From: Saccharicrinis aurantiacus
GTDB lineage: Bacteria > Bacteroidota > Bacteroidia > Bacteroidales > Marinilabiliaceae
Direction: 5' to 3'
Length of the DNA stretch: 64,000 nucleotides
NCBI RefSeq assembly: GCF_001660705.2
Contig: NZ_LYBV02000030.1
Span: forward strand, 186,001 to 250,000
Positions 1 to 64,000 of this stretch are shown here, piece by piece; position 1 is the first letter of the stretch; every line of letters begins with the position of its first letter. The notes beneath the pieces are model-generated. The model saw only the letters and a program-made list of their open reading frames with translations, did no database searches and was not told the DNA's origin. Made by a program: the position numbers and the translations under genes.

Positions 1-1
1 G

Positions 2-841
2 CATGTGTTTATTGCAGATATGGGAAATAATGCTGGTAGCAGAACTGATTTGCTTGTATACAAAATTCGAATAGAGGATTTACTTTCGAAGGAATTGGTA
101 GATACTGAGGAAATTCATTTTTCGTACGCTGATCAGTTTGATTATACTAGTACAGATAGAACAACAGAGTTTGATGCCGAGGCTATTGTTACCATAGAGG
201 ATAAACTCTATATCTTCACTAAAAATTGGACAAGCTATAGAACCAATATCTATGAGCTACCAAAGTCGCCAGGCACATATTCTGTTAGTAGAATAAAAGA
301 AATTGAAGTTGGAGGATTAATTACAGGAGGTGTGTACAATCAACATTCAAACTCTGTTTTATTGGTTGGTTATGAATTGATATTTGTATTTCTTTCACCA
401 TTTAAGATAGAAATATCGGGTATTACCAATGGTAGTTTTGATGGTGTTTATGTAACTAAATCTGGTTTAAATGTACCAAGTGGCATGTCGCCGCAGATAG
501 AGAGTATTACCTATAATAATGTTAATGGGTATTATCTAACAGCAGAAGAAAGCCCTTTCGGAGCTTCGGGTTTATATACCCTAAGCAATGGCGTTGCTAC
601 TAATAATGCCTTTGTTACTAAAAAAGTACGGGTTCGATATCCGACACAAACTCAAAGAAACCTTATCATTTCGTACCCCGAGCTTACCATAAATAGTATA
701 TACGGGGTGAATGGCTCACTCCTTATAAAAACAGAAGACCCTAAAATTATCACTGACCATTTGCAAAGGGGTATGTATATATTAAGAATTAGTGATACGA
801 GTAATCAAATTCTTTTAACCGAGAAGTTTATAGTGCAGTAA
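2..841 (+). CDS. Secreted protein with T9SS sorting tail (5' end outside window)
   Basis: The reading frame is open from the window edge, so this is the C-terminal part of a longer protein; the GTG at position 5 is an internal valine codon. About 280 residues are visible. They begin with an F-I-A-D-x-G-N-N segment resembling beta-propeller/NHL-like secreted proteins, and most of the rest looks beta-rich. The last ~60 residues resemble the type A type IX secretion sorting domain, with a G-M-Y-I-L-R-I strand and a final K-F-I-V strand. I infer export through T9SS and attachment to or release from the cell surface. Function is unknown. The 147 bases after the stop hold nothing recognised. Confidence 0.75.
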   Translation, partial: HVFIADMGNNAGSRTDLLVYKIRIEDLLSKELVDTEEIHFSYADQFDYTSTDRTTEFDAEAIVTIEDKLYIFTKNWTSYRTNIYELPKSPGTYSVSRIKEIEVGGLITGGVYNQHSNSVLLVGYELIFVFLSPFKIEISGITNGSFDGVYVTKSGLNVPSGMSPQIESITYNNVNGYYLTAEESPFGASGLYTLSNGVATNNAFVTKKVRVRYPTQTQRNLIISYPELTINSIYGVNGSLLIKTEDPKIITDHLQRGMYILRISDTSNQILLTEKFIVQ

Positions 842-988
842 AATGAGATAATGAAGTTTAGTATTTAACTCAGTTATTATTTAAAATAGATTATAGTAGA
901 GTTCATGTTAAAATACCCCCCAAAGAGATGAAGCAATCTTCGGAAGGTATTAAAATCATAACGGTATCTAAAAACAATTAATCAGAGT

Positions 989-1549
989 CTATCCTTTTTT
1001 CTTCGCTTTATTTTCGGCTTTATCCTTCTTCTTGCTAGCTTTTACCTCATTATTATAGGTTTTGTATTCAGCCTTACTCATCAATTGCGATTGATCGTAG
1101 GTGCGCAAAGTTGTTTTATGCTGCACATAAGGCAAGGGAGCAATGGCGAAAAACCAAGGTTGCGCCACCGCTCCAATGGTAATTGCAGCAGTACATAAAG
1201 CCTTTTGGTTTTGTCCCTTTTTATATCGTTTTGTCGAGTAATACCTTAAAGCATCATTATCTAAATCCGACACATCCATACCAACCCCGGTTTTAGTTAA
1301 AAAATGATGCGTGGCATCGTAAGTATCCATCGAGTGCACAGTCATGCTTTCAATGGCATCTACTTCAATATATTTAATTTCCTTATCCACCTTAATGGCA
1401 ATTTGAGTGTCCGACGATTTTTTAGCTTTCAACGCAGAAGGTAACACTCTAATTACTTCCCCTTCTTGCATTTTTACCTCTAGTAAATCGGCTGAAGTTG
1501 GCACCGATATAGAGCTTGCGATACTCGCTGCTATTATTGCTACTGGCAT
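989..1549 (-). CDS. Small secreted or envelope protein, unknown function
   Basis: A 186-residue protein with a hydrophobic Ala/Ile/Ser-rich N-terminus that looks like a signal sequence h-region ending near residue 20. The middle is predicted beta-rich and could match a small secreted domain. A second hydrophobic patch lies near residues 118-135. The C-terminal ~25 residues are almost all Lys, Ala, Glu and Asp. The start is uncertain: the in-frame codons just upstream of the ATG encode a basic K-K-P-L-L-K-L-Q-L stretch, a classical n-region, but no start codon precedes it before a TAA. Family not recognised. Confidence 0.6.
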   Translation of the reverse strand: MPVAIIAASIASSISVPTSADLLEVKMQEGEVIRVLPSALKAKKSSDTQIAIKVDKEIKYIEVDAIESMTVHSMDTYDATHHFLTKTGVGMDVSDLDNDALRYYSTKRYKKGQNQKALCTAAITIGAVAQPWFFAIAPLPYVQHKTTLRTYDQSQLMSKAEYKTYNNEVKASKKKDKAENKAKKKG

Positions 1550-1685
1550 AAGCTGTAATTTTAGTAAAGGCTTTTTATCGCCTTATTGTTATACAACAAA
1601 ACTAAACCATTGCGTAATAGTAAATTTGCAGAAAACAATCTATCGTTTACTCAAAACCGTATTTTAGGTATTTTTTAAGCATCTT

Positions 1686-1735
1686 ATTTAGGGGCTTCCC
1701 TTCGGGGCGGGCTATCCACTATATCTTTGTTTCGC
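1686..1735. repeat. GC-rich intergenic repeat remnant
   Basis: A short GC-rich block with a CTTCCC-TTCGGGG stem-loop-like core followed by GGCGGGCTATCC stands out from AT-rich flanks. From general knowledge, similar blocks recur between genes in Bacteroidota genomes and often appear as spurious ORFs. Only one copy is in this window, so the assignment is an inference. Confidence 0.35.
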
Positions 1736-1799
1736 CCTAAAATCCTGAGTTCTATTATAAATAAAGTTTTATGAATAGGTGTTTTTATCTAAATTGGTG

Positions 1800-2030
1800 A
1801 TGCAAACAAATACCGATATGAAAATACTAACTAGCACACCAATCTCCTCATTTGGAGGTTTAAGTTATGTGCTTGAGGAGGTTTTAAAACTAGTTTTACC
1901 AAACTTATTTCATGCTAAGCTTTTGAGCTACGGAGGCAAAGCCAAATTATCCTAATGGTCCATATTCTTTTGTGGAGGAACTTGAGCCGAGGATTCGATA
2001 AGCTTACAATAGCATCGTATTTCTAATTTA
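1800..2030 (+). pseudogene. Decayed IS transposase N-terminal fragment (IS1380/IS4-like)
   Basis: An ATG at 1800 opens about 53 codons that contain T-P-I-S-S-F-G-G-L-S-Y-V-L-E-E, resembling the conserved N-terminus of IS1380-type DDE transposases (F-G-G-L-N-F-V). The frame then meets TAA, TGA and TAG. Across those stops, in the same frame, it still encodes W-S-I-F-F-C-G-G and then A-E-D, another hallmark of this N-terminal region. About 20-30 residues expected between the two blocks are missing. The rest of the element, including the DDE core, is absent. This is an old transposon scar in the 565-base gap between the two flanking genes. Confidence 0.6.
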
Positions 2031-2115
2031 CTTTTTATACTTTTGGCAGCTCTTTAATCGTAAATAACCAATAAAGTTATTTACGATATTCAGTACAATA
2101 TTATAAACAAGAACG

Positions 2116-2376
2116 ATGTCTGAGAATTATAAGTTTACCCAAAATCGCAAGTGCGAATATTTCCCTTGCCATAAAGTAAAAAATGAAGACGATTTTAACT
2201 GTCTTTTTTGCTTTTGCCCTCTGTATATGTTAAAAGATAAGTGTGGTGGAAACTTTAAGTATACAAACGGATTTAAAGATTGTAGCGATTGTACCATTCC
2301 GCATACCCGCAAATCGCACGCCTTTGTTATGAGTAAAATGAAAGAAGTAACTAAAATAGCTAGCGAACGCAACTAA
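2116..2376 (+). CDS. Cysteine-rich small protein (putative zinc-binding)
   Basis: An 86-residue cytosolic protein with eight cysteines: C-E-Y-F-P-C-H near residue 14, a C-L-F-C-F-C-P-L-Y block near residue 30, C-G-G, and C-S-D-C-T-I-P-H near residue 58. The order matches the 'cysteine-rich small domain' family, thought to bind a metal ion. In other bacteria these proteins often occur near cobalamin or other metal genes, but no such neighbour is present here. The start ATG follows an A-rich leader, as is usual in Bacteroidota. Precise role unknown. Confidence 0.75.
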   Translation: MSENYKFTQNRKCEYFPCHKVKNEDDFNCLFCFCPLYMLKDKCGGNFKYTNGFKDCSDCTIPHTRKSHAFVMSKMKEVTKIASERN

Positions 2377-2463
2377 AAGTAAGTACAAACATCATTATTA
2401 TACCTAATATTTCTAATCTTCTTTAATTAGTATTCACCTTCTTCGGAAGACAAAGAACAACAA

Positions 2464-3015
2464 ATGAAATTACGAGGATTATTAACACCATTATTTTTCA
2501 CTCTACTAACTGTAGGAATTTTAACTAGCTGTAAAAAAGATACACCCAGTAACCCTTGGGACGATTATGATTTAGAAGAACAGCTAAAAATTGACGCCAA
2601 AATAATTGAAGATTATATAGCTGAAAATAATATTGATGCAGAGAATGTGGCTGTAGAAAACTCAGAAGGAGAGGCTGTTGAAACAGGAATTTATGTAGCT
2701 GTTACAGATTCATCACACTCTGAAGTTTACCCTAATAGCGATTCGCTTGTTGAGGTAAAGTATAAAGGCTATTTTACAAATGGAGATGTTTTTGAAGATA
2801 CTGGAGACGAAAGTATTAAGTTTTTATTAGGGCAGGTAATTGTTGGTTGGAGAATTGGTTTTACAGCAGTTGCAGAGGGAGACAAAGCAACAATTATTAT
2901 TCCTTCGGCATATGCATATGGACCTGTAGGTGCTGGTCCGATAGGACCGAATGAAGTAATAATATTTGATGTAGAATTAATTAAAGTTAGCAACGGGAAT
3001 ATATCCGAACTTTAA
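2464..3015 (+). CDS. FKBP-type peptidyl-prolyl isomerase lipoprotein
   Basis: A 183-residue protein with a signal peptide and lipobox L-T-S-C, so Cys23 is the likely lipidated residue. Residues ~35-60 are an acidic helical linker. Residues ~85-178 form an FKBP domain, with V-K-Y-K-G-Y-F-T-N-G-D-V-F-E-D-T, an F-L-L-G-Q-V-I-V-G-W strand, I-I-I-P-S-A-Y-A-Y-G-P and a final V-I-I-F-D-V-E-L strand. It should catalyse prolyl cis-trans isomerisation and act as a folding chaperone in the periplasm or at the outer membrane. Similar lipoproteins (GldI type) assist gliding/T9SS proteins, but nothing nearby supports that specific role. Confidence 0.85.
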   Translation: MKLRGLLTPLFFTLLTVGILTSCKKDTPSNPWDDYDLEEQLKIDAKIIEDYIAENNIDAENVAVENSEGEAVETGIYVAVTDSSHSEVYPNSDSLVEVKYKGYFTNGDVFEDTGDESIKFLLGQVIVGWRIGFTAVAEGDKATIIIPSAYAYGPVGAGPIGPNEVIIFDVELIKVSNGNISEL

Positions 3016-3161
3016 TAGCTTAAGATATATAGACAGAGGTTGGCTAAGTTTAGTTATACTCAATAGAGTAATACCAAGTGAACTTAAAATGCGCTTTATT
3101 TCCACGTTCTGTGATTAATGAAACTGTACGCACTTTAAATTCATTTGGTCTAGCTGTAATT

Positions 3162-4634
3162 CTAAAGCTGCTGAATATTCATTATTAACTCGGCTGCCTT
3201 TTGGTTTTGACCGGTTTCTTTATAAACAACAGCCAAGTCATAAAGGGGGTCTAATTCATTCTTAGGTGCATATTGTATGGCTTTTTTTATATTTGTAATG
3301 CCAGCCTCTGATTCGCCCATTTTATGCATGCATAAACCTAGGCCTTTAAGGGCATACCAGTCTGTTGCATTATTTTTTAATATAACTTCATTGCTATTAC
3401 GAGCAATATTATAATTACCCAAGAAGAAATTAACAAAACCATTTAAAGAATTAAGCTTTGTATCATCAGGATTGTTTTTTAACATGTGTTTTAATATTGT
3501 AGCAGATTCTTGATAGTTGCCACTAAGAGCTAAATCTTCTGAAAATTTATACAGATTAGATTCTGAGTAATTCAGTAAAGATGCGCTCAATTTACTTAAT
3601 GCAACATTGTAAGCGCAGAATTTATTTTCGGCATAAATAGACCCTTCAGTGGTTAATCTGGTATTTGGGCAACCACCTAAACAAACATCTCCGTATTTAC
3701 ATTCATTGCACGTACCCTTTAGGTCGGCCTTTTTCATGTTTCGTGACCAAGCAAACGAATTTGCATCTTTCCATATTTCGGGTAAAGTCCGCTCACGAAT
3801 ATTACCTTCAATAAATTCACGGTCACGAATTGATGTACATCCTATTATATCACCATTGTGTAAAACACCAAAACCTCTTATTCCGGCATTGCATCCCGAC
3901 CATGGCATATCAGTGGAGTTACCCAGACTAATTTTACGTACTTCTTCTTCTTCTTCGGTATAATAGCCTAAACAATCAGCAGGGTAAACTGTAATTTTAT
4001 TTTCGCGTGCTGTTTCAAGGCAAAATTCTAATATCTTGGGTATGTCTTCAGGCTCTATAAGTTGTTCTTTTTGTGTTTTCATATTTCCCATAGGAATACA
4101 AATCTGTAGCTGCCAAGATTTCACACCTTTATCTACTAGGATATTCTTTATATCCCTTAATTGATTTATATTGGTTTTAGAGATACTTGTAATTGCCCCA
4201 GTATATTGATTATGCTTATGAAGTAACTCAAAAGCATGCATACTTTTATTAAATGAGCCTTTTTTACGTATATAATCATGTGTTTCTTCTGTACCATCTA
4301 TACTGATTGCAGTTGTTCCTATTCCTGAGTCAACCATTTTAGAGACAATATCTTCCGTAATAGCCCATCCATTGGTTATAATATTAGGGATCACACCATT
4401 TGATCTTAGCGTTTTAGCAATAAGCGGCCAATCTTTTCGTGTTAATGGCTCACCACCAGAAAGTGTGATCCACTGTAAGCCTAACTCTGCAATCTCATCG
4501 CAAAGAGATAGAGCTTCTTTAGTGGATAATTCGCCTTTTAAGGCATTTTCGCAGCTTGATCCACAATGTTTGCATCTCATATTACAAGCCATTGTAATTT
4601 CCCAAACTGCTGTTGTAGCTTTATATTCCGACAT
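3162..4634 (-). CDS. Radical SAM/SPASM maturase with C-terminal TPR domain
   Basis: A 490-residue enzyme. The radical SAM cluster motif CX3CX2C is at C17/C21/C24, followed by the S-G-G-E-P motif near residue 60. A complete SPASM domain supplies the auxiliary iron-sulfur ligands: C248, C266, C309, C312, C318, C322 and C340 in CX17C...CX2CX5CX3C...C order. Residues ~345-490 are TPR-like helical repeats. SPASM enzymes typically modify ribosomally made peptides or proteins (thioether, C-C or epimer chemistry), so it should act on a gene-encoded substrate, with the TPRs as a plausible docking surface. The best candidate substrate is the I42/tyrosine-repeat protein encoded 54 bases upstream in the same direction. 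The chemistry is not predictable from sequence. Confidence 0.9.
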   Translation of the reverse strand: MSEYKATTAVWEITMACNMRCKHCGSSCENALKGELSTKEALSLCDEIAELGLQWITLSGGEPLTRKDWPLIAKTLRSNGVIPNIITNGWAITEDIVSKMVDSGIGTTAISIDGTEETHDYIRKKGSFNKSMHAFELLHKHNQYTGAITSISKTNINQLRDIKNILVDKGVKSWQLQICIPMGNMKTQKEQLIEPEDIPKILEFCLETARENKITVYPADCLGYYTEEEEEVRKISLGNSTDMPWSGCNAGIRGFGVLHNGDIIGCTSIRDREFIEGNIRERTLPEIWKDANSFAWSRNMKKADLKGTCNECKYGDVCLGGCPNTRLTTEGSIYAENKFCAYNVALSKLSASLLNYSESNLYKFSEDLALSGNYQESATILKHMLKNNPDDTKLNSLNGFVNFFLGNYNIARNSNEVILKNNATDWYALKGLGLCMHKMGESEAGITNIKKAIQYAPKNELDPLYDLAVVYKETGQNQKAAELIMNIQQL

Positions 4635-4656
4635 AACAATAAAAATTTTAAATAAA

Positions 4657-4679
4657 TAAGGGCTACTTAATAGCCCTTA
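4657..4679 (-). terminator. Hairpin between candidate substrate gene and rSAM gene (attenuator-like)
   Basis: A perfect 9-bp inverted repeat, TAAGGGCTA and TAGCCCTTA with a 5-base loop, lies 10 bases after the stop of the I42-tail gene. On the minus strand it is followed by a T-rich run. It resembles a leaky terminator that would let the upstream gene be expressed in excess over the enzyme, a common arrangement for RiPP precursors. It could also be a processing or stability hairpin. Confidence 0.55.
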
Positions 4680-4688
4680 CCTTATTAG

Positions 4689-5462
4689 TTAACAACAATC
4701 TGAAGGATCATCACAAGGATCATCACAAGGATCACATTGGTAATTTGGATCACAAGGGTTTGGAAAACCGTAAGGTATCATTGGAGTGCACATGTTCGCA
4801 CTATTGATAGGATATCCATAATACATGCGAGTATTTAGACCTTGTATATTTGGTCGAACATTATATAATGATGATATACCTGGTATATTGTATTGTGTTT
4901 GCGGACGTATGCCGTACTTCAATCTTCCGTCTCCAGGGCCTTGTGTAAGTACACCATATTTTAAGCGAAGATCTCCTCTTCTTTCGATAGGTATCCCATA
5001 TTTCAAACGAATATCACCAATAGTACCGCTGCTTCTTTTAAGATCACTCGGCATTTGAACTGCATACAACATTGTTGGGTCGTATTGTCTTAATGATACC
5101 TCGGGCTTACTTACAAAGCCTTTTACTTTTAACTTATCTAGATCAATATTTTCTTCGCTCTGTTTATCTACAGTGATTTGATATTCAATTGTTTTAACAG
5201 GTTCTCCTTCTTCTTTCCATGAAGCAGCGAGCACAAATGTAACAACAGCTTTACCAGTACCTGTTGGTATAAAAGAAAATATTTGTTCAATCGGACCCAT
5301 GCGTCTGCTAGAATTTTGTACTCTTATATCCAATAGATTAACACAACCATTTAGTCCTTCCAATTGCCATCCATATCCTGTTGAACCCATCATAGATTCA
5401 AGGCTAATGTCAATTACATGCCCAATTTCGGCGCTGAGAGTTTCTTTGTTTATTTTATCCAT
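4689..5462 (-). CDS. Chagasin-like (I42) protein with tyrosine-repeat and Cys-rich tail; candidate rSAM substrate
   Basis: A 257-residue protein without a signal peptide. Residues ~10-98 resemble the chagasin/I42 cysteine-protease inhibitor fold: G-S-T-G-Y-G-W at 26-32 corresponds to the N-P-T-T-G-Y loop, and A-A-S-W at 79-82 sits where R-P-W is normally found. The C-terminal ~150 residues are unlike I42 proteins. They carry three 14-residue repeats containing G-D-x-R-L-K-Y-G (Tyr155, Tyr169, Tyr183) within a longer series of Y-[G/A/N]-[V/I/Y/F] sites (Tyr133, 200, 215, 231), and end in a Cys/Asp/Pro-rich tail with seven Cys at 237-257. The repeated, low-complexity tail beside a SPASM enzyme suggests that the tail is modified. 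The I42 domain might serve as leader or as the effector. Confidence 0.75.
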   Translation of the reverse strand: MDKINKETLSAEIGHVIDISLESMMGSTGYGWQLEGLNGCVNLLDIRVQNSSRRMGPIEQIFSFIPTGTGKAVVTFVLAASWKEEGEPVKTIEYQITVDKQSEENIDLDKLKVKGFVSKPEVSLRQYDPTMLYAVQMPSDLKRSSGTIGDIRLKYGIPIERRGDLRLKYGVLTQGPGDGRLKYGIRPQTQYNIPGISSLYNVRPNIQGLNTRMYYGYPINSANMCTPMIPYGFPNPCDPNYQCDPCDDPCDDPSDCC

Positions 5463-5490
5463 TATTGTTTAATTAAAGGTGTTTGAAGAT

Positions 5491-5766
5491 TTATTTGCAA
5501 AGCTCAATTGATGAGATGTGTTCTTCTCCTTTTAAAGGTTGGAAAATTGTAATCATCGCAGGTTGTGTGATAGCTTTAAGGGCAGTTACCTTTGTATTAC
5601 AGAAAAACTTGTAATTAGTACCAGCCACAACTTGTGTAGCAACAGCTATAGGTTGATAGTTTACACCATGTAAACCTTGGGTAGCTCGTTCGAAAATTTG
5701 TTTCTCATCATCAGAGATTTTTGAATTAAAGGCTGTGTAAGCTCCTGTCATTAATGAAGTTTCCAT
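5491..5766 (-). CDS. Stefin-like cystatin (putative papain-family protease inhibitor)
   Basis: A 91-residue protein from the chosen ATG; an upstream in-frame ATG at 5802 would add 12 residues. The sequence follows cytosolic type-1 cystatins (stefins). It has an N-terminal Gly (T-G-A-Y, residue 8), a helix, then Q-V-V-A-G-T-N-Y at 45-52, the protease-binding loop of stefins, and I-F-Q-P-L at 74-78 matching the stefin V-F-Q-S-L strand. No signal peptide is present. It should inhibit C1-family cysteine proteases, although no such protease is encoded nearby. It is 28 bases upstream of the I42 gene, so two structurally unrelated papain-inhibitor folds are encoded side by side. The 295 bases upstream probably hold its promoter. 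Confidence 0.75.
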   Translation of the reverse strand: METSLMTGAYTAFNSKISDDEKQIFERATQGLHGVNYQPIAVATQVVAGTNYKFFCNTKVTALKAITQPAMITIFQPLKGEEHISSIELCK

Positions 5767-6097
5767 AATTTGTTTGTTAAAGTTAAAATAGAATAATTCC
5801 ATAAAGTAAGTTAAACAACGTTGCGCTGTTTCTATTTAAATTTACGGGAAACTGGGAAGAAAAAATATTACACAATATTACATACAGCCAATTGGCTTTA
5901 ACCTGTATTATATATTATAATTTCGTCATGAGTATTGAAATAGTAATAAAATATAGCTTTACAGAAATGCTCCAAGGCATATTTCTAAATGGTTGAGGTT
6001 AAGTAATTATGGGTCTTGTTTGAAGATAGTTTAAGGTAGAGTAGTTTTACAAATGTGGGTCTTATTATTTAGAATACGGAATAAATAAACTAAGAGC

Positions 6098-7027
6098 TTA
6101 CAGGGTAAGGTCAGCATCTTCGTGATTAAAACTTGTGTTTGATTCTATTTGGTGTTTTATTGAGGTAAAATCTAATGAATTAAACTCATTAAAGATGATT
6201 TGAGATTCATTAGGTCGTTTATTTGGATCTTTATGGAGTACTTTTTTTAGTATAACTCCAAGTGGATGATTTGCAATGTTTGGGGGAATAAAAATATTGT
6301 TTGAAGATAATTGGAGTTGTAGTATTTCGTTTATAGAATTACCTATAATTGCCGGCCTGCCAGTTAAACATTCTAATAGAATTAGTCCCCACGAATACAA
6401 ATCAGTTTTGTAAGTTGTGGGTTCTCCTCTTAATTGTTCAGGTGAACTATATGCTGGAGAGCCTGACATTTGATTATAGCAGTTATTTTTGTTAGAGTGA
6501 ATATATAGGGTTTTGTTGGTAAACTGACTTATACCGAAATCTAAAATTTTAATATGCTTTTTTGCTCCTGAGTGCTGTATCATTATATTTTTCGGTTTTA
6601 GGTCTTTATGTATAATTCCCTTATTATGTATACAAACTAAAGCATCTAGCACTTGACTCATTAGCTCAACAATATCCGAAATAGACAATTTTTTCTTTGT
6701 TAAAATATAATCCTTCAGTGTTATTCCAAATATATACTCAAATACAGCAAACTGTAAGTTGTCATTTGTAATTCCTCTATCCAAAACTTTAATAATATTT
6801 GGATGACTTATTTTAGTACACAAGTGTATTTCTTGTTTAAATTTTGTTATCTGCTTATTTTCAAAGTTACTATAAGAGCCATTAGTGTATTTGATTACTT
6901 TTATTGCAACTACTTGTCCAGTACTAATTTGTGTGCCTTTATATACTCTGCCAAATTTTCCTTCGCCAATTTTATTGTGCAAAATATAATTATTGTGAGA
7001 GAATTGTTGGGTAATAGGATCAGTCAT
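6098..7027 (-). CDS. Serine/threonine protein kinase (Hanks type, cytosolic)
   Basis: A 309-residue kinase domain protein with no membrane segment. The Gly-rich loop G-E-G-K-F-G is at 21-26, the ATP-binding Lys is K43 in V-A-I-K, the catalytic loop is H-K-D-L-K-P-K-N at 140-147 (a Lys replaces the usual Arg of HRD), the D-F-G is at 163-165, and an S-P-E motif stands in place of A-P-E. The domain ends near residue 280; the last ~25 residues are polar. It should phosphorylate Ser/Thr on partner proteins. It sits 89 bases downstream of the FHA gene on the same strand, so phosphothreonine recognition by that protein is a natural inference. Some 330 bases separate it from the cystatin gene. Confidence 0.9.
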   Translation of the reverse strand: MTDPITQQFSHNNYILHNKIGEGKFGRVYKGTQISTGQVVAIKVIKYTNGSYSNFENKQITKFKQEIHLCTKISHPNIIKVLDRGITNDNLQFAVFEYIFGITLKDYILTKKKLSISDIVELMSQVLDALVCIHNKGIIHKDLKPKNIMIQHSGAKKHIKILDFGISQFTNKTLYIHSNKNNCYNQMSGSPAYSSPEQLRGEPTTYKTDLYSWGLILLECLTGRPAIIGNSINEILQLQLSSNNIFIPPNIANHPLGVILKKVLHKDPNKRPNESQIIFNEFNSLDFTSIKHQIESNTSFNHEDADLTL

Positions 7028-7115
7028 GATTTTTATCTAATAAAAGTAGGATTGGCTAAAAGTGGATCTCAATAATATGGATTGAAATATTTTAATGGAC
7101 CCTTGAGTGCAATTA

Positions 7116-8087
7116 CTAATAAATCTCGAGAACAGGCTGTTTCTGTTTTGCAATGTTTAGCGAATTACTTCTTATAATCTTGAAATGAGGATGCGTAAAT
7201 CTAAGTTTTCCTTTTTTTCGTTCAATAATATTTGAGAAGAGGTATCCATATGGTTTAATTTCCATTATTTTTTTTCTTAATCGGTGTACCTGAATATTTA
7301 AATAGTAATCATCAATATCTATTAATAATTCTTTACTTAAGAAATTCTCCATTTTAGATACAGAGATCCACCCCTGATTTCTCTGATCAAGCCCACTATT
7401 TCTATCTATTAATTTCTGACGTACTAGCTCTAATAATAGATGGTTATATACTTTGACGCCTAACTCTAAGTGCAAATCATTAATGATAATCTTTACATCA
7501 ACATCTTCCTCATCGTCGCTTATTGTAAAGAGAAAGTATGATTGATCGATGATATTACAAAAATCTATGGTGTACTCTATTATTTCATTTTCAATAAAGA
7601 GCCATTCATTATTTCCGAAAATATATTTATTACCATTCTTAAGTTCAATAGTTTCGTGACCAGTATCGGCATTCCATTTATAGGTATTAGTTTTAAAAAA
7701 AGATACTAGTGGAGTTTTATTATTTGGTAACATGTTTAAGGAATTTAGCTCGAAGATACAATTAGGTATTTTTGTTGAGAGTAAATAGCTAGAAGGAGGT
7801 TTATCATCAATTATTTCCCAAATTATTGATTTATCATTGGCAAATCGAATAATATTGCCAATAGATAATGTTTTGCATGAGTGATGAAAGTACTTGTTAT
7901 CTAATATAGTTCCATTCTTACTATTGTCAATAATTTGCCATTCTGATTCTTCCCATCTAATTACAGCATGAAAGCGCGAAATGCAATTACATGTTAGTTG
8001 AGTTTGATTATGTTTCGCACGTCCAAATTGATGGATCGATTTTAAGATTATTTCTTCACCTGTATTTCTATTTTTAATGATACCCAT
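7116..8087 (-). CDS. FHA domain protein with C-terminal winged-helix-like region
   Basis: A 323-residue soluble protein. Residues ~1-95 are an FHA phosphothreonine-binding domain, with F-G-R, S-R-F-H-A and N-S-K-N-G-T in the expected order. The middle (~100-220) is beta-rich with no recognised domain. Residues ~215-310 look like a winged helix, with an L-L-E-L-V-R helix, a V-H-R-L-R-K-K-I recognition-like helix and a wing near P-Y-G-Y-L-F. FHA-winged helix fusions are thought to link phosphorylation to transcription. It is the first gene of the run leading to the kinase, cystatin, I42 protein and rSAM enzyme, so it may regulate them. The DNA-binding role is inferred. Confidence 0.8.
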   Translation of the reverse strand: MGIIKNRNTGEEIILKSIHQFGRAKHNQTQLTCNCISRFHAVIRWEESEWQIIDNSKNGTILDNKYFHHSCKTLSIGNIIRFANDKSIIWEIIDDKPPSSYLLSTKIPNCIFELNSLNMLPNNKTPLVSFFKTNTYKWNADTGHETIELKNGNKYIFGNNEWLFIENEIIEYTIDFCNIIDQSYFLFTISDDEEDVDVKIIINDLHLELGVKVYNHLLLELVRQKLIDRNSGLDQRNQGWISVSKMENFLSKELLIDIDDYYLNIQVHRLRKKIMEIKPYGYLFSNIIERKKGKLRFTHPHFKIIRSNSLNIAKQKQPVLEIY

Positions 8088-8390
8088 GGGAGTTTGGTAT
8101 TGAGTTTAATAAAAAGTATCATGATCTATATATGTTGAGAAAATAGACTCAATGTAAACAACTTTAGACCCATGTTGATTTTTATTCAAAATTATTAAAG
8201 CTGTATTTTAGCCGTAGTTTTTATTAAGAATGAAAATTGCAGAGTTTTAAAGTTGATTAATAGCTCTTGATATTGATTAGAATAAAGTTAACTCTTTTCT
8301 TGAGAAGAATAAAGGTCATTTTTTATATTCCATTAAAAAGTAATCCTACGTGGGTTGAGAATGTCTTTTATTCTTTATATCATAGAATAA
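8088..8390. other. Intergenic region upstream of the FHA gene
   Basis: About 300 bases of AT-rich sequence with no plausible gene, between the FHA start and the hairpin that ends the DEAD-box gene. It must contain the promoter of the minus-strand FHA-kinase run, but no convincing -33/-7 pair was picked out. Confidence 0.4.
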
Positions 8391-8435
8391 TAATGCCTCA
8401 ATAAATTGTGGGTTATACATTTTATTGAGGCATTA
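8391..8435 (-). terminator. Terminator of the DEAD-box gene
   Basis: A perfect 15-bp inverted repeat (TAATGCCTCAATAAA and its complement) with a 15-base loop starts 28 bases after the stop of the minus-strand DEAD-box gene. The tail on that strand is T-rich but not a pure T-run. Confidence 0.7.
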
Positions 8436-8463
8436 ATTATGATATTGTTTGTATTACTGTTTA

Positions 8464-9093
8464 TTATTCAGGAGAATGTTCGTCAAACTCCATTATCAAT
8501 GGATTTTTCATCATTCGTTCCTCAACCTTCTCAAATTTGTCAGTCCATTTATTTGCAAAAAATAAGAATTGCGACTTTTCTATACCATCTGCAATACGAT
8601 AAATAACAGGATGGTGCAGGTGCGGGCTTAGCATTTCAGCATCATCAACCGCAAATATCTTCACTTTAGTCATTGGAATCCCTTGTACTGATAGTAACTC
8701 ACCAATACGTTTTGGAGTTCCAATAACAACATCAACACCTTCGTAGATCATATCTTTTTGGTATTGCATTATTCCTTCATCAAAAACAATAAAAGAACGT
8801 AATTTGGTTTGTTTGCTTAGCAAGTCAAACTGTTCTTCTACAGCAAATGCTTTGGCTTTTGATTCAACCATAATTATGGCTCTTGGAGCCTCCTCAAAAG
8901 GTTTTTTTAATTGTTGAATAATAGAAATAATAATAGCAGTTGTTTTTCCGCTACCTTCAGGAGCAATTACAAACATATCTGCTCCTGATTTAATTTTAGG
9001 GATACATACTGTCTGTACCTCACGAGGTTCTTTATCGTACTCGTGATTTATAAGTTCCGAAGCTAATTCAGGTATTAATTTCTTTAATTTCAT
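8464..9093 (-). CDS. Short DEAD/DEAH-box ATPase, N-terminal helicase domain only
   Basis: A 209-residue protein matching the first RecA-like domain of DEAD-box RNA helicases. Visible are a Q-motif-like R-E-V-Q-T (24-28), motif I A-P-E-G-S-G-K-T-T (44-52), a T-P-K-R-I motif Ib (126-130) and motif II as D-D-A-E (150-153) in place of D-E-A-D. Motif III is not obvious. The second domain with motifs IV-VI is absent and the gene ends cleanly before a strong hairpin, so it is probably a natural short protein rather than a broken gene. It may bind nucleotide or RNA but is unlikely to be a processive helicase alone. Confidence 0.75.
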   Translation of the reverse strand: MKLKKLIPELASELINHEYDKEPREVQTVCIPKIKSGADMFVIAPEGSGKTTAIIISIIQQLKKPFEEAPRAIIMVESKAKAFAVEEQFDLLSKQTKLRSFIVFDEGIMQYQKDMIYEGVDVVIGTPKRIGELLSVQGIPMTKVKIFAVDDAEMLSPHLHHPVIYRIADGIEKSQFLFFANKWTDKFEKVEERMMKNPLIMEFDEHSPE

Positions 9094-9133
9094 TAATGTT
9101 ATTTTATGTTCAAACCTGACTAATTAAATAAAG

Positions 9134-9355
9134 TCAGTTTTGAGTTTTTGCTCTTGCCGTACCTGATTTAAAAGGTCGCGGGAGTTTTATTTCAATTCGT
9201 TCTTCACAATTATAGCAGATGTAAATTTCACACCCTGTACAAGCAAAACAATTACTACAGGCCCTCTTTAAGTCATCTTTTTGAAAGTATGCCTTACACG
9301 AGGGACAGTATATTTTTTCAGACTGGTTACTCATTAATCTATAATTGTGGTGCAA
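9134..9355 (-). CDS. Small zinc-ribbon protein
   Basis: A 73-residue protein with CPSC near residue 17, C-S-N-C, C-T-G-C and C-Y-N-C pairs, giving eight cysteines that could bind two zinc ions. A second Met at residue 8 (M-S-N-Q-S-E-K) is an equally likely start. It lies 41 bases upstream of the DEAD-box gene on the same strand, so the two are likely co-transcribed. The C-terminus is basic with P-R-P-F and could contact nucleic acid. Function unknown. Confidence 0.7.
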   Translation of the reverse strand: MHHNYRLMSNQSEKIYCPSCKAYFQKDDLKRACSNCFACTGCEIYICYNCEERIEIKLPRPFKSGTARAKTQN

Positions 9356-9469
9356 AAGTAATTAAATTAAACAAAGTTCTTACTGTTTGTAATTGCAGAA
9401 ACAATATATAGGGCTTTAGTTAGTTTCTTATTATATTGGCAATCGATTATTCAATAAAAACAAGATAGG

Positions 9470-10108
9470 ATGAAGAAACTTATAATTGCAGTATTATGCA
9501 TTTTACCACTAGGATTATTTGCACAAATAAATGCAACTACTGAGGATGGGAAGAAAGTGTTACTCTACGAAAATGGTACATGGATTTTAGCTGACACAAC
9601 AAGTTTTTCAGAAACAGTGCAGGCGGGTGCAGGCGGAGTATATGAGCTTGACGCCAATGTAAATAAAGAATCAAACATGGGGGAATTGCTCTATGAGGTT
9701 AGTCCTCGTTTAGAGAAGTATTTTGGCCCTATAAAAGGTAAGGTAAAAGCTAGCAGTAAAGTGATTGCGCAAAATGGTAAGGTAAAAGTATTTTTTCAGT
9801 TTGAATATACTTTACCTGATGCAAACCGTTATTATGGCCGAGTTCAGTCGGGTACTATTATAAAATTATATAATAAAAAGGATGAAGAAATAGAGTTAAG
9901 TTTAACTGATGACATAAAGTTTGAGGTACTTGAAAAATATAACTTTTCATTTTATACAGTAAGTGCATGGTTAACACCAGAACAAGCTCAAGATTTATTT
10001 GAAACGCCAGTTGAATATTTAGAGGTACATTGGAAAAAAGGTGCTGAGAAATATAAAGTAGGTAACGAGTTCTTAATCATGAATGGTTTAAAAGAACTTA
10101 AGAAATAG
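9470..10108 (+). CDS. Secreted protein of unknown function
   Basis: A 212-residue protein with a clear signal peptide ending around A-Q-I (residues 1-19). It continues with E-D-G-K-K-V-L-L-Y-E-N-G-T-W, a short motif seen at the start of several Bacteroidota periplasmic proteins. The remaining ~150 residues look like a single beta-sandwich domain and contain no known catalytic motif. It stands alone on the plus strand and ends at a strong terminator. Periplasmic or surface location is inferred. Confidence 0.7.
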   Translation: MKKLIIAVLCILPLGLFAQINATTEDGKKVLLYENGTWILADTTSFSETVQAGAGGVYELDANVNKESNMGELLYEVSPRLEKYFGPIKGKVKASSKVIAQNGKVKVFFQFEYTLPDANRYYGRVQSGTIIKLYNKKDEEIELSLTDDIKFEVLEKYNFSFYTVSAWLTPEQAQDLFETPVEYLEVHWKKGAEKYKVGNEFLIMNGLKELKK

Positions 10109-10171
10109 TGTTTTTTGACTGAAATTCACCATTACAGCAAGTAATGGTTACAGCCAGCTACTAAAAGAAAA

Positions 10172-10209
10172 GCATCAAGTGGAAGTTTATTTCACTTGAT
10201 GCTTTTTTT
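10172..10209 (+). terminator. Rho-independent terminator
   Basis: A 10-bp stem GCATCAAGTG/CACTTGATGC with an 11-base loop and a run of seven T, 64 bases downstream of the secreted-protein gene. Confidence 0.85.
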
Positions 10210-10278
10210 GTTCTATACATCGGCTTAGCCAGAATGAGTATTTGATGGGATTAAGGCACTTATTCTAAAAATTAAAGA

Positions 10279-11145
10279 CTAACCCTTTTTGCTAGGTTTA
10301 TTATCTTTCCATAAGCCTTTATACAATTGCTTGCCATCCTTATCTAGAAGCACGCCATTACCGTGTCTTAAATCATTTTTCCAATTACCTATATATCGTT
10401 CTCCACTTTCAAAATGATAGGTTCCAAAGCCACTACGCATGCCATTACTATATTCTCCATCATAGAAATCGCCATTTTGCCAAAAGTATTTGCCATTGCC
10501 GCTGCGTAAATTATTATCCCATTGTCCTTCGTAATAACTCTTATTGTCAAAAATGGCATAGCCATATCCACTAGCTTTGCCATCTTTGGTTTCTCCTAAA
10601 TACTTTATATTAACTCCGTCAGCATTTACAATGCTTAGAGTGTCGTTTGTTTTAATGGAATTAATACTATCGTTTAATTGATTAACCTGAAGGGCAATGT
10701 TACTATTATAGGCTAAAATTGAGTCAAACTCTTCTTGTAAAACACCCAGTGTACTTTTAATATTTTCAAGGCTATCATTCAGTTCCTTTTTATTATCACT
10801 TAGTTTTTTTATTTGCCCGCTACGCTTACGTAAATTGTTATAGAGCTTAGAATAGTTTTTGCTAAAGCGATTTCTCTCTTCATAAATTTTTGAGGCATAT
10901 TGTGAGTATTCATCACTATTCGTAATACTATCCATTTGAGTATATAGTATCAATGCTTCATCAAACTCATCTTGGTTAAGCAGTGAATCAGCTTTAGCTC
11001 TTAATTTATAGAACTCAAGTTCGCTAGTGTATTCGTTCAAAACACTATTTTCGAGTTTTAATTTTTTGTTTGTTTTTACTGACAATGTGTTCAGTACAAT
11101 TAATATCACAACAGGAACTCCGACAAGAATATATTTTTTAATCAT
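10279..11145 (-). CDS. Membrane-anchored coiled-coil protein with MORN repeats
   Basis: A 288-residue protein. Residues ~5-23 are a single transmembrane or signal-anchor helix. Residues ~25-165 are highly charged and heptad-like, suggesting a long coiled coil. Residues ~175-285 hold four or five MORN repeats of the Y-x-G-x-W/Y...G-x-G type (for example Y-E-G-Q-W and Y-I-G-N-W, each followed by R-x-G-x-G). MORN repeats are thought to mediate protein or membrane contact. It is 63 bases downstream of the DUF2490-like gene on the same strand. The biological role is unknown. Confidence 0.8.
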   Translation of the reverse strand: MIKKYILVGVPVVILIVLNTLSVKTNKKLKLENSVLNEYTSELEFYKLRAKADSLLNQDEFDEALILYTQMDSITNSDEYSQYASKIYEERNRFSKNYSKLYNNLRKRSGQIKKLSDNKKELNDSLENIKSTLGVLQEEFDSILAYNSNIALQVNQLNDSINSIKTNDTLSIVNADGVNIKYLGETKDGKASGYGYAIFDNKSYYEGQWDNNLRSGNGKYFWQNGDFYDGEYSNGMRSGFGTYHFESGERYIGNWKNDLRHGNGVLLDKDGKQLYKGLWKDNKPSKKG

Positions 11146-11208
11146 TTTTCTTTATTTAGTTTGTGCTGACTCTGATCTCACTTGAGCAATTAGAATTATT
11201 GGTTTTGA

Positions 11209-12018
11209 TTAATAACCAAGGTTAATTCGAGGTAGCTTTTTATCTAACTTACGTGCATCGAGACCTATTAAAAGGTTAAATCTTAATATGTGCGATGTTC
11301 TGTATGATGAACCATCGCTTTTTTGACCTATAGTCCACATATGACCGGCAAAAAAAGTAATGTTATTATTAAGTACATAGCCAAATCCATTGTAGGTTCT
11401 AAAGTCTTCTAGTGGATTATAAACTATTGATTTACCTGTGTGCATAAAGATTTCGGCACTGGGAGAGAAGTAGAGCGTTTTTTCTTTAATAGTAGGCGAG
11501 TTCAAAGGTATATATGCAAAAAACTTATATCTGTATCTATTGGTGTAATCATGTTCATCGCCAACATTATTATCACGTTTCCACCTGTGCTCAAATCTAA
11601 ATTGATGATATAGGTTAAACCTTCCTAAGTCAGGAGTTTTAAATAACCATTGGTGCCAAATTCGAGGTTCGTAGGTTACCTTTTCATAATCCGAATTACC
11701 AGGATCAGGACTATAGTTCATTACTAGTGCAGGACCAATAACAGCCTCAAAGTTTTTGTTAAAATACAAATTGATTCCGGCTCTATTGTATATCTGGCGT
11801 GTTCTTCCGTAAAAGGAAGTTACATTATCAATTTCGTTGCGGACCCTGTAGTGGTGTTCTGCGTAGTATCCTATTTTATCGCTTAAGCGAACTTTTAAAT
11901 AAAGACCGTTCCATATACCAGTTTCTTCTAAATTAGTAGTGCTATGTTCACTGTTGTTTTGGGCCATGCTAAACCCGTAAAAGCATAGTAGTGTAAATAG
12001 TATCGTGCTCTTTGTCAT
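11209..12018 (-). CDS. DUF2490-like outer-membrane beta-barrel protein
   Basis: A 269-residue protein with a signal peptide ending at M-A-Q (residue 20). The rest shows alternating aromatic/polar strands typical of a small outer-membrane barrel, with several R-Y-R/F-R-F-E-H segments. The W-x-G-L-Y-L-K-V-R-L-S-D-K-I-G-Y-Y-A-E-H-R-like region and the terminal L-R-F-N-L-L-I-G-L-D strand fit the DUF2490 family. Members are of unknown function and may form pores. It is likely co-transcribed with the MORN-repeat gene. Confidence 0.7.
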   Translation of the reverse strand: MTKSTILFTLLCFYGFSMAQNNSEHSTTNLEETGIWNGLYLKVRLSDKIGYYAEHHYRVRNEIDNVTSFYGRTRQIYNRAGINLYFNKNFEAVIGPALVMNYSPDPGNSDYEKVTYEPRIWHQWLFKTPDLGRFNLYHQFRFEHRWKRDNNVGDEHDYTNRYRYKFFAYIPLNSPTIKEKTLYFSPSAEIFMHTGKSIVYNPLEDFRTYNGFGYVLNNNITFFAGHMWTIGQKSDGSSYRTSHILRFNLLIGLDARKLDKKLPRINLGY

Positions 12019-12313
12019 TCGTATTAATGGTTGTTTTCAACCATACTTTTATTAGTAAGTGTTGTTGTGTAATCGTAATGTGTAACTTATATTTCACGCA
12101 TTAAACAATAACGATGCCATATTTCAACTCAATTTGTTATTTTAAGGAACTGAAGTATTTGTTCACATTAAATTAAGCTCATCGTAGTTAGGAGCGTATT
12201 ATAAAGTGAACTTGGTGTATTTACTTATCTAGGAGTAGAAATTAGAGGTGATATTATGAAGGTGGGGCTTTCTTTTACTAAAGCTGTTTATGTTTTCGAG
12301 AAAGGATAAATGT
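12019..12313. other. Intergenic region between DUF2490 gene and GH15 terminator
   Basis: About 295 bases without a plausible gene on either strand. The part next to 12018 should carry the promoter for the DUF2490/MORN pair. No further structure was recognised. Confidence 0.4.
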
Positions 12314-12355
12314 AAAAAAGCATCAAACAAGCGTTAATCTTGCATGATGCTTTTT
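12314..12355 (-). terminator. Terminator of the GH15 gene
   Basis: Inverted repeat AAAAAGCATCA / TGATGCTTTTT, with a second short pairing AACAAG/CTTG inside the loop, 19 bases beyond the GH15 stop. T-runs on both strands make it potentially bidirectional. Confidence 0.7.
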
Positions 12356-12373
12356 ATAATATTGAGAAATATA

Positions 12374-14188
12374 TTAATCATGTTGCCTTAAGGCATCCAT
12401 AATTTTTTCTTCTTTTGTTGTTTCTCCTTCAGAGATATTTATGGCAGTTTCAATTAATGCCAAGTGTGAATAGGCTTGTGGGAAATTACCCAACTGTTGT
12501 TTCGTTTCAAAATCTAAATCTTCACTAAATAACCCCAAATGGTTATTATAAGTCAATAGTTTTTCAAATCGCTCCAAGGCAGCTTCTTTTTCACCGATTT
12601 TATAAAGTGCATTTACTAACCAAAAAGTACAAATTGTAAAACTTGATTTTGGTAATCCGAAGTCGTCTTGATTGATATAACGATACATTAAACCTTCGTG
12701 CTCCAATTCTTTCTGAATTCCTAGAACAGTAGTTCTGTACCTTTCGTCTGTTGGTTTTGAAAAGCCATAACTTTCCATTAATAAAACAGAGGCATCTAAG
12801 GCATCATCGCCATAAGCTTGCGTGTACGATTGTTTTTCCTCGCACCATGCATTCTCTTCAATATCTCTTCGGATCTCATCTTCAAGTTTCTTCCACTTTT
12901 TCTTATAAGTATCTTGCTTTAACAAGCCAGCAATCTTCATGGCTCTATCAATAGCAACCCAACATAAAACTTTACTAAATGTGAAATGCTTGCCTTCGTT
13001 ACGGATTTCCCAAATACCTTTATCGGGTTTATGCCAATTGGCTTCTACCATTTTCACAACATTTCTTACAACAGTCCAAAGGTCTTCGCTATATCCAAGC
13101 GAAGCTGAAAACATTGAAAAGTGTTGATAAATGGCATCCATTAAAATACCATAGATGTCGTTTTGTTTTTGCTTATAAGCAGCGTTACCAACACGTACTG
13201 GTTTTGAATCGGCATAGCCAGATAGGTGTGGAAGTTCATATTCAGATAAACGTTTTTCGCCGCTGATTCCATACATTATCTGCATTTGTTCGTCCTTTTC
13301 AGGTAACACATCTAATATAAATCGTAGGTAATTTTCAGCAACAGTATGATGTCCAATTTGAGTTAATATTTTAACCACCATCGAACCATCTCTAATCCAA
13401 CAGAAGCGATAGTCCCAGTTACGCACTTCACCAATAGTTTCGGGTAACGAAGTAGTAAGAGCTGCCAAAACAGCCCCAGTCTTTTCGTAACTTAATAGCT
13501 TAAGCGTTAATGCACTTCGGTTTATTTCATCATTAAACCTCTTAAAGGTAGTGGTGCGCTCCGACCAGTTTAACCAATATACTTTGGTGCGTTGCAGTTT
13601 AAGATGGGTTCTGTGAATATCTTGGTTTAAAAGTTTTTGATTGTAGCTGATTAAGAGGAATTTATTCTTCTCAAGCGTAATTGTTTCCTTATTAAGGATT
13701 GAAGAAAACTCAAAATCTGTATATAAATACAAGGAGTCATAAGGCCCTTCAGTTGTGTAGGCTTTTATATAATTTTTGTGTTCCTCAAGTTCTGTATTAT
13801 GAGCCGCATACTCTAGTTTAGGATCGTAGTTAATCGTAAAACTTGGCTTTCCACTAATTAATTTAAAATAGCGTACAATATCAGGTGGCGAATAATAGTC
13901 GCCCTTTTCGTTGAGATAGCGAGGCATAAAGTCAATTACCTCAAAAACACCATCTTCACAATTAAAAGTTGTTCTTAATAAATTTGTACGTTCAATATAC
14001 TCTTGTTGTATATTAATAAGCTTGTTGGCTTCAATAGATATAGCGCCACCTTTCTTAGTATCAAGCAATTTGCCAAATACCGATGGGGCGTCAAATTTAG
14101 GCAAACATAACCAATCAATACTTCCTTTCTCGGAAACCAGAGCCGCTGACTTACAATTTCCGATAATACCGTAATTAAGATTTTCCAT
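12374..14188 (-). CDS. GH15 family glycosidase, trehalase/glucoamylase-like
   Basis: About 604 residues from the start M-E-N-L-N-Y-G-I-I-G-N, which aligns with family N-termini; an upstream in-frame ATG would add 33 hydrophobic residues and overlap the divergent gene. The N-terminal beta-sandwich region runs to ~230. The (alpha/alpha)6 barrel carries W-D-Y-R-F-C-W-I-R-D-G-S (general acid region) and the late L-G-N-F-P-Q-A-Y-S-H-L-A motif of trehalase-like GH15 enzymes. It should hydrolyse alpha-glucosidic bonds; the divergent trehalose-phosphate synthase/phosphatase makes alpha,alpha-trehalase the likely activity. The protein is probably cytosolic. Confidence 0.85.
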   Translation of the reverse strand: MENLNYGIIGNCKSAALVSEKGSIDWLCLPKFDAPSVFGKLLDTKKGGAISIEANKLINIQQEYIERTNLLRTTFNCEDGVFEVIDFMPRYLNEKGDYYSPPDIVRYFKLISGKPSFTINYDPKLEYAAHNTELEEHKNYIKAYTTEGPYDSLYLYTDFEFSSILNKETITLEKNKFLLISYNQKLLNQDIHRTHLKLQRTKVYWLNWSERTTTFKRFNDEINRSALTLKLLSYEKTGAVLAALTTSLPETIGEVRNWDYRFCWIRDGSMVVKILTQIGHHTVAENYLRFILDVLPEKDEQMQIMYGISGEKRLSEYELPHLSGYADSKPVRVGNAAYKQKQNDIYGILMDAIYQHFSMFSASLGYSEDLWTVVRNVVKMVEANWHKPDKGIWEIRNEGKHFTFSKVLCWVAIDRAMKIAGLLKQDTYKKKWKKLEDEIRRDIEENAWCEEKQSYTQAYGDDALDASVLLMESYGFSKPTDERYRTTVLGIQKELEHEGLMYRYINQDDFGLPKSSFTICTFWLVNALYKIGEKEAALERFEKLLTYNNHLGLFSEDLDFETKQQLGNFPQAYSHLALIETAINISEGETTKEEKIMDALRQHD

Positions 14189-14206
14189 ATTTTCAATTTT
14201 ATTGGT

Positions 14207-14214
14207 TAGTTTTG
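14207..14214 (+). promoter_or_regulatory. Candidate -7 element for otsA-otsB fusion
   Basis: TAGTTTTG fits the Bacteroidota TAnnTTTG -7 consensus and lies 58 bases upstream of the ATG in the short divergent region. No good -33 TTTG is seen at the expected distance. Confidence 0.35.
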
Positions 14215-14272
14215 TATCACACCTTAAAAAAAGGGGATATATTCTTAAAAACAAAAATAAATGCGTTAACAT

Positions 14273-16474
14273 ATGCAAAAAATTCACATTGTATCAAACA
14301 GACTCCCATTTAGTATAAAGGAAGAAGACGAAAAAACAACACTTGAAGCGAGTGTAGGTGGTTTAGCCACAGGTATGAAGTCTATTTATAAAGAATACGG
14401 TGGAACATGGATTGGATGGCCAGGTGTTGACAGCGATTCCTTAAGTGCAGAAAAGGAAAGCGAAATTGATGCTTTATTCAAACGCGAGAAATGTGCCTCG
14501 GTACATTTAAATGCTGAGGATATTGAGCTATTTTACGAGGGTTTTAGTAACAGAACTATTTGGCCTTTATTTCATTATTTTACACAATATGCCGATTTTA
14601 ACCAGGAAGCTTGGGATAAGTATGTAGAAGTGAATCAAAAATTCGCTGATGCTGCTCTTGAGACTGTTGAGGATGGCGATGCAGTATGGGTGCACGATTA
14701 TCAGTTACTATTAGTACCAGAGATGATAAAATCAAAGAAACCCAATGTAACCGTTGGTTTCTTTTTACATATTCCATTTCCTTCGTTTGAGGTATTCCGA
14801 ATTTTACCTTGGCGTAAGGAAATTATTCAGGGTATGCTAGGTGCCGATTTAATTGGTTTTCATACCTATGATTATGAACGACATTTCTTTAGTTGTGTTC
14901 GTCGATTATTTGGATACGAAATTTCATTTAATCAAATTCATATTGATGATAGAATTATTATCGCCGACTCATTCCCAATGGGAATTGATTACGATAAATT
15001 TGTGAAGTCGGCACAGGCCGTTGCAATGAAAGGTGTTAGTGAGAAATCAGAGCTACATCAAGAGCTTGATAAGTATTTTTTAGCATCGCCTGACCGAAAA
15101 CTGATCTTATCTATTGATAGATTAGATTATACTAAAGGTATACCTAATCGATTGAAGGCCTTTGCTCGTTTCCTTGAGAAGTATCCTGAGTTCAGACAAA
15201 AAGTAACCTTAATTATGCTTGCTGTTCCTTCGCGCGATCAGGTAGATCATTACCAGTTGCTAAAGAAAGAGGTTGATGAACTTGTAGGACAAATTAACGG
15301 AGATTATGGTAGTATAAACTACACACCTATTTGGTATTTCTATCGATCTATGCCATTCGATAACCTCATAGAGCTTTATAGTTCATGTGATGTGGCACTA
15401 ATTACACCCGTTAGGGATGGTATGAATTTGGTTGCTAAAGAATATGTAGCTTCTCGTATAAATAATACAGGAGTTCTTATTTTGAGCGAAATGGCTGGTG
15501 TTGCAAAAGAAATGGGAGAGGCTTTAATCATTAACCCAGTTGATGATGAAAATATGGCCGATAGTATCCATCAAGCATTAACAATGCCAATTGAAGAGCA
15601 AAAATCGCGTACTGCATTTATGAAAGAACGTATACAACGTTACGATGTATTTAAGTGGGCTAGTGAGTTTATAAAATCATTAAAGAAAGCAGAAGCCAAG
15701 CAATCAGATTTTCTTGCCAAGATGATTACACCAAGCATTGAAAAAACGATGCTGGATAAATATAATAAGGCAGAGAAGCGTGCCATTTTCTTAGATTACG
15801 ATGGAACCTTAACTTCGTTTAAAAAGAATCCGCAAGATGCGATGCCGAATGAAGAGTTGCACAATATCATTAAAAACTTAACCGATAACGAAAAGAATAT
15901 AGTTACCATTATCAGTGGTAGAGATAGATATACGCTTGAAAAATGGTTTTCAGGGCATAGAGTTAATTTGATTTGCGAACATGGCGTTTGGATGAAGGTT
16001 GTAGATGGTACTTGGGAAATGCTGAGTACTGTAAATAACAATTGGATGCCAAATGTACGACCTACAATGGAGAACTTTGTAGATAGAACACCTGGTAGTT
16101 TTATTGAAGAGAAAAATTACTCGCTTGTATGGCATTTCCGTAAGTCAGAACCAGAACAAGGTGAACTTAGAGCTAACGAACTGAAGGATGAATTAAATAC
16201 ACACCTCTCAAATCATAACCTTGAGATAATGGAAGGTAATAAGGTTATTGAGGTGAAAAGTGGAGGTATTAATAAAGGTATCGCTGCATTGCAGTTCCTT
16301 AACAATGAGCCCTACGATTATATTATGGCTTTGGGAGATGATTGGACTGATGAGTTTATGTTCCGTGAGTTACCTGAAGAAGCCTATACTATTAAGGTGG
16401 GCCTAACGCATACAAAGGCTTCTTATAAGGTTGAGTCAGTAGCTGCTGTTCGCGCTTTATTGAGTAAGATGTAA
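14273..16474 (+). CDS. otsAB: Bifunctional trehalose-6-phosphate synthase/phosphatase
   Basis: A 733-residue fusion. Residues 1-~470 are a GT20 trehalose-6-phosphate synthase, with V-S-N-R-L-P, G-G-L-A-T-G, H-D-Y-Q-L, M-G-I-D-Y-D-K-F, R-L-D-Y-T-K-G-I-P and R-D-G-M-N-L-V-A-K-E-Y. Residues ~500-733 are a HAD-type trehalose phosphatase, with D-Y-D-G-T-L at D508/D510, I-I-S-G-R-D and G-D-D-W-T-D-E near the end. It condenses UDP-glucose with glucose-6-phosphate, then dephosphorylates the product to trehalose in the cytosol. The divergent GH15 gene probably degrades trehalose, giving a compact turnover module for osmotic or desiccation stress. Confidence 0.95.
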   Translation: MQKIHIVSNRLPFSIKEEDEKTTLEASVGGLATGMKSIYKEYGGTWIGWPGVDSDSLSAEKESEIDALFKREKCASVHLNAEDIELFYEGFSNRTIWPLFHYFTQYADFNQEAWDKYVEVNQKFADAALETVEDGDAVWVHDYQLLLVPEMIKSKKPNVTVGFFLHIPFPSFEVFRILPWRKEIIQGMLGADLIGFHTYDYERHFFSCVRRLFGYEISFNQIHIDDRIIIADSFPMGIDYDKFVKSAQAVAMKGVSEKSELHQELDKYFLASPDRKLILSIDRLDYTKGIPNRLKAFARFLEKYPEFRQKVTLIMLAVPSRDQVDHYQLLKKEVDELVGQINGDYGSINYTPIWYFYRSMPFDNLIELYSSCDVALITPVRDGMNLVAKEYVASRINNTGVLILSEMAGVAKEMGEALIINPVDDENMADSIHQALTMPIEEQKSRTAFMKERIQRYDVFKWASEFIKSLKKAEAKQSDFLAKMITPSIEKTMLDKYNKAEKRAIFLDYDGTLTSFKKNPQDAMPNEELHNIIKNLTDNEKNIVTIISGRDRYTLEKWFSGHRVNLICEHGVWMKVVDGTWEMLSTVNNNWMPNVRPTMENFVDRTPGSFIEEKNYSLVWHFRKSEPEQGELRANELKDELNTHLSNHNLEIMEGNKVIEVKSGGINKGIAALQFLNNEPYDYIMALGDDWTDEFMFRELPEEAYTIKVGLTHTKASYKVESVAAVRALLSKM

Positions 16475-16496
16475 AAAGTAAGATCATATTTTATTC

Positions 16497-16530
16497 AAAG
16501 GTCGTTCTATTATTAGGGCGACCTTTTTTT
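16497..16530 (+). terminator. Rho-independent terminator
   Basis: Stem AGGTCG/CGACCT around a short loop followed by a run of T, just after the trehalose synthesis gene. Confidence 0.8.
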
Positions 16531-16652
16531 ATTCGTTAATTATTTGTTAATTGATTGTGAAAAATTGTAACTAAATATGAATACTCGCAGTATAGGTAGT
16601 GTTAATACGCACTGCATCATATCAGCCTCATATTCATTTAAATTTCATCTTA

Positions 16653-18464
16653 ATGAAGAAGTACACGTTTTTAATCACACGCGAATATTCTGTTAGAAAT
16701 CGATTGATAGTCAGTTTCTCATTAATGGTATTTTTGTCAGTAATTATTGGATTTATTGGTACATCAGGATTGAAAAAATCAAGAGGTCTGGTGGATGCAA
16801 AGAATGAGCTTGTGAACATTGAGAAGGAATTGCTGAGTGCTCGATTACAAGTAATGTATTTTAGTAATTATAAAGATACATCTCGAATAACGGATATAAC
16901 TAATCAGTTAAACTATAACATTGAAAGACTAGAAACTGCTAAACACAATCCTTATTTTACTGATGCAAATATTGATTCATTATTATTGCAAGTAGTTAAT
17001 TTTAGAGATGGTTTTACATCCTATGCTAATATTGAAATTGAGAAAATAGAATTAATAAAAGAATGGACTAATCAGGGGGATGTTGTTAGTAATCAAATTG
17101 GTTTATCCTCTGAAAAGATAAGGGAACGGAAGACATTAAATTATGTAACTACGCTAACTAGCCAATTAAAAGTAATCTGTTCAGGTTTTTACTCTTCACC
17201 AATCGATGTTGATGGCTCAATAAATGAAAAACTAGCTAATCGTGTTAAAGGTAGATATGAGAAAGCATTTACAAGCTTAAATAAAGTTGCCACAAATAAT
17301 AAAGCCTACGCAAAAGAAGTAAATAAGATTATAGATGAATACTTAAAATATCAGAATCTATTTAGTAAATATCTTACCCTAAATGAGAATCAAAGTTATT
17401 CTCAGAAAAAAATGAATGGAGCAGCTTGGTTGGTAGGAACAGTTAGTTGGGAGATAGCGCAAGCAGCCGGACATGAAGAGTATTTAATAATGCGATCGGT
17501 TAACAGCAATATAATCGTGTTTTTAGTGCTATCTCTTATTTTTGGTGTACTTATAAGCAGAACTACAATAATAAATATATTAAAGCCACTACGTAAAGGT
17601 CTTGATTTTGCAAAAGGATTAGCAAATGGGCAGTTATATCATGAGATAGAATTAGAAGGTAAAGATGAAATAAATGACTTGATGATTTCTTTATCAGAGA
17701 TGAAAATGAAATTAAGAGAAGTGGTTACTGAGATTACCGATAATGCAGAATCATTGGCCAACTCAAGCACGCAATTATCAAAAACTACAGTTGATTTAAC
17801 TTCAGGGGCTAACATTCAAGCGTCTGCAATTGAAGAGGTTTCTTCTACCATGGAAGAAATAATGTCGAATATAGAGCAGAATTACTCTAATGCAAATAGT
17901 AGTGAATTAAAGGCAACAGAAGTGCATTCTAAAGTTTTGGCCACTAGAAAAGAGTCGGACAGTGCAGCAACTGCAAATGTTGAAATTAGTAAGAAAATTG
18001 CGATCATTAACGAGATTGCTAGGAGTACAAATATATTGGCCTTAAATGCAGCTGTTGAGGCAGCGCGAGCGGGTGAGCATGGCAAAGGTTTTGCTGTGGT
18101 GGCAGCCGAAGTGCGTAAATTAGCTGAAAGAAGTCAGAGTGCTGCTGTTGAAATTATAAAGTTAGCTAAAGAGGGAGGTGAGTTATCCTTAAGTTCTAAC
18201 GTGAAGTTAAACGAAGCCATTCCGTTTATTGAAGAATCTAACCAACTCTCTAAAGAGATTGCTGCTGCAACCAGAGAGCAAAGAGAAGGGGTTAATCAGA
18301 TTAATAACTCCATACAGCAAATGAATAACTCAACCCAAGCAAATGCATCTAGTAGTGAAGAAGTATCAGCAAGTGCCGATAACCTGAGTAAACAAGCCAA
18401 AATATTACAGGAGTTAATTCACTTTTTCTCTCTTGATGAGGAAGTGATTGAGGAAGAAGAATAG
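16653..18464 (+). CDS. Methyl-accepting chemotaxis protein
   Basis: About 603 residues from M-K-K-Y-T-F; an ATG 54 bases earlier adds an unlikely N-terminus. A transmembrane helix lies near residues 22-42. A ~260-residue helical sensor region follows, then a second transmembrane helix near 300-320, a HAMP domain and the signalling hairpin. The tip carries the conserved [22 protein letters not shown] type sequence. It should sense a periplasmic or envelope cue and control a CheA/CheW complex. No che genes are in the window, so it is an orphan receptor here. The acidic C-terminus lacks a CheR-binding pentapeptide. Confidence 0.9.
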
Positions 18465-19108
18465 GTCTTTAGTTAATTTTGTAATGATGAATTCTGAACC
18501 TTGATCAAAATTAGGTTTGGAATAATTCCTTATACAATAAATATGGTTAAAAAACCTATCCATTTCTCCCCCAAAAAGAGTGATATAATTTCCATCATGT
18601 TTATGTATGGAATGCCTTTGTTTTATCCCTCATAAAACCGGATTATATAGTTTTTTGTACAGTTGCATTAATTCACTTCATAGTAACTTATGCAACATGA
18701 AATAGCAATTAATTCGCACTCCCAATGCTTAACAATTACTTTACTGAAGCTATATTTCGCAATAAAACAACTTAACTATAAATTGTTGTGATTTTTATTA
18801 GGTGTTGGTATTTAGATTCTTAGATAATATGTGTGGTTCTTGATTACTTTATCGATGTACTAAATTGGGAGTAAAAAAAACTTACAAATGCATAATGAGT
18901 TATATCTTTTTAGACGTTCAGTTACATAGAAAATTTTTAAAAAAAATAGAGTTTTTCAATGTTTCTAATTCACTTCTGAAAATCCATATTAGGACGGAAT
19001 CACGATAGCTGATTAAATGGAAAGAGCCAGTTGAATTTCATTTGGCAATAAATAAACTGCCCCCGTTAATTCTCAAATTACTATACCCTCACACAATACC
19101 GAAACCTG
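18465..19108. other. Long intergenic region before the sulfatase island
   Basis: About 640 bases of AT-rich DNA with no plausible gene. A modest inverted repeat (TTGCAT ... ATGCAA) lies around 18664-18692. No transposon remnant or RNA gene was recognised. It separates the chemoreceptor from the CAZyme/sulfatase island. Confidence 0.4.
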
Positions 19109-19116
19109 TATGTTTG
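19109..19116 (+). promoter_or_regulatory. Candidate -7 element for first sulfatase
   Basis: TATGTTTG fits the TAnnTTTG -7 consensus and would give a leader of roughly 100 bases before the chosen ATG at 19222. Confidence 0.35.
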
Positions 19117-19221
19117 GTATAATATTAAAACTCATGAATCGATTAGGTGAGAGATATTTTACCTAAGACTACTATCTGTGGGTTTCTTCAAAGAGTATTA
19201 TACAATTTAAACTATAATAAG

Positions 19222-21039
19222 ATGAAATCATTGAAAACCATATTAATTATTCTAAGTTTTCTTTTTATCGGGAAGACTTATGCGCAACAACCTAATGTGT
19301 TATATATTTTAACGGATGATCACCGTTATGATGCAGTCCGATCATTTAACAAAATGCTTACGGGTAATGAAATGAGTGAGTTGGGTTATGTTGAGTCTCC
19401 TCAGGTAGATAAGCTAACCCAAATGGGAACAACGTTTATTAATACCTATTGTCAGGCGCAAGGTTGTGCACCATCTAGGGCATCAATGCATTATGGGCGT
19501 TACCCTTTTAGATCGGGTATTTACGAGTTTGAATATCACAACAATATTGCAGAACACACACAACCAACACTACCTGAGCAAATGGCCAAATTGGGTTATC
19601 AAACATTTCATGTAGGTAAACTTGGTGTTCGAATTAAAACCTTAAAAGATGGCAAATCTAAGCCGTATCCAATCTATCAAACCGATATTGATTTTAGAAC
19701 TTTAGCACGTCAGGGATTAAGCGAATGGGGAAGTGATTGGATTAGGGAAGTTAACGGGCAAAAGCTTAAAACACCTATGCAGAATGTTTCGTTCTTTATA
19801 ACTCCTGATGGGAAAAGGGAATACCTTTCTTCAGAAATGGAAAGTATGGGTTTGCAAAAGAAAGGAACAGCTGAGGCTACCATGAAGAAATACGACCTTT
19901 TGCGTTTTAAAAAGGGAAAGCAAAAAGCCTATTATGAAAATGGAATGATAGTAGGAGGGGTAAGCCCTCGAGAAGCAGGTAAAACTCGCGATGGTTATTA
20001 TACTTCTGTATTTCAAGATTATATTATAAATGGAGATAAACCATTTAGTGTAGGAGAGTTAACTTATGATGGGATTAATACTTCTAAGCCCGTATTCTGC
20101 CATATTGGATACGATTTTCCACATACACCTGTTCTTCCTCCGTCCGATTACCGTAAGCGATTCAAGAAGCATACTTATAAGGTTCCTGAATTAACGAATG
20201 ATGAGTACGAAACTATGGCTAAACAGATGAAAGTTCAGGTTGATAAGAATTTTACCGATAAGTTTAGTGATAAAGACAAACAAATAATGATTCAGGATTA
20301 TTTTGCCTTTTGTGCCTATGGCGATAAACTTATTGGCGATGCTGTAAATACTTTTATAGAGTATAGCGAAGCGCAAAAGCAAGAGTGGATGATTATTTAC
20401 GTACATGGAGATCATGGTTGGAAATTGAATGAGCATGGAGCTATTTCAAAGTTTACTCCATGGAGAATTGATAGCCATAACCCAATTGTAGTGGTATCTT
20501 CAGATAAAAAGAAATATCCGGCCGGAAAAGTTGTTCGTGAGTTTACTGAGTTTGTTGATGTTGCACCAACTGCACTATCTGCCGCAGGCGCCAAGTTAAA
20601 TAATGCGGAATACAACTATTTAGATGGTTTAGATTTAGCCAAGGTGGCTAATGGAAGTGCTCCTGTTAGAGATTATGTAATTGGCGAAAGTCATGCAGTT
20701 ACCGGACCTCGTGCTTTTATCAGAACTAAAGATTATGTCTTCTCTATGAAAACGCGGCCAAGTAAAAAACGTGGCGAAAACATAGAGTGGGCAGTAAATG
20801 CAAATTACAGCGATTTAGATCCAGCACTGTATGATATGCGCAAAGATCCTAACGAAACCAATAATGTGGCCTTTAACGCAGAGTATAAGGCTATTGCCAA
20901 GGCAATGAAAGAGAAGCTGATTAATATTGTATTGGGAGATAATAGAGTAGAAATAAACTGGGAAAAGTGGGGCACTGGAACCGAAGTCTACAAAAGTAAT
21001 TTTGCTCCTGGGGCTCACGATTATAAGCTAAAGCTTTAA
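19222..21039 (+). CDS. Secreted sulfatase (S1 type)
   Basis: 605 residues from M-K-S-L-K-T, chosen because it gives a proper signal peptide (cleavage near Y-A-Q). The sulfatase fold shows the metal-binding D-D-H near residue 33, the formylglycine motif C-A-P-S-R with Cys82, G-K-L-G-V and a late H-G-D-H-G-W metal site. It should remove sulfate esters from a polysaccharide or oligosaccharide in the periplasm after formylglycine activation by a maturase encoded elsewhere. It is the first gene of the island and is followed by the GH30 gene on the same strand. Substrate position cannot be read from sequence. Confidence 0.9.
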   Translation: MKSLKTILIILSFLFIGKTYAQQPNVLYILTDDHRYDAVRSFNKMLTGNEMSELGYVESPQVDKLTQMGTTFINTYCQAQGCAPSRASMHYGRYPFRSGIYEFEYHNNIAEHTQPTLPEQMAKLGYQTFHVGKLGVRIKTLKDGKSKPYPIYQTDIDFRTLARQGLSEWGSDWIREVNGQKLKTPMQNVSFFITPDGKREYLSSEMESMGLQKKGTAEATMKKYDLLRFKKGKQKAYYENGMIVGGVSPREAGKTRDGYYTSVFQDYIINGDKPFSVGELTYDGINTSKPVFCHIGYDFPHTPVLPPSDYRKRFKKHTYKVPELTNDEYETMAKQMKVQVDKNFTDKFSDKDKQIMIQDYFAFCAYGDKLIGDAVNTFIEYSEAQKQEWMIIYVHGDHGWKLNEHGAISKFTPWRIDSHNPIVVVSSDKKKYPAGKVVREFTEFVDVAPTALSAAGAKLNNAEYNYLDGLDLAKVANGSAPVRDYVIGESHAVTGPRAFIRTKDYVFSMKTRPSKKRGENIEWAVNANYSDLDPALYDMRKDPNETNNVAFNAEYKAIAKAMKEKLINIVLGDNRVEINWEKWGTGTEVYKSNFAPGAHDYKLKL

Positions 21040-21089
21040 GTAGCTTATAGATTAGTTGATTTTAAGTTAACAACCAATAATATTCTTTG

Positions 21090-21128
21090 CCATTCCCTTT
21101 TCAAATCAGATTGTTGAAGGGGGAATGG
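21090..21128 (+). other. Intercistronic hairpin
   Basis: CCATTCCC and GGGAATGG, extended by imperfect pairing inward, form a hairpin in the 119-base gap between sulfatase and GH30. There is no T-run, so it is more likely an mRNA processing or stability element than a terminator. Confidence 0.4.
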
Positions 21129-21158
21129 ATTAAGAAAGTGATTTATATTTAAGACATC

Positions 21159-22550
21159 ATGAAAATGAAAGTACAAAGTATTATTGTTAGTGCATTACTT
21201 TTTTGTGGTATTGCCATAGCGCAACAACCAGCAGTAAAAGTTTACGCTGTGCAACTCGAAAAAGGAAAAGCGAATCCTTTAGTGGAAGTAAAACAAGAAA
21301 ATGTAGAAGAAAAGATTGGCTGGAAGAACTTTATTTATCTTCAGCCAGAGATAACCTTCCAAACCATTGAAGGTATTGGTGGCGCCTTCAACGAAATTGG
21401 AGGAGAGGCTTTGTTAGCAAGCTCAAAAAAAGACCAAAAAGCATTAATGAAGCAATTGTTTTCTGATGAAGGAGCAGGTTTTACTTTTTGTAGAACAGCC
21501 ATTGGAGCTAGTGATTTTGGTATTGATGCCTACAGCTATTCTATGGTTGCAGATGATTATAGTATGGAGCACTTTTCTATTGATCGCGATAAAAAGTATG
21601 TGCTTCCTTACATAAAAAGTGCTTTAAAAGAGAATCCGGATTTAACTGTTTTTGGTTCTCCTTGGAGTCCACCGGGATGGATGAAAGAGAGTGGTTATAT
21701 GATTGGTTTAAAAGAACCAAATAACAATATTAAAAACGACCCAAAAGTTTTTAAGGCATATGCCAATTACTTTATAAAATACGTTCAGGAATACCAAAAG
21801 GCAGGAGTAACAATAGATCGTATCTGTATTCAGAATGAAAACGATGCCAATACGAAATATCCAAGTTGCACATTTCCTGCTAAGCAGATGGTAGCTTTTG
21901 CCAATGATTACTTGATACCAGCTTTTAAAGAAAATAAGGTTGAGGCAGGTGTATATGCGGGTACACTGCGTGCTGCGCAGAAATTGGATTTGATGGACTT
22001 TATTACTGCGGATGGGCATGAAAATTTAGAAGGAGTTGGTATCCAATATACCGATACCCGATTTTTAGGTGATGTGCGAGCCATTAAACCCGATTTAAAG
22101 ATCTTTCATACCGAAGGACATTGTTACAACGGCAAAAACACGGTAGAACAAGCTGCAGATCGTTTAGAAGAAGTTGCAGGATACATTAATGCGGGTAGCA
22201 CCAGTTTTACCTACTGGAATATGATATTGAACGAAACCACTGAGAGTGGATGGGAATGGCCTCAAAATTCATTAATTAATATTGATCGTAAAACCGGAGA
22301 GATTACTTACAACCCTGATTACAATGCAATGTATATCATTAGCAAGTTTATCAAGCCAGGAGATGTTAGGTTTGCTGCTGTTCAGCGTGGTAAAGAGCCT
22401 ATTATTTCTGTTGTATCGCCTGATGGAACAATTAAGGTTTTGATTCAGAATACCAATGCCAATGATAAAAGTTTTGAGATAGCTTTAGGCAAAGAAACGA
22501 TAAAGGTTAAGGCTTTGGCAAAATCGATTACTGCAGTGGTTCTTAACTAA
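21159..22550 (+). CDS. GH30 family glycoside hydrolase
   Basis: 463 residues with a signal peptide ending near I-A-Q. The TIM-barrel N-terminal part starts with the conserved I-E-G-I-G-G-A-F-N-E-I-G segment. The likely acid/base is Glu227 (C-I-Q-N-E-N) and the nucleophile Glu319 (F-H-T-E-G). G-S-P-W-S-P-P-G-W-M-K is the typical GH30 substrate loop. The C-terminal ~70 residues form the accessory beta-sandwich. Family members cleave beta-glucosyl, beta-xylosyl, beta-fucosyl or beta-galactosyl links; the subfamily is not decided here. Context suggests a role in degradation of an algal polysaccharide. Confidence 0.88.
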   Translation: MKMKVQSIIVSALLFCGIAIAQQPAVKVYAVQLEKGKANPLVEVKQENVEEKIGWKNFIYLQPEITFQTIEGIGGAFNEIGGEALLASSKKDQKALMKQLFSDEGAGFTFCRTAIGASDFGIDAYSYSMVADDYSMEHFSIDRDKKYVLPYIKSALKENPDLTVFGSPWSPPGWMKESGYMIGLKEPNNNIKNDPKVFKAYANYFIKYVQEYQKAGVTIDRICIQNENDANTKYPSCTFPAKQMVAFANDYLIPAFKENKVEAGVYAGTLRAAQKLDLMDFITADGHENLEGVGIQYTDTRFLGDVRAIKPDLKIFHTEGHCYNGKNTVEQAADRLEEVAGYINAGSTSFTYWNMILNETTESGWEWPQNSLINIDRKTGEITYNPDYNAMYIISKFIKPGDVRFAAVQRGKEPIISVVSPDGTIKVLIQNTNANDKSFEIALGKETIKVKALAKSITAVVLN

Positions 22551-22561
22551 TTTAATTCATT

Positions 22562-22607
22562 AAGGTCTATGTATGGCTTGCCAAAGCTCGTCTTACATAG
22601 GCTTTCT
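22562..22607 (+). terminator. Possible terminator after GH30
   Basis: TCTATGTA ... TACATAGGC inverted repeat followed by TTTCTTT, 12 bases after the GH30 stop. Confidence 0.5.
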
Positions 22608-22625
22608 TTAATCTATTTAAATATC

Positions 22626-23475
22626 ATGAAAATTGTCGCCTTTCTTATTTCGTTTTTATTCATTTCCTTTTCTCTATCCCAAACGTTTGCCAGGCCAAGT
22701 TTCGATAAATCAAAAGACTTACTTCTTGTAAATTTTGACCTAAAGCCCGATGAAGACGATGTTATGGCAGCAGCAGCGTTTGCTTGTCAATTGCATCATG
22801 CTGATTTTGCTGGAATAAATTACTATGTGGTTGCCGGGGCATATGGTTTTCAGGAACACGATTTTATCGAAATAGCAGTTCCTGGCTTTTACAACGAATT
22901 GTTTGGATCTCACAAAAGCAATTGGACTAATGCGCATCAAAATTGGAAAGCATCGGTAAAAAGAGCAACAAACAAGGTGCATAACGTAATCAAGCAAGGA
23001 GGTAGCATTTTTATTGCCGAAGCAGGTCAATCAGACTTTACCTTCGATGTTTGCCAATCTCTTTTAAAGAAAGGAGTACCATTATCAACCATCAAATCAA
23101 AAATGATACTGGTTCAACACAGTAATTGGAATGAGAAAATGACTACCCAAACCAAGTTGGAATGGTTAAAAGAAAATACCAATTACTATAAAATTGAGGA
23201 TGGTAATAAAACCAATAGAACGCCAAATTATAAAGGATGCGAATACTACCTGGCTTAAGCAAGCAAAAAATTCTACAAACACCTTTGCCAAAGCAGCATG
23301 GATTGAAGCAGCGCAGATTTGTGACGAATGGAATGCCTCTTGGGATAACGAAGTGATTACAGGTGGAGGAGTCGATTTTTCTGATGTGGTAGAGCTTTGG
23401 TGGATATTTCAGTTAGAGAACAAAGCCAATACTATTGAAGCATTTTGGAACACTTACGTAGTTAACGAAAACTAA
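22626..23475 (+). pseudogene. Nucleoside-hydrolase-like secreted protein, frameshifted
   Basis: Two overlapping frames encode one ~282-residue protein. The first (from 22626) has a signal peptide and an F-D-L-K-P-D-E-D-D-V-M-A-A-A-A-F segment resembling the Asp-rich metal site of nucleoside-hydrolase-like proteins. It stops at 23258. The second continues the protein to 23475 in the next frame. Removing one A from the AAA run at 23232-23234 joins them as N-Y-K-D-A-N-T-T-W without loss. The shift is either a recent inactivating mutation or a sequencing indel. The family call is from the motif only. It lies between GH30 and the regulator remnant. Confidence 0.65.
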
Positions 23476-23587
23476 TTCCACAGTATGAATCCTTTTACAA
23501 TAAATAAAAAACAACTGCTTCTTTGGGCAATTTTTACCAAGTCACTCTTTATTTGTTTCATCAATTACAGCAGCGCCAGTTTAGTAG

Positions 23588-23884
23588 CAACGTCCATCAT
23601 TATCCCAAAAAGCGAAGGATCGATACCCGGAGCATCTTTTAATCATACAGGACACTAAGGTTAATGAAGACTTCTATACGATTCTTAAGGATAAATATCC
23701 AAGTTTATCTACAACAGATTTAAAAAAGTGTGCTTTAATCCAGCTAGGATTACCAAGCAAAGAAATGGCTGATATTATGGCTATTGGCGCAGATAGTGTG
23801 AGTGCATCTCGTAGCAGAATTCGAAAAAAGATGAACTTAACACGCGATGTGAATTTAGTAGAGTATTTAGGCTCAATCAACTAA
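23588..23884 (+). pseudogene. C-terminal remnant of a LuxR-type (TPR/HTH) regulator
   Basis: After a stop codon, 98 sense codons run to TAA at 23884 with no plausible start. The last ~70 residues match the C-terminal HTH of large Bacteroidota signalling regulators: F-Y-x-x-L-K-D-K-Y-P-x-L-S, C-A-L-I-Q-L-G-L-P-S-K-E-M-A-D-I-M and S-R-S-R-I-R-K-K-M-N-L. The sensor part is missing. Another short ORF (23485-23658) with a hydrophobic N-terminus overlaps in a different frame and ends abruptly, so this interval probably contains a deletion scar. The intact regulator may once have controlled the polysaccharide genes. Confidence 0.7.
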
Positions 23885-23893
23885 GTTGAGTTA

Positions 23894-25075
23894 CTATTCA
23901 ATAATTTCTAATTCTACTAATTCGCATGTAGCATCAGTTCTTTCAATGCCTTCTACTTTAAATAGTGCATTGAAGTAACTAGCCTCCGATGGAAGCTTTT
24001 TGTAGAAGCTTTTAAGGTAATCTACATTGGTGAAGTTATTCACCAAAGCCATAGTGCCTATATCATTATCCGAAACAAAATACAAGGCATTGTTTCCATT
24101 ATTTAGAGGCATAAAAGAAACCATCGCATATTCTGATTGAATATCGTTTTTGTATTTGGGACGATACTCTTTTTTATTACCATCCTTAGTCGCAATAAAA
24201 TAATCACGTTCAGTTTCAAAAATCTTGCTGTTTCGCAAAAAAATCTCTTTCGAGATACTCATGGTTTTTTGCTGGCCAACATAAATAATGTTATTCCTCT
24301 TACTTTGCGCATATTTAAATTCGCTTTCTGCTAATGTCGCAAACTCAGAATCGTGCTTAAAAAACCAATTAGCTAATTTATAAACAGAGTGAGGAATTGC
24401 TTTTGTATAAAAGGTATAGCCTGGTTTCTGCAGGCTGTCAATATTGTTTTTTTCAATATGAGCCACAAAATCTTCAGTGCTATTTACGCCTGCTATAGTA
24501 TGTAATTCGCCAATGTTGCCACATTTTCGTTGCACAACAACCTGATCGGCTAAAACGCAAAAGTTAGAGGCATTCTTACTCATAAACGAATCCCACAGGT
24601 ATAATTTACCTTTACCATTGAGTGAATGAGCGATAATTCCAGTAATAAGCATTAATGGTATGATGAATAAAAGGAGCTTTTTTAAACTATAAAGGTTCTT
24701 TACAGAACTTGTTTTGTTATCTTTTGGAGTTTTGATTCTCACATCAGATGGCTTGGTGAACTTTACCTTATAACTTCCTTTTTCCAGAACAAATAAGATA
24801 GGAGCATTCTTACCATCCTCAGCATAATAAGTGTCTAATTTTTTACGCAGCTTGTGCATATACACACGCACAAGTCCATCGTTTTTTGATGATGAGTAAT
24901 CAGCATCGAATACCTCAATACCAATAATATCTTCTTTTAAGTGAGTTCCCTTTAAAGATTCTTCAACCAGAAATGTAATAAGATTAATAAGCCTTGGAGA
25001 TTTATTAAAAAGACGATTTTCGGTGATGGTCTTGAGCTGTTCCTTTATTGTTTGTGTGTCAAAATTTTGCTCCAT
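23894..25075 (-). CDS. Membrane-anchored ToxR/CadC-like winged-helix regulator
   Basis: A 393-residue protein. Residues ~1-108 are an OmpR-type winged helix, with D-I-I-G-I-E-V-F, V-R-V-Y-M-H-K-L-R-K-K-L as the recognition helix and a G-S-Y-K-V wing. A transmembrane helix lies near residues 132-152, and ~240 residues follow on the outside as a possible sensor domain. It should bind DNA directly from the inner membrane, without a kinase. It is divergent from the GH2 gene at 25301, with a near-palindromic site between them, and is the best candidate for a local regulator of the island. Confidence 0.85.
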   Translation of the reverse strand: MEQNFDTQTIKEQLKTITENRLFNKSPRLINLITFLVEESLKGTHLKEDIIGIEVFDADYSSSKNDGLVRVYMHKLRKKLDTYYAEDGKNAPILFVLEKGSYKVKFTKPSDVRIKTPKDNKTSSVKNLYSLKKLLLFIIPLMLITGIIAHSLNGKGKLYLWDSFMSKNASNFCVLADQVVVQRKCGNIGELHTIAGVNSTEDFVAHIEKNNIDSLQKPGYTFYTKAIPHSVYKLANWFFKHDSEFATLAESEFKYAQSKRNNIIYVGQQKTMSISKEIFLRNSKIFETERDYFIATKDGNKKEYRPKYKNDIQSEYAMVSFMPLNNGNNALYFVSDNDIGTMALVNNFTNVDYLKSFYKKLPSEASYFNALFKVEGIERTDATCELVELEIIE

Positions 25076-25160
25076 AAGCCAACAAACTTACAAATGTTTT
25101 GTGTCATATTAAAGTGTTTTTGTAACATGCAATAAGCGAGGTGTTTGTGATTGATGAGTT

Positions 25161-25176
25161 ACGGTAACGTAACCGT
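25161..25176. promoter_or_regulatory. Candidate operator (near-palindrome)
   Basis: ACGGTAACGTAACCGT is symmetric except for two A positions and lies in the 225-base divergent region between the ToxR-like regulator and the GH2 gene. A further ACCGTAAT copy of the half-site follows at about 25194. It could be the regulator's binding site. Confidence 0.4.
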
Positions 25177-25300
25177 TATTTCGTGTTTTATATACCGTAA
25201 TTACTCCAAGTTGGAAGGTTTTGAGCAAGCTGATATTTAATTTTGAGAGTACTGATAAAAAATACCATAAACCAGTGTCTAGATCAGAAAAAAAATTACA

Positions 25301-28186
25301 ATGAAGCTCGCAATTACAACTCTAATTATTGTACTTATATGTAGTGCTATTTCGGCACAAGTTATAGGCTACGAAAACTTACCAAGGACAAAAGAAAATA
25401 TCAATGTTGATTGGCATTGGATGAAGGATAATGCAGAAACGCCTGAAAAGTTAAATGCCAATGGATGGAAACGAGTTTCTTTGCCACATAATCCCGATCC
25501 TGTTTCATTAGGGCTAAAGGAAATTAACGATACCTGGCCACAATCCGAAAGTATGCGCGATATAAGTTGGTATCGAAAAGAAATAAAAATTTCGTACAAT
25601 GAGAACCAGCTAGTGTTTTTGGAGTTTGAAGGTGTTCATTCTGTAACAGAACTTTGGGTAAATAAGCAATATGCTGGGAAAAGTGACATCAGCGGATATA
25701 CGCCTTTTCATTTTGATATTACTAAATTTTTAAAACCAAACTCGTCAAATGAAATTATAGTTAAAGCGGATAATAGGTTTAATGCTTTGGTACCGCCCGA
25801 TCCGCATAAGACGGACTTTTTAAAATGGGGAGGTATTTATCGCGATGTCTATCTGGTTACTACCAACAAACTTCGTGTTAATTTTAATTGGGAAGATAAA
25901 GAAGCTGGTGTGCGAATTACAACGCCAACGGTAAAACGTCGGTATGGTATAGCCGCAATTACCACAACCGTAGTTAATGATTATAATACAAAGCAATCTG
26001 CCGAAATTATTACCAAAATTGTTAATGCTAGCGGACTTGTATTAAAAACAGTCATCGATTCAAATATCATTCAAGCTGGTACATCTTATACATTTAAACA
26101 ATCGTCAGTTCTCGAAGATGAAGATTACTATACATGGTCGCCCGATAATCCTTATCTGTATCGTGCAGTTTCTTATATCTATGCCAATGGTAAGTTAGTT
26201 GATTTTATAGAGAATAAATTTGGTTTTAGAAAACTTGAATTGGTTGATGGACAGGGTTTGTTGCTAAATGGTAAACCGTTTTTTATGATTGGAGCTAATA
26301 GGCATCAAAGTTTTGCGCATATAGGCGATGCTGTTCCAAACTCAATACATTACGAAGAAGCTCTTCGTTTTAAAGAAGCAGGTTTTAATACCATTCGCCT
26401 TTCTCATTATCCGCAAGATGATGCTTTTGTTGAGGCCTGCGACGAACTGGGTATCCTTCTGTACGAAGAACCTGCTACCTGGATAAATTGGCAACAGGGC
26501 GAGTGGATGGATAAACTGGAAGAGCAAACCCGTATCATGATTCGAAATCATCGAAATCATCCTTCTATTGCCATTTGGGGAGCAGGAATCAATCACAGAG
26601 GTAATGTGCCACGGTTGGCAAAAGCTTGTAAAGAAGAAGATCCAGAACGTTTGACTGCAAGTGCTTCCAGTCCTTGGAATGGTATGCGACATGCAGGACC
26701 AACAGATATTTTTGCAACGATGGATTATCGCAGATCCGATTGGGCTGAGGAAGGTTTTACGCTTGTTATGGAACATGGCTGTAATCCGAGTGGAATTGCC
26801 AATCAGTTTCATATTTCCAGATATAAAAAACGAAATAATAATATTGGGACAATAACTTGGTTAGCCTCCGATTATTATCATTTTAAAAAGCAAGTTGATC
26901 ATCCCAATAAGCACACAGATTATGCTGTGTTAGATATGTATCGCAACAAGCGTCCCGTCTATTATTGGTATCAATCGGAGTTAAATGCTGAGCATATGGT
27001 TCATATTGCCGATGAGCGTGTTTCTACAGATGGAATTATTCATGTTTACAGCAATGCTGATAGGGTTGAGCTATATGACAACGGTAAATTAATAGGTTCT
27101 CAAGCGCCGGATAATGTGCATGAGAAGTCAAATAATAACCATCCATCTTTTACTTTTTATCATCAATGGAAAGGAGAGGATTTAAAAGCTTTGGCATACA
27201 AAAAAGGAAAGCTTGTGGCAGAGCACGAGCGTAAAATGCCAGGGCAACCATATGCTTTAAAACTGATTGAAGATTATCCTGAATTAAAGTTAAAAGCAGG
27301 CGGATCTGATATAAAGATGATAAGAGCTTTGATCCTCGATAGAAATGGAACTATTGTTACAGATGCAGAGAACCTTATTCATTTTGAAGTAGCAGGCAAT
27401 GGCAAGTTGGTAGATGCTGAGAAAGATTATATTGATCAGATGAAATCTTTAAATGGAATTGCTACAGTCTATGTCCGTGGGAAATCTCAAGCAGGGGAAA
27501 TAACAGTGAAGGCGACTTCAAAAAAGCTAAAATCTTCAAATATGTCTATGGAGACAGTGGCGTTTGAGTCCAACCAGATTTTGGTAAAAGCAGAACCTAT
27601 TTACGATTTTCCAATTTATCAAATCGATTTAGGACATAAAGGGCAACTAACTCAATTTGATTGGACAGCCTGGGATGTATCAAGCGTAAATGATTTAAAG
27701 TTTACAGATAAGTCGGGCCTTCAATTTTCGGTTTCATCAGTTAATGAAATTCAATGGTCAAAAGGACAACCTTCTATGCTTGGCGATTTGGCCTTTGTTG
27801 GAGCCGATGGCGTTTTTGTTCAAGATGCTTCTTTGGTGTTGTCAATTAAAGGTTTGGAGCTAGGTAAGTACAAAATGGTAAGCTATCATAATGCACATTC
27901 ACATAAAGGCCAGTTTCCATACAATATCAATAATAGTAAACATCTTGACGAACGATGGAAAGCACCAGAGCAGCATATGGTTGGGTATTTTAGTAATTCA
28001 GATTCCGGCGAACGTGCTCCAATCCATTACACACAGTTTTTTGAAGTAAGGGAAAGAGAAGAAATAAACCTGAATTTTCAAAGTGATAAACCCGGCAGCT
28101 ACACTTGGTTGAATGGTTTTGAGTTGAGAAGAGTAGTCAATAATAGAAAATTAAACACAGAGACACAGAGTCGCAGAGGATTATAA
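25301..28186 (+). CDS. GH2-like protein, acid/base Glu apparently replaced
   Basis: 961 residues with a signal peptide ending at S-A-Q. The GH2 architecture is clear: an N-terminal sugar-binding jelly roll (W-Y-R-K-E-I; W-V-N-K-Q-Y-A-G), an Ig-like domain, a TIM barrel with F-N-T-I-R-L-S-H-Y-P and N-H-P-S-I-A-I-W, then C-terminal beta domains. The nucleophile candidate is Glu491 in V-M-E-H-G. Where G-N-E is expected, the protein has G-I-N, so Asn431 occupies the acid/base position. Activity may be altered, substrate-assisted or lost. The last ten residues (N-T-E-T-Q-S-R-R-G-L) come from an inserted palindromic repeat. Context suggests beta-galactosidase-type action on sulfated galactans. Confidence 0.85.
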   Translation: MKLAITTLIIVLICSAISAQVIGYENLPRTKENINVDWHWMKDNAETPEKLNANGWKRVSLPHNPDPVSLGLKEINDTWPQSESMRDISWYRKEIKISYNENQLVFLEFEGVHSVTELWVNKQYAGKSDISGYTPFHFDITKFLKPNSSNEIIVKADNRFNALVPPDPHKTDFLKWGGIYRDVYLVTTNKLRVNFNWEDKEAGVRITTPTVKRRYGIAAITTTVVNDYNTKQSAEIITKIVNASGLVLKTVIDSNIIQAGTSYTFKQSSVLEDEDYYTWSPDNPYLYRAVSYIYANGKLVDFIENKFGFRKLELVDGQGLLLNGKPFFMIGANRHQSFAHIGDAVPNSIHYEEALRFKEAGFNTIRLSHYPQDDAFVEACDELGILLYEEPATWINWQQGEWMDKLEEQTRIMIRNHRNHPSIAIWGAGINHRGNVPRLAKACKEEDPERLTASASSPWNGMRHAGPTDIFATMDYRRSDWAEEGFTLVMEHGCNPSGIANQFHISRYKKRNNNIGTITWLASDYYHFKKQVDHPNKHTDYAVLDMYRNKRPVYYWYQSELNAEHMVHIADERVSTDGIIHVYSNADRVELYDNGKLIGSQAPDNVHEKSNNNHPSFTFYHQWKGEDLKALAYKKGKLVAEHERKMPGQPYALKLIEDYPELKLKAGGSDIKMIRALILDRNGTIVTDAENLIHFEVAGNGKLVDAEKDYIDQMKSLNGIATVYVRGKSQAGEITVKATSKKLKSSNMSMETVAFESNQILVKAEPIYDFPIYQIDLGHKGQLTQFDWTAWDVSSVNDLKFTDKSGLQFSVSSVNEIQWSKGQPSMLGDLAFVGADGVFVQDASLVLSIKGLELGKYKMVSYHNAHSHKGQFPYNINNSKHLDERWKAPEQHMVGYFSNSDSGERAPIHYTQFFEVREREEINLNFQSDKPGSYTWLNGFELRRVVNNRKLNTETQSRRGL

Positions 28187-28232
28187 AATTGCTCAAAAAT
28201 AACTCAGTGCCTTTGTGTCTCTGTGTTTTTCT
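28153..28232. repeat. Palindromic 'ACACAGAGACACAGAG' repeat
   Basis: An inverted repeat with arms AAACACAGAGACACAGAG and CTTTGTGTCTCTGTGTTT around a ~40-base spacer. From general knowledge this motif is dispersed between genes in many Bacteroidota. Here the left arm supplies the last codons of the GH2 gene and the right arm, followed by T-rich DNA, may act as a terminator. Confidence 0.75.
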
Positions 28233-28292
28233 TTTAAGCATAAATGCAGACAATATGATGAACTAGAGTCTTAATACTAAAATTTTAATACA

Positions 28293-29987
28293 ATGAAACA
28301 ATTCATATTTATAGCTCTTTTGGTACTATCCTTAGCGGGATGTAAAAAAGAAAACAAACCAGAAGAAGTCGCCGCTCGTTATCCAATTCTTTACAATATG
28401 GTTCATCATAACCCAGGCGAACCACGTTTTAATACCAAGTATACCGAACCTTCTTATATAAAGGAGTTGGGCTATAATGGTCAAGTGCCAAAATTCGAAA
28501 TTCAGTGTGCCGTTACTTACGATGCTTATGAGGATAACTTAGTGCCAGATAATACACCCGAAAAAATGTGGATTCACCGAAAGGCTGCAGATGTTCGTAT
28601 TATGCTTGAGAATGCCAAGCGTGCAGAAATGCCAATTTATCCGTTTACGGATGTTTTTGTAGTGCCTAAATCAGTAATGGCAAAGTATGGTGATGAAATG
28701 AAACTTGATGGCAGATTATCTATACATCAACCACGAACGCAGGAAATTTTAAAAGCTCAAATTGATGAAATATTTACTAAGTTTCCTGAGTTAGGGGGCT
28801 TAACTATTCGTTTTGGAGAAACGTATTTGCACGATACTCCTTATCATGAAGGTAACAGACCTGTTTACGGGCCTGACGATCATATAAAGATTCTTAATTT
28901 GTTAAGAGAAGAGGTTTGTGTAAAGCGTAACAAAAAGTTGATATACAGAACTTGGGATTGGGGAAAAGTGAAGGAGAAATTTCACTTAAGACCTGAGGTT
29001 TATTTAAAAATAACCAATGCTGTTGAAACACATCCAAACTTATATTTTTCAATAAAACATGTAAATGGCGATTTCCTTCGCGACCTTCCTTTTAATAAAA
29101 CCATCGGAATTGGTAAGCATCAGCAAATTGTTGAGGTTTCTATCAATCAGGCAGGTATGTACGGACGTAATGCACACCCTTACTACATAGGTAAGGGTGT
29201 AATTGAAGGTTGGCCAGAAATGGAAGAAAAGAAAGGGCTACGTGATTTGTATGATAATGAACAAGTAAAAGGTATTTGGACATGGACTTGGGGAGATGGC
29301 TGGTTTGGGCCATACTTTGGCAATGAGTTTTGGATGGACTTAAATGAGTTTATGATTCGTGAGTTCACCAAAAATCCCTTAAAATCAGAAGAAGCGATTT
29401 TTAAGGAATACGCAAGCACTCATTTAAAAATGTCAACTGATAATATCACTAAGCTTCGAGACTTATGCCTATTGTCTGTTGATGCTGTATTTAAGGGGCA
29501 GGCAACACATATGCAGTATATGCAACCATGGTGGATTCGTGATCACTTTTTCTCTGCAATGGACATGTCCATTTATGTAAAAAAAGGTATTGCTGATGCA
29601 GTATTGGTTGAGAAAAAAGAGAATCTTAAAACCTGGTACAAAATGGAAGAAATAGCCAATAGTATCTCTTTGCCAAATAAAGAAGACCAAGAATTTTTAA
29701 AAGTTTCTACCACTTATGGATGTATCAAATATGAGTTGATAGAATTGATTTTCCGTACGCAAATTATGTTTGCACAAATGGAAATAGACGGTAAAGCTTT
29801 TGATAAAGAAGAGGCCCAACTGATTCTGAAAACCTATAAGGATAAATGGGATGAATGGTTGACTCTGAAGAAGGAAAACCCATGCTGCCCAACTTTGTAT
29901 GTCGATTATGCAGCAGATCATTGTATGGGCAATGAGCCTTTTAATACTTCTATTAAAAAACTAGAATCTCTTTTGAAAAACAACTAA
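28293..29987 (+). CDS. Glycosidase-like lipoprotein, family unassigned
   Basis: 564 residues with a lipobox L-A-G-C (Cys17). The first ~350 residues look like a TIM barrel, with G-G-L-T-I-R-F-G-E-T-Y near residue 170, Y-R-T-W-D-W-G and G-I-W-T-W-T-W-G-D-G-W. The acidic residues at strand ends resemble glycoside-hydrolase active sites. The C-terminal ~200 residues are helical. I could not place it in a numbered GH family. It lies between GH2 and GH86 genes in the same direction (48 bases before the next gene's first possible start), so a role in the same galactan pathway at the outer membrane or periplasmic face is likely. Confidence 0.7.
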   Translation: MKQFIFIALLVLSLAGCKKENKPEEVAARYPILYNMVHHNPGEPRFNTKYTEPSYIKELGYNGQVPKFEIQCAVTYDAYEDNLVPDNTPEKMWIHRKAADVRIMLENAKRAEMPIYPFTDVFVVPKSVMAKYGDEMKLDGRLSIHQPRTQEILKAQIDEIFTKFPELGGLTIRFGETYLHDTPYHEGNRPVYGPDDHIKILNLLREEVCVKRNKKLIYRTWDWGKVKEKFHLRPEVYLKITNAVETHPNLYFSIKHVNGDFLRDLPFNKTIGIGKHQQIVEVSINQAGMYGRNAHPYYIGKGVIEGWPEMEEKKGLRDLYDNEQVKGIWTWTWGDGWFGPYFGNEFWMDLNEFMIREFTKNPLKSEEAIFKEYASTHLKMSTDNITKLRDLCLLSVDAVFKGQATHMQYMQPWWIRDHFFSAMDMSIYVKKGIADAVLVEKKENLKTWYKMEEIANSISLPNKEDQEFLKVSTTYGCIKYELIELIFRTQIMFAQMEIDGKAFDKEEAQLILKTYKDKWDEWLTLKKENPCCPTLYVDYAADHCMGNEPFNTSIKKLESLLKNN

Positions 29988-30055
29988 AATCTGATAACAG
30001 GATAATCACATGAAACTGTCTTGATACTTTTATCTTGACACTAATTTTTAAACAG

Positions 30056-32002
30056 ATGAAAAACATTATAACTCTAATTATTGCAATTTTATTTATTACT
30101 GAATTTACAAATGCACAAGTAGCTGTAGATGTGAATTTAAATGTAAAACATATTGTTGGTGGTAAATCCACGTTCGATCGTGAAAAATACATCACCTTAC
30201 ATGCAGGTTTGCACCATGGCGAATGGCCCAACGAAACCATGCGCGACACTTTCCTTTTAAATTATGATGTTTATTTAGGACGCGAAAACGGAACATTACC
30301 CGGAAATATCAGGCGAATAGGAGAAGACCCAAATAAGCCGGGATGGCCCAATGTAAAAGATATTGAGAAATTAGGGAAGATTCTCAAAAAGAAATATGCT
30401 TCAAAACCTCTTGAAAAAAGTATTGAGGAAAGATCCAAAGTTATGATGATTGGCGGACAGTTTAACAATTATCCAACCGGAAAACCAATACCAATGTACA
30501 AAGGTTACGAGCCTTGGACCATTGCCAATAATGAAGCAGCAGCAGAATATTATGCAAACTTTATTAAAGAAGCTTTTGGCGATGATGGTGAAGCACAACC
30601 TAAATATCTGGAGGTAATCAATGAGCCATTTGTAAAGGCAGGTAGTTATGGTACAACCCGACAAGCCATTTCAGAATACCATGTGGCTGTGGCAAAAAGG
30701 GTAAAAGAGCTTAATCCGGATGTTTTAGTTGGAGGATACACAGCAGCATATCCTGAGTATTCAGCTGGTAATTCAACTTTTGGGCACTGGAACAACAATT
30801 GGAAACGATTTATTGATGTTGCCGGAAAGGATATGGATTTTTTCTCATTGCATATTTATGATGGAATGGCGCGCGAGGGTGTAGAAAACTATTACAGATG
30901 TGGTAGCAACATGGAAGCCATGCTTGATATTATAGAAGCATACAGCATGATAAAATTAGGAGAAGTAAAGCCTTTTATAATTTCTGAATATGGGTATTAT
31001 TGGCAAAGAGAAACCATTGAAAAATATACCAAAGAGTTCGACTGGCAAAATCTAAGATCATTCTCAACCATAATGATGCAGTTGATGGCAAAGCCTGATG
31101 TAATGGAATGTACCATGCCATTTATGTTATTACAAGGTAATTGGTGGAAACCAAAAAATGACTCTCCAACAGCAAAATACCCTTATCGTTTATTCCGACA
31201 AAAGAAAGATGTGGAAGGACAAACAGGCGATGAATACGAGTTTACAGAGTTAGTAAAATTCTATCAGTTATGGAGCGATGTAAAAGGCACTCGTATTGAT
31301 ACAAAATCGGCTGATATAGATATTCAGACCGACGCCTATGTGGATGGTAAAAAGATGTATTTGATTTTAAATAATATGGAAACTACCCCGCAAACTCTCA
31401 ATTTGAACCTAGTAGATAGTAAAAAGAATAAAGTACAAAGCATCAAACTAAAACATCTTTACGAGGTAAACGAACTTCCGATATTGGATGAAAAACAGTT
31501 GGATATAAATACTAAAGAGGTAACACTTTCACAAAGTGCCACCATGATTTTAGAGTACACATTTAAGAAAAATATCAATATCAGTGAAACCAATCACGAG
31601 ACAAAAGTATATGCTGATTCATATCTGAAAAAGATAGAAGCAGGAAAAAAGAATTCATTTGAGTTTAAATCAGATAAACTAATAAAAGCAGCAAATGGTG
31701 AACTAGTTCTTCGCCTCGGTATGGGTAGGGAGCACCCAGGTGAGAACGCTTCTTTTGTTTATCCTGAGGTATATTTTAATGGTACTAAAATTAATGTTCC
31801 AACAGATTGGAGAGGCGATGATCAGAGCACAAGAGCGCGTTTCTTTGGCGTACTAGAAATTCCGGTTCCTTACCATCTTCTTGACGATACTTTATCAAGT
31901 CAAAAAGTAGAAGTTCAGTTTTCTAATACTGGTGGTTTTATCAGTAGTGCAGTGCTTCAAAAATTCGATTTCAGTAAAGATTTAAATAGAGGAGGCAAAT
32001 AA
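30056..32002 (+). CDS. GH86 family beta-agarase/beta-porphyranase-like enzyme
   Basis: 648 residues from M-K-N-I-I-T, which gives a signal peptide ending at N-A-Q. The start of the mature protein (V-D-V-N-L-N-V-K-H, then G-G-K-S-x-F-D-R-E-K-Y) resembles GH86 porphyranases. The TIM barrel has acid/base Glu190 (V-I-N-E-P-F) and nucleophile Glu311 (I-I-S-E-Y-G). Two beta-sandwich domains follow to the end. It should cleave internal bonds of agar or porphyran. The stop TAA overlaps the next sulfatase ATG (TAATG), implying translational coupling. It is the strongest clue to the substrate of the island. Confidence 0.87.
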   Translation: MKNIITLIIAILFITEFTNAQVAVDVNLNVKHIVGGKSTFDREKYITLHAGLHHGEWPNETMRDTFLLNYDVYLGRENGTLPGNIRRIGEDPNKPGWPNVKDIEKLGKILKKKYASKPLEKSIEERSKVMMIGGQFNNYPTGKPIPMYKGYEPWTIANNEAAAEYYANFIKEAFGDDGEAQPKYLEVINEPFVKAGSYGTTRQAISEYHVAVAKRVKELNPDVLVGGYTAAYPEYSAGNSTFGHWNNNWKRFIDVAGKDMDFFSLHIYDGMAREGVENYYRCGSNMEAMLDIIEAYSMIKLGEVKPFIISEYGYYWQRETIEKYTKEFDWQNLRSFSTIMMQLMAKPDVMECTMPFMLLQGNWWKPKNDSPTAKYPYRLFRQKKDVEGQTGDEYEFTELVKFYQLWSDVKGTRIDTKSADIDIQTDAYVDGKKMYLILNNMETTPQTLNLNLVDSKKNKVQSIKLKHLYEVNELPILDEKQLDINTKEVTLSQSATMILEYTFKKNINISETNHETKVYADSYLKKIEAGKKNSFEFKSDKLIKAANGELVLRLGMGREHPGENASFVYPEVYFNGTKINVPTDWRGDDQSTRARFFGVLEIPVPYHLLDDTLSSQKVEVQFSNTGGFISSAVLQKFDFSKDLNRGGK

Positions 32003-33576
32003 TGCGGTATTTAGTTTTAGCTGTTCAGTTGTTATTTGCAACATTGCTATTTGCACAAAAGAGCCATCAAAAACCCAATATCATTTTCATCATGTCTGAT
32101 GATCATGCGGCTCATGCTATCGGAGCTTACGGTGGGAGGTTATCCAAGTTAGGCATGACACCTAACTTGGATGAAATGGCATCGGACGGAATGCTTTTTC
32201 AGAATGTGTTCTGCAATAATTCCATTTGTACCCCAAGTAGGGCATCCATCATTACAGGGCAGTATCCGCAAACCAATGGCGTTTTAGATTTAGATCATAA
32301 GCTAGATACAGACAAACAGTACCTCCCTATCGAACTTAAGAAACTAGGGTATAGCACTGCTGTATTTGGTAAATGGCACTTAAAAAACGAACCAATTAAC
32401 TTTGATTACTACAAAGTTTTACCCAGTCAGGGCAAGTATAATAATCCTGTTTTCCTCGAAAAAGGAAAAGGAGAGTGGCCCAGCAATAAAGTTGAAACAG
32501 AAGGGCATTCAAGCGATGTAATTACCAGCTCAGTTATTGAGCATATTAAAAACAGGGATCAATCAAAACCTTTTTTTGTAATGCATCATTTTAAAGCACC
32601 ACATGGATTTTTTCATTATGCACCACGTTACGAGAGTTACTTAGCGGATACAGAAATTCCAGAACCTGCCAGTATGTATTATCAGCCCAATTGGGGTTCT
32701 GAAGGTTCTCGTGGTAAAAACGATTCATTACGAAATTATATTGGATCATCCACTTCTAACAGGCATTTTGATATCAATTACTACAGCAACTACTTTCAAA
32801 AAACAGATGATCAACAGCAGTCTGCTCATGAGGCTTATCAGCATTACCTGAAAGCCTATTTACGTTTGGTAAAAGGAGTGGATGATAATATTGGAAAATT
32901 GATTGCTTATTTAAAGCAAGAAGGTTTATACGATAATACGGTTATTGTTTATACTAGCGATCAAGGTATGATGCTTGGCGAACACGATTTTCAGGATAAA
33001 CGTTGGATGTATGAAGAATCAATGCGTATGCCTTTTATTATGCATTATCCTAAAATGATTGAGCCTGGTAAAGTAAACGATTTGTTAGTTAATAATACCG
33101 ACTTTGCACCAACCCTTATTGAGTTAGCCGGAGGTAGCGCCCCTAAATATATGCAAGGTAAAAGTTTCATTAATACTTTACAGGGAAAGGATGAGTTAGG
33201 ATGGCGAACGGCAACTTACTATCGTTATTGGATGCATATCATACACCATTACGTTCCGGCGCATATTGGTATACGTTCTAAAAACTATAAGCTGATGTTC
33301 TTTTATGGCAAGCATTACCTGCCCGAAGAAGAACACGAAGGTCATTACTGGAAAAAGCGATATGATGGCGAAGAGCGAGAAACCCCGCATACTTGGGAAT
33401 TCTATGATTTATCAAATGACCCTCAGGAACTAAACAATCGCTATAACGATACTGCTTATTCCGAAATTATTGCAGAGCTAAAAGCAGAGATGTTAAAGCA
33501 ACGCGAAGAACTTAACGAAACGGACAAGGACTATCCGGAGATTCAAGCCATAATTGAAAAGCATTGGAATGACTAA
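32002..33576 (+). CDS. Secreted sulfatase (S1 type)
   Basis: 524 residues with a signal peptide ending at F-A-Q. It has the metal-binding S-D-D-H at 32-35, formylglycine motif C-T-P-S-R with Cys76, F-G-K-W-H-L, and S-D-Q-G-M-M-L-G-E-H-D late in the fold. It overlaps the GH86 stop by one base and is followed 16 bases later by the beta-helix gene, so it is part of one operon. It is closely similar in layout and motifs to the lipoprotein sulfatase at 43486-45129 and probably belongs to the same subfamily. Confidence 0.9.
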   Translation: MRYLVLAVQLLFATLLFAQKSHQKPNIIFIMSDDHAAHAIGAYGGRLSKLGMTPNLDEMASDGMLFQNVFCNNSICTPSRASIITGQYPQTNGVLDLDHKLDTDKQYLPIELKKLGYSTAVFGKWHLKNEPINFDYYKVLPSQGKYNNPVFLEKGKGEWPSNKVETEGHSSDVITSSVIEHIKNRDQSKPFFVMHHFKAPHGFFHYAPRYESYLADTEIPEPASMYYQPNWGSEGSRGKNDSLRNYIGSSTSNRHFDINYYSNYFQKTDDQQQSAHEAYQHYLKAYLRLVKGVDDNIGKLIAYLKQEGLYDNTVIVYTSDQGMMLGEHDFQDKRWMYEESMRMPFIMHYPKMIEPGKVNDLLVNNTDFAPTLIELAGGSAPKYMQGKSFINTLQGKDELGWRTATYYRYWMHIIHHYVPAHIGIRSKNYKLMFFYGKHYLPEEEHEGHYWKKRYDGEERETPHTWEFYDLSNDPQELNNRYNDTAYSEIIAELKAEMLKQREELNETDKDYPEIQAIIEKHWND

Positions 33577-33592
33577 ATTAAAGACAAGAACA

Positions 33593-35563
33593 ATGAATTA
33601 TAGATTATACTTATTACTAATCGCCTTTTTATCAACCATGATAACTAGTGCCCAGAAAGAATACCACGTTTCGCCAACGGCAACAAAAAACGGGAAAGGA
33701 ACGCTTGAATCTCCATTTAATTCTTTAGAGGCGGCAAAGAGAAAAGTAACCTCAATCAATAAAAATATGAAAGAGGATATTGTGGTTTATCTGCATGGCG
33801 GAACTTATAACTTAACAAGCCCAATTATTTTTAAAGAAAAAGATTCTGGTACAAACCAACATACCATTACATACAAGGCCTATAACAAAGAAGTTCCTAA
33901 AATCAGCGGAGGGGTTCAAGTTACAGGATGGGAAAAAGTTGCGGGCAATATCTATAAGGCCAAATTAAACCGAGATAGTAAGTTGCGCACTCTGTTTGTA
34001 AACGGTAAGAGAATGCGCATGGCCGGTACAGAAGTCCCAGTGAAAGGACTAGGGCCATGGGGGAATTTTGAAGTAGAAGGAACAGAGAGCTGGGCTTTCG
34101 ATGCAGGTTCAGCTCTGGATGGAATTAAGTTTAAAACGGCAGAGGTTGCAGCATACAGGAATGCCGAAGATGTTGAGTTGGTACAATGTAATGTTTGGAC
34201 CGAGAAAATTTACTGCATTAGAGAATCAGAGCAAATTGCAGATACCACTATTCTTAAACTACAACAACCCTATGGTGCCATTGCAACAACCATGGGTTGG
34301 AATGCAAAAATAAATCACAGAATGCCTTTTGTGGTGCGTAATGCTTATGAATTATTAGATACGCCTGGCGAGTTTTATTTTAATCGAAAAACACAGACAC
34401 TTTACTATTATAGCAATGGTGAAGATATGGCTAAGGCCGAGGTAATTGTTCCTACTTCAGATGGTTTAATTCGTGTAGAAGGCACATCAATAAAGTCTCG
34501 AGTAAAAAACATCCATTTTGAGGGAATCACTTTTTCATACGACCATTGGAACTTAATGGAAATAGAAGGTTCGCATGCTTTTGCTGGAGTTCAAAGCTCG
34601 GCTATGGCCACTCAATTTATTTCAGATGGTAATTGGCATCGTACAGAATACAATTGTACCGGTATCCCGCGGGGAAGTATTGAAATTAGTAATGCCGAAA
34701 ATATTTCGTTTGAGAATAATCGCTTTGAAGGATTAAGTTCTGCCATTGCCATTAATATGGTGAATGATGTAAAAAACGGTAAGGTTAACGGAAACTGTTT
34801 TCACGATTTATTGGGAAATACTGTTAATGTCGGTCATCCGCAACATTATAAAATAGGCGATGGTCATTTATACGCTCCAGAGGAAGAAGCCATTTGTGAG
34901 AACATCAACATCACCAATAATTACATTCGCAATGTTTGCCTCGATTTCCGTCAATTAGAAGGCATAACAGCCTTTTTTGTAGCCAATGTAAAGGTAGATC
35001 ATAATGATATTGCCAGAATGCCATACGGAGCCATTACCATAGGTTGGTGGTGGGGTAATTCAGGTCTGCCAGCTTCAACAGTCGCAAAAAATAATTCCAT
35101 GAGTTTCAACAAGGCCGGAGACACACATCAAGCACTAAAAGATGGCGGTATCATTTACAGTTTGGGTGAGCAGCCAGGGAGTATTATCGAAGGGAATTAT
35201 TTGTATAGAGGACAGCGATGTATCTATCCTGATGATGGTTCTGCCTATTGGACCATAAAACGGAATGTAGTAGATAATCGTATTCCGCATAAAAAAGGTA
35301 TTTTTTGGCTACATACCTGGACCGATAAGTGTCATGATATCATAGCAACGGATAACTTTGTAAAGGATAATAATATCAAGAACAACGGTACCAACTGTCC
35401 AATTGAGAATACGGAGTCTTTTGTAAGAAGAGACTTCTCTGATGAGGCTAAAGCGATAATGAAGGCTGCCGGTATTCAAGATGATTACAAACATTTAATT
35501 CCTGCCAAAGAGCCTAAGAAGATTAGGCTTTATCCAAAGGATTTTAAAGATACCGACCACTAA
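33593..35563 (+). CDS. Right-handed parallel beta-helix protein
   Basis: 656 residues from M-N-Y-R-L-Y, with signal peptide ending near T-S-A-Q. It starts with Y-H-V-S-P-T-A...G-T-L-E-S-P-F-N-S-L-E-A-A, the usual beginning of secreted beta-helix carbohydrate enzymes, followed by an inserted domain and many short beta-helix turns containing N-I-x-I-x-N-N-x-I type coils from ~370 to 580. The fold is shared by lyases and several glycosidase families; I cannot assign one. As a member of the GH86/sulfatase operon it probably acts on a galactan oligosaccharide. A start 39 bases upstream would overlap the previous gene. Confidence 0.8.
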   Translation: MNYRLYLLLIAFLSTMITSAQKEYHVSPTATKNGKGTLESPFNSLEAAKRKVTSINKNMKEDIVVYLHGGTYNLTSPIIFKEKDSGTNQHTITYKAYNKEVPKISGGVQVTGWEKVAGNIYKAKLNRDSKLRTLFVNGKRMRMAGTEVPVKGLGPWGNFEVEGTESWAFDAGSALDGIKFKTAEVAAYRNAEDVELVQCNVWTEKIYCIRESEQIADTTILKLQQPYGAIATTMGWNAKINHRMPFVVRNAYELLDTPGEFYFNRKTQTLYYYSNGEDMAKAEVIVPTSDGLIRVEGTSIKSRVKNIHFEGITFSYDHWNLMEIEGSHAFAGVQSSAMATQFISDGNWHRTEYNCTGIPRGSIEISNAENISFENNRFEGLSSAIAINMVNDVKNGKVNGNCFHDLLGNTVNVGHPQHYKIGDGHLYAPEEEAICENINITNNYIRNVCLDFRQLEGITAFFVANVKVDHNDIARMPYGAITIGWWWGNSGLPASTVAKNNSMSFNKAGDTHQALKDGGIIYSLGEQPGSIIEGNYLYRGQRCIYPDDGSAYWTIKRNVVDNRIPHKKGIFWLHTWTDKCHDIIATDNFVKDNNIKNNGTNCPIENTESFVRRDFSDEAKAIMKAAGIQDDYKHLIPAKEPKKIRLYPKDFKDTDH

Positions 35564-35690
35564 TAAGAATATAAGGAAAAGACCACCATAATACAATAAT
35601 AATACCCCTTTATGAACGAAATAGTGAGCTTATATTTACGCAACAGAATAAAGGGAATAGTTGTTGGGCAGATAACTTTATTTAATTGTC

Positions 35691-37199
35691 ATGAGAAAAA
35701 GAAACACCATAATAATTGGGGCTACTTTAAGTTTATTTTTTGTTTTACCTGGTAGTTCACAAAATAAAACAAAGAGAAGCGAACCATTAGCAAAACCAAA
35801 TATTGTATTAATTATGGCCGATGATATTGGTCAGGGAGATATTGGAGCATACCATAAATTAAGAACAGGTCAAGAATCGGCTATTCCAACTCCTAACATT
35901 GATAAACTGGCCAATGAAGGAATGATTTTTACAGATGCACATTCGCCAGCATCATTATGTGCGCCTACTCGGTTTTCTATGATGACCGGAAATTATGCAT
36001 TTCGGAATCCTAAAGGAGTATGGGGAGTTTGGGGCGAAAGTAATGATTCTGGTGTTGACCCAAACTTTACTACAATAGCTCGTATTGCAAAGAACGGAGG
36101 TTATCAGACTTCATTTTTTGGTAAATGGGGATTAGGTGGTAATTGGAATCGTGAACCAAAAGAATATTCGGGATATGAGAAAGCGGATATGGGTCCTGAT
36201 TATTTCGGATTTGACTATTCTTTTTGGACGCCTGACGGCATACAACATCACCCGTATATGTATTTTGAAAATAGCGATTGGGTAAAAATAAAGCCTGATT
36301 CTAAGATTGTGCATATTGAGTTTGAGCAAACGCAATATTTACCAGAGTGGGGTGATCGAAAGATGGACGGCCCTGGAGATTCTAATTGGAATCCGGCTAT
36401 GGCCGGACCTAAGTTAGTTGAGAAAGCGGTTGATTATATAAACACCTTGGAAAAAACTGAAAAGCCTTTCTTTTTATACTATTGCAGTCAGGCGGTTCAT
36501 GAGCCACATACGCCGCCTGCTACATTAGGTAAAACTAAAATTAAAGGTAAAACGGATTATGCCCATGGTGATATGATTTGGGAGCTCGATGTACAGGTGG
36601 GAGAAATCATTAAAGCTTTAAAAAAGAACGGTCTGTATGAAAATACATTGTTAGTTTTTACTTCGGATAACGGGGGATTAAAAGGTGCGGCCTATGACCA
36701 TACACCGAGGCATGATGCCAGTAATGGTTGGGTGGCCGCTAAAGGATTTATTGAAGAAGGTGGGCATCGTGTTCCATTTATAGCAAGATGGCCCGGTAAG
36801 GTTAAGGCAAACAGTAGGTCAGATGTCATCATTGAAGGACATGATATGGTTGCAAGTTTAGCTTCAATTGCCGATGTTACATTGGATGGGTTAAATGTTC
36901 GAGATTCTAAAAGCTTATTGCCAATTTTAATTGATGGAGATAAGAAAGAAATACATCCATACATCATTCATCGTTCTGCAGCTAATCGAAAGTTCCGTTA
37001 TGCTATCCGAAAAGGAGATTGGAAATTGGTGATGAAAACAGATAAAAGAGACCAGTGGGAAACTCTGGAATCGATGGCTCTTTATAATTTGAAAGAATGG
37101 AAGGAAGAAAGTGATGCATATAATCAAATCCAACTGAAGAAGAATAAAAAGCGGGTGGAAGAATTGGAGTCCTTATTAAAAAATGAGCTTGTTAACTAA
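35691..37199 (+). CDS. Secreted sulfatase (S1 type, C-A-P-T-R)
   Basis: 502 residues with a signal peptide ending at S-S-Q. It has M-A-D-D-I-G (Asp44/45), the formylglycine motif C-A-P-T-R with Cys90 (Thr in place of Ser, allowed by the signature), F-G-K-W-G-L-G-G and S-D-N-G-G. It differs from the two C-T-P-S-R sulfatases and probably attacks another sulfate position. It precedes the LacZ-type GH2 gene by 23 bases, so desulfation and galactose release may be coupled. Confidence 0.9.
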   Translation: MRKRNTIIIGATLSLFFVLPGSSQNKTKRSEPLAKPNIVLIMADDIGQGDIGAYHKLRTGQESAIPTPNIDKLANEGMIFTDAHSPASLCAPTRFSMMTGNYAFRNPKGVWGVWGESNDSGVDPNFTTIARIAKNGGYQTSFFGKWGLGGNWNREPKEYSGYEKADMGPDYFGFDYSFWTPDGIQHHPYMYFENSDWVKIKPDSKIVHIEFEQTQYLPEWGDRKMDGPGDSNWNPAMAGPKLVEKAVDYINTLEKTEKPFFLYYCSQAVHEPHTPPATLGKTKIKGKTDYAHGDMIWELDVQVGEIIKALKKNGLYENTLLVFTSDNGGLKGAAYDHTPRHDASNGWVAAKGFIEEGGHRVPFIARWPGKVKANSRSDVIIEGHDMVASLASIADVTLDGLNVRDSKSLLPILIDGDKKEIHPYIIHRSAANRKFRYAIRKGDWKLVMKTDKRDQWETLESMALYNLKEWKEESDAYNQIQLKKNKKRVEELESLLKNELVN

Positions 37200-37207
37200 T
37201 GAAATAA

Positions 37208-40420
<3,213 letters not shown>

Positions 40421-40469
40421 TGAGGTAGGTGTTAGGTAATTGTTGTTAGCTATTAGGGAGTAAATAAAT

Positions 40470-40512
40470 GCGTTATTGCTACGCAGGAAGCAATCTCAAA
40501 GCGAGATGTAAA
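40470..40512 (+). repeat. GGAAGCAATCTCAA repeat, copy 1
   Basis: GCGTTATTGCTACGCAGGAAG followed by CAATCTCAAAGCGAGATGTAAA matches, with a few changes, a second copy at about 40710-40753. Confidence 0.65.
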
Positions 40513-40551
40513 CGCTTTAAATTATAGATTAACTAGGAATACATAAATAAA

Positions 40552-40580
40552 CAAAGCCGCATTTTATAAGTGCGGCTTTG
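40552..40580 (+). terminator. GCCGCA hairpin 1
   Basis: A perfect 10-bp stem CAAAGCCGCA/TGCGGCTTTG, 132 bases after the LacZ-type GH2 stop. It is the first of three near-identical hairpins in 1.6 kb. Confidence 0.7.
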
Positions 40581-40648
40581 TGGTTTATAAATGATTTTTT
40601 TTAACCCTGCTGATAAGAAGTAGTTTGAGTGCTTTACTTGGCGCCTTT

Positions 40649-40735
40649 AGATTCCTTCGTTCCTCGGAATGATGAGGTGCAAAAAGTACATTATTGCTAT
40701 ACGATATTGCGTCATTGCGACGAAGGAAGCAATCT
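40649..40735. repeat. Imperfect inverted-repeat element (MITE/REP-like)
   Basis: Left arm AGATTCCTTCGTTCCTCGGA at 40649 and right arm GACGAAGGAAGCAATCT ending at 40735 are inverted repeats (about 19 of 24 match) around a 39-base centre. From general knowledge, similar 'cattgcgacgaaggaagcaatctc' elements are dispersed in many bacterial genomes. No coding content. Confidence 0.65.
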
Positions 40736-40990
40736 CAAGGCGAGCTGTAAATCATCTTTATACTACAAGCTAACGCGAGTTTGTAACTCGTGCTTCTAGC
40801 ACATAAGTCTTGCAGTATCTAAAACACATGAGTTTTGTGCTACCTTAGCAAAGATAATAATATACATAATAACCAAGTATAGCAGTGCAATAAGAATGCT
40901 AACGAATTTAGGTTATTAGATTTAAAAAAAACTATAGTCACGCGCTAAAAGCTCCGCTACGGGACAAAATACTTATTAATTAGTGATAAA

Positions 40991-41437
40991 ATGAGAATAC
41001 ATGTTCGATTAAAAAATGTTAACAAGATGAGAAGGGATGAACTTATGCAAGCCTTAAAAGAACAATTTATAAGTAATAACATGATGTTCACTATTAAAAA
41101 TAAAGGAGTCATTAAGTTTAGATTTAAATCAAAAGGAACTCGTTCTTTTAGTTTAAGACGTGGTGAAATTAAGCAAATTAAAATTACGCCTGAATTTATT
41201 ATATTTGAAATTAAAGATAGTGTAATTATGTTGAGAGCATTGATCTTGGCTATTGTTTTATCAATAATAGGTCTCACCTTGTTATATAATCTTAACCCAG
41301 TCATTTCTGTGATTTTAGCGACAGGGTTATCAATAACTAGCTACATCTTATCATATATATATCATAAAATAAAATATTATAATCAATATAATTCCTTAGT
41401 TAAGGAAGGTTCGTCCCCCGCTCACCATAACAACTAA
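40991..41437 (+). CDS. Small membrane protein within a repeat-rich patch
   Basis: 148 residues. The first ~75 are basic and soluble (V-R-L-K-N-V near the start). Two transmembrane helices follow near residues 78-97 and 101-122, then a short polar tail. No family recognised. The last codons (S-P-A-H-H-N-N) and stop lie inside a 125-bp sequence that recurs 619 bases downstream, so the present C-terminus may have been created by the duplicated sequence. It could be a small accessory-region gene such as an immunity or toxin-like membrane protein, but nothing proves that. Confidence 0.55.
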   Translation: MRIHVRLKNVNKMRRDELMQALKEQFISNNMMFTIKNKGVIKFRFKSKGTRSFSLRRGEIKQIKITPEFIIFEIKDSVIMLRALILAIVLSIIGLTLLYNLNPVISVILATGLSITSYILSYIYHKIKYYNQYNSLVKEGSSPAHHNN

Positions 41438-41546
41438 ACAATGTAAATCGTTCGGCGTATGCCTCTGGCTACGCCGCATAATACATAAGGCTTTTAGCTT
41501 GTAAACAAAAAAGCCGCATTTTAAAAGTGCGGCTTTTGTTTTAAAC
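41421..41546 (+). repeat. 125-bp direct repeat, copy A
   Basis: Begins CTCACCATAACAACTAAACA, includes CTTTCGGCG-like and GCCTCTGGCTA segments and ends with the GCCGCA hairpin. It matches copy B at 42040-42163 with about 80-85% identity by eye. Confidence 0.75.
41507..41540 (+). terminator. GCCGCA hairpin 2
   Basis: AAAAGCCGCA / TGCGGCTTTT with a T-rich tail, 70 bases after the small membrane protein gene and inside direct repeat copy A. Confidence 0.7.
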
Positions 41547-41592
41547 TCTCTCACAAGCCTTGTTAGTAGTAAAAAAACATAGGAGAACACCT

Positions 41593-41955
41593 TGCAACAT
41601 ACTTTTGAATATAGGTTTTGCACTTCGCAATACTTGCGAGGTCCATTTTGAACGTTCTTAAGTTACTCGCAACACTTGTTAAATGATCTTCTAAGGTTCA
41701 AAAGTAGCTAGCAACACTTGCAACATACTTTTGAATGTAGGTTTTGTATTTCGCAATACTTGCGAGGTCTATTTTGAACGTTCTTAAGTTACTCGCAACA
41801 CTTGTTAAATGATTTTCTAAGGTTCAAAAGTAGCTAGCAACACCTGCAAGGTGCCTATTAAACATTGGCTTTGGTACTTGCAAGGCTTGCGAGCTCCTTA
41901 GGCAACGTTCTTACAGGTGGTTTCAAGCATTGCGAAGTGCTTGTGCTTTTAAGAG
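41593..41955. repeat. ~126-bp tandem repeats (2 full copies plus degenerate third)
   Basis: Copy 1 is at 41593-41719, copy 2 at 41720-41844, nearly identical, each starting TGCAACATACTTTTGAAT. Each contains the palindromes CGCAA-TAC-TTGCG (one base shorter in copy 2) and GAACGTTC. A third, strongly diverged copy follows to about 41955, retaining CTTGCGAG and AACGTTCTTA landmarks. No convincing gene on either strand. Confidence 0.8.
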
Positions 41956-42039
41956 TAATATACTAGTCATATAAGTTACCTACCTATGCCACAAACATTG
42001 AGTAGCATTAACAAGCTGCAAACTCTCTCGTCTAGATCA

Positions 42040-42163
42040 CTCACCGTAACAACTAAACAATGTAAATCTTTCGGCGCATGCCTCTGGCTAAGTCGCCTAA
42101 TAAATAAGGTCTCTGGCGTGTAAACAAGAAAGCCGCACTTAATAAATGCGGCTTTTATTTTAT
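42040..42163 (+). repeat. 125-bp direct repeat, copy B
   Basis: Begins CTCACCGTAACAACTAAACA and ends in the third GCCGCA hairpin; counterpart of copy A. The two copies bracket the tandem-repeat block, as expected from a segmental duplication or from excision of an intervening gene. Confidence 0.75.
42129..42158. terminator. GCCGCA hairpin 3 (bidirectional)
   Basis: AAAGCCGCA/TGCGGCTTT stem followed by TTATTTTA; on the minus strand it lies 37 bases after the carbonic anhydrase stop and can end that gene. Confidence 0.7.
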
Positions 42164-42194
42164 GATTGGCAAGATACCTTGCTTTTGTTTAAAG

Positions 42195-42998
42195 TTACAG
42201 GTCAGCTAACTCACCAATTTTTCTATCATATAAAGGTTGTACAGGTCTGTTATTATGGTCTGGCATTACTTTGTGCAAAGCTTCAAGCTGTTCGTGTGTG
42301 GCTTGCATATGTGTTTTTCTAACAAACCAGTTTACACCTTCAGTACAAGGAGGTGTGGTTAACGAACCTTCATAAACATAAAAGTCATCATGTTCTGAAA
42401 AGGCACTTTGTGCACAAATACTTTCAGTAACCGTAGTGGTTTCTCCTTCTTTGGCAGGAATATGATGCGTAAGTCTTTCTATAAAATCATTCGGCTCGCC
42501 TTCTTCAATAAATACCCCTAGTACTGAGATATGCCCGTCTTCAGATACATGTACAAAGTGCGCTTCACCGGCTAACTCTTTACCATCAATAGTATGCTCA
42601 CTTGGAAAATGGAAATGAAATTGTTTTAAAATAAAATCTTTGCCATTCACATTCAGCATGTTCTTTTGAGCATCGTTAAAGTTAACCTGTATTGAATGAC
42701 CATTATTTACAAAATCAACACCTGAAACATAACTGTAATTTTGGTGTATTTCTATATCGGTAGATGTAGATAAGTCGGATGAAATATCGATTGGCGATTG
42801 GTGGTGCCCCTTACATTCTGAGTAAGCCGGGCATAATTTATCCCACTGCTCAGGGCCTTCATCCCCTTCGTATCCCCAATGGGCAAGTTCTGTGTCATCA
42901 TGTTTCTCATGTGTTGTACATGACTTTTTACCAGAGTTGCTGCACGCAAATGTCAATGATAATAGCATAGCGGCTATTATAGATTGAATAGGTTTCAT
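42195..42998 (-). CDS. Alpha-type carbonic anhydrase lipoprotein
   Basis: 267 residues from M-K-P-I-Q-S (a start 27 bases earlier is less likely). Lipobox T-F-A-C gives Cys19. Alpha-CA hallmarks follow in order: H-W-G-Y-E-G, Q-S-P-I-D-I, the zinc ligands in Q-F-H-F-H-F-P-S-E-H and E-A-H-F-V-H, and S-L-T-T-P-P-C-T-E-G-V. It should interconvert CO2 and bicarbonate in the periplasm or at the cell surface. It stands alone, between the repeat-rich patch and the next sulfatase. TACATTTG at 43023-43030 (minus strand) is a plausible -7 element. Confidence 0.92.
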   Translation of the reverse strand: MKPIQSIIAAMLLSLTFACSNSGKKSCTTHEKHDDTELAHWGYEGDEGPEQWDKLCPAYSECKGHHQSPIDISSDLSTSTDIEIHQNYSYVSGVDFVNNGHSIQVNFNDAQKNMLNVNGKDFILKQFHFHFPSEHTIDGKELAGEAHFVHVSEDGHISVLGVFIEEGEPNDFIERLTHHIPAKEGETTTVTESICAQSAFSEHDDFYVYEGSLTTPPCTEGVNWFVRKTHMQATHEQLEALHKVMPDHNNRPVQPLYDRKIGELADL

Positions 42999-43107
42999 CT
43001 TAATATGTTTATTTGTGAGCCGCAAATGTAATTTTTATGTGTTTTAAAGAAATTAAAAATCTGTTAAAATAAGTAATAGTAATTAATATATATAGCTTCT
43101 AAATAAG

Positions 43108-43353
43108 GTGGCTTATTGTAATAAATACCATTTTTTAACTGCTGAGTGGTATGTTTCAGGGGGTATATTATACTATTTATTGTGTTTTGCATTTGGCTTT
43201 CTCGATGCGTTTCAGGGTCGTACTTTTAAAGGTAATTACACTTCGCGTATGATCAATTTTATTGCTGCCGATAAGGATCGGAGATTAAATAACGTATTTA
43301 GCAAACTAGGCATTGGGATTTCAGATATCTGCCATAGACAAAAGAGAGTTTGA
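43108..43353 (+). pseudogene. Unrecognised ORF fragment
   Basis: An 81-codon frame opened by GTG with one hydrophobic segment (about residues 17-31) followed by a charged stretch (N-F-I-A-A-D-K-D-R-R-L-N-N). No family, no good start region and no partner. It may be a remnant of a larger membrane protein gene. Listed because it is the only coding-like content of the ~490-base gap. Confidence 0.25.
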
Positions 43354-43394
43354 GAAGATAAAAGTGTACTGAGATCCGTTTGTTTTACTCAAAA

Positions 43395-43440
43395 AAAAAG
43401 TAGCAATTCAGAAGATTCACTCTCTGATTTGCTACTTTTT
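43395..43440. terminator. Strong hairpin terminator
   Basis: AAAAAGTAGCAATTCAGA pairs with TCTGATTTGCTACTTTTT (one mismatch). A-run and T-run flanks suit both strands; it lies 45 bases after the stop of the minus-strand sulfatase. Confidence 0.8.
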
Positions 43441-43485
43441 CACTAATCTATATAGTTGTGTTATATTTTACTCAAATAGATACGC

Positions 43486-45129
43486 TTACATGTCATTCCA
43501 ATGCGCATCGATAATCTCTTTTAGTTGCGGGTAGTTGTTGTCCTCCTCGTTGAGTTCTTTTCTTTTCGCAGTCAACTGTTGTTTAAGTTCTTTGATAATT
43601 GGACCATATTCAGGGTTATTGTATCTGTTATCCATTTCGTTAGGGTCCGATTTTAAATCGTAAAACTCCCATGCAACAGGTGTTTTTATTGCCGGTACGG
43701 GCCTTTTCTTTTTGCCTTCAGCTTGCCAATTGGCAAATCTTGAATCGTAATTAGCGCCATAAAACATAATCAACTTATAGTCTTTTGTTCTGATTCCGAA
43801 ATGCGCTGGGTTATTATGTCTGTGTGCCATGTGCATCCAATACCTGTAATAAGTGGCTTGTTGCCATCCATCAGGTTCTTCACCTGTTTCAAGTATGTGA
43901 GCAAAGCTATGTCCTTGCATATATTCAGGAGTCTCAGCTCCAGCCAACTCTAGGATAGTTGGTGCATAATCCGCGTTGTTTACTATCGCATTTGTTCTGC
44001 TTCCGGCTTCTATTTTTTTAGGGTAGCGAACCATAAATGGCATGCGCATGGCTTCTTCATACATCCACCTTTTGTCAATGTAATCGTGTTCGCCAAGCAT
44101 AAAGCCTTGGTCTCCTGTGTATACAATAATGGTATTGTCCATTAAGCCTTCTTTTTCAAGGTAGTCGAAAATACGTTTCACATTATCATCTACTCCTTTT
44201 ACGCAACGTAGGTATCTTTTTAAATACTCTTGATAAGCTAATTTTTTGTATTCATTTTCAGGTAAGCTTTGATCAATATCCATATGCATACCCATGTTAC
44301 GTATTACATTTCTGTGACCAACAGATGAACCAATAGTATCTATTAAACTGTTGTTGTAACCTCTGGTTGCTACCGATCCATTATTTTGGTTATCATATAA
44401 ACTGGCAGGTTCAGGAATCTCAACATCCTCGAGATAATTTGAATAGCGTGGTGCAAATTCAAACATATCATGCGGTGCTTTAAAATGATGTAAAAGCATA
44501 AATGGCTTGCTTTTATCCCTCTTGTTCTGTAACCAATTGAGTGAGGCATCTGTTACAATATCAGACGAATGACCCTCGTATCTTTTACCTGCGAACGTAC
44601 CTTTTGCACGATGAACCTTATAATTATATACTGAGTCGGTGCTACCTTTTTCGTACATAACCGGGTTAAAATATTCGCCTTGGTTGTAAAATACCTTATA
44701 ATAATCAAAAGCATTCGGCTGATCTTTCAAATGCCATTTGCCAATTACCGCAGTTTCGTATCCTATTTTTTGCATTTCTTGCGGTAGATATTGCTTGCTG
44801 GCAGGTAGGTGTCCGTCTAAATCTAATACCCCGTTAGCCTGACTATATTGCCCTGTAATGATTGTTGCTCTCGATGGTGTACATATGGCATTTGTGCAGA
44901 AGGCATTTTCAAATAACATACCTTCGTTTGCAATTCTATCAATATTTGGTGTAGGATTTAGTTTTGCCAAGCGACTACCATATGCACCAATGGCCTGAGA
45001 TGTATGATCATCAGACATGATGAATAAAATATTTGGCTTTTTAGGAGTCCCTATTTTTTTCACCTTTCCATTACACGCTGTTATTATAGCTATCAGAAGT
45101 ATAATTAGTGCTAATTGTGTGTTTTTCAT
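43486..45129 (-). CDS. Sulfatase lipoprotein (S1 type)
   Basis: 547 residues with lipobox I-T-A-C (Cys19), so it is probably membrane-anchored. Metal-binding S-D-D-H at 39-42, formylglycine motif C-T-P-S-R with Cys83, I-G-K-W-H-L and G-D-Q-G-F-M-L-G-E-H-D. It parallels the soluble sulfatase at 32002 along its whole length (same I-G-A-Y-G, G-V-L-D-L-D and A-P-H-x-F segments), indicating paralogues with different cellular placement. It is transcribed with the sulfatase upstream (62-base gap). Confidence 0.92.
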   Translation of the reverse strand: MKNTQLALIILLIAIITACNGKVKKIGTPKKPNILFIMSDDHTSQAIGAYGSRLAKLNPTPNIDRIANEGMLFENAFCTNAICTPSRATIITGQYSQANGVLDLDGHLPASKQYLPQEMQKIGYETAVIGKWHLKDQPNAFDYYKVFYNQGEYFNPVMYEKGSTDSVYNYKVHRAKGTFAGKRYEGHSSDIVTDASLNWLQNKRDKSKPFMLLHHFKAPHDMFEFAPRYSNYLEDVEIPEPASLYDNQNNGSVATRGYNNSLIDTIGSSVGHRNVIRNMGMHMDIDQSLPENEYKKLAYQEYLKRYLRCVKGVDDNVKRIFDYLEKEGLMDNTIIVYTGDQGFMLGEHDYIDKRWMYEEAMRMPFMVRYPKKIEAGSRTNAIVNNADYAPTILELAGAETPEYMQGHSFAHILETGEEPDGWQQATYYRYWMHMAHRHNNPAHFGIRTKDYKLIMFYGANYDSRFANWQAEGKKKRPVPAIKTPVAWEFYDLKSDPNEMDNRYNNPEYGPIIKELKQQLTAKRKELNEEDNNYPQLKEIIDAHWNDM

Positions 45130-45190
45130 ATTGTTTTTTAGTTTGTTTCTTCGAATTATTGTTAAAGACTATTATGTCTTTGTATCGCCT

Positions 45191-46645
45191 TTATTCGTGT
45201 TTTTGCTTTTTAACTTTTTGAGCATTTTTAGGTAAAGCACCTTCATAAAACTGATCTCTCTTTTTATGATAGTCTTTATAACCAAGCATATTACATGGAA
45301 TATTATTTTTGTTCCACTCAGTCCAACTTTTGTAAAGTACCTCTGCACGTTCGGGGTGCTTGCTCATTAAATCTTTAGCTTCACTAGCATCATCTGGTAA
45401 ATAATATAATTCAGGTTTATTGCTGTCTTTGTCATTTACACTTTTCATTTTATCAGATGCTAATATGGCCCAATTTTTTCCATTGCCGCCACGCCAATAA
45501 ATGAACTGATGCGGAGCACCTTTATCTTTACCTGAGGCAAATGGGATTAAATCAACGCCTTCCATTTGAGGAGACGTGTTGGCATTAGCACCTGCAACAG
45601 CAACGGCAGTTCGTGCAATATCAAGTGAGTTTACAGGGTATTCAATTACCGTATTGGCTGGTATTTGTGCGGGCCAAGATGCGATAAATGGTACATGTAC
45701 CCCGCCATCGTAAAAGTTGCCTTTTCCTCCTCTGAAAGGTTTGTTGCTTGACCCATTTCCTTTAGTTGGCTGCTTAGTAGAGCCTATTGGGCCGCCATTA
45801 TCACTTAAAAAGAAAACCAAGGTATTCTCGTAAATATCGTTCTTCTTTAGTGCGTTCATTACCTCGCCAATACCGCGGTCCATAACATCAATCATAGCGG
45901 CATATACTTGGCGTTTTTTATTTTTAATGTGTGCGTAACTTTCAATATCTTCTTTAGGGGCTTGCAATGGCATGTGTGGGGCATTGTAAGCTACGTACAA
46001 AAAGAATGGGTTGTTTTTATTTTCGTTTACAAAGTTTACTGCATCGTGACTTAAGGCTGTGGTTAAATATCCTTCGAAGTCAGCAGGTCGTTTATTACGA
46101 ACCAATCCTTGTAAATATGCTTCCCATACGGGTTTTGTCATGTCTATTCTGAAATAGTCATGACCACCACCTAGAAAACCATAAAAATAATCGAAGCCTC
46201 TGTTATTCGGATGAAAATCTTCAGCAGCACCTAAGTGCCATTTTCCTATGGCGCCAGTTTTATAGCCTACTTCTTGTAAACGCTCAGGGAATAATTTTTC
46301 ACTCTTGCTTATTCCTAAATTAGGGTTAGCCGGGTCATAAGCCGGATTTGTTTCGAAGCCAAAACGATAAGGGTAACGTCCCGAAAGTAATGCGGCTCTA
46401 CTTGGTGCACAAAACGAATGGTTTGCGTAGCCATGAGTGAATATTGCTCCTGAAGCTGCTATTTTATCAAGGTTAGGAGTAAGTATATCTGTTGCTCCTG
46501 TAAATCCTGCATCTTGATATCCCATATCATCAGCCATAAAAATAATGATGTTGGGTTTGCTTGCTGTGTTTTGTGCATTACAATAAACAGAGCTTATAGC
46601 AAGAAAAGATAGCAAGGAAATCAATGAGCGTTTTAGTAATTCCAT
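45191..46645 (-). CDS. Secreted sulfatase (S1 type, C-A-P-S-R)
   Basis: 484 residues with a signal peptide ending near C-N-A-Q. M-A-D-D-M-G (Asp39/40), C-A-P-S-R with Cys79, I-G-K-W-H-L-G and L-S-D-N-G-G-P are all present. It is a different type from its operon partner; it resembles arylsulfatase A/GalNAc-6-sulfatase-like enzymes that attack galactose or GalNAc sulfates, though this is only a motif-level judgement. Both genes run opposite to the main CAZyme block. Confidence 0.9.
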
Positions 46646-46952
46646 AAGAAGTATATTTTTTAGTCGTAATACAAATATGGAATATAGAGCTCAATATAAA
46701 CGGGTACTAAACAGGGTAAAAACCAAGGCTGTTTAGTAATTTGAGTATTTATATAGTGAGGGTGTGAAGGGGTGTGTATGAAATGTAATGTTTCAACCCA
46801 TTGATAGGTAGTTCTATATGGGTTTTTGTTGGAGTGGTAAAATTTATTTAAAAAAAGCGGGTAGAATAGGGGTAATTTGATGAGGCTAAGAAATGTTATA
46901 CATGTATTTATGAGTAATGGAAATGTGTCTTGCAGTAGTGATAGAAACGACA
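46646..46952. other. Intergenic region upstream of the sulfatase pair
   Basis: About 300 AT-rich bases with no plausible gene. It should carry the promoter for the minus-strand sulfatase pair; no clear -33/-7 pair was identified. Confidence 0.4.
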
Positions 46953-47048
46953 GTGAATGCTTTGTGCACGTATTTTATAGGGAGGGTGTAGGCGACCAAC
47001 GGAAGCACACGCACCGACCATATAAAATAAGATGCGCAAAGCATTTAC
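46953..47048. repeat. Long imperfect palindrome (REP/MITE-like)
   Basis: GTGAATGCTTTGTGCACG followed by TATTTTATAG pairs with CATATAAAATAAGATGCGC and AAAGCATTTAC across a GGGTGTAGGCGACC/GGAAGCACACGCACC centre. The GC-rich core contrasts with AT-rich flanks. From general knowledge, similar elements are dispersed in Bacteroidota. An 80-codon frame across it is an artefact of this repeat. Confidence 0.65.
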
Positions 47049-47107
47049 TAGAGTGGATAGCACGTTTAACTGCCCAAATTAATATTCGGCAGTATATGGA
47101 ATGGGTG

Positions 47108-47839
47108 CTATTGCTTTAATGCGGCTTTTGTAAATATATACTCAGGAATATCTTGATTGAATTTAATGCTGATAACATTCATATCTGTTCCTTTTCCTTG
47201 TTTAAGCATATCTTTGTAATTCATTTTAGTAGGATACCATCTATTATTAAATTTTTTAACCTCACTTACTGTAAATTGTTTTAATAGTTGTCCGCTTTTA
47301 GCATAGAGTTCTTCCTTAAGGGGAATGAACTTTTGTTTGTCGACCCACATTTTTCTGCTATGATATGCAATGTCGTTTACTGTGGCATTGAGTTCGAGAA
47401 CATAAACCGCTTTATCTTCGTAAGTTTCTTCACCTATAATATTAGCTTCATATACTTCACTTAGTTTTCTATCGTCCATAGCATCTTCGTAAGACATATC
47501 AGACCCCATTACTGATTGACGAAGCATGTGTCCGGATATTTGTATGGTACGATCGGTGCTAGGCGAGTATATCCAAAGCTTATCAGTTAGCTTTAGCATT
47601 TTTGTGCCTTTTTCGCGAGCTGGTGAAAGGTATTCGGTAAACGATTTTTCAGTTCCTACGGTATAGGTAATGGAAGTGATGGTTCTGCTGTTTCGCTTGC
47701 CATGAATTGTCATGCTTGATTCGATAATTTGATTATCAGATGACATGTTATCGTCGATTTTTTGTAGAATTTCGGAAGCGGTTTGTGCCCAGATTGAAAT
47801 GGATAAAAGACTTAATATGATGATGGCTATGTATTTCAT
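47108..47839 (-). CDS. LolA-like outer-membrane lipoprotein-sorting protein
   Basis: 243 residues with a signal peptide ending at W-A-Q. The rest matches the periplasmic 'outer membrane lipoprotein-sorting' family: S-M-T-I-H-G, a Y-L-S-P-A-R-E-K-G-T-K-M-L strand, L-W-I-Y-S-P-S-T-D-R, G-S-D-M-S-Y-E-D and a final P-T-K-M-N-Y. Members have the half-open barrel of LolA/LolB and carry lipidic cargo. It is the last gene of an operon with two FtsX-type permeases and an ATPase, so it may accept cargo released by that transporter. Confidence 0.85.
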   Translation of the reverse strand: MKYIAIIILSLLSISIWAQTASEILQKIDDNMSSDNQIIESSMTIHGKRNSRTITSITYTVGTEKSFTEYLSPAREKGTKMLKLTDKLWIYSPSTDRTIQISGHMLRQSVMGSDMSYEDAMDDRKLSEVYEANIIGEETYEDKAVYVLELNATVNDIAYHSRKMWVDKQKFIPLKEELYAKSGQLLKQFTVSEVKKFNNRWYPTKMNYKDMLKQGKGTDMNVISIKFNQDIPEYIFTKAALKQ

Positions 47840-47890
47840 GATTTTATTATTTGTTGATTAACTAGTTGTAACATAATGCTTATAATTCCA

Positions 47891-49162
47891 TTAGACCTCT
47901 AATTCTTTAAAAAGAGTGGCTGTTTTTCTTTTGTAGATTGAGTATCCGGCTAGTGCATTACCTAAAGTCATGGCAAATAAGCCTGGTATAAAGCCAATGT
48001 AAAATAAATCAGGCGTTACTATAGCTCTGTATACTGGCGGCATCATCATATCTACGTTTTTCATTAAATCACTAAAATCGATACCATTCTCTTGGAGGTA
48101 AAAGCAGGCACTTAATCCGAATATTGTACCCACAATAGAACCAATAGAGCCTATAATGATCGCTTCGTAAATGATGGTTTTATAGATGTGGCTTTTTTCT
48201 TCGCCCAAAGCTAAGCGAACGCCATACTCGCTATAACGACGCAGACCGCCCAATAGGCCAGTATTCCATAAAACAATTGACATGGCTACAATAAATATAA
48301 ATACCATTATGCTAGTCATATTTTCAGCTTGCATTAACATCTCTTTTAGTCCGCCTTGATCGGTAAGTTTATACATTTGTGGTGAATATTCATCATCGGC
48401 TTTGGTGTACTTATTATTGAAATTGGTTTTAATAAGTTCAGCCTGATTATCGTTATAGTCGCCGTTAAAATACCCTAATATTTCGCTGGTAACATCAAGC
48501 ATATCTAAGGCTTGTTGCGCATCGCTAATGTCAATAATTATGGCACCTCTATCGAGGGCACTCATTCCAAAATTTAAAGTGCCCGAGACTTTAAAGGTTT
48601 GAAAGGTCATACTTCCGTGCATGGTAGATCCAAATAAAGTAATATCATCACCTACGTTTACTCCAAATCGTTCGGCAAATTCATTACTGATTAAGGCCTG
48701 TCCGTTTTTGCTAGGCAGGCTTCCTTTAACCAGTGATTTGGTAATATTCATTCTGTTGGCCTCGTGCGAGTTTGGGCTTAGTAAATCAATTGCTTTTCCG
48801 ATGGCCGGACCTTGTGCCCGAGTTTCACCATTGCTATCTGGAACATCCAACAGGCCTCCGAAGTGGATGCGTTGTACCCATTCCATTTCTGGATTCTCTT
48901 TTTGCAAGATACTCAACCATTTATTGGCATCCATCAGCGCTAAATCATTAGGCAATTGCTTTTCGTTTTCAGCATAGGCTTGGGTCATTACCTTAACGTG
49001 ACCTGTTGTAAATTTGGCATTAAGGTCAATCATATCTGTAAAGATACCCTTCATCCATCCACTCATAAAAATGGTTAGAAAAACCCCAATGGAAATAATA
49101 ATAACCGGTAGCAAACTTCGGCTTTTATCTCGTAATATTCCTTTAAATAGAAATTGTATCAT
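47891..49162 (-). CDS. ABC transporter permease, FtsX/LolCE type
   Basis: 423 residues. One N-terminal transmembrane helix (near 15-40), a ~230-residue periplasmic MacB-like domain, then three helices in the C-terminal third with the FtsX-family L-R-R-Y-S-E-Y-G-V-R-L-A-L-G motif near residue 310. It resembles LolC/LolE and MacB-type extractors, which pull lipoproteins or substrates out of the inner membrane using cytosolic ATP hydrolysis. It probably dimerises with the upstream-encoded permease. Confidence 0.88.
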   Translation of the reverse strand: MIQFLFKGILRDKSRSLLPVIIISIGVFLTIFMSGWMKGIFTDMIDLNAKFTTGHVKVMTQAYAENEKQLPNDLALMDANKWLSILQKENPEMEWVQRIHFGGLLDVPDSNGETRAQGPAIGKAIDLLSPNSHEANRMNITKSLVKGSLPSKNGQALISNEFAERFGVNVGDDITLFGSTMHGSMTFQTFKVSGTLNFGMSALDRGAIIIDISDAQQALDMLDVTSEILGYFNGDYNDNQAELIKTNFNNKYTKADDEYSPQMYKLTDQGGLKEMLMQAENMTSIMVFIFIVAMSIVLWNTGLLGGLRRYSEYGVRLALGEEKSHIYKTIIYEAIIIGSIGSIVGTIFGLSACFYLQENGIDFSDLMKNVDMMMPPVYRAIVTPDLFYIGFIPGLFAMTLGNALAGYSIYKRKTATLFKELEV

Positions 49163-49284
49163 TTGAGTATAATTAGTCTTCTTATATTTTTGTTGCTCAA
49201 TGTTTACTTGAGCTTAGTATTGAGTCAATTAAGTTTGTATATGCGAGTTTTGTATGTAATTGTAGAGAAGCCTTGAGTTATTCG

Positions 49285-50454
49285 TTATTGAATTTTTCCT
49301 TTTAAAGCTTCAGTTGGTTTAAGTTTCGCAATTTTACGTGCTGGCATATAACTTACTATTGTTGCCGAAATAATAACCAATAGGAGAGAGCTGATTATTA
49401 AATCTAAGCTATAGTAAGGGTAAATGGTGTCGGCAATGGTGATGCCCGCATCTTGCGAGTTTGCCGCCATTGGAATGCCAACCTTGTTGAGCCATATGAA
49501 TAGTGGTATGCCATAAATAGCTCCAACTAGTGCAGCTAAAATGCTATGTGCTCCTCCTTCAACGGTGAAAATACCTACTACTTGAGAGCGTGTCATACCC
49601 ATTGCAATGTAGGTTCCAATTTCTTTTTGTCGTCGAAAAATTGACAATACTTGCGTATCGAATATGGCTAAGAGAGCAATTATAAGTAGTAGGCCACTCA
49701 TAATAATCCCTCCGGCCTTTTTGGATTGTATCATAGCATCAAAATCAGTTAATAAAAAGTCGGGTGTTTTAAAATCCCAATTTGTAATATCGTATAATTT
49801 AGAATCCTTACCAGCAACTAAGATGCTTGCCTCATTAGTCATTCCAGTCATTTTTTGCAATACTTCAATGTTGAGATACATATTGCCATTTTCAACTGAA
49901 GGAACATCCGTTTTAAAGATGGATGCAATCTTAATTTCTATTGCATCAAACATTCCATTTTTATCGCGCCAACGCACCAATACTTTATCTCCAACACTCA
50001 GTTTATTTTCATCTGCCAAGCGTTTACCTATTATTGCGCAGGTTTCGTTTGAGCTAAACCTTAAATCCGACGTGGGTAATTTTAAAATATTTTGCTTTGG
50101 ATCAACCCCTTTCAGTAATACACTCTGCATCCTACCTTGAGGATACATATTGGCTTGTACTAATAAAATGGGAGTGAGTAAGCCTTTTTTTATTTGTTGT
50201 ATAATTGGTTCTGATATAACTTGATGAGCATCTTGGTAGGTATATGGGTCGTATCTGTCGAAAGAGGGTTCCCAATATTGTCCTTGACCAATTTCCCAGT
50301 CTTGCGTATCGTTGCGGGCTTGACGATTCCAACCTTCAATCATTCCGTTATAAAATATCATCAACACAAATGCGAATGAAAGAACAGAAACATTTAGCCA
50401 AGTGCGCAAACCTGCACCAACTAAATTTTTATATGCGAGTTTTATGGCAATCAT
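49285..50454 (-). CDS. ABC transporter permease, FtsX/LolCE type
   Basis: 389 residues with the same layout as the other permease: first helix near 18-36, a periplasmic domain of ~200 residues, three C-terminal helices, and F-R-R-Q-K-E-I-G-T-Y-I-A-M-G-M-T as the cytosolic coupling motif. Its ATG directly abuts the TAA of the ATPase gene, implying coupled translation. The two permeases differ in length and sequence, pointing to a heterodimer. Confidence 0.9.
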   Translation of the reverse strand: MIAIKLAYKNLVGAGLRTWLNVSVLSFAFVLMIFYNGMIEGWNRQARNDTQDWEIGQGQYWEPSFDRYDPYTYQDAHQVISEPIIQQIKKGLLTPILLVQANMYPQGRMQSVLLKGVDPKQNILKLPTSDLRFSSNETCAIIGKRLADENKLSVGDKVLVRWRDKNGMFDAIEIKIASIFKTDVPSVENGNMYLNIEVLQKMTGMTNEASILVAGKDSKLYDITNWDFKTPDFLLTDFDAMIQSKKAGGIIMSGLLLIIALLAIFDTQVLSIFRRQKEIGTYIAMGMTRSQVVGIFTVEGGAHSILAALVGAIYGIPLFIWLNKVGIPMAANSQDAGITIADTIYPYYSLDLIISSLLLVIISATIVSYMPARKIAKLKPTEALKGKIQ

Positions 50455-51144
50455 TTAAGCATTTTTTATAGTGTCACTGATTACTTTACCATCCTCGAGC
50501 GAAATAAGTCTATTTAAATATTGCATTACTTTTTCATCATGTGTAGAAAATAGAAAAGTTACGCCCAATTCTTTATTTAGCTTTTGCATGGTTTGCAGAA
50601 TATGATGCGAATTTTTTGAATCGAGATTAGCGGTAGGCTCGTCTGCTAAAACAATCTGTGGCTTTTTAACCATGGCACGAGCTATAGCAACACGTTGACA
50701 CTCTCCGCCAGATAACATGCTAGGTTTCGACTTTATCTTATCCGTTAATCCGACCCACTCCAAAGCCTCCATTACCGCATTTTTGCGTTGTGTCGCATTT
50801 TTGTTTTGAAGCAAAAGTGGGAATTCAACATTTTCAAATACCGTGTAAACAGGTAGTAGGTTATAGGTTTGAAAAATAAATCCGATATGTTGGTTTCTCA
50901 GCATAGCTGCCTCTTTGTGACTTAACTCAGCAATTGACTTATTCATAACAATGGCACTTCCATAGCTTGGAGAATCTAAAGATCCGATGATATTTAATAG
51001 AGTTGTTTTACCAGATCCACTAGGGCCTACAAGTCCGGTGAATTCGCCCTCTTTAAAATTTAAATTAATATCATTTAAGGCAGTAAACTCTCCGTTACCA
51101 ACAGGATATTTTTTTACTAAATTATTTAATTGTATGATGTTCAT
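50455..51144 (-). CDS. ABC transporter ATP-binding protein, LolD/MacB type
   Basis: 229 residues. Walker A G-P-S-G-S-G-K-T-T at 40-48, Q-loop F-Q-T-Y-N-L-L-P, signature L-S-G-G-E-C-Q-R-V, Walker B V-L-A-D-E-P-T-A-N-L-D and an H-loop S-T-H-D. The N-L-L-P and A-N-L-D variants are typical of the LolD/MacB/FtsE group. It powers the two following permeases. Confidence 0.93.
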   Translation of the reverse strand: MNIIQLNNLVKKYPVGNGEFTALNDINLNFKEGEFTGLVGPSGSGKTTLLNIIGSLDSPSYGSAIVMNKSIAELSHKEAAMLRNQHIGFIFQTYNLLPVYTVFENVEFPLLLQNKNATQRKNAVMEALEWVGLTDKIKSKPSMLSGGECQRVAIARAMVKKPQIVLADEPTANLDSKNSHHILQTMQKLNKELGVTFLFSTHDEKVMQYLNRLISLEDGKVISDTIKNA

Positions 51145-51171
51145 TATATATGAATTGTTGTTGATTTCGTT

Positions 51172-52317
51172 TTAATGGTTAAATACAAACATAAATTGAA
51201 TGCCCTTTCCTGCATATAGATTTTGTATTCCTCCGGTAGGTACTACTGCATTTTCGGGATTCCAGTATGCCATTAAGTAAAATGTGGTTTTGTCGAAACT
51301 ACGAAACCAATTTACGAAATTATAAATCTGTTTTTGTTCCCAGTTATAGTAGCTTATTGCTTGTATGTTATCAAACATTCCTATGGGATACATCATCGAA
51401 AGTGCTGTATTGTTATTTGTATTGGCAAACTCAAAAGCATTTTCGTCGTTAGAGAAAAGCATATGCTCAAGGGTTACATTAAGTCCAGCACCAAGGTTAA
51501 AAGTATAATCACTTCCTAAAGTAAATATTTGTTGATGCGTTAGTGCGCCTACATATTTCGATTTATTTACATATGCACCTTCAAACCAAAGACCAACAAC
51601 CAAGTCCCATTTGCCGTCTATTCCTATTCTGTTTTCAGGTATCTTTTCATATTCAGGAATCACACCTTCAAATTCCTCTGAGTTTGCCACTCTATGGTGA
51701 TAAGAAATTCCGGTTTCTCCCATGGGTACCGGAAATTGAATTCTACCACCAAATTCTGGAATAGTTTTATTAGTGCCAATTACTTCCATCCCTTTTTGGT
51801 TATTATTCCCGTATAAGCTCCATAACCATATATTGGCATTGTTTAGAAAGTAATACCTAGCAAGAGCACCATAAACCCCATCAGTAAGTTGCAGCGGATC
51901 GCGCGGATCTACTTGATCGAACCAACGCAGCGCACGTAAAATTTGAGCAGTACCAAAGTCAATTTTTTGGAGGCCTATTCTAACCTCAAGTTGATCTGTA
52001 GAATATCTTCCCCATAAACGATAAGCGTTTAGGCTAGCGTTACCCTCTGCCTTATCCCAAAATTGAATTCCCACATCGCCAACAGCATTGGCCGAAGCTT
52101 CAAAATCGATTTTATAATTTGTACTAGTGTTGAATTCGTAATTTAGTTGCGGGATATAACGAGTGCCTACATAAACGGGATATGTATTATTGTTATTATA
52201 ATGCACCCAACTAGATAGTTGACCTTTAAACTCGAGTTTGTTTTCTTCTTCTTTCGATTGCGAAAACGCGTTTAATGAGGCGAAAATTAGAATTGATATG
52301 TGTAAGATTTTATTCAT
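51172..52317 (-). CDS. Outer-membrane beta-barrel protein
   Basis: 381 residues with a signal peptide ending at F-S-Q. The mature part is made of amphipathic strands with many aromatic belts and ends in F-M-F-V-F-N-H, a barrel-closing strand. Segments such as V-R-I-G-L-Q-K-I-D-F-G resemble porin or alginate-export-type barrels. Its start overlaps the TetR gene's end by 8 bases and it precedes the ABC genes, so it is probably the outer-membrane part of the same export or lipid-trafficking system. Confidence 0.8.
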   Translation of the reverse strand: MNKILHISILIFASLNAFSQSKEEENKLEFKGQLSSWVHYNNNNTYPVYVGTRYIPQLNYEFNTSTNYKIDFEASANAVGDVGIQFWDKAEGNASLNAYRLWGRYSTDQLEVRIGLQKIDFGTAQILRALRWFDQVDPRDPLQLTDGVYGALARYYFLNNANIWLWSLYGNNNQKGMEVIGTNKTIPEFGGRIQFPVPMGETGISYHHRVANSEEFEGVIPEYEKIPENRIGIDGKWDLVVGLWFEGAYVNKSKYVGALTHQQIFTLGSDYTFNLGAGLNVTLEHMLFSNDENAFEFANTNNNTALSMMYPIGMFDNIQAISYYNWEQKQIYNFVNWFRSFDKTTFYLMAYWNPENAVVPTGGIQNLYAGKGIQFMFVFNH

Positions 52318-52894
52318 CTCGAACTCCTAAGCCATAAAATAAAAATCGCAAGGATTCCATGATCAACTCTTCAGGATTCTCATATTGATTTACTAAATCA
52401 AGATTCTCAAATATTAAATTCATTTGATTTAATTGAAATAAAACAAAGTCTATTTTTATGTCAGATCTCATCAGCTTATTTTTCTGAGATTCAATTAAGA
52501 ATTCAATAAACAAATTAAGAGACTCCTTTCCTTTTTCTTCTATTAATAAGGATAATTTATCATCCTGTAATTGATTGATATCTTTTAATAGTTCGATACT
52601 AATACCTTGAGCGCTTTTTCTTTTGAGAATAAAAAGCTGTTTCATCTTTTCAGTGAATTCAATATTTGATGACAAGATTTCTTTGAATTCGTTTAATGAT
52701 TCATCATAAATTTCGGATAGGATTGAATGAACAAGCGCTATTTTATTGGGAAAGAATTTATAGAAAGTCATTTTGCTAACTTTTGCTTCTCTACATATTT
52801 CCTCAATACTAACACGTTTAATACCATATTTCCAGAAAAGGTCTTTTCCTTTAGTACTTATGGCAATTAATTTGGATTGTTTTGTAGGTGTCAT
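52310..52894 (-). CDS. TetR family transcriptional regulator
   Basis: 194 residues from M-T-P-T-K-Q-S-K; an in-frame ATG 39 bases upstream is less likely. The N-terminal HTH has G-I-K-R-V-S-I-E-E-I-C-R-E-A-K-V-S-K-M-T and F-Y-K-F-F-P-N-K. The rest is the ligand-binding helical bundle. As first gene of the barrel/ABC/LolA-like operon it probably represses it in response to a hydrophobic ligand, the usual TetR arrangement. Confidence 0.9.
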   Translation of the reverse strand: MTPTKQSKLIAISTKGKDLFWKYGIKRVSIEEICREAKVSKMTFYKFFPNKIALVHSILSEIYDESLNEFKEILSSNIEFTEKMKQLFILKRKSAQGISIELLKDINQLQDDKLSLLIEEKGKESLNLFIEFLIESQKNKLMRSDIKIDFVLFQLNQMNLIFENLDLVNQYENPEELIMESLRFLFYGLGVRDE

Positions 52895-53019
52895 TTTAGT
52901 ACAAAATTTTCGTAAATGTACGAAAAATATCAATTAGTACAATTATCGTCTATTTTTATAGTAAGTGATTGACTGTGTAAGAAACTTTATTTTGTTAATT
53001 TCGCCTTAAAATAAAACCA

Positions 53020-53739
53020 ATGTTCAAGCATCAAGGAAATACTCGCACTTTAACACACAATTTGAGATTAGCAGTAGTTTTATCTTTCGTAGCAGGCTTG
53101 GTAAATATTACTGGTTTACTATCGTTGGATATATTAACCACTAATGTAACAGGTCATTTTGCTTTTTTCGTTCAAAAAGTGTCGCAGTTAAATTTTAGGG
53201 GAGGACTTGTGTTTTTAACTTACGTAAGTTCATTTCTATTTGGTTCGTTTTTATCAAACTTGATTATGGAATTTTTTAGGCATAATCGAAAGTTAAATGT
53301 GTACCTCGTTCCAATACTTCTTGAAGCATTGTTGTTAATGTTAATTGTAATAATTGGCTTAAATTCGGGGGTACAATCTTTTGTAATAAGTAACTTGCTA
53401 TTACTGTCAATGGGACTTCAGAATTCATTTGTTACTAAAATATCCAATGCCGTTGTGCGCACAACACACTTAACTGGGTTATTTACTGATTTAGGTATAG
53501 AGTTGGCTCAGCTTCTTTTTGAAAAAGATAAGGTAAAGCGTAAGGAAATTCAATCAACAATCTCATTGCGTATTTCCATAATATCTTTCTTTTTTATAGG
53601 TGGTCTCGTTGCAACTATTCTCTATATTAATCTGAACTTGGGTTTAGTAAGCTTGCTTTTGCCATCTATAATTTTAATTCTAAGTTTAATTTATGATGAT
53701 CAAAAGTTTATATCTAAACATACTATTATTCGCTTTTAA
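53020..53739 (+). CDS. YoaK/DUF1275 family membrane protein
   Basis: 239 residues with about six transmembrane helices. Typical family features are N-I-T-G near residue 29, L-T-T-N-V-T-G-H-F (conserved T-G-H) near 40 and a second T-T-H-L-T-G-L-F-T-D-L-G near 150. Function of the family is unknown; a transporter role is usually assumed. Divergent from the TetR gene. Confidence 0.85.
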   Translation: MFKHQGNTRTLTHNLRLAVVLSFVAGLVNITGLLSLDILTTNVTGHFAFFVQKVSQLNFRGGLVFLTYVSSFLFGSFLSNLIMEFFRHNRKLNVYLVPILLEALLLMLIVIIGLNSGVQSFVISNLLLLSMGLQNSFVTKISNAVVRTTHLTGLFTDLGIELAQLLFEKDKVKRKEIQSTISLRISIISFFFIGGLVATILYINLNLGLVSLLLPSIILILSLIYDDQKFISKHTIIRF

Positions 53740-53966
53740 ATTAGCTTATCGAAAGTAGAATTTTAATCTATTATTAATTTACTACTAGTAGGCCTATAGT
53801 TAGGCCTTAGGTGACATTAATTTGTGCAAAATGAACAAGATCTTAATATCTTATAGTAAATAAGTGTAAAACTTAGGTATTAAATATCAATAAATTGATT
53901 AATATTACAGCCAATAATTATGGAGATAATAATTTAAAACCTTAAAAACTAACTTAAACCACTGTT

Positions 53967-54440
53967 ATGGGACTAGATAAAACTATTGTTTTTTTTAACA
54001 AGCAGTTAGAGGAAGCAAAAAGCGAGTCTGAAAAGAAGGCTTTAAACAGATTTGTTGTTGTTTTAAATGACTTGATTAAGAAAGAATTGTCAGTTGATGA
54101 GATAAAATCGATTGAGCATCAGATTGCAAACCTTGGAATACAAGCCAAAGTTAGTAATAAGGGATCATACGTAAATAGGCGATTAGCTGAGTTTGAACGA
54201 TACCTGCAGCAGCAATTTAAATTTAGACCAGTAAATTACCATAGGTCATTCGGTATTATTTTAGGTTTAAGCTTTGGTATTGCATTAGGCTTTTCAATCG
54301 GATCTTTATTTGAAGGTTTATTAGCGTTAATTGTGAGCCTTATATTTACAACTATTATTGGAGGAAGTATTGGGTATTTACTAGGTACAAAGAAAGATGT
54401 AGCTTATGCCAAAGAGGATAGGCTTTATCAAAATAAATAG
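53967..54440 (+). CDS. Small membrane protein with coiled N-terminus
   Basis: 157 residues. Residues 1-~90 are a charged helical region. Two glycine-rich transmembrane helices (about 95-115 and 120-140) follow, with I-G-S-L-F-E-G and G-G-S-I-G-Y-L-L-G-T motifs. No family recognised. It stands alone between the DUF1275 and LysR genes. Confidence 0.65.
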   Translation: MGLDKTIVFFNKQLEEAKSESEKKALNRFVVVLNDLIKKELSVDEIKSIEHQIANLGIQAKVSNKGSYVNRRLAEFERYLQQQFKFRPVNYHRSFGIILGLSFGIALGFSIGSLFEGLLALIVSLIFTTIIGGSIGYLLGTKKDVAYAKEDRLYQNK

Positions 54441-54602
54441 ATCTCTGCAGGATTGTAGAAAAGTCTATTAGGTTGTAAATTCGATTTTACCGAAATAAAA
54501 ATATTATGCGTGTTCTTTTATTGTGTTTGCAAAGCATGATATAAGAACATTTTTTTTGTGCTAACTTAAAGTCATTAAGCGTAAATAGATTTTTGTTTAG
54601 TT

Positions 54603-55490
54603 ATGGATTATAGAGATAAAGTTTTTTTAATTGTAGCTGAGAATTTAAGTTTTTCTAAAGCTGCAAGTGAGTTGTTTATCAGTCAGCCTGCAGTAACCAA
54701 GCATATTAAAGAGTTGGAAAGAAAGTTGGAAATATCTGTATTTGAACGCAAAGGAAATCGGATTTATTTAACTAAGGCAGGTAAGTTGGCTTATTCAAAT
54801 TTAAAGAAAATTGAACAGTTATACCAAAACATGGAATTTGAGATTGGTAGACTTAATGATACTTTTAAAGGGGAGCTTACTTTAGCAGCTAGTTCAACAA
54901 TATCTAATTATATTTTACCCAAAATGATGGCTTCGTTTCATAAGCGATACCCTAAAATACAACTCGACTTAATAAGTGGGAATTCGTTTAAAGTAGAACA
55001 AGCTTTAATGAATAACGAAGTAAATGTTGGTTTGCTTGAGAACGATACTGTCCATTCCGATTTGAAGTACTCAAAATTTATGGATGACGAATTACTTGTG
55101 GTAACTGGGGTTAATAGTATTTATGCCAAGCGAAAACAAATTAGTTTAAGTGAGTTTAAAGAAATACCACTAGTTCTGCGCGAAAAAGGGTCAGGTACCT
55201 TGGAGGTGGTAATGACAAAACTGAAAGAGGCTGGTGTTTTGGTAGAGGAATTAAATACATTAATTCACCTGGGAAGTACCGAAGCGATAAAGTCATTTCT
55301 TCACGATTTTGATGGAATTGCTATTGTGTCAGAGCAGTCCGTTCTAAATGAGTTGCATCAGAATCGGATTATCAGACTAAATGTAAAAGGCCTCATTATA
55401 AACCGAGAGTTACGTGTGGTTATGCGCCATGGTTATGAAAATAAGCTGGCATCGATGTTTATTAATTTTGTTAATCAATATAACTTTTAG
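54603..55490 (+). CDS. LysR family transcriptional regulator
   Basis: 295 residues. The N-terminal HTH shows L-S-F-S-K-A-A-S-E-L-F-I-S-Q-P-A-V-T-K-H-I-K-E-L and the linker helix, followed by a two-lobe substrate-binding domain (F-K-G-E-L-T-L-A-A-S-S-T-I). The downstream YeiH and TauE/SafE genes suggest it senses a sulfur compound and activates them, as in many LysR-YeiH pairs. Confidence 0.92.
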   Translation: MDYRDKVFLIVAENLSFSKAASELFISQPAVTKHIKELERKLEISVFERKGNRIYLTKAGKLAYSNLKKIEQLYQNMEFEIGRLNDTFKGELTLAASSTISNYILPKMMASFHKRYPKIQLDLISGNSFKVEQALMNNEVNVGLLENDTVHSDLKYSKFMDDELLVVTGVNSIYAKRKQISLSEFKEIPLVLREKGSGTLEVVMTKLKEAGVLVEELNTLIHLGSTEAIKSFLHDFDGIAIVSEQSVLNELHQNRIIRLNVKGLIINRELRVVMRHGYENKLASMFINFVNQYNF

Positions 55491-55513
55491 TTATTCAATA
55501 TAAAAAAATACTA

Positions 55514-55545
55514 TTTGCTTTGGTTATAGTGGGCGGATATCTTTG
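55514..55545 (+). promoter_or_regulatory. Bacteroidota-type promoter for yeiH-tauE
   Basis: TTTG at 55514 and TATCTTTG at 55538-55545, separated by 20 bases, fit the TTTG/TAnnTTTG consensus. The ATG follows 16 bases after the -7 element. Confidence 0.6.
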
Positions 55546-55561
55546 TAAAAAAAGATAAGGT

Positions 55562-56485
55562 ATGAAACTCACAAATAAACAGCTTAATTACTTATTTATT
55601 GGCACAATGGTATTCTGCTTTATGCCATTTGTTTCTCCAGCAATTGCATTAGGTATTGGGATTTTATTTTCAGCATTAGGTTTTAAGAATGCTGATGTCT
55701 CGAAGAACTCTTCTCTCTTTTTAAAAGGATCTGTTGTTTTGATGGGTTTTGGAATGCAATTACCTGATGTTTTAGAAGCTTCAAAAGATGGTTTACTAGG
55801 CACTGCGGTATCCGTTATATTGGTGATGTCTTTGGGTTTTGTATTAACCCGCTTATTGAAGGTTGATACAAAGGTAGGTTTACTAATAGCTTCGGGAACT
55901 GCCATATGCGGAGGAAGCGCCATAGCAGCAATAGCTCCTCTAACAAATAGTAAAAATGAACAGATATCCTTTTCCTTAGCAGTAGTCTTTATATTGAATG
56001 CCATTGCCTTAGTCTTATTCCCATTGGTAGGACATGCATTAAATATGGATGAATATACTTTCGGTAAATGGGCAGCAATTGCTATTCACGATACTAGTTC
56101 AGTTGTTGGAGCAGGTGCTATTTATGGAGAAACCGCATTACAAATTGCTACAACAGTAAAGTTAATAAGGGCATTGTGGATCATTCCTTTATCCTTAGTA
56201 GTTATGTTTTTTTCAAGAGGGCAGGAAACCGGAAAGATCCAATTCCCGTGGTTTATTCTATTGTTTGTAGGCGCTATTATTTTCTCGTATTTCGTTCCAA
56301 CATTAAATGGTATTTATCCAAGTTTTGCATGGTTGGGTAAAAAAGGGATGGTAGTTGCGCTGTTTTTAATTGGGTCTAGTATTTCATTGAAAAGTGCTAA
56401 GCAAGCAGGACTTAAAAGTTTTATAATGGGTATTGGTTTGTGGATTTTTATATCAGTTGGTTCCTTAATCTTTTTAATGCAATAG
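55562..56485 (+). CDS. yeiH: YeiH family putative sulfate exporter
   Basis: 307 residues, about ten transmembrane helices. Family landmarks include L-L-I-A-S-G-T-A-I-C-G-G-S-A-I-A-A near residue 107, A-I-H-D-T-S-S-V-V-G-A-G near 175 and V-K-L-I-R-A-L-W-I-I-P. YeiH proteins are annotated as sulfate or sulfonate-related exporters; direct evidence is limited. Two bases separate its stop from the next ATG. Confidence 0.88.
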   Translation: MKLTNKQLNYLFIGTMVFCFMPFVSPAIALGIGILFSALGFKNADVSKNSSLFLKGSVVLMGFGMQLPDVLEASKDGLLGTAVSVILVMSLGFVLTRLLKVDTKVGLLIASGTAICGGSAIAAIAPLTNSKNEQISFSLAVVFILNAIALVLFPLVGHALNMDEYTFGKWAAIAIHDTSSVVGAGAIYGETALQIATTVKLIRALWIIPLSLVVMFFSRGQETGKIQFPWFILLFVGAIIFSYFVPTLNGIYPSFAWLGKKGMVVALFLIGSSISLKSAKQAGLKSFIMGIGLWIFISVGSLIFLMQ

Positions 56486-56487
56486 AC

Positions 56488-57204
56488 ATGGTTAACATCG
56501 GTGCAATTGTTGTTGTAATTTTTAGTAGCCTTTTAAAAGGCATTACGGGTTTTGGTTTTGCCCTGTTATCTCTTCCGCTTCTAATGATCTGGTATAGCCC
56601 AAAAGAATTAATACCAGTATTGGTAATGTGCAATTTATTGGCTTCAGTATTTATTATACTTCAAAAAAAGGAGAAGAAATTGATAGATAAGAAGTTTATG
56701 AGCCTCATTATATTTGGCGGTATTTTTACAATATCTGGTGTTGGGGTATTAAAGTATATTGATGAAGGCTTTCTTATTCAAATTGTATCTGGCCTATTTA
56801 TTATTTTATGCTTGCTATCGATTTTTAAAGTTCGGTCAAACATAAATTTGCCTAAATGGACTTATAGTTTGGCCGGCTCTATTATTGGTTTCTTAACAGG
56901 TAGTATTTCAGTGAGTGGACCTCCATTGGCTTTATTTTTAAATCAGACTAATACCAGCAATCAAACCTTCAGAGAAGTATTTGCATGGTTTAGCATTGTT
57001 ACCTCTGTTGTTGCTGTTGTTGGATATTTTATTGCCGGTTTAATTTCGCGACAATCTATTGAAATGGTTCTTGTTTTTGCACCTATTCTATTAATAGGTG
57101 CAGTGCTAGGTAAGCGATTAAATGCTGTGATACCTGCCCAATTATTTAAAAATATTAGCGTTGTTATTACATTGATATCTTGTGTGATTCTTTTAATATC
57201 ATAA
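56488..57204 (+). CDS. TauE/SafE family sulfite/anion exporter
   Basis: 238 residues from M-V-N-I-G-A, chosen because it begins just after the YeiH stop. About eight transmembrane helices with the two typical half-motifs, K-G-I-T-G-F-G-F-A and L-T-G-S-I-S-V-S-G-P-P. Family members export sulfite, sulfoacetate or related anions. Together with YeiH and the LysR regulator it forms a sulfur-anion efflux set, perhaps linked to the sulfate released by the island's sulfatases, though that link is inference. Confidence 0.88.
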   Translation: MVNIGAIVVVIFSSLLKGITGFGFALLSLPLLMIWYSPKELIPVLVMCNLLASVFIILQKKEKKLIDKKFMSLIIFGGIFTISGVGVLKYIDEGFLIQIVSGLFIILCLLSIFKVRSNINLPKWTYSLAGSIIGFLTGSISVSGPPLALFLNQTNTSNQTFREVFAWFSIVTSVVAVVGYFIAGLISRQSIEMVLVFAPILLIGAVLGKRLNAVIPAQLFKNISVVITLISCVILLIS

Positions 57205-57295
57205 TAGCAGAAATCTTGAGATCATTAATTATTTATATGCTACATCTAAGATTGTATTAGTAATTCTTTAAATTTGCGATTCTAAAATAAGAATA

Positions 57296-57925
57296 ATGCA
57301 AAAAGAAAATGAGTACTCAGCTAAAATGACCACCAAATCAGAAGCTGAGTTGTACGAATATATAAATAACGAAAACCGATATCAAGAAGGTGCTATTGTA
57401 GCAGCAATTTGGGAACTCGAAAAGAGAGGTGTTAGAAATGAAGCATTGGTAATGCTAGAATCTAAATTAGATGGTGTTTTGAGCCAGAAAAAAGCCAACT
57501 CAATTATTGATACGATAGAGGAGGATGCTCAGGCAATAAATTTACCCGCTCCAGAATTATATAGTCCATTTTTTATGAGGATTTTCGGGGTGTTGTTTTC
57601 GGTATTTGGAGGTAGTATTTTAATGGCAATTAATTTCTCTCGACTTGGGAAAAAAGATATTGCTCGTAATGTAGTTCTTGCTGGATTGGCATATTCATTA
57701 TTGCAAGGAGTCGTATTGAACTTCTTCGGACCATCGGCCACCATACTTAGCGTTCCTGCTAGTTTAGGTGGGGTTTATTTAATGGAACATTGGTTTTGGA
57801 ATAAACATGTGCCAAGTAGTCAGGTGTTTGTTAAGCGTAGTTTTTTACCTCCTGTACTTTTTGCAATTACTATTGCTATGCTGTTGGTTTATCTAATGAT
57901 AGAAAATGGAATAGCTCTTCAGTAA
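57296..57925 (+). CDS. Membrane protein of unknown function
   Basis: 209 residues. The first ~85 are charged and helical (Y-I-N-N-E-N-R-Y near residue 20, a repeat-like short motif). Three or four transmembrane helices follow between ~90 and 205. No family recognised. A TAAATTTG -7 element at 57269-57276 would give a leader of about 12-15 bases. Confidence 0.65.
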   Translation: MQKENEYSAKMTTKSEAELYEYINNENRYQEGAIVAAIWELEKRGVRNEALVMLESKLDGVLSQKKANSIIDTIEEDAQAINLPAPELYSPFFMRIFGVLFSVFGGSILMAINFSRLGKKDIARNVVLAGLAYSLLQGVVLNFFGPSATILSVPASLGGVYLMEHWFWNKHVPSSQVFVKRSFLPPVLFAITIAMLLVYLMIENGIALQ

Positions 57926-57945
57926 TTTAATAGATCTACTTTATA

Positions 57946-57976
57946 ATGACTTCTAATAGCGATGTTTAGAAGTCAT
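57946..57976. terminator. Bidirectional terminator between convergent genes
   Basis: ATGACTTCTAA/TTAGAAGTCAT stem with a 9-base loop. It includes the stop codon of the minus-strand gene, so that gene ends inside the hairpin. Confidence 0.75.
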
Positions 57977-59591
57977 AATATAAGTTCTTTAAGCTTGTTC
58001 TGATTGCAAACCAAACTTGCTGTGTTTCTAATACTTGTAAATTATTACTTTCTCTTCTTAGCCTTGTTCCAAGGGCAATATTGAAGTTATTTCTTGGGTT
58101 GATAAGGTAGCTAACACTTAAATCAGTATAATATAAGTTAGTTTTTAAGCCTTGCCCAATATAGTGGCCATAATCACCAGGTCTATTATCGTTACTTTTA
58201 TAGATGTCTTTACCCCAGCTAATATCATCATCTTCATAATCCTTACCATACATGGCTAACATAAACTCGGCATTAAAAATGAAACGTCGGTATTGATATT
58301 TAATATGGGTAACACTTTCTCTAAAGTTTGCCCCCAAAGGATGCGCCAATGATTGGTTATAGTGTCCGTAATTAGTAATGCTTTCTCGGTGAGAATAGGT
58401 GTAAGGCCTCACCTGATTATACTCGGTTTGGAAGTCGAGTTTGTTTATTTTAAACACATCAAAGCTTTTAAAACCTAGTTGAAATCCATGTTTATTGGCC
58501 CACCACTTATTGCCTCCAAATACCTCGTCAAACTTAAATTCACCTAAAACGAATTGTCCATAGAATGCACTCTTGTTTCCTACAATATACTTTGCATTTA
58601 ATCCCATTGTTACAGCGTCAGGTGATCCTGTCGCATATTCTATTGGTCTAAAAAACGCGAATGGATTCAAGTAAGTAAAATCAAAACCTCTATAACCCAT
58701 AGTATCTTGCGCAGCCCATACAACATTCTCAAAAAAACCAAGGGAAAGCCTGTTTCCTATGTTAGCGGTGAGGTAATGCGAAACAGAATATTTCTCAGGG
58801 TAACGAGCATCGTTACCCTCTAGGGCTGGATCAATATTTAAATCGCGGTGTTGTGCCCATTGTATCATATATTTTATTTTACCAAACTCAGCGTTTAGTC
58901 GTAAAAACGGATAGCTAAAAGCATTATCAGAAAGCAATAGAGAACGATGACCATCACCAATAAACATTTTGCCATTACCCATCTGAATATTAATATATTC
59001 TTTATAAGCATTGAATGAAATATAACCAGTGGCCTGAGAAAAGTCGTGCGGACTTTCGTTGGCAAAGTTCTTACTTTTTCCTTGCCCGGGAACAACTTTG
59101 TTGGTTCTAACAAAGTCATCAATATAATTTGGGAATACCGCTTGATTCTCGTAAAAATCTGCATAAAAATAGAAGCTTTTACCTAACTTTCCATCTACTG
59201 ATATGCCACGTGTATTAGTCCATGTAGTTTTATTTTCAATACGTTCTTGTCCAACATTAAAATCAAAAAGAGGGTTTATCTTAACCCACCAATCTTCGTT
59301 TTCCCATTTAATTAAATCATCATGTAAGAAGCGTTTCCAGATATTTAACTTTCCATCTGGTACTTTTATACCGTCATACAAAATAGAGTCAACATTCGTT
59401 AATTGCTGTAGTTTTGTATAGTCAATTGGTCTTAACGAAGTATGATAATTAGTTCCGGGTTGATAAAGTACTTTGCCAAAAGGGTGGAATTGCCAATTGT
59501 CATAGTAGCTTACTTCTTGAGCTTTAGTTTGATGAGAAGCGCAAATAATTGCTATAAATAGAATTTTATATAAGTGTGTTTTTAATTTCAT
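57966..59591 (-). CDS. Wzi/RemB-like outer-membrane barrel protein
   Basis: 541 residues with a signal peptide ending near T-K-A-Q. The long mature part consists of barrel strands and resembles the capsule-assembly Wzi family and the related gliding protein RemB: I-Q-M-G-N-G-K-M-F-I-G-D-G-H-R-S-L-L-L-S is the most family-like region. Wzi anchors capsule at the surface; RemB is a motility-linked surface protein. The neighbouring GT2 gene fits a surface-polysaccharide role. The choice between the two is open. Confidence 0.75.
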   Translation of the reverse strand: MKLKTHLYKILFIAIICASHQTKAQEVSYYDNWQFHPFGKVLYQPGTNYHTSLRPIDYTKLQQLTNVDSILYDGIKVPDGKLNIWKRFLHDDLIKWENEDWWVKINPLFDFNVGQERIENKTTWTNTRGISVDGKLGKSFYFYADFYENQAVFPNYIDDFVRTNKVVPGQGKSKNFANESPHDFSQATGYISFNAYKEYINIQMGNGKMFIGDGHRSLLLSDNAFSYPFLRLNAEFGKIKYMIQWAQHRDLNIDPALEGNDARYPEKYSVSHYLTANIGNRLSLGFFENVVWAAQDTMGYRGFDFTYLNPFAFFRPIEYATGSPDAVTMGLNAKYIVGNKSAFYGQFVLGEFKFDEVFGGNKWWANKHGFQLGFKSFDVFKINKLDFQTEYNQVRPYTYSHRESITNYGHYNQSLAHPLGANFRESVTHIKYQYRRFIFNAEFMLAMYGKDYEDDDISWGKDIYKSNDNRPGDYGHYIGQGLKTNLYYTDLSVSYLINPRNNFNIALGTRLRRESNNLQVLETQQVWFAIRTSLKNLYYDF

Positions 59592-59635
59592 TAATGTCTT
59601 AATTGGTAAAATAGGGTATTAAATAGCCTAATATT

Positions 59636-60382
59636 TTAACGTTTTATAAATTGAGGAAGCTTAGATAGGTTTTTCCAAATTATGGTATGAAACCCTCCAA
59701 TCTTATTATTCCTTAAAGCCTGAATATCTTCTTTTGATTTGGTTATAATATTCGTAAGGTTTTTATTACTAGCTCCACCCAGTCGCATTTTTGTTATAAC
59801 ATTTGGTAAATACGAAAAGTTAAGGGTTTTGTTTTTAAAAACGCGTAAAATAAAATCATAATCTGCAGCTATCTTAAAACGCGTATCAAAATTCCCATAC
59901 GTTTTGTAAACTTCTTTTCTTAAAAATAGAGTAGGGTGGGCGGGCATCCATCCTGCTTTTAGCATTTTGTACTTAAATGCTTTACTTTTCCAATATCGAA
60001 TTACTTTATTGGTATTATCGGTAGCAACATATTCTAAATCGCCATATACACCATCCGATTTTGTGTTTTCAAAAAGAGAAACAATTGCTTGTATGGTGTC
60101 TTCCGATTTAAAGATATCATCAGCATGCAGAAATCCAATTATATCACCTGTGGCTTTATTTAGTCCTTTGTTTAAGGCATCATAAATGCCTTTATCAGGT
60201 TCAGAAATATGCTGGCTTATATACTGTTTGTTATCGGCAATAATTTGCTTAGTGTTATCCTTCGAATCTCCATCAACTACTATATATTCAATATTTCTGT
60301 ACGATTGTTCAGCAATGGAATCAATGGTTGATTGAAGTGTTTTCGCTGCGTTATATGTGGCCGTTATTATTGAAACTTTCAT
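59636..60382 (-). CDS. GT2 family glycosyltransferase
   Basis: 248 residues. GT-A fold with I-I-T-A-T-Y-N-A-A-K-T-L at the start, V-V-D-G-D-S-K-D-N-T, H-I-S-E-P-D-K-G-I-Y-D-A-L-N-K-G and the H-A-D-D metal motif near residue 90, then A-D-Y-D-F-I-L-R. It transfers a sugar from a nucleotide donor, most likely in surface polysaccharide synthesis. Transcribed with the Wzi/RemB-like gene 44 bases downstream. Confidence 0.92.
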   Translation of the reverse strand: MKVSIITATYNAAKTLQSTIDSIAEQSYRNIEYIVVDGDSKDNTKQIIADNKQYISQHISEPDKGIYDALNKGLNKATGDIIGFLHADDIFKSEDTIQAIVSLFENTKSDGVYGDLEYVATDNTNKVIRYWKSKAFKYKMLKAGWMPAHPTLFLRKEVYKTYGNFDTRFKIAADYDFILRVFKNKTLNFSYLPNVITKMRLGGASNKNLTNIITKSKEDIQALRNNKIGGFHTIIWKNLSKLPQFIKR

Positions 60383-60657
60383 TATTCTTTGTTACTTACC
60401 TTATTCAATAAAGGTTTCGCTCTTGCTAAAAAATGATTAAAGAATTATTGTATTTTGTGTAGTATCGATATATTTATCGGCAAATGTACTATTTAATGTG
60501 TTTAACAAAGCATTGTTTAATGTTCAAATATTGTTCATCCCCTTTTTAGAATAGCGATTTAATTATAAGCCTTGTCTTTAACTAATGGTTGGAGTTTAAA
60601 TAAATGTTAAATGCGCTTATCATGTATAAAAATGCACAGTGTATTTGAAAGTTTTTA
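60383..60657. other. Divergent intergenic region
   Basis: About 275 AT-rich bases between the GT2 gene and the metallophosphatase promoter, with no plausible gene. Nothing else recognised. Confidence 0.4.
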
Positions 60658-60665
60658 TATTTTTG
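60658..60665 (+). promoter_or_regulatory. Candidate -7 element for the metallophosphatase
   Basis: TATTTTTG fits TAnnTTTG. A start point about 6-7 bases downstream would fall right at the ATGATG at 60673, leaving almost no leader. Confidence 0.4.
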
Positions 60666-60688
60666 CCTCCGTATGATGTTTAATTTTA

Positions 60689-61672
60689 TTGACAGCTAAA
60701 TTGGAAAAAACTGATTATAAAAGGATAATTAAAGAAAAATGCTTCTATGATGTTATTGGAGATATCCACGGTTACGCTAACGAATTAGAAGAACTATTAT
60801 TAAAATTAGGCTATCATAAAATATATGGTGTTTGGCAGCACGATTATAGAAAGGCAGTATTTGTTGGCGATTTTGTTGATCGTGGTCCAAGCTCGCGAGG
60901 GGTTCTGTCTATTGTTAAAGGAATGGTTGAAGGAGGATTTGCTCATGCTGTATTGGGAAATCATGAACTTAACTTGATACTTTATCTTACTAAAAATCCT
61001 GAAACCGGGAAGCCCTTTAAAAAGCCGAGTGAGTCGGGTAGAAAATACCTTGAAGCTATCAAAAACGAATTTAAAGGAGAGCCAAATGCATTGAAAGAGT
61101 ATTTGCGTTGGTTACGAAAGCTACCTTTCTACCTCGACTTTGTTAAGTTTAGAGTGGTGCACGCCTATTGGAATTCAGAATATCTTCAATTGATAGATGA
61201 TCACCGAAAAGGAGGGAAGTTATCTAAAACGATGCTGGGTTTATTGTCTGATCCTGATCATCCGTTTACCGCAGCTGTAAATGGAGTTAGTAAAGGGTTG
61301 GAAATGAAATTACCTGCAGACCTAGTAATAAAGGATTCAAATAATATTAGACGGACTAATTTTAGGATTAAATATTGGGAAGAGCCAGCTGATAAAACTT
61401 TTTATGAGTTGAGTTATGGTAACAAGTTTAAATTACCTGACTATACAGTACCGAAGCAATTATTATTTCCATTTGAGGTTTACGATAACTCAAGGCCCTT
61501 ATTATTCATAGGCCATTACTGTATGGGTAAAGAGAATATGATTGCAACCAAAAATATTTGCTGTATCGATGCCTGTATTGCATCTAAGGGAACCTTGGCT
61601 GCTTATAAATGGAATGGCGAAACTGAGATAAACCCTGAACATTTTGTATTTGTTAATCTGAAAGAAAACTAA
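60689..61672 (+). CDS. Calcineurin-like metallophosphatase
   Basis: 327 residues, apparently starting at TTG because no ATG precedes the catalytic motifs in frame. PPP-type motifs are clear: G-D-I-H-G (near 24), G-D-F-V-D-R-G-P (near 60), G-N-H-E (near 92), and a later V-V-H-A-Y-W and I-G-H-Y. It resembles PrpA/ApaH-like bacterial phosphatases acting on phosphoproteins or dinucleotides. An out-of-frame ATGATG at 60673 starts an eight-codon frame that ends at 60699, overlapping the TTG. Confidence 0.85.
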   Translation: MTAKLEKTDYKRIIKEKCFYDVIGDIHGYANELEELLLKLGYHKIYGVWQHDYRKAVFVGDFVDRGPSSRGVLSIVKGMVEGGFAHAVLGNHELNLILYLTKNPETGKPFKKPSESGRKYLEAIKNEFKGEPNALKEYLRWLRKLPFYLDFVKFRVVHAYWNSEYLQLIDDHRKGGKLSKTMLGLLSDPDHPFTAAVNGVSKGLEMKLPADLVIKDSNNIRRTNFRIKYWEEPADKTFYELSYGNKFKLPDYTVPKQLLFPFEVYDNSRPLLFIGHYCMGKENMIATKNICCIDACIASKGTLAAYKWNGETEINPEHFVFVNLKEN

Positions 61673-61785
61673 AACTATTTCGTCAAATTTGGGTTGTTCT
61701 TCTTGTATTGGATAAAGGAGTAAAATAATGATTACAGGCTGTATATTGTATTGTTTATGCCCTGTGCACAACTTTTATTTTAAAC

Positions 61786-61815
61786 TTTAAAGCCATCAAA
61801 TTAATATTATCTTTG
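61786..61815 (+). promoter_or_regulatory. Candidate promoter of the TPR gene
   Basis: TATCTTTG at 61808-61815 fits the -7 consensus; TTTA at 61786 is a weak -33. The ATG follows at 61841. Confidence 0.4.
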
Positions 61816-61840
61816 ACGTAATATTAGAAACCTAGTTTAT

Positions 61841-63928
61841 ATGCGTAAAGTTATTCTTACACTGTTTATGGCAGTGTATTTTAGTTTAAATATATTTTCT
61901 CAAATTAATACTGATCGAGTATTAATTATGGGTAGAAGTGCCCTTTCTTACGAAGACTATGTTCTTGCTATTTCCTATTTTAACAAAGTAATTCGCGTAA
62001 AGCCCTATTTAGCAGATCCATATTATTTTAGAGCTTATGCCAAATACTCGTTAGATGATTTTAATGGCGCTAAATTAGATATGACCGAAGCGATTGATAT
62101 CAATCCTTTTCACTCAGAGTTTTTTAGGTTCAGAGGAGATATAAATAATCGATTAGGTGATTATAAAGAGGCATTAGCCGATTACAAAAAGGGCTTAGAA
62201 ATTGATCCAAACTCCATAGGTATTTATTTTAATCGAGGTTTAGTTAATATGACCATGAAGCGTTATGCCGATGGGGAGAGTGATTTTACCGATGTAATTA
62301 ATCGTGATAACACACAATATGGAGCTTATATAAACCGTTCAATAAGCCGTTTAAATCAAAAAGATACATTAGGAGCCATTAATGATATGGAAGAAGCCAT
62401 ATTGGTGAATCCATTGGTAGCAGATGCCCATAAATTTAGTGCAGCAATTTATTATGAGCTAAATAACTTTGACTTGGCTTTAGAACGAATAAATGAAGCA
62501 ATTAATCTTGACTATAAGCAAGCCATGTATTACATGTTACGTGGTGCTATTCGTTATCAAACAGATAACTTAAGAGGAACGTTGGAAGATTTTAATCGTT
62601 TTGTTGAGTTGGAACCTCGCAATCCAATGGGATATAGTAACAGAGGAATTTTGCGTGTTGAAATTGGTGATATTAATAATGCTATTGATGACTTCTCGAG
62701 AGTGTTAGCTATTAATCCAAACGATTTATTAACCTTGTTTAATAGGTCGTTACTATACTTGCAAGTTGGCGAGTTGAACGAAGCAGCTTCTGATTTAAGC
62801 TTAATTATTGATGCTTATCCTGATTACGCAAATGCCTACATGGCGCGTAGTCAGGCATATCAAAAGCTTGGTAAGAATGATTTAGCGCAGAAAGATTATA
62901 ATATGGCGGCAAAGCTTGAAATTGATAAGCGAAATAAAGCCGATAAAGAGGGTGATGAACCTAAAAAGGGAAAAGCTAAACCTAAGAAAACCAGAAGTGA
63001 GAAGGATGAAGATATTAATAACTACGATAAAATTGCCGTGCTAGATGACTTTGGTTTAGATGAGGCTGAGTCGGATGAGGTTGATAACATCAGAGGAAAA
63101 ATTCAAAATAGAAATATCGTAATAGATATGGAGCCTATGTTTGGTTTAACTTTCTTCTCTGTGGATTCATTAGTTAACAGAACGCGTTACTTTAAGCCTG
63201 AGGTTACTCAGTTTAATATGCGTAAAAAGTTTGGTCGTCCTTTAATATTCTCTAATAGAGAAGTGGAAACAGACGGCGAAAAATCACTTGAATATTTCAA
63301 GACTATAGAAGATATTACTGCTGAAATTAAAACAAATAATGACCCATATAGTCTGAAGTTTATCAGAGGTATTCTATATGGTGTTGTGTTGAATTATAGT
63401 AGCGCTTTAGCCGATTATAATAATATAATTAAGAATAATGCTGAAGTAGGTCATTTCCCATATTTCAATAGAGCTTATACTCGATTTAAGATGGTTGAGG
63501 TAATGCAGTCGTTTAATGAAGATGATATGCCCGATAATTTACTGGGTAATAGTCTATCTAAACCTGGCGTAAGCAATACACCACAAGTAACACAACAAAC
63601 AATTGATTACGATTTAATAGAGCGTGATTTATTAGTGGTTATAGAAAAGGCACCGCAATTTGAATTTGCCTATTATAATTTGGGAATATTAAAATGCATC
63701 AGAAAAGATTATGAAGGTGCTCTTAAAAGTTTTGATAAGGCCTTAGAAATCAATCCATTCTTTGCAGAAGCGTATTTCAATAGAGGATTAACAAAAATAT
63801 TCCTTAAGGATGACGATGGAGGTACGCTAGATTTAAGTAAAGCGGGTGAATTAGGCTTGTACAAGGCATACAATGTAATCAAACGATACGGAGCTAAAAA
63901 AGATGTTCCCATTGAAGAGGAGGAGTAG
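61841..63928 (+). CDS. Secreted or periplasmic TPR-repeat protein
   Basis: 695 residues with a signal peptide ending near I-F-S-Q. About ten TPR units span residues ~20-365 (repeated A-Y-x-x-R-G...A-I-x-D-x-x-x-A-I-x-x-N-P). A Lys/Glu/Asp-rich linker of ~60 residues containing K-K-G-K-A-K-P-K-K follows, then a region of unknown fold, and two or more further TPRs at ~500-690. It is probably a scaffold for an envelope complex. The partner is unknown. It ends 9 bases before the next gene. Confidence 0.85.
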   Translation: MRKVILTLFMAVYFSLNIFSQINTDRVLIMGRSALSYEDYVLAISYFNKVIRVKPYLADPYYFRAYAKYSLDDFNGAKLDMTEAIDINPFHSEFFRFRGDINNRLGDYKEALADYKKGLEIDPNSIGIYFNRGLVNMTMKRYADGESDFTDVINRDNTQYGAYINRSISRLNQKDTLGAINDMEEAILVNPLVADAHKFSAAIYYELNNFDLALERINEAINLDYKQAMYYMLRGAIRYQTDNLRGTLEDFNRFVELEPRNPMGYSNRGILRVEIGDINNAIDDFSRVLAINPNDLLTLFNRSLLYLQVGELNEAASDLSLIIDAYPDYANAYMARSQAYQKLGKNDLAQKDYNMAAKLEIDKRNKADKEGDEPKKGKAKPKKTRSEKDEDINNYDKIAVLDDFGLDEAESDEVDNIRGKIQNRNIVIDMEPMFGLTFFSVDSLVNRTRYFKPEVTQFNMRKKFGRPLIFSNREVETDGEKSLEYFKTIEDITAEIKTNNDPYSLKFIRGILYGVVLNYSSALADYNNIIKNNAEVGHFPYFNRAYTRFKMVEVMQSFNEDDMPDNLLGNSLSKPGVSNTPQVTQQTIDYDLIERDLLVVIEKAPQFEFAYYNLGILKCIRKDYEGALKSFDKALEINPFFAEAYFNRGLTKIFLKDDDGGTLDLSKAGELGLYKAYNVIKRYGAKKDVPIEEEE

Positions 63929-63937
63929 TAATAATAT

Positions 63938-64000
63938 ATGAGTAGTTGGTTTGAGAACATTGATACTGATAATGCCGAGTTTCAGGATGCACTAAAATTA
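63938..64000 (+). CDS. Start of a gene cut by the window end (possibly PIF1-like helicase)
   Basis: An ATG preceded by a purine-rich AAGAGGAGGAG opens 21 codons running off the window: M-S-S-W-F-E-N-I-D, then E-F-Q-D-A-L-K-L. From memory, E-F-Q-D-A-L-x-L often precedes the Walker A motif in Bacteroidota AAA/PIF1-like helicases. Too little is visible to be sure. Confidence 0.5.
   Translation, partial: MSSWFENIDTDNAEFQDALKL

Follow-up and report, generated by a model that had tools for sequence, protein, structure and literature searches.

The 64,000-nucleotide stretch of Saccharicrinis aurantiacus DNA analysed here (the window) holds a system whose core is an I42 (chagasin-like) inhibitor-domain protein and a radical SAM/SPASM enzyme. 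In each of the five Bacteroidota loci found to have a close enzyme, meaning one 47.8–60% identical to the window enzyme, a protein of the I42 type whose tail is rich in Tyr adjoins the enzyme (the window itself, L029 and L036–L038), and in L029 the order of the two genes is reversed. That the enzyme modifies the I42 tail, as the first-pass annotation had proposed, is therefore very probable. We consider it rather likely that it does so at X-Tyr-Gly (XYG) sites, most plausibly by a tyramine excision like that of PlpX, perhaps under the control of a neighbouring kinase/FHA pair.

A check of the open reading frames confirmed the five minus-strand genes annotated earlier, their coordinates and the 295 bases between the kinase and cystatin genes (Table 1). 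The domain assignments also held, those of the radical SAM, SPASM, TPR, I42, kinase and FHA regions by Pfam and that of the cystatin by its family profile. The stem between the I42 and enzyme genes folds at -16.2 kcal/mol (z -2.83; 2 of 200 shuffles were equally good), was reported on the plus strand only by a simple terminator scan, and may allow more substrate than enzyme to be made. Promoter scans found a single full match to TAnnTTTG, 5' of the FHA gene (8194) and without a TTG at the set distance. The kinase-cystatin gap had no full match, and its two one-mismatch sites with an upstream TTG (5955 and 5867) were counted as nothing. A sigma-70 scan gave 37 sites vs. 33.2 in shuffles.

Table 1. 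Features of the locus, with positions numbered along the window.
Feature	Position	Strand	Basis
Radical SAM/SPASM enzyme with C-terminal TPR extension, splicease-like	3162..4634	-	Pfam; nearest NCBIfam model TIGR04103; tree; shared residues
Terminator-like stem and T-rich tract, between I42 and radical SAM genes	4654..4682	-	Folding energy vs. shuffles
Putative substrate: I42 (chagasin-like) domain at the N-terminus, then a long tail that bears five XYG sites and has a Cys-rich end	4689..5462	-	Pfam; fold match of N-terminal part; YG excess
Tail core bearing the five XYG sites	4761..5015	-	YG excess; synonymous codon differences among RLKYG copies
Cystatin/stefin-like small protein, accessory	ORF 5491-5802, likelier 5491..5766	-	Profile match to 6i1m; homologue at same place in L036
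Hanks-type Ser/Thr kinase	6098..7027	-	Pfam; among NCBIfam models, best match to TOMM_kin_cyc (TIGR03903), kinase part
Probable transcription regulator: FHA protein, winged-helix-like at the C-terminus	7116..8087	-	Pfam FHA; homologues; winged helix read from sequence

The enzyme matches the Pfam models Radical_SAM (6e-20), SPASM (5.2e-8) and TPR, and carries a CX3CX2C motif with the SPASM domain; these cysteines are kept in all 14 XYG-linked enzymes. TIGR04103, which we take to be the model for PlpX, scored 219.8 bits against a cutoff of 725, and for this reason the window enzyme is called splicease-like and is not filed as a member. TIGR04133 (199.1 bits, cutoff 425) and TIGR03913 (193.4 bits, cutoff 591.75) followed. 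A heme-synthesis reading was rejected, as AhbD and NirJ2 reached 189.6 and 143.9 bits, both below TIGR04103, with AhbD fairly close. A sequence search of solved structures returned eight matches, no splicease among them, the best being SkfB (3.5e-14). When residues were compared, Q175, Q177, M182 and N184 (of a PMGN motif), Y225, W245 and G247 were found in 14/14 XYG-linked enzymes and in 0/15 TIGR04133-type enzymes. The PMGN residues also occur in the enzymes of L041, L042 and L044, which have no clear XYG peptide close by. The TIGR04133-type loci were dropped as a negative control for the peptide motif, since their partners carry YG(x)P, and were kept as a contrast for enzyme residues only.

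The I42 protein scores 32.2 bits against Inhibitor_I42, above the Pfam cutoff of 27.2. Its predicted model matches the fold of EhICP2 (3m88; E 6.2e-7) and, more weakly, chagasin; with a mean pLDDT of 43.1, this low-confidence model is supporting evidence only. Chagasin-type inhibitors act through NPTTG and RPW loops. The window protein has GSTGYGW and AASW in their place, so that the STG and W positions remain. The carrier protein of L029 had no Pfam match at E 0.1.

Tyr-Gly is enriched in four of the five tails. The window tail has five XYG sites vs. 1.13 expected (p 0.0019, 20,000 shuffles); the L029 tail gives the same p of 0.0019, and for L036 and L038 none of 20,000 shuffles did as well. 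The L037 tail has two YG sites only (p 0.20) and many YN, YA and YS sites. Three RLKYG copies in the window tail differ at synonymous codons, so the residues themselves look selected.

Among 12 enzyme homologues on genome contigs, three have an I42-XYG neighbour, six have short XYG peptides and three have none that we trust. Short XYG peptides often adjoin the enzyme in Clostridia and other homologues, and one lies beside an enzyme homologue on a plasmid (L048). Short ORFs with a GG/GS leader or a GPxXYG motif, a pattern picked after the data had been seen, number 10 (one doubtful) in 17.4 kb near ten enzymes vs. five in 105 kb farther away. No I42 match was found in the flanking DNA examined for Bacteroidota homologues of 33–39% identity (L002, L020–L028). 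Separately, L002 offers a partial contrast, with a GG-type peptide that lacks Tyr and an enzyme that lacks the M and N of PMGN. Searching 395 genomes across the class gave no locus beyond G199, viral contigs had no match to the pattern, and a plasmid search with the I42 protein had none.

According to the reaction that we favour, the enzyme would act on the unstructured tail of its neighbour, with the I42 domain as a folded recognition or carrier domain. A tyramine unit would most likely be cut from each Tyr-Gly site and the backbone rejoined, leaving alpha-keto-beta-amino acid residues at the spliced sites. The resulting protein would be located in the cytosol, carry as many as five ketoamide groups and plausibly act on proteases as a multi-headed inhibitor, a theme that the neighbouring cystatin-like protein fits. 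The first-pass annotation had likewise suggested a modified protease inhibitor, in keeping with what is written of the products of XYG-acting enzymes: the available excerpt of one paper calls spliceotide products protease inhibitors (PMC11117315), and that of another reports use of the splicease-made group for protease inhibition (PMC11002830). Our confidence in the splicease reading is lowered by two points. In the tree, the L029 enzyme groups with Clostridia enzymes (91/77), apart from the other four I42-linked enzymes, and a single group of all five appears in 7% of bootstrap trees; and LYG tags failed in FtsZ, according to the excerpted published account. That account also lists failure in other contexts.

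The strongest competitor, though an unlikely one, is that the same YG sites undergo another radical SAM reaction, for example formation of a tyrosine cross-link such as a three-residue cyclophane (Tyr-X-X). Cross-linking is known for many SPASM enzymes, YG in the I42 tails is usually followed by I, V, Y or F, and YN and YA variants exist. However, the sites in partners of related enzymes include YGG (L043), YGT (L045 and L048) and YGP (L068), and YGG rules out a link to the beta-carbon of its third residue. The nearest NCBIfam model also represents the nif11 class 3 group rather than a cyclophane maturase.

It is improbable that all five genes work as a single integrated system, with kinase/FHA phosphorylation contributing to the modification or to a defence function. 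The genes share a strand and have short gaps, and two of four FHA-homologue loci are TOMM clusters. Against this, kinase and FHA genes occur in the window alone among the five I42 loci (for L037, the sequence 5' of the I42 gene covers <700 bases), their GC content is 0.294–0.301 vs. 0.355 for the radical SAM gene and 0.371 for the I42 gene, and a 295-base gap lies between the kinase and cystatin genes. The cystatin adjoins the I42/radical SAM pair in two of the five loci, at the same position in the window and L036, and 17 other cystatin-like loci have no I42 or radical SAM gene within 1.5 kb on each side. The neighbourhood check proposed in the first-pass annotation thus bore out the I42 association but not the five-gene combination as a conserved system. 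A defence-system reading was also rejected, PADLOC having returned generic kinase models (mad6, PD-T4-6 and others) and viperin-like radical SAM matches, and nothing at E 0.1 for the other three of the five proteins.

We regard the kinase/FHA pair as probably an acquired regulatory module, because it was not found in the other I42 loci, has a lower GC content and has FHA relatives partly in TOMM clusters. The kinase (Pkinase, 6.2e-53) matches TIGR03903 at 296.8 bits over residues 36–294, the kinase part only and below the full-length cutoff of 705.75. The FHA protein matches Pfam FHA (4.4e-12); no Pfam model was reported for its winged helix, which was read from the C-terminal residues. The pair would be a relative of the signalling module seen in some TOMM clusters and may activate the gene cluster. 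Such control, suggested earlier, gains indirect support from the two TOMM loci, since TOMM clusters are another kind of peptide modification.

At its full listed length the cystatin ORF has no Pfam match up to E 1; trimmed to the start favoured by the alignment, it reaches E 0.17 with PF00031 (12.6 bits, below the cutoff of 22.2). A ten-member family profile matches the solved cystatin 6i1m at E 3.9e-6, and the QxVxG motif is present as QVVAGTNY. Fold search ranked cystatins first to fourth and SQAPI fifth, with a best E of 0.028 from a two-sequence model (mean pLDDT 67.7), again as supporting evidence only.

Cys thioether formation by the enzyme, of the sactipeptide or ranthipeptide kind, is very unlikely. 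The end of the window tail is Cys-rich, with a Cys directly after the fifth site stretch; YG is often followed by PC, CC or LP in L029, L036 and L038, and L047 has KYGVPC. Yet no Cys lies within the ten-residue stretch taken around each of the five XYG sites of the window tail, or after the site in the peptides of L039, L040, L045, L048 and the first of L043. Least probable is a tail that is a mere low-complexity spacer beside an enzyme acting on something else in the cell, for while the very low model confidence of the tail is as expected of disorder, the YG excess, the synonymous divergence of the repeats and the 5/5 co-location with swapped order speak against it.

Besides the spliceases, four known systems resemble parts of the locus. 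The window's two small partners have the folds of chagasin/I42 and cystatin inhibitors, but its I42 loop is GSTGYGW rather than NPTTGY, RPW is absent, and the cystatin lies below its Pfam cutoff. TOMM kinase/cyclase (TIGR03903) clusters have a related kinase part and FHA partner, whereas the window kinase stands alone at 309 residues, and Pfam found no YcaO gene among the scanned window neighbours. The GDL motif peptide-associated maturases (TIGR03913) belong to the same large clade of the tree as the window enzyme, but accompany small DUF1843 peptides. Of five such annotated peptides from Azospirillum and Aureibacter, PYG stands near the start of two, LYA or MYA near that of two others, and the fifth has neither there. 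In TIGR04133/TIGR04134 pairs, a SPASM enzyme adjoins a protein with YG and then P within two residues at 15/15 loci; unlike the window system, the partner is lipoprotein-like, the site usually lies near the lipobox (by eye) and the enzyme lacks PMGN. Because these 15 enzymes without PMGN have YG(x)P partners, YG near an enzyme does not mark one clade.

A bolder and quite tentative reading is that of a spliceo-protein. A TPR-bearing splicease would convert as many as five tail sites of an intracellular protein with a cysteine-protease-inhibitor fold into ketoamides; this protein would be co-produced with a bacterial cystatin and switched on by a kinase/FHA module that TOMM clusters also have, and YG(x)P would mark the substrates of TIGR04103, TIGR03913, TIGR04133 and window-group enzymes alike. 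If so, backbone splicing would here use a folded protease-inhibitor domain as its leader and would yield a natural protein with ketoamides at several sites. Spliceotides would gain a testable role in protease inhibition, and multi-site protein labelling would gain an enzyme. The motif would link several radical SAM families still annotated without function, and, if it marks all these substrates, backbone tyramine excision, lipoproteins included, would be far commoner than thought.

The claim that no described system compares was too strong, as the closest chemistry, that of spliceotides, is published. The available excerpt of PMC11002830 places the Pleurocapsa spliceases PlpX-PlpY in IPR026482; a PlpX-type splicease would be expected to cause tyramine loss, about 135 Da per site. 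No PlpY-like RRE partner was recognised by Pfam among nine window proteins, and Pfam also misses a 71-residue Nostoc candidate. The window carrier is an I42 domain without a Nif11 or NHLP leader, several sites lie in one tail, and the enzyme has a TPR extension and falls below the TIGR04103 cutoff, unlike the Nostoc enzyme of L049 (853.1 bits vs. 725), whose Nif11 precursor ends in ALYGLPPELF. Conversely, a SPASM enzyme adjoins a precursor with XYG sites in both systems, the site context is similar (IRxxYGxPI; IRLKYGIPI in the window), and the window and Nostoc enzymes share Q175, Q177 and PMGN. Judged by these sequences, the window system looks like an unusual variant of splicease chemistry.

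At the five Bacteroidota loci where we found close relatives of the window's radical SAM (rSAM) enzyme, the enzyme gene adjoins a gene for an I42-type protein with a tyrosine-rich tail. The first-pass annotation had proposed a five-gene modification system with the rSAM enzyme acting on the I42 tail and a kinase/FHA pair in control; this adjacency (5/5) supports the part on the rSAM enzyme and the I42 tail. The enzyme was searched in 61 relatives and across the order (295 genomes), the phylum (395) and the class (395), sets that overlap; in the last three, only the best three to five candidates per genome were scored, under strict E limits. A search of genome contigs with a single-protein query, covering close relatives only, gave 12 loci. 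Since candidates per genome, E limits and query were restricted in this way, the locus count is a floor: enzymes with 47.8% identity or more occur at at least five loci, namely the window, L029 (in genome G199) and L036, L037 and L038. The enzyme gene comes first in L029 and the I42 gene in the other four. The L029 carrier aligns to the window I42 protein at 25% (E 4e-9) and has no Pfam I42 match at E 0.1. In the DNA examined around more distant phylum enzymes (L002, L020-L028), no I42 match was found.

Features with coordinates, by sequence
Sequence	Position	Strand	Feature	Remarks
Window	3162-4634	-	rSAM enzyme	
Window	4689-5462	-	I42 protein	
Window	5491-5802	-	Cystatin-like protein	
Window	6098-7027	-	Kinase	
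Window	7116-8087	-	FHA protein	
Window	8464-9093	-	DEAD-box ORF	Only 209 residues; helicase C-terminal domain not reported by Pfam
Window	19147-46645		Several ORFs with sulfatase-like starts (by eye)	Possible sulfated-glycan degradation region
L034	7917-8414	-	165-residue protein adjoining a related enzyme	No Pfam/NCBIfam match; ends in LLYGTPPVPLYQAPSK
L069	2153-2866		Three consecutive DUF1843-annotated peptides adjoining a maturase	LYA, MYA and PYG present

The window, on contig C24 of a 5.9 Mb genome, does carry the five same-strand ORFs, and Pfam confirmed the rSAM/SPASM/TPR, I42, kinase and FHA assignments. The cystatin call for the small protein is supported by its family profile, which matches 6i1m (E 3.9e-6), and by a QVVAGTNY motif, though its own score lies below the Pfam cutoff. 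Pfam places TPR repeats after the SPASM domain in the window and L036-L039 enzymes, and reports none for those of L029, L040, L048 and L049. A terminator-like stem between the I42 and rSAM genes (-16.2 kcal/mol, z -2.83) would fit a substrate made in excess of its enzyme. The product probably stays inside the cell, because Pfam found no transporter or peptidase among the nine window proteins scanned and no signal peptide was seen by eye in the I42 protein.

Beyond its I42 domain, the window protein has five YG sites against a shuffle mean of 1.13 (p 0.0019). The excess is equally marked in L029 (p 0.0019), and in 20,000 shuffles the counts of L036 and of L038 were never reached; the L037 tail reaches only p 0.20 and has YA, YN and YS sites instead. 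Three RLKYG copies in the window are encoded as CGT TTG AAA TAT GGG, CGC TTA AAA TAT GGT and AGA TTG AAG TAC GGC; because these differences are synonymous, the copies look old and under selection. All five proteins also have YGW in the I42 loop, a further possible X-Tyr-Gly (XYG) site that we think is structural. Among 198 genomes of the order, 29 (counting the window's) carry PF09394. Of 29 comparison I42 loci examined, 16 fell outside the loop pattern and were dropped. Among the 13 kept, none has YG at the loop tyrosine and 12 have a tail of at most one residue; in the remaining protein (L103) the tail is 201 residues long and contains a single XYG.

The proposed partners fared less well. 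Of the other four I42 loci, only L036 also has the cystatin gene, at the equivalent place. Its family was found in 18 of 296 phylum genomes (the window's included), and none of 17 other cystatin-like loci has I42 or rSAM within 1.5 kb on each side. This family is widespread in phylum genomes (L054, L060, L063, L065 and others), several copies having signal-peptide-like N-termini by eye. No kinase or FHA gene was found in the other four I42 loci, L037 being a weak test; upstream in L036, a histidine kinase and a LuxR-type response regulator take their place. Both genes are lower in GC (FHA 0.294, kinase 0.301) than cystatin (0.337), rSAM (0.355) and I42 (0.371). For the window kinase the top-scoring model is TOMM_kin_cyc, matched across its kinase part alone; the same genome contains a single further Pkinase match at E ≤ 1e-15. 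A search of 246 other genomes of the order found FHA homologues in two, at four loci, with TOMM clusters at L111 and L112/L114: the L111 YcaO protein exceeds the TIGR03604 cutoff, the L112 kinase exceeds that of TIGR03903, and L114 has, after this L112 kinase, a similar YcaO-like ORF, judged by resemblance. The 13 kb examined at L111 hold no match to the window kinase. L109 and L110 have FHA and kinase, with no TOMM-type genes in the DNA in view. From these neighbourhoods we read the kinase/FHA pair as a putative regulatory module attachable to different peptide-modification clusters. In the TOMM clusters (L111, L112, L114) an FHA regulator is accompanied by a KamA-like radical SAM ORF and a YcaO or YcaO-like protein, and in L112 by a TOMM kinase/cyclase as well.

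XYG peptides also accompany more distant enzymes. Three of the 12 genome-contig loci have I42-XYG proteins, and six (L039, L040, L043, L045, L046, L047; the L040 and L046 neighbourhoods are nearly identical) have short peptides in which one XYG site, or two, can be read, in several cases after a GG leader; in the other three (L041, L042, L044) no XYG peptide was judged trustworthy. The peptide on an Agathobacter plasmid (L048) ends GPVMYGTGVRM, resembling GPVMYGTATRD of L045. A peptide pattern, picked after the peptides had been seen, matched 10 times (one a doubtful L044 ORF) in 17.4 kb around ten enzymes versus 5 times in 105 kb elsewhere.

In a 43-row enzyme tree, which we rooted on the TIGR04133-type rows, the window enzyme groups with L036-L038 (100/99), within a set of 14 comprising these, L029 and nine others (98/96). 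This set belongs to a clade of 28 rows (100/100), whose other part (80/60) includes the TIGR04103 and DUF1843 enzymes. Because the L029 enzyme groups with those of Clostridia (91/77), the best tree does not unite the I42 enzymes; a single I42 group appears in 7% of bootstrap trees. The I42 carriers may therefore predate the split, or they may have been gained on two occasions.

Fifteen TIGR04133-type relatives (about 26-34% identity; L007, the one scanned, scores 449.6 against a cutoff of 425) were intended as a negative control for the motif, and failed as one: at all 15 loci a nearby protein has YG with a P no more than two residues further on (e.g. FQACYGTPQDF, EYGVPYAT). The motif thus reaches beyond enzymes with the PMGN motif (M182 and N184), which weakens it as proof of one clade and suggests that YG-directed chemistry could be common to the whole superfamily. 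Scans of four partner proteins gave TIGR04134 matches for three, only one of which exceeds the cutoff, and no match for the fourth. These partners, beside rSAM genes, are lipoprotein-like, with YG(x)P often right at the lipobox cysteine by eye.

The literature searched contained no paper combining chagasin with radical SAM, none with Inhibitor I42, RiPP and precursor together, and none naming TIGR04103, TIGR04133 or TIGR04134. Morinaka et al. 2018 is said to be the founding splicease paper, and splicease diversity is reportedly treated by Scott et al. 2022; both lie outside that scope, and our claim of novelty for I42 precursors is limited to the literature searched.

Fourteen XYG-linked enzymes, those of Nostoc, Azospirillum and Aureibacter among them, share the conserved residues Q175, Q177, M182, N184, Y225, W245 and G247, which occur in none of the 15 TIGR04133-type enzymes; W174 is general. 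M182 and N184 are both missing from the L002 and L025-L028 enzymes, N184 from that of L070, and both are retained in L041, L042 and L044. IPR026482 we take to be TIGR04103. According to the excerpted text of PMC11002830, PlpX, a member of IPR026482 whose partner is the RRE protein PlpY, acts on Xaa-Tyr-Gly. As excerpted, PMC10533398 describes a substrate-derived PIRPGYGLPI tag that underwent splicing in two contexts within FtsZ and not in others, and lists LYG tags for which splicing failed. Among NCBIfam models the window enzyme matches TIGR04103 best, at 219.8 bits and below the cutoff of 725, followed by TIGR04133 (199.1) and TIGR03913 (193.4). The Nostoc plasmid enzyme (L049) exceeds the TIGR04103 cutoff at 853.1 bits; a Nif11 precursor ending GRGSIALYGLPPELF lies upstream of it, and on the downstream side there is a 71-residue protein whose position we compare with that of PlpY.
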